NCBI GenBank assembly: GCA_903836515.1
Contig: CAILQW010000009.1
Location: 1 to 32,005, forward strand
From: Candidatus Omnitrophota bacterium
GTDB taxonomy: Bacteria > Omnitrophota > Gorgyraeia > Zapsychrales > Fredricksoniimonadaceae
Reading direction: 5' to 3'
DNA length: 32,005 nt
Positions 1 to 32,005 of the stretch are shown in pieces. The position numbers and the translations under genes are program-made. Position 1 is the stretch's first letter. The number at the start of each line of letters is the position of its first letter. Below the pieces are notes generated by a model, which worked only from the letters and a program-made list of their open reading frames with translations, searched no databases and had not been told where the DNA came from.

Positions 1-137
1 GCGGAAGGAATAAACAGCAAGATTCAACAGGTTAAAACGATCGCCCGTGGATTCAGAGGATTTGCCAACTACCGTATTGCAATACTGTTTTACTGCGGAA
101 AGCTGGATCTTTATCCACGATAATGCCGGAAGAACCG

Positions 138-356
138 AAATATTAAAGTCTTTCTGCAACGGATTTAGATGATGAAATTCCAACGCATCCATACAATGGT
201 CATAGCCGCAATTTTCACACTTGCCCCCTTGTAAGCCACGGCCATCTCGCGGACTTTTTTGCGCCTGGCATAAACAGCCTTGATCAGATATTCTCTACGA
301 TCCTTGTAAGTCCGTTTTTCTTTGCGCAGAACGGGCAACCTTTCCGTGGGGAACAT
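138..356 (-). pseudogene. HNH-endonuclease-like protein, apparently frameshifted at a G5 tract; the second frame stays open to the window edge
   Basis: Frame 1 reads MFPTERLPVLRKEKRTYKDRREYLIKAVYARRKKVREMAVAYKG. One extra G in the 5-G tract (+ strand C224-228) would continue it as GKCENCGYDHCMDALEFHHLNPLQKDFNIS, a CxxC...EFHH HNH-like core. Confidence 0.55.
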
Positions 357-399
357 TTCGCCGGGAACTAGAATGAACAATATAATAGCATTATCCAAC

Positions 400-424
400 G
401 GGCGGACACAAGGTCCGCCCCTAC
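400..424. repeat. Palindromic repeat GGGCGGAC-ACAAG-GTCCGCCC-CTAC abutting the nrdB stop codon
   Basis: Perfect 8-bp inverted arms with a 5-nt loop. The element overlaps the nrdB stop (complement of 424-426) by 1 nt. Confidence 0.7.
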
Positions 425-1452
425 TAGAAATCCCACGAGCCGTTCATGGAGCTGGACTGGGTGTAATTGGTCACGGTGGACTCGAAGAAATTGGTTTTCT
501 CGCTGTTGTTGTCGGCCATGCTCTCCAGATGTTTATACGGATTGATGATGGCCTCGGGAAAAAGGGGCGCGATGCCCAGGGCTTCCAGCCTTGAATTGGC
601 CAGCCATTGGGTATACAGGCCGGTGGTCTTTTTGGTGATCCCGGGAATGTTGTCACCGATGATATGATCGGCCCAGGCGGTCTCCTGCGCGATCGCGGCC
701 TTGAACATCTCGATCACGACTTTTTCATCATACATATGGGGAAATTCCCGGCGGATCTCCTTGATGATGTTGGTGAAAAGGACCACATGGGTCAGCTCGT
801 CACGGCGGATATAACTGATCATCCGCCCGGTGGCTGTCATCTTGGAGGCATAAACAAGATTGTCGAAAAAAGCGAACCCGTTGTAGAAATACAGGCTCTC
901 CAACAGATAATTCCCGATCAGGGCACGGAAGAAATTCTTCTCGCTGGGGTCATCCTGGAACGCCTGGTAGATCTCCCCGACACTTTCATTCCTTTTCTTG
1001 AGGATGGCATCCACCTGCCAGAAATAATAGATATCATCCCGCTCCCGCGCGTCGACCACGGTCTCAAGGATCGTGGCATAACTCTGCGAATGAATGGCTT
1101 CCTGAAACGACTGGATCGCCAAGAGAAGATTCACCTCAGGCGAGGTGATGTAATTCGAGAAGTTCGGCAGATTCACCGTCTGAATGCTGTCGAGAAAGAT
1201 CAAAAATGAAAGCATCCCCCGATAGGCGCGCTGTTCATGCGGCGAAAGGCTCCGGTACATGATGGCATCATCCCCCAGCCCCCCGACTTTCTCCGGCACC
1301 CAGAAATTGCCGATCATCAGCTGATACATGGACTTCGCCCACGGATAGCGGACGGCATTCAGGTTAAAAAGCCCGGTCGTATTCCCCTTGATGATGGCCC
1401 GGGCTTCCAGGGTGTCATTGCCGCCGGGATTAAAGATAAGGTTTTTCTTCAT
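424..1452 (-). CDS. nrdB: Class I ribonucleotide reductase beta subunit (R2)
   Basis: 342 aa. Metal-ligand motifs LDSIQ, EAIHSQSY (with the radical Tyr), LESLYFY and RDELTH are all present. Directly downstream of nrdA. Confidence 0.95.
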   Translation of the reverse strand: MKKNLIFNPGGNDTLEARAIIKGNTTGLFNLNAVRYPWAKSMYQLMIGNFWVPEKVGGLGDDAIMYRSLSPHEQRAYRGMLSFLIFLDSIQTVNLPNFSNYITSPEVNLLLAIQSFQEAIHSQSYATILETVVDARERDDIYYFWQVDAILKKRNESVGEIYQAFQDDPSEKNFFRALIGNYLLESLYFYNGFAFFDNLVYASKMTATGRMISYIRRDELTHVVLFTNIIKEIRREFPHMYDEKVVIEMFKAAIAQETAWADHIIGDNIPGITKKTTGLYTQWLANSRLEALGIAPLFPEAIINPYKHLESMADNNSEKTNFFESTVTNYTQSSSMNGSWDF

Positions 1453-1485
1453 CGCTCGATGTCCTTTAATTGTCCGTGGTTGTAA

Positions 1486-4116
1486 CTAACCACTGCAGCT
1501 GGCGCAGCCTTCCTTCACATCCCCGCTCATGCTGCGCAGATAATATACCGTCTTGATCTTCATTTCCCAGGCCTTCATGTAATACCCATAAAGCTGGGCG
1601 GGCGATGTCCTGGCCGGATTGATGAGCCACTCAAACGACACCGACTGGTCGATCCACTTGTAGACCGTCGCGATCATCTCAATGACCTCATTCATGTCCA
1701 TATGAATATACTCGGTGTAAAACCAGGTGTTCTTGGGGGAAAGATTCGGCGCGACCGTGACAACCGGCGCAATGACATTGGTCTCAACAAAGAATTTCTT
1801 GTAAATGGGCAGTAACCCGGCGGTCGTCCCCACCACAGACGCTGTAGAGGTATTGGGTGCCGGCGCGAGATGGTACGCAAAACGCAGTCCTGTGGCCTTG
1901 ATATCCTCCATGAGTTTCAGCCACCTTGCCGAATCTTTTGAATTCTCCCGGAACCATGCGGCATCATGCCCGAAAAGAATCCCTTTCGACCACTGACTGC
2001 CGGCGAAAAGCTCATAAGCCCCCCGTTCTTTAGCCAGGGCATTGGACGCATGCAGGGTGGCATAGGCATATGTCTCAAAAAGCTTATCCACATGCGCCCT
2101 GGCCTCGGCCGAGCCATAGGCCAAGCCATGACAAGCCAGGTATTCCGCCAAGCCCATGAACCCAAGCCCGACACTGCGGTAACGCTTGGCCGTCAGTTCA
2201 GCTTCCTTGATCGGATAGAAATTCAGCGTGATCACATTATCAAGGACCCTGAGGGCAATCGGGAATATCTCCCGGATCTCTTCCTCGGAGTGAACCTTGG
2301 CGACATTGATGGACGCCAGATTGCAGACAACGGTATCGCCGGGAATATACTCCAGGGCTACATGGCCGTCGACAACCTTCTCCCCTGCGAATACGGCATC
2401 AGCGGTATTCTGGCAGATCTCGGTGCAAAGCTGGCTGGAATAAACCCGTCCCGCATGCTGGTTGGGATTTTGCGCATTGACCGTGTCGCGGAAAAACACA
2501 TAGGGCATCCCTGTCTCAACAACGGTCTTTAAGAAACGTTTCATAAGGTCCTTGGCCGGGATACTCAAGCGGGTCTCGATCAACGCATCCTTCTCACAGG
2601 CCTCATAAAGAGTATCAAATGCCGGGCCGTAACTATCCTCCAGACGCACCCCCTTGCGCGCCAGGATCTCGTGGGGATCGAACAACGTCCAACTCTGGTC
2701 AGCCTTGACCCGGCGCATGAAAATATCCGGCACGGCAATGGCCGGAAAAATGTCAAACGCCTTGCTGCGGATATCCCCGCTCTCGACCTGGAGATTCAAG
2801 AAATCCAGGATATCACGGTGCCAGATGTCGAGGGTCGGTGAAATGGCGCCCAGTCGCGCGCCCAGCTGGTTGACCGCAGCCGCCGTATTATTAATGAGCC
2901 GCACCCAGGGGATAACACCGCCGGAAGATCCCTTGATCCCCCTGATCGCAGCGCCCTTGCAACGCACATGCCCCATGTAAACCCCCACCCCGCCGCCGAA
3001 TTTTGAGATCTGCGCCATGTTCTCAAGGGAATGGTAAATGGCCCGCAGGTCATCATTGACGTTCAGCTTAAAACAGCTGGAAAGCTGATGAAAATTTGTC
3101 CGGGCATTGAGGAGCGTGGGTGTCGGCAGGGACAATTTCTGGGACGAGATCACCTCATAGATCTTGATGGCGATCTGCAAGCGTTTGTCCTGGGGCTCAG
3201 GGATCGCCAGAAAAAGGGCGATCGTCATATACATTTCCTGCGGCAGTTCGCGGACATCCTTGTTGGGATTCAACAAATACCGCCGGTCAAAGGCTAATAC
3301 GGTGGAATAAATATAAGTAAAATCTCGTTCCTTGTTCAACGCCCGCCCCGCTTCAAGGATATCTTCCGGGGTGTAATGGACAGTAAAATCCCCGGTATAG
3401 CGACCGATCTTGATGTAATGGCTAACATGATCCTGGAACGCTTCGGGTGAATAGATGGCCTTGATGGGAATACCGCGGTTCCTGGACGCCTGCTTGTAAA
3501 GATCCATGGCGTAAAGCCGGCCCGCGATATTTTGCCAATGGGTGTTATGCACGGAAACCAGGTCAAGGCACACCTTGCGCAGATTCTTCATGATCTGCGC
3601 GGTTGTCATCTGATCGACAAGGGTGAGTTTGAGTCGTTCGTAAAGCTCTTCAAAGGTGCAATGCGCTTCAAAGCCGCCAGCCGCCCTGATAAAAACATGT
3701 TTGATCTTTTCGATGCGGAAAGGCTCGCTCTTGCCGCTGCGTTTGACGACCTTAAGCAAGCCTTTCTCGATCTTGGCGAGTTCTTCGATCCTGCGTTCAG
3801 CGCGACGGCGGGCATGGTCGGCCCTGTACAAAATATAGGCCTTGGCCACCTCGAACTGCCCGATCTCGACCAGTTTATGTTCGACGATATCCTGGATATG
3901 CTCGACACTCGGGATCCTGACCCCGTTGGCAAATTCGACGCCCAGCGCGGTCACGACCTCATCAGTAAGTTTGGGTACAAAAGCCAGGTCGACACCCGTT
4001 TCCCCTGGCATCGCCGCATGGACCGCCTGGGCGGCACGGGAAACAGCCTGCGCAATGCGCGCGCGATCAAAATCAACGATGTCACCGTTACGCTTGAATA
4101 TTTTTTCGATCACCAT
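1486..4116 (-). CDS. nrdA: Ribonucleoside-diphosphate reductase alpha subunit with two N-terminal ATP-cone-like segments
   Basis: 876 aa. Motifs include SCFKLNVNDDL, GGGVGVYMGHVR, NPNQHAGRVYSSQLCTEICQNT, APAPNTSTASVVGTTAGLLP and C-terminal CASCSG. Confidence 0.95.
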   Translation of the reverse strand: MVIEKIFKRNGDIVDFDRARIAQAVSRAAQAVHAAMPGETGVDLAFVPKLTDEVVTALGVEFANGVRIPSVEHIQDIVEHKLVEIGQFEVAKAYILYRADHARRRAERRIEELAKIEKGLLKVVKRSGKSEPFRIEKIKHVFIRAAGGFEAHCTFEELYERLKLTLVDQMTTAQIMKNLRKVCLDLVSVHNTHWQNIAGRLYAMDLYKQASRNRGIPIKAIYSPEAFQDHVSHYIKIGRYTGDFTVHYTPEDILEAGRALNKERDFTYIYSTVLAFDRRYLLNPNKDVRELPQEMYMTIALFLAIPEPQDKRLQIAIKIYEVISSQKLSLPTPTLLNARTNFHQLSSCFKLNVNDDLRAIYHSLENMAQISKFGGGVGVYMGHVRCKGAAIRGIKGSSGGVIPWVRLINNTAAAVNQLGARLGAISPTLDIWHRDILDFLNLQVESGDIRSKAFDIFPAIAVPDIFMRRVKADQSWTLFDPHEILARKGVRLEDSYGPAFDTLYEACEKDALIETRLSIPAKDLMKRFLKTVVETGMPYVFFRDTVNAQNPNQHAGRVYSSQLCTEICQNTADAVFAGEKVVDGHVALEYIPGDTVVCNLASINVAKVHSEEEIREIFPIALRVLDNVITLNFYPIKEAELTAKRYRSVGLGFMGLAEYLACHGLAYGSAEARAHVDKLFETYAYATLHASNALAKERGAYELFAGSQWSKGILFGHDAAWFRENSKDSARWLKLMEDIKATGLRFAYHLAPAPNTSTASVVGTTAGLLPIYKKFFVETNVIAPVVTVAPNLSPKNTWFYTEYIHMDMNEVIEMIATVYKWIDQSVSFEWLINPARTSPAQLYGYYMKAWEMKIKTVYYLRSMSGDVKEGCASCSG

Positions 4117-4288
4117 AGGACCTGTCCTGGGTTGATAGTTGGATCTATACGTTATGCATCAATACAGAATATATAATGGACAGGTAAGTCGTCTCAAACA
4201 TGCCATCCTTACAATAAACCTGTAAATTTTTTTAAAATCATCTCAGGAAGAAAAACGTCAGGGAATCAATCGGTCAGGAAGGCGAATT

Positions 4289-4945
4289 TCAGGCATCAAC
4301 GATGGATACGGTTGAGCGCTCGGGGATTCCCTGCCCTGGTGCGGCCACATCGCGCCGCGCGTTCAAGGACATGGTCAGCGTCGATATGTCAGCGAATTCC
4401 ACCGACCCGCCCGCCGGCAAACCAACACCGATGCGCGAAATCTTGACGGGATACGGTTGAAGCCCCTTGATGATGTGCAGGGCGGTCAGTTCGCCTTCCA
4501 AGTCCGCGTCCGTGGCTACAACGACTTCGCGGATGGCGCCCGCACTTGCCGCCACACGGCCGATGAGCTTGTTTAAGTCAATGTCGTCAGGGCCGCGGCC
4601 TTCCGAGGGCGCAATGGTGCCCAGGAGGACAAAATACTGGCCCTTGAAACTGCCGGTCTTTTCAATAGCGATCACATCCTTGGGTGTCTCCACCACACAG
4701 ATCGTGCTGTTATCGCGCGAAGGGTCCATGCACACCGGGCAAAGCTCGGTTTCGGTAAAATTATTGCAGATGCGGCAAAAACGAAGTTTCTCGCGCAGGT
4801 CAAGGATGCCCTGGGCCAGGCGCCGGCTGTCATCCATGGAGGCATTGAGCATGAAAAACACCATGCGCTCGGCACTCCGCCTCCCCACACCCGGAAGGCG
4901 TGTGAGCTGTTCGATCAGATTTTCGATGACACGCGGATAGATCAT
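4289..4945 (-). CDS. recR: Recombination mediator protein RecR
   Basis: 218 aa. HhH LPGVGRRSAERM, zinc finger CRICNNFTETELCPVC, Toprim VVATDADLEGE. ATGA overlap with dnaX. Confidence 0.95.
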   Translation of the reverse strand: MIYPRVIENLIEQLTRLPGVGRRSAERMVFFMLNASMDDSRRLAQGILDLREKLRFCRICNNFTETELCPVCMDPSRDNSTICVVETPKDVIAIEKTGSFKGQYFVLLGTIAPSEGRGPDDIDLNKLIGRVAASAGAIREVVVATDADLEGELTALHIIKGLQPYPVKISRIGVGLPAGGSVEFADISTLTMSLNARRDVAAPGQGIPERSTVSIVDA

Positions 4946-6537
4946 TGGTTATTATGCCATTCGTTGACAACTTCACCCTGAACCATGTCCAGCGCTTCTT
5001 TAAGCGCCGAGGCTTCTTCGCGGACAACACCTTCCATGATGGTGAAATTAACCGCCACATCCTGCCCCCAAACCAGCGAAAAGACATCGTTGACAAACAT
5101 AAGGGCTGCCGGCTCTTCCAGGCACTCTTTATGATATAAAAATTGGCCCGGGAACGCCACGGTCAATTTATTACCGTCAACCGATACAGGCGATCCTTCC
5201 AGAAGATACGTGCCCAGATATGTCTTTTTAGCCTGCACCGCAGCCGTCATTTCATCCCAGCGCTGTTTAACATCAGCCAAAGAAAATCCGGCGTTCGCCC
5301 CGGTAACCGTATTGACCGAAGAAACTGCGGCTGACGAACCGGAGGAAGGCCGCTGGGGCGGCGGAACAACGGGAGCTTTGGGAACAACAGGTGCCGGCCG
5401 GACCTGAGGCGGCGCCACAGGCGGCGGCGAAGGCGGCAGTGGTGCGGGGGCAACAACAGGGGTTGCTCCGCCGGAAAGCGCCACGATCGCACGCACGAGC
5501 GCCAGTTCAAGCGCCAGACGCGGGGCATCGGTCAGGCGTTCGGTCTCACGGGCCATGATAAAAATATCCATCACCTTCAAAATCTGGTCCATGGTCAGCC
5601 GGTTGGCCTGATCCAGAAGCTGGCGGCGGTAAAACACAGGATAATCGACCAGTCCCTGGAGTTTCTCTGCATCTATCTTCATCATCATGACATGGCGGAA
5701 ATGCTCCACCATATCGCGCGCCAGGCGGCTGTCCTCTTTGCCGGCGCTGATGATACCCTCCACACAAGCCATGGCCTTGGAAGCATCCTTGAGGATCACG
5801 CTGTCCACAAGGTCAAAAATATATTTGACGTCGATCAACCCCAAAAGGGCGTTGGCCGCATCCACGGTCACATGATCGCCGCCCGCCGCCAGCTGGTCCA
5901 GGATCCCCAACGCATCGCGCATCCCCCCCTGGGCCGCCCTGGCGATGGCAACAAGCGCCTCGTCATCAACTGACAGCTTCTCGATCTTGCAAATGGCGTT
6001 GAGCTGGGACTTGATCAGGTCCATCGGCAGGCGCTTGAAATGAAAATGCTGACAGCGCGAGCGGATGGTGGTAGGGACCTTCTCGGGGTCTGTGGTCGCA
6101 AAAATGAACTTCACATGCGCGGGCGGCTCTTCCAGCGTCTTTAAAAGCGCGTTGAACGCCGGCTCGGTGAGCATGTGGACTTCATCAATGATATAAAATT
6201 TATAACCGCCGGCCATGGACATGAACATCGCGCTTTCGCGGATGGCACGGGCTTCCTCGATGCCGCGGTTGGACGCGCCGTCGATCTCGATGATATCCAA
6301 ATTGGCGCCATCGAACTCAAGGCCTCCCGTAGTCTGGGGGGCGGCTTTGTTGATCTCCCGCGCCAGGATACGGGCGCAGGTCGTTTTGCCAACGCCCCGC
6401 GGGCCGCTGAACAAAAAGGCATGGCCTGTCTTGTTGGCGGCAATAGCGCTCTTCAGGGCGCCGGTCACATGTTCCTGACCAACGACCTCATCGAACGTGC
6501 GCGGACGGTATTTGCGGGCAAAAACAAGGTACGACAT
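4942..6537 (-). CDS. dnaX: DNA polymerase III subunit gamma/tau
   Basis: 531 aa. Starts MSYLVFARKYRPRTFDEVVGQEHV; Walker A GPRGVGKTTCAR; YIIDEVHML; TIRSRCQHFHFKRL; proline-rich linker. Confidence 0.95.
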   Translation of the reverse strand: MSYLVFARKYRPRTFDEVVGQEHVTGALKSAIAANKTGHAFLFSGPRGVGKTTCARILAREINKAAPQTTGGLEFDGANLDIIEIDGASNRGIEEARAIRESAMFMSMAGGYKFYIIDEVHMLTEPAFNALLKTLEEPPAHVKFIFATTDPEKVPTTIRSRCQHFHFKRLPMDLIKSQLNAICKIEKLSVDDEALVAIARAAQGGMRDALGILDQLAAGGDHVTVDAANALLGLIDVKYIFDLVDSVILKDASKAMACVEGIISAGKEDSRLARDMVEHFRHVMMMKIDAEKLQGLVDYPVFYRRQLLDQANRLTMDQILKVMDIFIMARETERLTDAPRLALELALVRAIVALSGGATPVVAPAPLPPSPPPVAPPQVRPAPVVPKAPVVPPPQRPSSGSSAAVSSVNTVTGANAGFSLADVKQRWDEMTAAVQAKKTYLGTYLLEGSPVSVDGNKLTVAFPGQFLYHKECLEEPAALMFVNDVFSLVWGQDVAVNFTIMEGVVREEASALKEALDMVQGEVVNEWHNNQ

Positions 6538-6634
6538 AGAAAGGGCTACTCCGATACCCTCATTTTCGTCAGGCGCGCTGTTTTATCAAGGGATTTCCGT
6601 GATTTCTGATGGCCGCGCGACCAGGCAAGGAGTT

Positions 6635-8773
6635 TCAGGCGGCATCCTTCATGGACAGAGCGATACGCTTGCGGTTAAGGTCGACTTCCTTGACCTTGAC
6701 CATGACTTTCTGTTGAAGTTTAACCACGTCGGCGGGGTGTTTCACAAACTTGTCCGCCATCTGACTGATGTGGACAAGGCCGTCCTGATGAACGCCGATA
6801 TCGACAAAACAGCCAAAATCCGTGATATTGGTCACCACCCCGGGCAGGATCATGTCAAGGGCAAGGTCATCGATAGCGTTGATACCTTCTTTAAACTGGA
6901 CGAACTCGAAACGGGCGCGCGGATCACGGCCGGGCCGTGCCAGTTCATGCATGATATCCCGCAACGTCGGCATGCCCACGGTCTCGGTCACATATGTCTT
7001 CAAGTCGACGCGCTGACGGATTTTATCATTCCCAAGTAAATCTTTCACATGGCAGGCCGCATCGGAGGCCATTTTTTCCACGATCCCGTAACTTTCCGGA
7101 TGTACGGCACTGGCATCCAGAGGATTATCGCTGCCCATGACGCGCAGGAACCCGGCGGCTTGTTCAAACGCCTTGCCATTAAAACGCGGCACACTGGCTA
7201 TGGCCTGACGGCTTTGAAAAGGACCTTTCTGGTTGCGAAAATCGACGATCGCCTGTGCCAGGGCCGGACCGACGCCGGAAACATACATCAAAAGCTCCCG
7301 GCTTGCCGTGTTGATATCCACACCCACCTGGTTCACACAACTCATCGTGACATCATCCAGCGCATCCTTGAGCCGCGACTGGTCCACATCATGCTGGTAC
7401 TGCCCCACACCGATATTCTTGGGGTCCAGTTTGACAAGTTCGGCCAAAGGATCCTGCAGGCGCCGTCCGATGGACACCGCCCCGCGCACCGACACGTCCA
7501 GATCCGGAAATTCACGCCGGGCCACTTCGGAGGCGGAATAATACGACGCCCCGCTCTCATTGACCATCATAGCATTGACGTCCCTCAACCCCAGGGTGCG
7601 TATGAAGGCTTCGGTTTCGCGGGATGCCGTGCCATTGCCAATGGCCACGACCTCGACCTTATGTTTGGCCGCCAGGGTTTTGACGACCTCAGCCCCGTCG
7701 CGTTCACGGGCCTGCCCCTGCTGAAGAAAGATGGTTTGATATTCCAGGAGCTTTCCCTGGGCATCGAGGCAGGTCACCTTGCATCCGGTACGGATGCCGG
7801 GATCAACCGCCATGACACGGCGGGGCCCCAGCGGCGGGGCCATGAGCAATTGTTTGAGATTCGTGGCGAACGTCGCGATCGCCTCGGCGTCGGCTTTTTC
7901 CTTGGTGAGAAGGCGGACCTCATTCTCGATGGAAGGACCCATGAGGCGTTTATAACCATCCTCGACCGCTAAAGAAACCTGCCCGGCAGAAAGTGATTTG
8001 TTGTTGCGGACAAAACGCGCCTTGAGCAGGGCGAACGCCGCCGACTCCGCCACCGTGAGGCGCAAGAGGAGGCATTCTTCCTTCTCCCCGCGTCTTGCCG
8101 CAAGCACGCGGTGCGAGGGGGCGGTGGCCACAGCCTCTTCCCATGCGAAATAATCCTTGAACTTGACCCCGGCCTCTTCCTTGCCCTTGATCACACGGGA
8201 CTGGAACTGTCCTTTGGTCAAAAAAAGATCGCGCACCTCGGCACGGGCATCGGCATGCTCGTTCACCCATTCGGCCATGATATCGCGTGCCCCGGCGAGC
8301 ACCTCGTCGGGCCCCGGAAGTTCTTTGAGCGGATCGGCATACCTGAGGGCTTCCTTAAAGGGGTCAAAGGCAGTATCCTGCCTGAAAATATCAACAGCCA
8401 GCGGTTCCAGGCCTTTTTCCTTCGCGATCATGCCGCGTGTGCGGCGCTTGGGTTTGTAAGGCAGATAAAGGTCTTCGAGTTCCGTGATCGTCCCGGACTT
8501 CTCGATGCGCCCCTTGAGCTCGGGAGTGAGTTTGCCCTGCTTGTCGATAGATTCGAGAATGACCGTCCGCCGTTTATCAAGCTCGTCCAGCTGTTTGACA
8601 CGGTCCCTGATCGATGTGACGACAACCTCATCAAGCATGCCCGTGGCTTCCTTGCGGTAACGGGCAATAAAAGGGATCGTGGAGCCGCCCTCAAGGAGCG
8701 TCACCACGGATTCAACCTGGGACGGCTTGAGGCTCAGCTCCTGCGCGGTCTTGTGGATGTGATGGCTGTTCAT
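6635..8773 (-). CDS. tex: Tex family transcription accessory protein (S1 RNA-binding domain)
   Basis: 712 aa. IPFIARYRKEATGMLDE, AVDPGIRTGCKV, NESGASYYSASEVARREFPDLDVSVRGAVSIGRRLQDPLAELVK, C-terminal S1 domain. Confidence 0.93.
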   Translation of the reverse strand: MNSHHIHKTAQELSLKPSQVESVVTLLEGGSTIPFIARYRKEATGMLDEVVVTSIRDRVKQLDELDKRRTVILESIDKQGKLTPELKGRIEKSGTITELEDLYLPYKPKRRTRGMIAKEKGLEPLAVDIFRQDTAFDPFKEALRYADPLKELPGPDEVLAGARDIMAEWVNEHADARAEVRDLFLTKGQFQSRVIKGKEEAGVKFKDYFAWEEAVATAPSHRVLAARRGEKEECLLLRLTVAESAAFALLKARFVRNNKSLSAGQVSLAVEDGYKRLMGPSIENEVRLLTKEKADAEAIATFATNLKQLLMAPPLGPRRVMAVDPGIRTGCKVTCLDAQGKLLEYQTIFLQQGQARERDGAEVVKTLAAKHKVEVVAIGNGTASRETEAFIRTLGLRDVNAMMVNESGASYYSASEVARREFPDLDVSVRGAVSIGRRLQDPLAELVKLDPKNIGVGQYQHDVDQSRLKDALDDVTMSCVNQVGVDINTASRELLMYVSGVGPALAQAIVDFRNQKGPFQSRQAIASVPRFNGKAFEQAAGFLRVMGSDNPLDASAVHPESYGIVEKMASDAACHVKDLLGNDKIRQRVDLKTYVTETVGMPTLRDIMHELARPGRDPRARFEFVQFKEGINAIDDLALDMILPGVVTNITDFGCFVDIGVHQDGLVHISQMADKFVKHPADVVKLQQKVMVKVKEVDLNRKRIALSMKDAA

Positions 8774-8786
8774 GCGGCGATCAAAC

Positions 8787-9098
8787 TCACTTTACTTCGT
8801 CTGAAAGCTGGCCATGCGGCAATTCATTGACGGTATGGTAGTTTTGCGCGGCATTAAAATGACGCTGGTTCGCCTCATTATTGGGTGTGGTCATGTTCGT
8901 ATAACGCTGGGCTGCCGTGCCTGACCATTCGGCATCCCCGGCGCCGGCGACATTTGCCCATAACGCATTGCTTTGAGCGGCAGCGCGGTCCATCGGGCCG
9001 GTGATCTCCGGCTGCCGGCCGTTATAGATCTGGGCGAAAGATAATGTCGCGAACAAAAAACCAGCCACAAAAAATAAAGCCATGAATGTTTTTTTCAT
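8787..9098 (-). CDS. Small secreted protein of unknown function
   Basis: Starting at MKKTFMALFFVAGFLFATLSFAQ, which looks like a signal peptide, gives ~103 aa. The longer ORF call runs into valS. Confidence 0.65.
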   Translation of the reverse strand: MKKTFMALFFVAGFLFATLSFAQIYNGRQPEITGPMDRAAAQSNALWANVAGAGDAEWSGTAAQRYTNMTTPNNEANQRHFNAAQNYHTVNELPHGQLSDEVK

Positions 9099-9117
9099 AA
9101 CACGCCTTTCTTGGAAG

Positions 9118-11757
9118 TTAAATGAGACACGCCAGCGCCTTGTTGAATTCATCCGCCCTGGCCTTCAATTCCGTCATGCGCTGACGTTCCTTTTCAATCA
9201 CCTCGGGCGGCGCTTTGCTGACAAAGCCCTCATTGGCCAGACGGCCCGCGATGGCACCCGCGGCCTTTTCCATCTGGGCCACCTCGGCGGCAATACGTGC
9301 CTTTTCCCTGGCAATGTCAATGAGTTCACCCAGCGGGATGAAAAAGGCCACCTCGCCGGCCACGCCTGTCGCGCAATTCTTCAATCCGTTGGCAGACCCT
9401 TCGTAACGGAACCCCGCAATGCGCACCAGGCGCTGGACCACGGCTTCGTTCAACCGCAAGCGCTCCAGCGTAGCCGCCGGGCCCACAAACACGCAGGCCA
9501 CTGGGTCGTTGGGCTTGATATTCCACTGGGCACGCACATTCCGGATGGACGTCACCAACGCCACGATCATGCCGATATCCGCCTCAACGCCCGCATGGGC
9601 ATATTTAGCCTCGGGAACAGGCCACGCCTCAAGGGTCAGCATGGTCTCAACACCGGCCATCTGGGAATAGATCTCCTCCGTGACAAACGGAATAAAGGGG
9701 TGGAGCATCTTGAGGGTATTCTTCAGGACAAGGCACGCGGTCTTCTGGGTGTTGATATCATCCATGCGGCCTTTGATCATTTCCAGATACCAGTCGCAGT
9801 AGGTTCCCCAGAAAAACTCGTAAAGGGTATTTTCAGCCTCGGAATAACGGAACTGCTCGATCGCCTCCGTCACAGCGGCCAGTGACGTCTGATAGCGCGA
9901 CATGATCCACTGTGACGCTGGATCAAGGGCGGCATGATCGATCTGGGAAAAGTCGCTCACTCCGCTCGCCTCAGGTGAAAGATTCATCATGACGAAACGT
10001 GAGGCGTTCCAGAGTTTGTTGGCAAAATTGCGCCCGGTCTCGAACTTTTCCTTGGAAATAAAAATATCCTGCCCGGAATTGAGGATCATGCTAAAACGCA
10101 GGGCATCCGCGCCGTATTCCCGGATGATCTCCAGCGGGTCGATCGCGTTACCGAGCGACTTGGACATCTTGCGCCCCTTGGCATCGCGCACCGTACCATG
10201 CAGGATAACATCCTTGAACGGCACCTCGCCCATGAATTCAATGCCGGCCATGACCATGCGCGCGACCCAGAAGAAAATGATCTCCGGCGCGGTGAAGAGC
10301 GCGGCGGTGGGATAGAAATACTGAAGGTCCTTGTTTTTTATGGGCCAGCCCAGGGTGGCAAAAGGCCACAGCCACGACGAGAACCATGTGTCCAGCACAT
10401 CAGGGTCCTGGGTCAGGACAACATCCTTGCCGTGTTTGGCCCGGGCCTGGAGCCGGGCATCAGCCTCACAGCGCGCGACAAAAGCATGGCCCTGTTCATC
10501 GTACCAGACAGGAATACGGTGCCCCCACCAGATCTGGCGTGAAATGCACCAGTCGCGAATATCGACCAGCCAATTCTCGTACACCTTTTCCCAGCGCTTG
10601 GGCTGGATGCACGGCGTGCCGGCACGAAAAGCCTCCAGCGCCTTGTCAGCCATGGGCTTCATTTTGACAAACCATTGGCGCGACAAATAAGGTTCCACCA
10701 CCGTGTCACAGCGGTAACAGCGGCGGACAGCGTTCATGTGCGGTTCGATCCTGACCATCAGCCCAAGGTCGTCTAACGCCTGAACGATCTCGCGGCGCGC
10801 TTCAAAACGGTCCATCCCCTCGAAGCGTCCGGCGTTGGCGTTCATCGTGCCGTTGGGATGCATGATATTGATAAATTCCAGATCATGCCGGCGGCCCATG
10901 GCAAAGTCGTTGGGGTCATGCGCAGGCGTTACCTTGACGGCACCGGATCCGAAGGTCCGGTCCACAAAATCGTCGGCAATGATCTTGATCTCACGCCCGG
11001 TGAGCGGCAGGACAATGATCTTGCCGATCAGGCCTGCGTAGCGTTCGTCGGCCGGGTTCACGGCAACCGCCGTATCTCCCAGCATGGTCTCAGGACGGGT
11101 CGTGGCCACGATCACGCCCTGGGAAGGCTCATCTTTAAAAGGATAACGGATATGCCAGAGACTGCCGCTGGACTCCTTGTGTTCCGCCTCTTCATCCGCC
11201 AGCGCCGTGGTACAGCGCGGGCACCAGTTGATGATATAGGACCCCTGATAGATCAGCCCGCGCTCGTAAAGGGTGACAAAAACCTCGCGCACCGCCTGGG
11301 AATACCCCTCGTCCATGGTAAAACGCGTGCGCTCCCAGTCGCAGGAACTGCCGAGTTTGTGGAGCTGTTCGATGATGGTGTCCCCGTGGCGGGCTTTCCA
11401 GTCCCAGAGCCGCTCCATGAACTTGTCGCGGCCGAGCGCCTCGCGCGTCAACCCTTCCTTGGCGATCTGTTTCTCGACGACGTTCTGCGTGGCGATCCCG
11501 GCATGATCCGTCCCTGGCATCCACATCGCATCAAAACCCTGCATGCGCTTGTAACGGATGAGGATATCCTGCAAGGTGTTGTTTAACGCATGGCCCATGT
11601 GGAGCACGCCTGTCACATTGGGCGGCGGGATAACAACCGCAAACGGGCCTTGGGACGAACGCCCTGCCACAGCATGGAAGGCTTTCTTCTCGCTCCAGAG
11701 CTTCAAACGTTTTTCTTCGACGTCCTGCGGGTTGTACCGGGCGGATAATTCAGGCAT
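9118..11757 (-). CDS. valS: Valine--tRNA ligase
   Basis: 879 aa. PPPNVTGVLHMGHAL (HIGH), KMSKSLGN (KMSKS), TTRPETMLGDTAVAVNP. Confidence 0.96.
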   Translation of the reverse strand: MPELSARYNPQDVEEKRLKLWSEKKAFHAVAGRSSQGPFAVVIPPPNVTGVLHMGHALNNTLQDILIRYKRMQGFDAMWMPGTDHAGIATQNVVEKQIAKEGLTREALGRDKFMERLWDWKARHGDTIIEQLHKLGSSCDWERTRFTMDEGYSQAVREVFVTLYERGLIYQGSYIINWCPRCTTALADEEAEHKESSGSLWHIRYPFKDEPSQGVIVATTRPETMLGDTAVAVNPADERYAGLIGKIIVLPLTGREIKIIADDFVDRTFGSGAVKVTPAHDPNDFAMGRRHDLEFINIMHPNGTMNANAGRFEGMDRFEARREIVQALDDLGLMVRIEPHMNAVRRCYRCDTVVEPYLSRQWFVKMKPMADKALEAFRAGTPCIQPKRWEKVYENWLVDIRDWCISRQIWWGHRIPVWYDEQGHAFVARCEADARLQARAKHGKDVVLTQDPDVLDTWFSSWLWPFATLGWPIKNKDLQYFYPTAALFTAPEIIFFWVARMVMAGIEFMGEVPFKDVILHGTVRDAKGRKMSKSLGNAIDPLEIIREYGADALRFSMILNSGQDIFISKEKFETGRNFANKLWNASRFVMMNLSPEASGVSDFSQIDHAALDPASQWIMSRYQTSLAAVTEAIEQFRYSEAENTLYEFFWGTYCDWYLEMIKGRMDDINTQKTACLVLKNTLKMLHPFIPFVTEEIYSQMAGVETMLTLEAWPVPEAKYAHAGVEADIGMIVALVTSIRNVRAQWNIKPNDPVACVFVGPAATLERLRLNEAVVQRLVRIAGFRYEGSANGLKNCATGVAGEVAFFIPLGELIDIAREKARIAAEVAQMEKAAGAIAGRLANEGFVSKAPPEVIEKERQRMTELKARADEFNKALACLI

Positions 11758-11768
11758 GATATCTCGTG

Positions 11769-13337
11769 TTATTTTTTGGAATCTTTTAAGAGTTTATACT
11801 CAATGCTGTCCACCAGCGCTTCCCAGCTGGCTTCGATGATATTCTCGTGCACGCCTACCGTGGTCCAGGCATTGTGCTCATCCTGCGATTCGATCAAAAC
11901 ACGCACCTTGGCGGCCGTGCCTTCCTTGGTGTCAAGCACCCGCACCTTGTAATCGGTCAGGCGCATGTCCTTGAGTGTCGGATAAAACGGCGTGAGCGCC
12001 TTGCGCAGGGCCTGATCCAGGGCTTCCACCGGGCCAACGCTGTCGGCAGAACTGAAGCGGCGCTCCCCTTTGACATCGATATGAAGGGTGGCCTCGGCCC
12101 GGGCGTGGCCGTCAGCCGTCTTCTCGGTATGGACACGGAACCCTTCAAGCCTGAAGAACGGCTTGTACTTCTTCAAGAATTTCTTCATGAAGAGTTCAAA
12201 CGAGGCATCCGCCCCCTCGAACTGGTAGCCTTCCAGTTCCTTCTGCTGGAGGGCCTTCAGCATGGCCCTGGCCTCGTCGGATTTCTTGTCGATCTTCAGC
12301 GCCATCTGTTCGGCCTTCATGACAAAAGGCATCTTGCCCGCAAGCTCGGAGGTGATGAAGCGGCGGTTGTTTCCAAAAAGCGACGGATCAATGTGCTCAT
12401 AGGCTTTGGGATTTTTCAGGATCGCGTCAATATGAACGCCGGCCTTGTGCGCAAAGGCCGAATGGCCGATAAACGGATGATTGTCCGCCATGGGCAAATT
12501 GGCCACTTCACTGATGTAATAGGCCGTATCCCTGAGGTCCTTCAGACGGGCTTCGGGAATCGTTTTGCAATCGAGTTTGGAAGAAAGGATGGCAATGACC
12601 GTGGAAAGATCCGCGTTGCCGCAGCGTTCGCCAAACCCGTTGAACGTCCCCTGCACCTGCACGCATCCGGCATCTACCGCCGCCAAGGTGTTGGCCACCG
12701 CAAGGTCCATGTCATTGTGGGTATGGATGCCCAGGGGCGCCGTGATGCTGTCGCGGACCTCGGCGATGATGCCCGCCACCTCTTCGGGAAGGCTCCCGCC
12801 GTTGGTGTCGCACAAAACCAGGATATCCGCCCCGGCCTCGGCCGCGGCCTTGAGGGTTGCCATCGCATAGGCAGGATTACTTTTATATCCGTCGAAGAAA
12901 TGTTCCGCGTCGTAAACAACTTCCTTCTTTTTTTTCTTGAGAAATGAAACGGAATCGCGGATGATCTCGAGGTTGTCCTCGAGCGTTGTTTTCAGGACAT
13001 CCGTGACATGCATGTCCCAGGTCTTGCCGAAAATGCACACAACGGGAGTGGCCGCCGCGACTAAATCCTTGTAATTGGGATCGTCCGCCGCCTTCAGGCC
13101 CTTGCGGCGCGTGGATGAGAATGCGGCCAGGCGCGCGTGACGGAGCGGCTCTTTCTTCATCCGGGCAAAGAAATCCCTATCCTTGGGGTTGGAGCCGGGC
13201 CATCCACCTTCGATGTAGTCGACGCCGGCCTCATCGAGCCGGCGGGCGATCTTCACCTTGTCGTTGACCGTGAAAGAAACACCCTCCGCCTGGGAACCGT
13301 CGCGCAGGGTGGTGTCGTAGATAAAAACGCGGGGCAC
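11769..13337 (-). CDS. cimA: Citramalate synthase, CimA-type (2-isopropylmalate/homocitrate synthase family)
   Basis: VPRVFIYDTTLRDGSQAEGVSFTVNDKVKIARRLDEAGVDYIEGGWPGSNPKD; ends before lysC if the GTG start at 13337 is used. Confidence 0.88.
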   Translation of the reverse strand: MPRVFIYDTTLRDGSQAEGVSFTVNDKVKIARRLDEAGVDYIEGGWPGSNPKDRDFFARMKKEPLRHARLAAFSSTRRKGLKAADDPNYKDLVAAATPVVCIFGKTWDMHVTDVLKTTLEDNLEIIRDSVSFLKKKKKEVVYDAEHFFDGYKSNPAYAMATLKAAAEAGADILVLCDTNGGSLPEEVAGIIAEVRDSITAPLGIHTHNDMDLAVANTLAAVDAGCVQVQGTFNGFGERCGNADLSTVIAILSSKLDCKTIPEARLKDLRDTAYYISEVANLPMADNHPFIGHSAFAHKAGVHIDAILKNPKAYEHIDPSLFGNNRRFITSELAGKMPFVMKAEQMALKIDKKSDEARAMLKALQQKELEGYQFEGADASFELFMKKFLKKYKPFFRLEGFRVHTEKTADGHARAEATLHIDVKGERRFSSADSVGPVEALDQALRKALTPFYPTLKDMRLTDYKVRVLDTKEGTAAKVRVLIESQDEHNAWTTVGVHENIIEASWEALVDSIEYKLLKDSKK

Positions 13338-13338
13338 G

Positions 13339-14565
13339 TTACTTGGCCTTCCCGAGATCGAAACTCTTGTGGAGCGCCTTGACCGCGGCATCCGCCTTGT
13401 CGAGGGCGATGATACAGGAAATGCTGATCTCGGAAGTGGCGATCATCTCGATGTTGATCCTGGCCTCGGCCAGGGCTTCGAACATCCTGGCGGCGATCCC
13501 GTGATGCGAACGCATCCCGGACCCGACAATGGAAACGCGTGCCACGTTGTTTTCATGCAGGATACTGCCGGCACCGATCTTCGCGGCCGCGTCTTCGGCA
13601 GCTTTAAGCCCCTTGACCAGATCGGCCTTGGGGATCGTGAAGGAAATATCCGTCTTTTTGGTATGGCTGACATTCTGAACAATCACATCGACATTGACAC
13701 CGACCTTGGCGATGGCGTTAAAGATATCCGCGGAAACACCGGGCTTGTCCGGGACGGCGCAAATGGTGATCTTGGCCTCGTTCTTGCTGGATGTCACGCC
13801 CCTGACGGCGATATCCTCGATCTTTTGGGTGGACTTGACGATCATGGTACCTTCCTCCTTGGAATAACTCGAACGGACATGTAACGGGATGTTGAACCTT
13901 TTGGCGACCTCGATGGAACGCGCCTGCATCACCTGGGCCCCCAGAGACGCCATCTCGAGCATCTCGTCAAAGGTGATCTCGTCGAGCTTGCGCGCTTCGG
14001 GGACAAGGCGCGGATCGGTGGTATAGATGCCGTTGACATCCGTGTAGATCTCGCAGACATCTGCCTTGATGGCCTTGGCCAAAGCGACCGCCGAAAGGTC
14101 CGAGCCGCCGCGGCCAAGGGTGGTGATCTCGTTGTCCGAGGTAACGCCCTGGTACCCGGCCATGATCACGATCTTGCCTTCCTTGAACGCCCTCTTGATA
14201 CGCTTGTCATCGATATATTCAACACGCGCCTTCTGGTGCGTGCCGTCGGTCCGCACCCCGACCTGATAGCCGGTCAACGCCACAGAATCAAACCCCATCT
14301 CACGGACCGCCATGGCCAGCAACGCACAGCTGATCTGCTCGCCTGTCGAGAGCAATAAATCCATCTCGCGGGCCGCGGGATTCTTGGTGATCTGGAACGC
14401 CAGGGTCTCGAGATCGTCGGTGGTGTCGGCCATGGCAGACACAACGACCGCGACATCGGTGCCCTTGTTCTTGTAAGAGGTGATGCGCGCGGCCACGGCC
14501 TTGATGCGCTCCACATTGGCGACCGACGAGCCGCCGTATTTCTGGACGATGATCTTCTTTTTCAT
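13339..14565 (-). CDS. lysC: Aspartate kinase with ACT domains
   Basis: MKKKIIVQKYGGSSVANVERIK, TLGRGGSDLSAVALA, C-terminal ACT repeats. ATGA overlap with apgM sets the start. Confidence 0.94.
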   Translation of the reverse strand: MKKKIIVQKYGGSSVANVERIKAVAARITSYKNKGTDVAVVVSAMADTTDDLETLAFQITKNPAAREMDLLLSTGEQISCALLAMAVREMGFDSVALTGYQVGVRTDGTHQKARVEYIDDKRIKRAFKEGKIVIMAGYQGVTSDNEITTLGRGGSDLSAVALAKAIKADVCEIYTDVNGIYTTDPRLVPEARKLDEITFDEMLEMASLGAQVMQARSIEVAKRFNIPLHVRSSYSKEEGTMIVKSTQKIEDIAVRGVTSSKNEAKITICAVPDKPGVSADIFNAIAKVGVNVDVIVQNVSHTKKTDISFTIPKADLVKGLKAAEDAAAKIGAGSILHENNVARVSIVGSGMRSHHGIAARMFEALAEARINIEMIATSEISISCIIALDKADAAVKALHKSFDLGKAK

Positions 14566-15767
14566 AAACTCCTCTTCCCCATAAAAAATTGAAGCATCTC
14601 CTCGCCGCTGGCAAACCACAGGCCAGCCCGTGCGGCAGAGGTTTCATTGTACCCGTCCATGCGGTTGGGTTCAATACCTTTTCCATACATCAAAAACGGC
14701 ACAGGAACAGCGGTATGCGTACGCCTGGCCAGGGGGGTGGCATGGTCGGGCGATATCAGGATGCGCACATCATCGCGCCCTTTAGCCCAGGCCAGGACAG
14801 GCCCTGCCACATCCGTGTCGAAACGTTCAACCGCCTCTACCTTGGCCGCAGGGTCGCCGTTATGCCCGGCCTCGTCTGTGGCTTCCACATGAACGAACAC
14901 AAAATCATGCCGATCCATCGACGCCAGCGCATAGTCGGCCTTCCCCCGGAAATTGGTGTCCAGATACCCCGTCACCCCCGGGACCGTAATGATCTCAAGC
15001 CCGGCCAGCCTCCCCATCCCGTTGACAAGGTCAACGGCGGAAATGATGCTGCCGCCCAATCCGAATTTATTCCAGTACGACTGAAGCCGGGGGCGCTGGC
15101 CCTGCCCCCAGAACCAGGTCATATTGGCCGGCAGTTTACCGGCTTTAACACGGGCAATATTGACCGGATGTGCGGCAAGGATATCGCGCGAACGCTGCAT
15201 ATGATCCAGCAAAATGGCCGCGCCGCTTCCCTGCGGCCAGTAAGCGTCAAGGGATTGTCCCAGGATATCATGCGGCGGCGTACAGACCAAGGCCTGAAGG
15301 GCTTTCACATCCGCGTCACGCACCACAACAATATGGCGGTAACTTTTACCGGCATGATAGGTGACGTGGCGGTCGTTCAGGGCAAGGGCCAGATCACGGA
15401 TGATCAGCGCGGCCTCGTCAATGGTGATATGACCGGCGCTATAATCAACCATTTTCCCGTCAGCTGCCGTGACAAGATTACAGCGGAACGCGATCTCCCC
15501 GTCATGGAGCACAATCCCGAGATTGGCGGCTTCAAGGGGTGCCCGGCCGGTCAGGATCCCCCGGGGATCGTATCCCATCAGGGAAAGGTTGCCGACGTCA
15601 GAGCCAGGATGCATGCCTTCGGGGATGGTCCGGACCAGGGCGCAAAAGCCATGCCGGGCCATGTGATCCATATGGGGCGTACGCGCCGCCTCAAGCGGGG
15701 TCTTGCCGCCGAGCGCCATGACCGGCTCATCCGCCACTCCATCTGGAACAAGGATAATATATTTCAT
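14562..15767 (-). CDS. apgM: Cofactor-independent phosphoglycerate mutase (ApgM type)
   Basis: [70 protein letters not shown]. Confidence 0.88.
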   Translation of the reverse strand: MKYIILVPDGVADEPVMALGGKTPLEAARTPHMDHMARHGFCALVRTIPEGMHPGSDVGNLSLMGYDPRGILTGRAPLEAANLGIVLHDGEIAFRCNLVTAADGKMVDYSAGHITIDEAALIIRDLALALNDRHVTYHAGKSYRHIVVVRDADVKALQALVCTPPHDILGQSLDAYWPQGSGAAILLDHMQRSRDILAAHPVNIARVKAGKLPANMTWFWGQGQRPRLQSYWNKFGLGGSIISAVDLVNGMGRLAGLEIITVPGVTGYLDTNFRGKADYALASMDRHDFVFVHVEATDEAGHNGDPAAKVEAVERFDTDVAGPVLAWAKGRDDVRILISPDHATPLARRTHTAVPVPFLMYGKGIEPNRMDGYNETSAARAGLWFASGEEMLQFFMGKRSL

Positions 15768-16408
15768 AACAACCTTTTGTCGATCTCTGCCGCCAGATTT
15801 TGCACGATCGCTTTCTTGGTCAATGCCTTGGCAAAAAGACGGCCGGAGGCATCGATCAGGCACGCCTCGTAAGACCCGGACTTCAGGCAGTTAGCCACCA
15901 CAAGATCGCAGGATGCCTCTTTAAAAAGCCCGGCCGCCCGCTCCAGGATAAAAGCGCGCGTGAGGCGCGTTTCAAGCTTGAATCCGACGAGAAAAATTCC
16001 GGGTACCTTCCTTTTGACAGCGTTGACCAGCTTGCCGGTGGGTACAAGATTGAGCGTCAGAGGTCCGCCCGAGGAGAGCTTCCCCTTAAACGGCCTGGCC
16101 AGCTTGAAATCGGATACTGCGGCCGCATGGATCATAACATCATACCCGCGCTTCAGTTCCTGATCAAGCAGGGCCTTGAGTTCATCGTAATAAAAGAATT
16201 TCTTCAGGGAAATCTTGGGGTCAAGCGTGGGCGCGGCAAGAGCGGCATGCCCTTCCAGAAGAGTGACCCTGGCGCCCCGGCGGAAAAATTCCCCGGCGAT
16301 GAGACGTCCCATTTCTCCTGTGGAGCGATTGGTGATGACGCGCATACCATCCACCGGCACCGCTGTGGGGCCGCTGGTGATAAGGATGTGCAGGCGTTTA
16401 GAGGCCAA
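15764..16408 (-). CDS. Stand-alone phosphopantothenate--cysteine ligase (CoaB/DFP) domain protein
   Basis: [75 protein letters not shown]. No CoaC flavoprotein domain. Confidence 0.8.
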
Positions 16409-17480
16409 TTTCTTTCAGGATGGCGTTGATGTCAGCCTTGACCACGACCGGCTGTTGGACGCACTTCATGGCATTCGAAGGGTCCTTGAGCCCGTGCCCG
16501 GTCAAGGTGCAGACGACCGTCCCCCCCTGGGAATTTTTGAAATAACCCGCATGCGCGAGTTTGAGTATCCCTGCCACAGAGGCGGCTGATGCCGGCTCGC
16601 AAAATACGCCGTCACTTCCCGCCAACAGCTGATAAGCGGCCATGATCTCTTCGTCCGTCACCATGTCAATGAGCCCGCCCGATGCATCACGTGCCGCGAC
16701 AGCCGATGCCCAGCTGGCAGGGTTGCCGATCTTGATGGCGGTTGCCAGCGTTTCAGGGTGTTCAATGATCCTGTTGTGCACAATGGGAGCTGACCCGGCG
16801 GCCTGGAACCCGAGCATTTTGGGAAGCCGTAGGGCTTTGCCCCCGTTTTTATATTCGTTGTAGCCTTTCCAGTAGGCGGTGATATTGCCCGCGTTCCCTA
16901 CAGGGATAGCGTGGAACATGGGCGCATCACCCAGATCATCAACGATCTCGAAGGCCGCGGTCTTCTGGCCTTCAATACGGAAAGGATTGATGGAGTTGAC
17001 CAGTTCAATGGGATGTTTGGCGGTAACGTCCCTGACAAGGTTGAGCGCATCGTCGAAATTACCCTGGATAGCGATCACCTGGGCCTGATGGATCATGGCC
17101 TGGGCCAGTTTGCCAAGGGCGATATTGCCGTCAGGAATAAGGACACAGCAACGCATGCCCGCGCGCGCCGCATAAGCGGCCGCAGAAGCCGACGTATTGC
17201 CTGTTGAAGCACACATGACAACCTTGGCGCCTTTTTCAGCCGCCTTGGATATAGCCATGGTCATGCCGCGGTCCTTAAATGAACCCGTCGGGTTAAGGCC
17301 TTCATATTTCAGATAAACACGCAGGCCGGTCTTTTCGGAAAGGCGCACAGAATGGATGAGCGGGGTATTGCCTTCGCACAACGAAATCACAGGCGTCTTG
17401 GCGGAAACGGGAAGATACGCACGGTAACGGTGGATAAGCCCCTGGTATAACCGGCCTGATTGACTGCTATCCGCCATCAT
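16398..17480 (-). CDS. thrC: Threonine synthase
   Basis: 360 aa. [22 protein letters not shown] (PLP lysine), [20 protein letters not shown]. Confidence 0.94.
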
Positions 17481-17481
17481 A

Positions 17482-18777
17482 TTATAACGGCTCCATGCGA
17501 ATAGCCACGGGTTTGGCCTTCACATCGGGAAGTTTTCCGATCTTGTCGAGCGCCTTGCGGACATCCGATTCCAGGGCGGTATGGGTCAACATGACCAGCG
17601 GCACCGCCGCCCCGCGGCTGACTGTTTTCTGAGTCAACGACGCGATGCTGATGCCGTGCTGGCCAAAGATACCGGTGATCTTCGAGAGAACACCAGGACG
17701 GTCAATGACCATAAGGCGGATATAAAATTCGGTCTGGACCTTGTCCATGGAGAGCAGTTTGAGCGTTGTTGTTTCCCGGGGATCATCGCCGATCCAGGTG
17801 CGGTCGGTAGCGGCGTTGTGAATGCCAAGGTTGATGAGATCGCTGAAAACACCTGAAGCAGCCGCCATCTGCCCGGCACCCTGCCCGACCAAAAGGACAT
17901 CGCCCAGAGGGTCAGCTTCAAGCAGCACCGCGTTATTGACGCCATTAACCGACGCCAGGGAATGTTTTCTGGAAATGAGAGTCGGATGCACACGCGCCTC
18001 GATCCCATCCTCTTTTTTCTTGGCAATAGCCAGCAGTTTGATCGTCAGGCCCATTTCGCGGGCGTAGTTGAGATCCTCGGGAGCGACATGGGTGATGCCC
18101 TCGGTATGAATATCCGTGACTTTCACGAATTTGCCCATGGCCAGCATGACCAAAACCGCAAGCTTGTGCGCGGAATCCTTGCCATTGATATCAAGCGACG
18201 GGTCAGCCTCCGCATAACCTTTTTCCTGGGCCAGCTTGACCGCCTGGTCAAAGGAGATACCCGCGGACTCCATCTCGCTAAGGATGTAATTGCAGGTCCC
18301 GTTCACAATGCCGTAAAGGCTGTTGTACTGATTGCCTGCCATGCCTTCGGTCAGGGCTTTGATGACAGGAACCCCGGCCAGCACCGCCGTCTCGAAATAG
18401 ATACTGCGCCCGCGCGCATGCGCCAGGCGAAAAAGTTCCTGGCCGAAGCTGGAAATGACAGCCTTGTTGGCCGTCACCACATGCTTGCCGTTCTCCAGCG
18501 CCCCCTTGATGATCTCCAGCGCCGGATGATGGCCGCCAATGAGCTCGACCACCACATTGATTTCGGGGTCGTTGATGAGGACATTGAAATCTTTGGTCGC
18601 GCTGACACCGCCCACAGACTTGAGGAATTTGGTGTCGATCTTCAGGTCGCAGACAGTCTTCAGCCTGAGGTCAACCCCGTATTTCTCGCGGACGAACAAA
18701 CGCCTGGAACTGATGAGTTTGGCAACACCCCTGCCGACGGTACCCAGTCCGACAAGGCCGATGGTGACGGTCTTCAT
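17482..18777 (-). CDS. hom: Homoserine dehydrogenase with C-terminal ACT domain
   Basis: 431 aa. [63 protein letters not shown]. Confidence 0.95.
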
Positions 18778-19148
18778 CGATAATCAACCTTGTTGAGATT
18801 GTATTTTTCTATTTTCTCGAGGACATCAGACGCTTCATGGGTGATGTTGTAGAATTTGAGGCGGTTTTGATAAATAAGGCCCTTGATCTTCTCATGCGAA
18901 TCAAGGATCTGCCCTTCCAGGCAGATCGTATCCGCAACATAGGGAGTTCGCAGCTCCAGCGCCACAACCGATCCTGGCTCAAAAGCCATGGTCGATGTGA
19001 AACAGATACCCCCCCGGCTGATATTCTCAACCTGGGAAACTTCAAACTTCAGGGAAGGATTGTTCTTCTGACAAAAACGGACAATGTAGTTTTTGCGAAT
19101 ACGGATGAACTGCCGGCGTTCGCTTCCGGATTTCTTGTCAGAAACCAT
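18774..19148 (-). CDS. PilZ-domain protein
   Basis: ERRQFIRIRKNYIVRF plus VENISRGGICF, PilZ-like. ATGA overlap with hom. Confidence 0.75.
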   Translation of the reverse strand: MVSDKKSGSERRQFIRIRKNYIVRFCQKNNPSLKFEVSQVENISRGGICFTSTMAFEPGSVVALELRTPYVADTICLEGQILDSHEKIKGLIYQNRLKFYNITHEASDVLEKIEKYNLNKVDYR

Positions 19149-19175
19149 ATGCTACCCCCCTTGGATCAAATATAA

Positions 19176-19249
19176 TCGGAGCGGTGAGATTTGAACCCAC
19201 GACCTCTTGAACCCCATTCAAGTGCGCTAGCCAGCTGCGCTACGCCCCG
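19176..19249 (-). tRNA. tRNA-Pro(GGG)
   Basis: Complement CGGGGCG-TA-GCGC...-CTTGA-ATGGGGT-TCAAG-...GTGGGTTCAAATCTCAC-CGCTCCG-A folds as a cloverleaf with anticodon GGG. CCA is not encoded. Confidence 0.93.
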
Positions 19250-19336
19250 AGAAAAAACAGGAGAAAAAATCAATAGCGACCTATTATACAGAAAACCGCT
19301 CTCTTGAAAAGAGAAAATGTCAAATGCTATTGCCGG

Positions 19337-20263
19337 TCAAAGAAACCGCAAATGCACGCGCTCGCTGTAGGGGAAGCCGGACGAGGCATCTTTCCCCAAT
19401 TCTTCAGCCGTATGCAATAGCGCCTGCCCCTCCCTGGCATCCCCCGCAGCGACGAGGATCTGTCCTGCATAACGGTATGCCCATGGATTGCGCGACTTCT
19501 GTTTCAGGCATGCGCCCAGAAGGGGCATAGCCTCGGCGGCATTCCCCAGAGAAAGGCTGGATGCCCCCGCATAAAAATAAAAAGGTTCCTTGTCCCGTAT
19601 CTCAGGCATCGCTATGACCTGCAGGGCGACACTCCGGGCGCCGGCAAAATCTTTCGCGTAATAACGGGCCGCGACGATCAACAGATACACATCTTCCCGG
19701 GCCGAAGCCGCATCTTTTTCAATGTCTATATCAAAATTACCCGACGACATGATCTGCCGGTAAAGCACCGAGGAACGGGCCGCACTGGCGGCCATGGGGG
19801 GCGGTATCTGCACGGCCCGCTCAAGGTAAGCCAGGGCCAGGGACATATCCCCGCGTTCAAAAGCCAGCACCGCCGTATTGTAGCAATTCCAGAAAAGAGG
19901 CGGAAACGCATCGGCGGAAGCGCGCAGGTCAACCGCCGCTTTTCCCGGCTCCCCCTGATAATATTCGGCCACCCCCAGGAACATGCGCGTGGTCCATTCC
20001 TGGGGCATATAACGAAGGACCAGATCAAAGTAACTGCGATAGGGTTTCCAGTCCATGGCCTGCGGCGACACATCCCCCCTGGCCAAGGACACCAGCGCGC
20101 TCATCGACGGCCTGGCATCGTTGAGACGGCGGATCCTCACACGCGAGGCGGCTGCCTTGGCATCGACCAGGAAAGCCAAGGCCACAAATAACCCGATATA
20201 CAGGATGCCCACGCGCGTGAAAAGCCATTTAACGGCAACCATAAACCTGTCTGTACCCATCAA
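19337..20263 (-). CDS. TPR-type membrane-anchored protein
   Basis: N-terminal TM (VGILYIGLFVALAFLV) followed by TPR-like repeats; ATGA overlap with the upstream YfhO-like gene. Confidence 0.65.
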   Translation of the reverse strand: MMGTDRFMVAVKWLFTRVGILYIGLFVALAFLVDAKAAASRVRIRRLNDARPSMSALVSLARGDVSPQAMDWKPYRSYFDLVLRYMPQEWTTRMFLGVAEYYQGEPGKAAVDLRASADAFPPLFWNCYNTAVLAFERGDMSLALAYLERAVQIPPPMAASAARSSVLYRQIMSSGNFDIDIEKDAASAREDVYLLIVAARYYAKDFAGARSVALQVIAMPEIRDKEPFYFYAGASSLSLGNAAEAMPLLGACLKQKSRNPWAYRYAGQILVAAGDAREGQALLHTAEELGKDASSGFPYSERVHLRFL

Positions 20264-22413
20264 GCATCCTCCTGCGCGGCCAGAAGGCCTTCACGCCGCG
20301 CCAGAACGATGATGACGCCAAGGATCACGGCGAACAGGAGCAGGAAAAGGTACCCCGCCGCATAGCGTAATGGCGATGAAAAACGGAAAACAACATCACT
20401 GGATCCCGCGGGCAGCCACACCCCTTTAAACGCATGGTCGGCCCGCAAGACCTTGTCCTCCCGGCCGTTGATATACACATGCCATCCGGAATGATACGCG
20501 TCGTTCCACAGAAGAAACCGCGGACGATCAAGGTGCGCCGATAAGCGCAGGGTGTTGACGTCAAAGGACCTGATTTGAATAGCGGCATGCTCAGGTCCGA
20601 TCGCCTCAGCCCGGGAAGGGCCGCCCGAAAAAGAACGCAAGGCCGTCAACGGCACTTCCTGGCGCGGAAGAAAAGCGATATTAGCCGCCCCCCGCCATGC
20701 GCCCGCCAAACGATCATAGAACCCGGCATCCGGAGCATCATAGGGAACCGTAGCATCAATTAGATAAAGCTTGTGCGCGGTGAAGGCCTCCCTGTCCTGG
20801 GAAGGAACATGTGTAAAAACATCCGCATACCAGCGCGTGGCATAGTACAGACTGCCCTGCATACTCCTGATAAAAGCATCCTTGGCCCCTGCGTTATTGT
20901 CGGGAACAAACGTACGGCTGTAGGAAAACCCCCTGACGACGGCCGGGTTGTAGGCGCCAATATCTCCCTGACGCCATTCGCCGTTGCCCGTCACATAACG
21001 CGCCAGCTGAAAAGGCTGGACCACGATGGCAAGCATCAGCACCAGCAAGAGGATATTCCTGTGGCGACACCCCAGGACAACCGCGCTAAAAAAGATGAGC
21101 GAACAGCCCACCGCGGCCCAGGATGTCACGGCGACCCCTTCACGGGTCAATGCCCAGGCGCCAAAAGCCAGATGCGCGCCGATGACAAGAAAAAGGAGCA
21201 CACTGTTCCCCGTCCCCGCGTACTCTTTAATAAAGGCGCGCACCTGGTCCATCACCAAAATGACCGCCATCGGCAAAACCGCCAGCCAGAAAAAATAGGA
21301 AACCATCCGCATGTAACGGAAGAAAAAAACATGGTCATAAAGGAATTTATACAACGGTGAAGCTTCCGTCAGGGAGATCAGCCCCAGGATGACAATATTG
21401 GCCAGCAGGAAGGCTGTCCGCCGGGTCAGGGGCGTCACCAACGTCACCAGGCAGGCGAGAAAAAAGAAATACGAAATAAAGAATTCACCCCGGATCAGGC
21501 TGGCATGGTCCATGAACGTCCGGTCAAAGTACCCCTGCGCCAGGAGATCCCCTATCACCACGCTTTTCATAGCCACAGCAACAACGGACGATGTATCGGT
21601 GGCCGCATGCCGCCCGGGAAGAACAAACTCGCCTTGCCGGGATTCGTGATAAAAATCCGCCGCAGGCACACAGGCGGTCACCAAAAACAACGCGCACGCA
21701 CACGCCAACCCTTTATGGCGGCTTACAAACAACATGATCCGCGATGAAAAAGACGCGGCCTCTTTGAAAAAGAACAACAGGAACAACATCACAAAGGAAC
21801 CCACGATCGTCAGAAAAAAGAACGGGATATAGGTAGTCAACGCCATGGCCAACGTGAAGAATATCCCCAGGAACTGATGTTTCTTCCCTTCCCTGGCGAA
21901 GGCCAGAAGAAAATAAAAGAACCAGGCCAGCGGAACAAAAAGGATGACGATGTAATTGAAAAACAGCTGGGTCCCCCATCCTGAAAAAAGGAGCAGGAGA
22001 AAGGCACCGGTGGAGGCCAGGCGGTCACGGAACAAGAGGCGGGCGATCAGCCAGAAAGCTGTCAGTGCCAAAAGATAGTAGAAAGCCAGAAAAACAAGGT
22101 AGGCGTGGACTTGCGGAACACCAGCCAGCTTTAGCCCGGCAGCCACCCAGTAAAAAGGGTTGGCCTCGCCGATACGGCGCAGGAAAAAATTATAGGGGGC
22201 GCCATCGCACCATGCCGGGTTCCATAAAGGATAGACTCCCCGGATGATATTGTCAGTGAAGAAGCCGATGTGCTCGTAATACGATACCGCATCAACAACA
22301 AGCGCCCGCTGACCGGAGAGATAGCCCCAGAACGCCGTCACCCACACGAGGAACGGGGCCAGGACAAGAAAGATGTATTCTTTGCGCAGAGGCGTTGACA
22401 AAAAGCGGATCAT
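20260..22413 (-). CDS. YfhO-like polytopic membrane protein (putative glycosyltransferase-type)
   Basis: 717 aa, many TM segments. C-terminal YHSGWHVYINGREDKVLRADHAFKGVWLPAGSSDVVFRFSSPLRYAAGYLF is YfhO-like. Confidence 0.75.
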   Translation of the reverse strand: MIRFLSTPLRKEYIFLVLAPFLVWVTAFWGYLSGQRALVVDAVSYYEHIGFFTDNIIRGVYPLWNPAWCDGAPYNFFLRRIGEANPFYWVAAGLKLAGVPQVHAYLVFLAFYYLLALTAFWLIARLLFRDRLASTGAFLLLLFSGWGTQLFFNYIVILFVPLAWFFYFLLAFAREGKKHQFLGIFFTLAMALTTYIPFFFLTIVGSFVMLFLLFFFKEAASFSSRIMLFVSRHKGLACACALFLVTACVPAADFYHESRQGEFVLPGRHAATDTSSVVAVAMKSVVIGDLLAQGYFDRTFMDHASLIRGEFFISYFFFLACLVTLVTPLTRRTAFLLANIVILGLISLTEASPLYKFLYDHVFFFRYMRMVSYFFWLAVLPMAVILVMDQVRAFIKEYAGTGNSVLLFLVIGAHLAFGAWALTREGVAVTSWAAVGCSLIFFSAVVLGCRHRNILLLVLMLAIVVQPFQLARYVTGNGEWRQGDIGAYNPAVVRGFSYSRTFVPDNNAGAKDAFIRSMQGSLYYATRWYADVFTHVPSQDREAFTAHKLYLIDATVPYDAPDAGFYDRLAGAWRGAANIAFLPRQEVPLTALRSFSGGPSRAEAIGPEHAAIQIRSFDVNTLRLSAHLDRPRFLLWNDAYHSGWHVYINGREDKVLRADHAFKGVWLPAGSSDVVFRFSSPLRYAAGYLFLLLFAVILGVIIVLARREGLLAAQEDA

Positions 22414-23411
22414 TCGGATCTCAGGGTGCGGCCCATTAACCCGGCCACGGCTTTGCGGGGATCGCGATGGCCGTACACGACCTGATACACAGCTTCCGTG
22501 ATAGGCATATCGATCTTCATTTTCCTGGCCAGATCATGCACGGCCTTGGCCGTGACAACCCCTTCGGCGACCGCATCCATGGAGGCGAGGATATCCTTGA
22601 TCGAACGGCCCTTGCCAAGCTCATGGCCCACAAACCGGTTGCGGCTATTGGGGCTGAAACATGTTGTGGCAAGATCACCCAGGCCGGCCAGACCCGTGAA
22701 TGTCCTGGGGTTGGCGCCAAGGGCTTTGCCCAGGCGGGTCATTTCCACCAGCCCGCGGGTCAAGAGCGCTGCCTTGGTGTTGGTGCCAAAACCAAGCCCA
22801 TCGCAGATGCCGCAAGCCAGGGCAATGACATTCTTGACGCTGCCGCAAATTTCAACACCCAGCACGTCGCGGTTGGTGTACACACGGAACGTCGGGCAAC
22901 TGAAAATTTCCTGCACCTGCCTGGCCAGGCGCGTGTCCAGCGAGGCTGAAACAGCGGTGGTCGGGATCTTTTTGGCCACCTCGATGGCGATGGTCGGCCC
23001 GGACAAAACACCCACCCTGACCTTGCCCAGTTCCTTGGCAATGAGCTGGGTCATGGTGAGAAAGGTACGGGTATCGATCCCCTTGACCACACTGACAAAC
23101 GCCTTGCCCGCATGATCGCATTGACGGATATTCTTGAGTGTCGCCGTAAGATATTGCGAAGGAACGGCCAAAACAATGATATCGCTGGCGCCCAGCGCCT
23201 CATCAAGGGAAGATGTCAGCGCCACTGTTTTGGGTATAGTGATGCCGGGCAGAAATTTTTCGTTCACCCGTGTTCGGCGTACCTGGGCCACATAATCGGG
23301 GAAAGCCCCCCAGAGAGTGACGGGATGTCCCTTTTCTGCCAGAAGAACCGCCAGCGTGGTCCCCCAGCCGCCATCGCCTATTACTGAAATGTGTGAAGAT
23401 TTTGTGGTCAT
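22410..23411 (-). CDS. gpsA: Glycerol-3-phosphate dehydrogenase [NAD(P)+]
   Basis: MTTKSSHISVIGDGGWGTTLAVLLAEKGHPVTLWG, VSVVKGID, VLSGPTIAIEVAKKIPT, GSVKNVIALACGICDGLGFGTNTKAALLTRGL. Confidence 0.94.
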   Translation of the reverse strand: MTTKSSHISVIGDGGWGTTLAVLLAEKGHPVTLWGAFPDYVAQVRRTRVNEKFLPGITIPKTVALTSSLDEALGASDIIVLAVPSQYLTATLKNIRQCDHAGKAFVSVVKGIDTRTFLTMTQLIAKELGKVRVGVLSGPTIAIEVAKKIPTTAVSASLDTRLARQVQEIFSCPTFRVYTNRDVLGVEICGSVKNVIALACGICDGLGFGTNTKAALLTRGLVEMTRLGKALGANPRTFTGLAGLGDLATTCFSPNSRNRFVGHELGKGRSIKDILASMDAVAEGVVTAKAVHDLARKMKIDMPITEAVYQVVYGHRDPRKAVAGLMGRTLRSE

Positions 23412-24112
23412 GGCCGGATAATTTTCTCCCTGAGGATCTCCCAGTAATACGCCGCGCCCCACTTGAGGACCTGGAGCTTGCGCTCCCCGCCCTCGCGCAC
23501 AGGTTCGTCACCCGGGATTTCCGCGATCTTTAATTTACGTTTGGCCGCCCGGATGGACAACAACGGCTCCCAGCTGATATGCGTCCGGAACAGTTTCTCC
23601 TCGAAAGCATAGCTTGCGTCTTTGTCGAGGCCGAGTTCCTGGATAAGACTTTTACGGTAGATGCGGTAGATGACCATGGCGTCCGTGTAGTGCCCGCCGT
23701 GGAAAAAATTGATGCTGCGCGTAAAAAGGCTGTTGCCAAAAGCGGTCACGGCATCGTCATCGTAGCTCTTGGCCCCGGGCGCATAACGGGACACGATCAC
23801 CATGTCGTAACCTTCATGGAATTTGTCAATGCAGGGCTTGAGAAGCTCGGGAATGGAATTGCCGTCGGGGCTGAACGTGAGGATGGCTTCGCCTTTAATA
23901 AAAGGCAGCGCATCCATGTAGGCACCGCGGATGCCCGGACTCTGCTGGATCACGACATCGTAACCCATCTCCCGCGCCACGGCGACAGTATTGTCCCTGG
24001 AATGGCCATCCACGATCAGGATCTGTTCAAACAGGGACCTGTCCACCTTGGGCATGACGGCACGCATGCCGACCTCTTCATTCAATGTGGGGACCAGCAG
24101 GGTGATCTTCAT
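23408..24112 (-). CDS. Family 2-type glycosyltransferase
   Basis: MKITLLVPTLNEEVGMRAVMPKV, ILIVDGHSRDNTVAVARE, GEAILTFSPDGNSIPE; ATGA overlap with gpsA. Confidence 0.85.
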   Translation of the reverse strand: MKITLLVPTLNEEVGMRAVMPKVDRSLFEQILIVDGHSRDNTVAVAREMGYDVVIQQSPGIRGAYMDALPFIKGEAILTFSPDGNSIPELLKPCIDKFHEGYDMVIVSRYAPGAKSYDDDAVTAFGNSLFTRSINFFHGGHYTDAMVIYRIYRKSLIQELGLDKDASYAFEEKLFRTHISWEPLLSIRAAKRKLKIAEIPGDEPVREGGERKLQVLKWGAAYYWEILREKIIRP

Positions 24113-24135
24113 GAAACTCCCTGAAAATAAATAAA

Positions 24136-24209
<74 letters not shown>

Positions 24210-24285
24210 ATGACAGCGCTTACGATGACACATGAATATATATTACAGGCGGGGTGGCGTCAAGGGGGTTGCACACAAATCAAAG

Positions 24286-24990
24286 CTATACCACAGCTCC
24301 GAATAACGCCCCAACCGCCGCTGTCACACCCATGGCCAATGCCCCCCAAAATGTGACACGCACCGCGGCTCTCAGCAAAGGAGCTCCCCCGGCAATAGCC
24401 CCAAAGGCTCCAAGTCCAGCCAGGAAAACAAGTGTCGCTCCAAAAACAACAGGGATCAACCACGCTGCCGGCGCCAGCAGGATGATCAACAGGGGCATGG
24501 CCCCGCCCACAGAAAAAGTCACGGCTGATGCCAATGCCGCCTGGACAGGCCTGGCAATGGAATTCACAGAGATTCCCAGTTCGTCACGCGCATGCGCCCC
24601 CAGGGCATCATGGGCCATGAGTTGCGTGGCGACCTGCCTGGCCAGCAATGAATCAAGCCCCCGTTCCACATAAATTGCCGTCAATTCATCGTGCTCGCTC
24701 ACAGGATCTTCAATGAGTTCCCTGCGTTCGCGCGCCAGATCAGCCTTCTCCGTATCTGCCTGAGAGCTCACCGATACATACTCACCGGCCGCCATGGACA
24801 TCGCCCCGGCCACCAAACCGGCAACACCGGCAATCAGGACAGAACCTCTGGGGGCATGCGATGCCGCAACCCCAACAACCAGGCTCGCCGTTGATAATAT
24901 CCCGTCATTGGCACCCAGAACCGAGGCGCGCAACCAGCCAATGCGGTCGGTACGATGCTGCTCCCTGGGCTGATTGTTGACCACCGGCAT
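24286..24990 (-). CDS. VIT1/CCC1-type transporter family protein
   Basis: RIGWLRASVLGANDGILSTASLVVGVAAS and GAMSMAAGEYVSVSSQADTEKADLARE are diagnostic of the family. Confidence 0.92.
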   Translation of the reverse strand: MPVVNNQPREQHRTDRIGWLRASVLGANDGILSTASLVVGVAASHAPRGSVLIAGVAGLVAGAMSMAAGEYVSVSSQADTEKADLARERRELIEDPVSEHDELTAIYVERGLDSLLARQVATQLMAHDALGAHARDELGISVNSIARPVQAALASAVTFSVGGAMPLLIILLAPAAWLIPVVFGATLVFLAGLGAFGAIAGGAPLLRAAVRVTFWGALAMGVTAAVGALFGAVV

Positions 24991-25024
24991 TACCCCCTCC
25001 CATCATACTAAATAGTAGTAGTTT

Positions 25025-25077
25025 AATTGGGTGAAGGGGACTGTCCCCTTCAATTCAACTTCAACCTTCAACCAATT
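25025..25077. repeat. Palindromic repeat copy C, nested hairpin
   Basis: 25033-25051 GAAGGGGAC-T-GTCCCCTTC (perfect 9-bp arms); outer imperfect arms AATTGGGTGAAGG (25025-25037) and CCTTCAACCAATT (25065-25077). Confidence 0.85.
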
Positions 25078-25229
25078 CTATTTGTAATCTTGAAGTTTAT
25101 TCTTGCATAAATAAATCTCTTATAAAAGATTGATATTCAATTTCTTGCGGTAATACTTATTTCTCTAAGCTAAAGAGAGAGGGGAAAAGGAAGATTTTCC
25201 AACGATCCACCATAAGATTTATGAACCTG

Positions 25230-25592
25230 TCATTTTCTTACCCAAAGGTAATACGCCTCTTTTTGCCCGTTCGCTGTCACAATGTACCTGATAGTGACCT
25301 TGTCGCCCGATTTGATATCCTTAAGGCTGAACCTCTTGCCATGCTTCAGGATCTTCGCTTCCCTGGTAATCAAGATCGGGAGTATCTGATAAAAGGCCTT
25401 CGTTTCACCCGAATAGGCTTTTATGGTCAAGATCGACGTGTCATAATTTATAGTTTCGACTTTCCCTGCTACCTCTTCCCAATCTTCCAGGTGATTCATG
25501 TTAACAGCTTCATCCTGGGCGTTGACCCCTGACGTCATCAGCCCCACGAGGCTCAGAATAATCAGACCGATCAGCCACATGACTTTTTTCAT
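25230..25592 (-). CDS. Secreted small beta-rich (OB-like) protein of unknown function
   Basis: MKKVMWLIGLIILSLVGLMTSGVNAQ signal peptide; SD GGAGGGGGAGT before ATG at 25592; then GKVETINYDTSILTIK...GDKVTIRYIV. Confidence 0.7.
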   Translation of the reverse strand: MKKVMWLIGLIILSLVGLMTSGVNAQDEAVNMNHLEDWEEVAGKVETINYDTSILTIKAYSGETKAFYQILPILITREAKILKHGKRFSLKDIKSGDKVTIRYIVTANGQKEAYYLWVRK

Positions 25593-25725
25593 ACTCCCCC
25601 TCCTTTCATTTAATAAAAGGCGGAAAATATTAAAAATATTATAAAACCTATACATATTGTAAGAATAAAGGGCACGCCGGCAATTGTACCTTAGTATTAC
25701 AGGAAAAGTGAAGAGTGAGTGCTGT

Positions 25726-25783
25726 GAAGGGGGCCTGTCCCCCGCACTGGGACTGTCCCCTTCTCTTGGACTGCCCCCTTCTC
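25726..25783. repeat. Palindromic repeat copy A: two units plus a third partial unit
   Basis: GAAGGGGGCCTGTCCCCCGCACTGGGACTGTCCCCTTCTC followed by TTGGACTGCCCCCTTCTC. Confidence 0.85.
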
Positions 25784-25823
25784 CTCACCTTCTCACTTCT
25801 CATTCTTCCTTGTCGAACCATTT

Positions 25824-26534
25824 TTAAACTGTTACGTTGTAATACGTCAAAAGATCTTCGACGGATTCCTTCCAGCAGGCCGCCACATCGGGATACCTTT
25901 TGAGCAGGCGTCTTAAATGCAAAACAGCCCGTTCAGTCCCTCGGCTGAATTTTATGGCTGTGGTATAAAAAGACGCGGCCTCCCTGTAACGCCCGGTATA
26001 TTCCATCACAGCCCCCATGTTCTTCCAGGCATTCCAGTGCCGCGGATCACCCCAACGCCTCCGGTGAAGCTTCCAATCCTCTTCATCGAGATCCAATGCA
26101 ATCTGGGCATGTGTTTCCGCCTTGTCGAATTCCTTCTTCATCAAATAACAGAATGCCGTGTTATTGTGCTGCCAGTGACCAGACTCCCCGCGATACGAAC
26201 CGGCGCCGAGGCTGTTTAAATAAAACTCCAGCGCCGCATCAAAATCTGCCTTGTGTTCACTGATCTGCCCCATGCGAAACCATAGCCCAGCCTCATACTC
26301 TTTAAGCAAGGGATTCAATAAAGCCTCCCGACACGCCGCAAGAGCGTCATCGTAATAACCGGCATCGGTATATACCACCGTCAGATCAAGGAGCGCCGAC
26401 CATTTGCCTGTACCCGTTGGCGTCAGGATATAATAGCGCCGCTCTTCTTTGACCCTGTCCAGATCCAATGGGACCCCGCGTCGCCCTGCCATCAGAGAAA
26501 CAAACATTTCTTCCTGCATATCGTAAGACGTCAT
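25824..26534 (-). CDS. TPR-repeat protein (last gene of the accessory operon)
   Basis: Repeated helical pairs such as LLDLTVVYTDAGYYDDALAACREALLNP, WFRMGQISEHKADFDAALEFYLNSL, WKNMGAVMEYTGRYREAASFYTTAIKF. Confidence 0.8.
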   Translation of the reverse strand: MTSYDMQEEMFVSLMAGRRGVPLDLDRVKEERRYYILTPTGTGKWSALLDLTVVYTDAGYYDDALAACREALLNPLLKEYEAGLWFRMGQISEHKADFDAALEFYLNSLGAGSYRGESGHWQHNNTAFCYLMKKEFDKAETHAQIALDLDEEDWKLHRRRWGDPRHWNAWKNMGAVMEYTGRYREAASFYTTAIKFSRGTERAVLHLRRLLKRYPDVAACWKESVEDLLTYYNVTV

Positions 26535-26547
26535 TGTATGTCCTCCG

Positions 26548-27294
26548 TCAAGATTCCTGGAGCGGCCGATACGCCGCTTCGCTCAGGTCAAACGTCCATG
26601 CCACAGCCTCCCTGACCGTCCGCATCTGGGGCGGCACCCGCAATACATAAAATGCACCGGTCGACGGGCATTTCACCTTCACCAAAACGATGGCCTCATC
26701 CCGCCCCGGCAGATCGATGCGGACCAGTGCCTGCTCCCCCTCCTGGTGAAGGATCCGGTGTTCCACCCCGGCCAATAAACGTTCATAACCCAACTCCATC
26801 AGGAATATCCGCCGTATTTCGACATTCTTGACGCCCATCACATGCCTGGCATGGATAGGCGTTTTGGCGATCCACGCGTTAAGCCCTGCAGGAACATCCT
26901 GTCCGCGCAAGAATAGTTCCTGCCCGGCAAATCGCCCCGCCGCGTCCCATTCAAGGCTTAACCCATGACGAACCCCCCTGACAAAGGTGACGCGTTTTCT
27001 TAATTGCCCCAGTTCATCCCACACACGGACCACACCGTGCAAACGCCCCTCGTGATAAGTCTCTTCTTTTCGTTTCTTCCCGTCAGGATAAAATATCATG
27101 CCCGTCCCGTTCAAATAACGCGCCTGCATAGGGTATTCAAACATCAAAGCCCCGTCAGGATAAAAGCCGCGGACTGACTCAGTGATCCCCTGTGCGGCAT
27201 GCTGGCGGGTATAACATAAACGCCTGTCCATCCAATAAAATTGGCCTGGATCCTCAGCTTTCCAACGCATGGGACTTCTTTGCCAAAGATTCAT
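26548..27294 (-). CDS. YwqK/MORN-like repeats fused to a DUF6745-like C-terminal region
   Basis: GFYPDGALMFEYPMQARYLNGTGMIFYPDGKKRKEETYHEGRLHGVVRVWDELGQ... repeats; C-terminal VKCPSTGAFYVLRVPPQMRTVREAVAWTFDL. ATGA overlap with the upstream gene (start MNLWQR at 27294). Confidence 0.65.
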   Translation of the reverse strand: MNLWQRSPMRWKAEDPGQFYWMDRRLCYTRQHAAQGITESVRGFYPDGALMFEYPMQARYLNGTGMIFYPDGKKRKEETYHEGRLHGVVRVWDELGQLRKRVTFVRGVRHGLSLEWDAAGRFAGQELFLRGQDVPAGLNAWIAKTPIHARHVMGVKNVEIRRIFLMELGYERLLAGVEHRILHQEGEQALVRIDLPGRDEAIVLVKVKCPSTGAFYVLRVPPQMRTVREAVAWTFDLSEAAYRPLQES

Positions 27295-28151
27295 GGCCAA
27301 TCTTCCCCAATAAATGAACAGCGCAGGGATCTCGTATCCAGCACCAGACGGCTTCGGTTGTACGCCACTGTTCGTTTTTGTTTGATGAAATACAACTCCC
27401 TTATTTCGGAAGAATCTCCCGTATAAAAAAGAGCTACATTGTCCGAGAACCGGTAGATGTCACCCGCTTCTTTCTGGATCGCTGTTAACAAAGCCTGATT
27501 CAAATCCTGATTCACACGCATATGATCCAGCATCTGTGATGTTCTGATCACGCCGATAATGGCCACATTCAAGGAAGATGCCAGCATCCTCAGGCGCGCG
27601 CAAACCCGATCCCTCTTGCTCCTGAGGAATCGTGCTTCAGGATGATCGTGCAGTCCCACGTCATCGATGGTATCTAGCAAGATCAACTGAACTTTCCTGG
27701 CCTCCACCAGATTCCTTATCGTTTTATCGACAAGTTCAATGTCGTAGTGCCCATCATGAATATAAACAGCCCCTTCCGATAAGGCCCCTGCCGCGGCTGT
27801 AAGCGCAGGGTAATCCGTATCCATTGGGGATAACGGGAACTTCTGGCCGGCATATAAACACAACATCCGCTGGACCAGGGTTTCTTTGGAAAGATCAATT
27901 GAAAAATAGGCACAGGGGATATCATGCCTGACAGCGGCATGAACCGCCATCGTGAGCAACATTGACGTTGAACCAGCCAGCGACCGCGCCAGAACAGACG
28001 TAAACTCTCCCCGGTGCACCGCAAAGCCCGTATCCCCTGCCCCGATGGGGATCCCTACAACGACGGGAGATTTCTGCTGGACTACATTCATGATGCCAGG
28101 GACAATATCCCGCACATGGTCACCCTCTAATAATTTCTTGTTCCAAAGCAC
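27291..28151 (-). CDS. DnaB/RecA-fold helicase C-terminal-domain-like protein, degenerate Walker A
   Basis: IPIGAGDTGFAVHRGEFTSVLARSLAGSTSM aligns by eye with DnaB GIPTG-D...GGxxxGELxVLAARPSMGKT; also YFSIDLSKETLVQRML, VQLILLDT, FIKQKR. Confidence 0.7.
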   Translation of the reverse strand: MLWNKKLLEGDHVRDIVPGIMNVVQQKSPVVVGIPIGAGDTGFAVHRGEFTSVLARSLAGSTSMLLTMAVHAAVRHDIPCAYFSIDLSKETLVQRMLCLYAGQKFPLSPMDTDYPALTAAAGALSEGAVYIHDGHYDIELVDKTIRNLVEARKVQLILLDTIDDVGLHDHPEARFLRSKRDRVCARLRMLASSLNVAIIGVIRTSQMLDHMRVNQDLNQALLTAIQKEAGDIYRFSDNVALFYTGDSSEIRELYFIKQKRTVAYNRSRLVLDTRSLRCSFIGEDWP

Positions 28152-28189
28152 AACATCCCTCCTTTATTAATATACCTGCCGATGCCGCA

Positions 28190-28480
28190 TCAATCCGCCA
28201 CATTACGCCAGCCATCGGGCGTATATTCACGCTGTCGGATCACTTTATAGATGCCTGTCTCAAAAGAAAGCGCATGGTGTTCCTGATGACTTAATGTGCT
28301 GACGTGCCCGTCATCAACCTTGAAATACAAGGTCCCGTCTTGCTCATACACATCCCCCCGGTCAAGCTCGTGTTTATGCCCCGTAGCCTCCCCTTCGGCA
28401 AGCACCCGCGACGGATACGCACATGCCCCCTCGGGTAACTCATCCACTTTAACGATCAACAAATCCCCATGTCTTTTCAT
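28190..28480 (-). CDS. Conserved small His-rich protein (HKH / HQEHH / RQREY motifs), unknown function
   Basis: MKRHGDLLIVKVDELP...VLAEGEATGHKHELDRGDVYEQDGTLYFKVDDGHVSTLSHQEHHALSFETGIYKVIRQREYTPDGWRNVAD; ATGA overlap with the 65-aa gene. Confidence 0.7.
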   Translation of the reverse strand: MKRHGDLLIVKVDELPEGACAYPSRVLAEGEATGHKHELDRGDVYEQDGTLYFKVDDGHVSTLSHQEHHALSFETGIYKVIRQREYTPDGWRNVAD

Positions 28481-28674
28481 GCCCCCTCCCTGGTTTTATT
28501 ATTCTCAATTTCATCCTCATCCGGCCAAATCGGCGCCAGCGTCATCACACGCCACCCCTTGATGTATACTTCCCGCACAACAATACGGTCCTCCATGTCA
28601 TAGGAATCGTAAATCCCATGCATTCCCGGTCTTCTTTTATTCCCATGCTTCTTGATCCATTCATTGATCGTCAT
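28477..28674 (-). CDS. Small protein of unknown function (65 aa)
   Basis: MTINEWIKKHGNKRRPGMHGIYDSYDMEDRIVVREVYIKGWRVM...; 3 nt after the AAA+ stop and ATGA-coupled to the next gene. Confidence 0.65.
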   Translation of the reverse strand: MTINEWIKKHGNKRRPGMHGIYDSYDMEDRIVVREVYIKGWRVMTLAPIWPDEDEIENNKTREGA

Positions 28675-28677
28675 GAC

Positions 28678-30060
28678 TCACCTCAACACGCCTGCAAATC
28701 CCACGGGTTGTTTATTTTCTTTAAGGTACATCCCTTCCTGTTCCATGCGGGCCCCGAACAGCAGGTCTTCCATCGTCATCAGGGACCGTTTCTCCTTCAC
28801 AAGACGACGGAGGGTATTCAGGACCGCATTCTTGATATAGCCGCCGCTCATCACGAATCTCTGGCCAAGGGCTTCAAAATCCACGTCTGGAGCAACAGTA
28901 ACCTTGGGCGGGATCAGCGACCGCCAGATATCCGCACGCAAGGATCGATCCGGGGGTGAAAACTTTACCTTAAGTGAAACCCGCCGCTCCAGCGCCGGGT
29001 CTAGCGCTGTATCAAAATTGGTTGTCAGACACAAAACCCCTTCAAAGCGCTCGATCTCCTGCAACATCACATTCACAAAAGCTATATCGCGCTCGTGTTC
29101 CATCCGATGACGGCTGTAAAGGAGAGAATCCGCCTCATCAAAACAGATGACCGCATCTTTAGCCCTGGCTGTTTTGAAAAGCCCTGCGATATTCTTCTCT
29201 GTTTCACCAAAGAGCTTATCCGTAACCTGAGGCATGGAGACCTGCAGGATCTTCATCTGCAAATGCCTGGCCATGGCATCCGCGAGCATACTTTTGCCTG
29301 TTCCGGGCGGGCCATAGAACAGAAAGATCGCCCCGCGTCCTTTCTTGATCTTGGCGTCAACACCCAGATCCGCGAGCCCGGTCTTCCATGCATCAATATG
29401 GAACAAGACATCTTCTTTGACCTTCGGCGGCAAGATCACATCCTCCATGGCGTAATCGGGAGCCCGCAGGCCAATCCCTTCAGAAGAACCATCTTCTTTG
29501 ACGAAAACCGGTATAGCGGGCGTCGTGCCGGGGACAAACCCCGTTAAGGCTGCACGGGTGGCCGGGTTCAGGTACATTTCCGGATCAGCCTGGCCGGCGG
29601 TTGTCCGGGGCTTCAATATCAAAATGTTCTTCTTAAAAAGAGGGCTTTCAGATGTCAGCGCACTGCGGCATTTGAGCTTTGCATCCCAGGAAACGTCTGA
29701 ATCCAGCAATGCAACAAGTTCTGTCTCCTGCCAGTTATACACAGGGTGAAACATGTCCGTAAACAGAAGGAAGAGCGTAGTCTTTTTCTCAAATGATCCC
29801 AGCGCATGGGCTTCCGCAAAAGCCTCGAAAAGAAATGCCACCCCCGCCACACGGGACGCCTGCACATCCCGCCAGAAAATCTGATCGGCCTCTCTTAAAA
29901 AAGCATCCAGTTCCTTCAGCTCCCGGAGCATGAGCCAATACTCTTTCCCGCACGTGTTTTCACACACATGTTTCCAGATCTTCCCCAAAATACAGCGCTT
30001 CTGGAGATAGAACTCGCAGAGTGTGAAATATTCGCTGAAATAATCCTGATCGTTTTTCAT
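28678..30060 (-). CDS. AAA+ ATPase with ~200-aa variable N-terminal region
   Basis: Walker A FYGPPGTGKSM, Walker B VICFDEAD, sensor-1-like LCLTTNFD, ALERRV. Start MKNDQD at 30060 has SD AGGGGG; ORF track start is 30075. Confidence 0.88.
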   Translation of the reverse strand: MKNDQDYFSEYFTLCEFYLQKRCILGKIWKHVCENTCGKEYWLMLRELKELDAFLREADQIFWRDVQASRVAGVAFLFEAFAEAHALGSFEKKTTLFLLFTDMFHPVYNWQETELVALLDSDVSWDAKLKCRSALTSESPLFKKNILILKPRTTAGQADPEMYLNPATRAALTGFVPGTTPAIPVFVKEDGSSEGIGLRAPDYAMEDVILPPKVKEDVLFHIDAWKTGLADLGVDAKIKKGRGAIFLFYGPPGTGKSMLADAMARHLQMKILQVSMPQVTDKLFGETEKNIAGLFKTARAKDAVICFDEADSLLYSRHRMEHERDIAFVNVMLQEIERFEGVLCLTTNFDTALDPALERRVSLKVKFSPPDRSLRADIWRSLIPPKVTVAPDVDFEALGQRFVMSGGYIKNAVLNTLRRLVKEKRSLMTMEDLLFGARMEQEGMYLKENKQPVGFAGVLR

Positions 30061-30153
30061 ATCCGCCCCCTTCATCTACGTCAATGAACGCATTACTGTC
30101 TGTCCCTCAAACAATCGTAAAGCATTGTTTTATATACGCAAATTTATGAATTA

Positions 30154-30186
30154 ATTATAAGGGGGGATGCCGACAGCCTTGTGTCG
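30154..30186 (-). promoter_or_regulatory. Putative promoter/operator upstream of the AAA+ operon (copy B)
   Basis: Complement CGACACAAGGCTGTCGGCATCCCCCCTTATAAT: TATAAT -10 and dyad CGACA-N6-TGTCG. Matches copy A at 23/33 positions without gaps. Confidence 0.55.
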
Positions 30187-30195
30187 CGGGCAAAG

Positions 30196-30232
30196 AAAAA
30201 ACCGGATGGGGCACCAACCCGTCCGGTTTTCA
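30196..30232 (-). terminator. Rho-independent-like terminator after the 67-aa gene
   Basis: + strand AAAACCGGATGGGGCACCAACCCGTCCGGTTTT; strong GC stem with A/T tails. Confidence 0.8.
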
Positions 30233-30256
30233 GCCAAAAGATTCATGACCCGTTGA

Positions 30257-30460
30257 TCAAGCTGCCTGGGTTCCTATCATCTGGCCTTTTTCATTATAGG
30301 TGTAAATGGTATTCCCCAAACGGATGCTGACAGCCCCGCTGGTGTATCCCTTTAACCCTTCTTCCGGCCTGCTCCCAGCAGACTTGCTGAATAATTGCTG
30401 ATTTCTTTCGTTATACACATACACTTGACCTCCACGTCGAACTGCGGTTGCGATAGGCAT
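30257..30460 (-). CDS. 67-aa internally duplicated beta-rich small protein
   Basis: Two similar halves: RRGGQVYVYNERNQQLFSKSAG and IRLGNTIYTYNEKGQMIGTQAA; SD AGGAGGAG upstream; own promoter and terminator. Confidence 0.75.
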   Translation of the reverse strand: MPIATAVRRGGQVYVYNERNQQLFSKSAGSRPEEGLKGYTSGAVSIRLGNTIYTYNEKGQMIGTQAA

Positions 30461-30492
30461 ATATCTCCTCCTGTTGATATTTGTTTTATCAC

Positions 30493-30525
30493 ATTATAAG
30501 TCCCGGGTGCGACAGCGTTGTGACG
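30493..30525 (-). promoter_or_regulatory. Putative promoter/operator upstream of the 67-aa gene (copy A)
   Basis: Complement CGTCACAACGCTGTCGCACCCGGGACTTATAAT; -10 TATAAT; shared with copy B. Confidence 0.55.
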
Positions 30526-30532
30526 TGTAAAA

Positions 30533-30570
30533 GAAAAAAACCGGACAACAATAAAGTGTCGTCCGGCTTA
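30533..30570 (-). terminator. Terminator-like hairpin downstream of the 285-aa gene
   Basis: + strand AAAAAAACCGGACAAC-AATAAA-GTGTCGTCCGGCTTA; near-perfect CCGGAC(A/G)AC stem. Confidence 0.65.
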
Positions 30571-30611
30571 ATAATCTTGGCACTCGAAAAAGATCTCAAA
30601 ACACACTTAAC

Positions 30612-31469
30612 CTAAACACTTTTGACAATGTGTTGTTTAAAAGTTGAAGGTGACTGTCCCCCGCACTGGGACTGTCCCCTTCTCGAATTCTTGCGAATAT
30701 AAAGCCTTCTTTCGAATCCATGCATCCCCTCAGGTTCACCATCTTGAGAAACTACCGCATAACCCGGCCATACACCATTCCCATGAACATAAAGCAGTTG
30801 CGGAAGTGCTGGCTGAGCAATCTTATATAACCTCGATTCCCTTCCTCCAAACTTTGTCCAACCACCACCCATGCCATGATCCTGAATCACAACAACGGTA
30901 GGACCATATTTATTATTAGAAAATAAAATTTTATACGTTTGTACTGCCTCAGCACATAAGTAGACAAAATTTACTCGTTTATTACTTCGCTCTGAATATA
31001 TCTCCGACAACATCCCAAAGGCATGTAGAGGATCAACTGTTCCATTGCGTGCGGCAGGGTCACACGGCCAAAAATCTTCCCATGTAGAACATCCAAAGAA
31101 AGCTGGATCAATACACCTCGTTTTTTTGATATTGTATCCATTTAATTTAGTATTAATATTATTAAAAAAATCACGAACAACACCTGCGTCATAGTCACAA
31201 TAAATTATTGTCGAAACATCAGACTCCTCAACGAATAGCTTCAATGGATCAACATCCCCACCAGCTCCGGGATAATATAGAGATGGCTCCTTTAGAATAT
31301 AACGCAAATCAATCACATATTTTTGAAGATACTCTCTTGGCGTCAAAAGAGTTTTATTATCAAGTAACGGGATCTCTCGATCTTTTATGTTTGTACCACT
31401 TGTCTTGGAACTCAAAATCTTTCTTGCCCTCACGTCTTCAGCTGTCGCTGCCTTAAAAATACCTGCCAT
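30612..31469 (-). CDS. Protein of unknown function (285 aa), possible Rossmann-like core; C-terminus encoded by repeat DNA
   Basis: DLRYILKEPSLYYPGAGGDVDPLKLFVEESDVSTIIYCDYD; GGGWTKFGGRESRLYKIAQPALPQLLYVHGNGVWPGY; C-terminal RRGQSQCGGQSPS overlaps repeat copy B. Confidence 0.65.
   Translation of the reverse strand: MAGIFKAATAEDVRARKILSSKTSGTNIKDREIPLLDNKTLLTPREYLQKYVIDLRYILKEPSLYYPGAGGDVDPLKLFVEESDVSTIIYCDYDAGVVRDFFNNINTKLNGYNIKKTRCIDPAFFGCSTWEDFWPCDPAARNGTVDPLHAFGMLSEIYSERSNKRVNFVYLCAEAVQTYKILFSNNKYGPTVVVIQDHGMGGGWTKFGGRESRLYKIAQPALPQLLYVHGNGVWPGYAVVSQDGEPEGMHGFERRLYIRKNSRRGQSQCGGQSPSTFKQHIVKSV
30646..30684. repeat. Palindromic repeat copy B, inside the 3' end of the 285-aa CDS
   Basis: GAAGGTGACTGTCCCCCGCACTGGGACTGTCCCCTTCTC, nearly identical to copy A at 25726-25765. 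Confidence 0.9.
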
Positions 31470-31488
31470 TTATTTTTCCCCCATCTTC

Positions 31489-31914
31489 TTACCCTTCATC
31501 TCCAACTATAGGATTCAATTCGTTGCGCAATACTTCTTCTGCTACTGATAAAAATATTTTTGAACTTATCTTCTTTCCAAAAGAAATCGTGGATAACTTA
31601 AATTTCCATTCAGTGAACTCAAGCGGATTCCGTCCCAATTTTAATGCCCCCGTAGTCTGTGGAGTAGAAATAACAACATGTTGTCTAATTCGGGTGCCAA
31701 GGCCACCATGATATTTGCCTAAATACAACGAAATCCAATCCGATTTCCAATCAACTGTATCGCTTTCTAATCTAATATTATTAACTTTTGGATAACTATC
31801 TTTTATTCCGCGATTATTCCACATTTGAGAAAAAGTGTCCTTATTTTTCATATTCGCCGGAAGACTAACTGGCGCAATGCTTTTCTTAGTTGAAACTCTC
31901 CAGGATTCTCCCAC
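31489..31914 (-). CDS. Divergent GIY-YIG-like protein (putative nuclease), GTG start
   Basis: DWISLYLGKYHGGLGTRIRQHV...TTGALKLGR...EEVLRNELNPIVG resembles YIGK...RI..H...E...R...NPI of GIY-YIG proteins. No obvious GIY half. Confidence 0.45.
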   Translation of the reverse strand: MGESWRVSTKKSIAPVSLPANMKNKDTFSQMWNNRGIKDSYPKVNNIRLESDTVDWKSDWISLYLGKYHGGLGTRIRQHVVISTPQTTGALKLGRNPLEFTEWKFKLSTISFGKKISSKIFLSVAEEVLRNELNPIVGDEG

Positions 31915-31923
31915 CGTTTTTAG

Positions 31924-32005
31924 TTAGCTGCTGTCAATTCTTGAATCTCAACCGTGGTCTTTTTCCCGATCCTCGCTGCAACAATCTCTGACAATTTATA
32001 CCGTA
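31924..32005 (-). CDS. Partial CDS, C-terminus only (gene enters from the right edge)
   Basis: Complement frame reads RYKLSEIVAARIGKKTTVEIQELTAAN then TAA, 9 nt before the GTG start of the next ORF. Confidence 0.4.

What the first reader, a model, noticed from the sequence alone, without database searches (positions are those of the whole stretch)
25824..30075. Compact six-gene operon: AAA+ ATPase, two small proteins, degenerate DnaB-like protein, YwqK/DUF6745-like protein and TPR protein
Seen: six co-oriented ORFs. Spacing is 3 nt, ATGA overlap, ~39 nt, ATGA overlap, ~13 nt, with a putative promoter at 30154-30186. Known families by eye: AAA+ with GPPGTGKS/CFDEAD, DnaB C-terminal fold, TPR, and YwqK/MORN repeats. 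The C-terminal CPSTG...LRVPP...REAVAWTF block resembles DUF6745 proteins. From memory, unverified, 'QREY' small proteins occur near DUF6745 genes. Inference: this multi-component NTPase set could be a conflict, regulatory or post-translational system with no assigned function.
Basis: partly seen in the sequence, partly recalled or inferred. Interest (0 to 1): 0.85.

Follow-up and report, generated by a model that had tools for sequence, protein, structure and literature searches.

The report
NTPase operon around QREY–DUF6745 gene pair
An uncultured Omnitrophota bacterium carries a six-gene operon with an ATP-driven motor protein, built around two uncharacterised proteins that are found side by side in many phages and bacteria, which makes an unstudied and probably virus–host-related molecular machine testable.

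Summary
In detail: six co-directional genes on the minus strand (25824-30075) of a ~2.0 Mb Omnitrophota MAG, with the stated families and spacings. Comparative work recasts it. The heart is a two-gene module, the 96-aa 'QREY' protein plus a DUF6745 protein. In IMG/VR contigs QREY is followed or preceded by DUF6745 in 45 of 46 cases (8 of them contigs that break inside the repeat of the next gene). DUF6745 has QREY in 50 of 50 loci not cut by a contig end. QREY has four conserved histidines, a confident all-beta model without a PDB match, and an Asp C-terminus in 102/102 proteins; DUF6745 ends in T/S/A in 124/126 and swaps repeat scaffolds (MORN_2, LRR, 12-bp minisatellites). Omnitrophota loci add an AAA+ ATPase, a 65-aa protein, a catalytically degraded DnaB-like protein and TPRs, patchily (14/384 genomes), often in defence-island-like settings; phage copies lie among replication and recombination genes. 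Best reading, inferred: a target-recognition plus small beta-protein module coupled to an AAA+ remodeller, used in phage/mobile-element conflict or in steering DNA replication. Biochemical function is unshown. It fails the IetAS, DnaB-helicase and PADLOC membership tests.

The parts
28678..30075 (-). AAA+ ATPase, 465 aa; N-terminal domain (weak WHD match at 50-105) plus AAA module with Walker A GPPGTGKS (255-262), Walker B CFDEAD, sensor 1 TTN, LERR Arg-finger region; predicted active
   Evidence: Pfam AAA 2e-26; motifs conserved in 4 aligned homologues; full-length relatives at 37-43% identity in G154, G264, G250, G066, G057, G288
28477..28674 (-). 65-aa protein (MxxxEW...YDxDGxxVxxxVYIKGxxVMT), single YwqK/MORN-like motif
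   Evidence: No Pfam/NCBIfam/PADLOC/PHROG match; 57% identical 62-aa protein after the AAA+ gene in G154 and a similar 75-aa protein after the AAA+ gene in G288
28190..28480 (-). 96-aa QREY protein: all-beta, four conserved His (H35, H37, H65, H68), conserved G5-D6, E31, QREY 83-86, C-terminal Asp 96
   Evidence: Alignments of 16 and 43 homologues; AF2 pLDDT 88.1; no PDB fold match at E<=0.001; phrog_27831 6.7e-15
27291..28151 (-). DnaB C-domain-like protein, 286 aa, no N-terminal DnaB domain; Walker A Lys replaced by Ser (LARSLAGSTS), catalytic Glu and motif-3 Gln lost: pseudo-NTPase
   Evidence: Pfam DnaB_C 4e-16; motif alignment with DnaB proteins and four QREY-linked relatives
26548..27294 (-). 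MORN_2 repeats (about 40-130) plus C-terminal DUF6745 domain (131-249); partner gene of QREY
   Evidence: Pfam DUF6745 4.6e-20 and MORN_2; AF2 pLDDT 83.7; linkage
25824..26534 (-). TPR protein, 236 aa, probable adaptor
   Evidence: Pfam TPR; 64% identical protein ends the AAA+ operon in G154; 35% relative near QREY in G005
30154..30159 (-). TATAAT -10-like hexamer upstream of the operon; -35 poor
   Evidence: Read from sequence; not in consensus scan
30649..30684 (.). REP-like 36-nt repeat, one flank of the operon
   Evidence: 94% identical to 25730-25765
25730..25765 (.). REP-like 36-nt repeat, other flank of the operon
   Evidence: same core at only two further places in the MAG

Best explanation
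The operon is an NTPase-equipped version of a portable two-protein module, QREY plus DUF6745. The DUF6745 protein carries a swappable repeat scaffold (here MORN_2) that recognises a target, and its conserved C-terminal domain works with QREY, a small all-beta protein with a four-histidine, probably metal-binding centre and a conserved free C-terminal tail. The active AAA+ ATPase remodels or loads this complex on its target. The DnaB-like pseudo-NTPase, the 65-aa protein and the TPR protein act as adaptors. The biological role is most likely conflict with phages or other mobile elements at the level of DNA replication or nucleic-acid processing. Shown: gene content, near-obligate pairing, motif state, patchy distribution, island and phage-replication contexts. 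Inferred: physical complex, metal binding, remodelling, conflict role.
For: QREY and DUF6745 co-occur in 8 of 285 genomes, DUF6745 never without QREY there (hypergeometric 9e-15). Viral contigs: QREY->DUF6745 45/46 counting contigs that end in the repeat; DUF6745->QREY 50/50 uncut; both gene orders occur. Subtypes co-vary: GExTGH with ET-type ends 74, SETGH with RT ends 13, two exceptions, of 89 pairs. QREY ends in Asp in 102/102, DUF6745 in T/S/A in 124/126, while AAA+ C-termini vary. Scaffold swapping: MORN_2, LRR, period-4 repeats. NTPase genes directly upstream of, or in the same run as, QREY in Omnitrophota. Conflict context: WYL regulators within 5 kb at 5 loci, 0.07 expected, a family known to track defence islands (PMC9122601); DndA/SspA, PLD, GHKL, C5-MTase, Vsr, PD-(D/E)XK, DUF1156-MTase neighbours. 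Phage copies lie among DNA polymerase, helicase/primase, RecT, exonuclease, Mu Gam, RepA-like, ParB and methylase genes.
Against: No experiment. No known toxin, nuclease or protease domain, so no obvious effector. PADLOC does not recognise the operon. The AAA+ subfamily also occurs without QREY (5 of 8 genomes). In Deinococcus, Methylobacterium and Streptomyces the pair sits beside STM4011-4015 or VWA/GSP-synthase genes, not defence genes. The five WYL loci may not be independent. One Nostoc plasmid DUF6745 gene lacks an adjacent QREY.
Confidence: 0.4

Rival explanations
1. A DNA-replication or nucleotide-metabolism accessory module of phages, captured by Omnitrophota and Actinobacteria/Deinococcus and put to a host maintenance role; the AAA+ and DnaB-like proteins act as loader and scaffold at replication forks, with no defence role.
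For: Phage pairs lie among replication/recombination genes; the Ma-LMM01 pair is in the polymerase-dUTPase-exonuclease region, outside the published early block gp054-gp063 (PMC5780444); DnaB-like relatives with intact Walker A match phage replicative helicases.
Against: The DnaB-like proteins have lost catalytic residues; patchy presence in 14/384 genomes; Omnitrophota copies lie near restriction/defence genes.
Confidence: 0.27
2. A toxin-antitoxin or immunity-type unit: QREY (or the pair) is toxic and the MORN_2 protein neutralises it, as YwqK does in YwqJK; NTPases are regulators.
For: MORN_2/YwqK-like repeats; near-obligate small+large gene pair; mobile/island distribution.
Against: Both genes are conserved as a pair in phage replication modules; no toxin fold found; both proteins co-conserved down to their C-termini.
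Confidence: 0.12
3. A protein-tagging or C-terminal recognition system: the invariant C-terminal Asp of QREY and Thr/Ser of DUF6745 are ligated, clipped or read by a partner, powered by the NTPases.
For: 102/102 and 124/126 C-terminal conservation in diverged families; QREY tail is conserved but predicted flexible (pLDDT 49-66); radical-SAM genes nearby in other phyla.
Against: No ligase, E1/E2 or protease in the operon; Pfam finds no enzyme domain in STM4014; conserved C-termini can simply be buried in an interface.
Confidence: 0.1
4. Ordinary clustering of unrelated accessory genes, with no joint function beyond the QREY-DUF6745 pair.
For: The full six-gene set was not seen elsewhere; AAA+ and TPR occur without QREY.
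Against: Tight operon with ATGA overlaps; AAA+/small/QREY/DUF6745 order kept in a different family of the class (G288); NTPase directly upstream of QREY at several Omnitrophota loci.
Confidence: 0.11

Closest known systems
DUF6745 (PF20530) proteins with adjacent QREY gene, e.g. Deinococcus sp. QL22, Methylobacterium currus, Streptomyces fungicidicus
   Same: Same two-gene core, same order, same conserved C-terminal domain
   Different: Those have LRR or other N-termini and neighbour STM4011-4015 radical-SAM/hydrolase genes; no AAA+, DnaB-like or TPR genes beside them
Microcystis phage Ma-LMM01 gp175-gp174 and Mycobacterium prophage prophiGD102-1 gp37-gp38
   Same: QREY followed by DUF6745
   Different: Embedded in phage replication modules; different N-terminal region; no operon NTPase of the AAA+ type seen here
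IetAS anti-phage system (PADLOC IetA; NCBIfam NF042959)
   Same: AAA+ ATPase of the same broad family (E 1e-29)
   Different: Score 99 against cut-off 510; no subtilisin-like IetS gene in the operon
DnaB-family replicative helicase C-terminal domain
   Same: Fold-level sequence match (4e-16)
   Different: No N-terminal domain; Walker A Lys, catalytic Glu and motif-3 Gln lost
VMAP/MoxR-vWA-beta-propeller and related diversifying conflict systems (Kaur et al. 2020, PMC7159879)
   Same: General theme: constant NTPase-linked core with swappable repeat modules
   Different: No vWA, MoxR or beta-propeller; DUF6745, STM4015 and MORN are not mentioned in that paper's text

Membership tests
DUF6745 (PF20530) | Profile match above curated cut-off | tested here: met
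   72.2 bits against 27 for window 26548-27300; only profile positions 85-205 covered, the N-terminal part being replaced by MORN_2 repeats
QREY family (phrog_27831-like) | Conserved GD...GExTGHxH...HxEH...QREY...D-COOH in a ~96-120-aa protein next to DUF6745 | tested here: met
IetAS | IetA equivalog score | tested here: not met
   99 bits against cut-off 510
IetAS | Adjacent subtilisin-like protease IetS | tested here: not met
   No protease domain among the ten proteins scanned in and beside the operon
Replicative DnaB helicase | Intact Walker A and catalytic Glu/Gln motifs, N-terminal domain | tested here: not met
   scores about 50 bits against cut-offs of 385 or more
Known anti-phage defence system (PADLOC) | Recognised component set | tested here: not met
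   Only the AAA+ gene resembles IetA/TRIP13 models, plus a weak generic TPR hit; no set
Anti-phage defence system in general | Protects cells against phage | not testable with these tools
   Needs a phage challenge; only genomic context is available
YwqJK-type toxin-antitoxin | YwqJ-like toxin gene beside the MORN_2 (YwqK-like) protein | tested here: not met
   No deaminase/toxin domain in the operon
VMAP ternary conflict system | MoxR AAA+ and vWA proteins | tested here: not met
   No vWA domain; bpMoxR only 11.5 bits against 27

The most novel reading that the evidence does not exclude
QREY and DUF6745 form a new kind of two-protein machine, shared by phages and bacteria, in which a hypervariable or swappable repeat scaffold selects the target and the invariant free C-termini of the two proteins (Asp; Thr/Ser) are joined, clipped or read during an NTP-driven reaction: a protein-tagging or metal-centred modification system with no described relative.
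Probability: 0.12. Interest if true: 0.88.

Novelty: new variant of a known kind. Interest (0 to 1): 0.58.

Why it matters
A gene pair that is close to inseparable across phages, Omnitrophota, Actinomycetota, Deinococcota and Pseudomonadota, with no paper in the held library naming the domain, no solved relative by sequence or fold, C-termini fixed to one residue type, and a phage version with a 12-bp minisatellite, points to a conserved mechanism nobody has worked on. The Omnitrophota operon adds NTPases and adaptors and so suggests which partners to test. If the conflict reading is right, it would be a defence or counter-defence module hidden behind 'hypothetical protein' labels.

Tried and rejected
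Filing it as IetAS: rejected on score and missing protease. Filing the DnaB-like protein as a helicase: rejected on motifs. Cupin reading of QREY from the HxH...HxxH pattern: no cupin among good Foldseek hits. STM4014 as an ATP-grasp ligase supporting C-terminal conjugation: Pfam finds nothing, so not used. AAA+ as a fixed QREY partner: rejected, since 5 of 8 genomes with that N-domain lack QREY. A QREY-DUF6745 fusion protein that would prove contact: none among the viral ORFs. Shared third gene in phage loci: none recurrent. Literature searches for DUF6745 (none), STM4011-4015 (two passing mentions) and related terms led nowhere. The single genome-contig scan returned only two close relatives; a DUF6745 alignment was too divergent for a scan; a second QREY scan only repeated the first. 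A DnaB control for C-terminal residues returned no usable ORFs, so AAA+ C-termini were used.
Full report
What is there. The window is the complete 32,005-bp contig C9 of a ~2.0 Mb metagenome-assembled genome. The nearest named relatives are Candidatus Omnitrophota MAGs. Pfam gives AAA, DnaB_C, MORN_2 + DUF6745 and TPR; the 65- and 96-aa proteins match no Pfam or NCBIfam model. Differences from relatives concentrate in third codon positions for all six.

The core is a two-gene module. In 285 Omnitrophota genomes QREY occurs in 9 and DUF6745 in 8, all 8 shared and on the same contig (P about 1e-14); a profile search of 384 finds QREY in 14. In IMG/VR, 46 contigs encode QREY. DUF6745 is on the same strand in 37, next door in nearly all and 1.2 kb away in one. 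In 8 of the remaining 9 the contig ends inside a repeat-rich ORF that starts like DUF6745 proteins. In the reverse direction, 80 viral DUF6745 loci give 50 with QREY, 30 cut by a contig end and none intact without it. Both orders occur, and two subtypes of each protein travel together: 74 + 13 of 89 pairs, with two exceptions. Exception: a DUF6745 gene on a Nostoc sp. HK-01 plasmid has no QREY within 5 kb. No third gene recurs beside the phage pair.

QREY. Alignments of 16 and 43 homologues show G5-D6, E31, T33, H35, H37, H65, H68, Q83-Y86 and D96 invariant or nearly so. The AF2 model is confident (pLDDT 88) and all-beta; the tail from residue 85 on is low-confidence although it is highly conserved. 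No PDB chain matches at E<=0.001; the viral library gives an uncultured Caudovirales protein (TM 0.77) and rod-shaped archaeal virus proteins (TM 0.57 and 0.48). All 102 distinct proteins with a stop codon end exactly in Asp. A metal site is inferred, not shown.

DUF6745. The C-terminal domain is constant while the scaffold changes: MORN_2 in Omnitrophota, LRR-like in Deinococcus and Methylobacterium, and period-4 amino-acid repeats from 12-bp minisatellites of 36-41 copies in phages. It ends in T/S/A in 124 of 126. AAA+ C-termini from related loci are not conserved. The model is confident (83.7) and finds only MORN or beta-meander relatives in the PDB. This architecture is what one expects of a target-recognition protein with a constant output domain (inference).

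Accessory parts in Omnitrophota. AAA+/small/QREY/DUF6745 recurs in G288, AAA+/DnaB-like/QREY/DUF6745 in G258, DnaB-like/QREY/DUF6745 in G130 and G163, and a CDC48-like AAA directly before QREY in G005. G154, same family, keeps AAA+, the 65-aa relative (57%) and the TPR protein (64%), but has a MurA-like gene and a MORN_2 protein without DUF6745 domain, and no QREY: QREY and the DUF6745 domain are absent together. The AAA+ motifs are intact. The QREY-linked DnaB-like proteins have all lost the catalytic Glu and motif-3 Gln, and the window and G130:C34 versions also the Walker A Lys. The AAA+ N-domain occurs in 8 of 285 genomes, 5 of them without QREY, so it is a recruited partner rather than part of the core.

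Context. WYL-domain regulators are rare in these genomes (15 in 14), yet five QREY loci have one within 5 kb where 0.07 are expected (the loci may not be independent). A WYL family of regulators co-localises with defence islands (PMC9122601). Neighbours include DndA/SspA, PLD, GHKL-ATPase and LmuA-like genes (G130:C3), C5-methylase, Vsr and PD-(D/E)XK genes (G308), and a DUF1156 methylase beside an AAA+ relative (G250); a serine recombinase lies beside the G258 locus. The window operon lies between two 94% identical REP-like repeats and two low-GC stretches. In phages the pair lies among replication and recombination genes. In Deinococcus, Methylobacterium and Streptomyces it lies beside STM4011-4015, and in D. 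ficus beside VWA/DUF350/GSP-synthase genes.

Interpretation. Shown: a real operon, a near-obligate core pair, a degraded DnaB-like protein, an AAA+ protein with intact motifs, patchy distribution, mobile/defence-like and phage-replication settings. Inferred: DUF6745 recognises, QREY supplies a metal-centred or tail-mediated activity, AAA+ remodels, and the use is in phage/mobile-element conflict. I put this at 0.4, with a replication-accessory role at 0.27. The C-terminal invariance is the oddest fact, and neither simple reading explains it. Known systems tested as homes (IetAS, DnaB helicase, YwqJK, VMAP, PADLOC sets) are not met; membership in DUF6745 is. Novelty is therefore set as a new variant of a general kind (NTPase-coupled modular accessory system), with a modest chance that it is something categorically new.

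Noticed in passing
L085:5816-6306, L089:5184-5619 and similar viral loci: Phage DUF6745 genes contain 12-bp-period minisatellites (36-41 copies, about 90% identical) that break metagenome assemblies; possible fast-evolving recognition scaffold.
   Followed up: partly
window 25036-25071, 25730-25783, 30649-30684: REP-like 36-nt repeats (GGGGACTGTCCCC core) flank the operon; the core pattern occurs at only four places in the MAG, two of them here.
   Followed up: partly
L139:8069-9358: A MurA/EPSP-synthase family gene sits inside the related AAA+ operon of G154, between the 62-aa gene and the MORN_2 gene.
   Followed up: no
window 30257-30460; L139:1106-1318: A 67-70-aa protein (QVYVYNERNQQLFS...GNTIYTYNEKGQ) lies upstream of the AAA+ operon in both genomes.
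   Followed up: no
L066:11318-11578, L069:9057-9392, L142:7305-7592: A SemiSWEET/MtN3-like small membrane protein (by eye) lies next to DUF6745 or the AAA+ gene at three Omnitrophota loci.
   Followed up: no
(BFVD A0A0N9P6K3, Q5W358): The QREY model resembles uncharacterised proteins of Acidianus and Sulfolobus rod-shaped viruses (TM 0.57 and 0.48), hinting at a wider viral fold family.
   Followed up: no
L006, L007, L008, L271: QREY-DUF6745 is adjacent to the STM4011-4015 radical-SAM/hydrolase cluster in Deinococcus, Methylobacterium and Streptomyces; the function of that cluster is also unknown.
   Followed up: partly
L268:4227-5300: Nostoc sp. HK-01 plasmid DUF6745 protein without an adjacent QREY gene, an exception to the pairing.
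   Followed up: yes
L065:11350-16407: Possible defence cluster in G130:C3: protease-like LmuA-like protein, DndA/SspA desulfurase, PLD protein, GHKL ATPase.
   Followed up: partly
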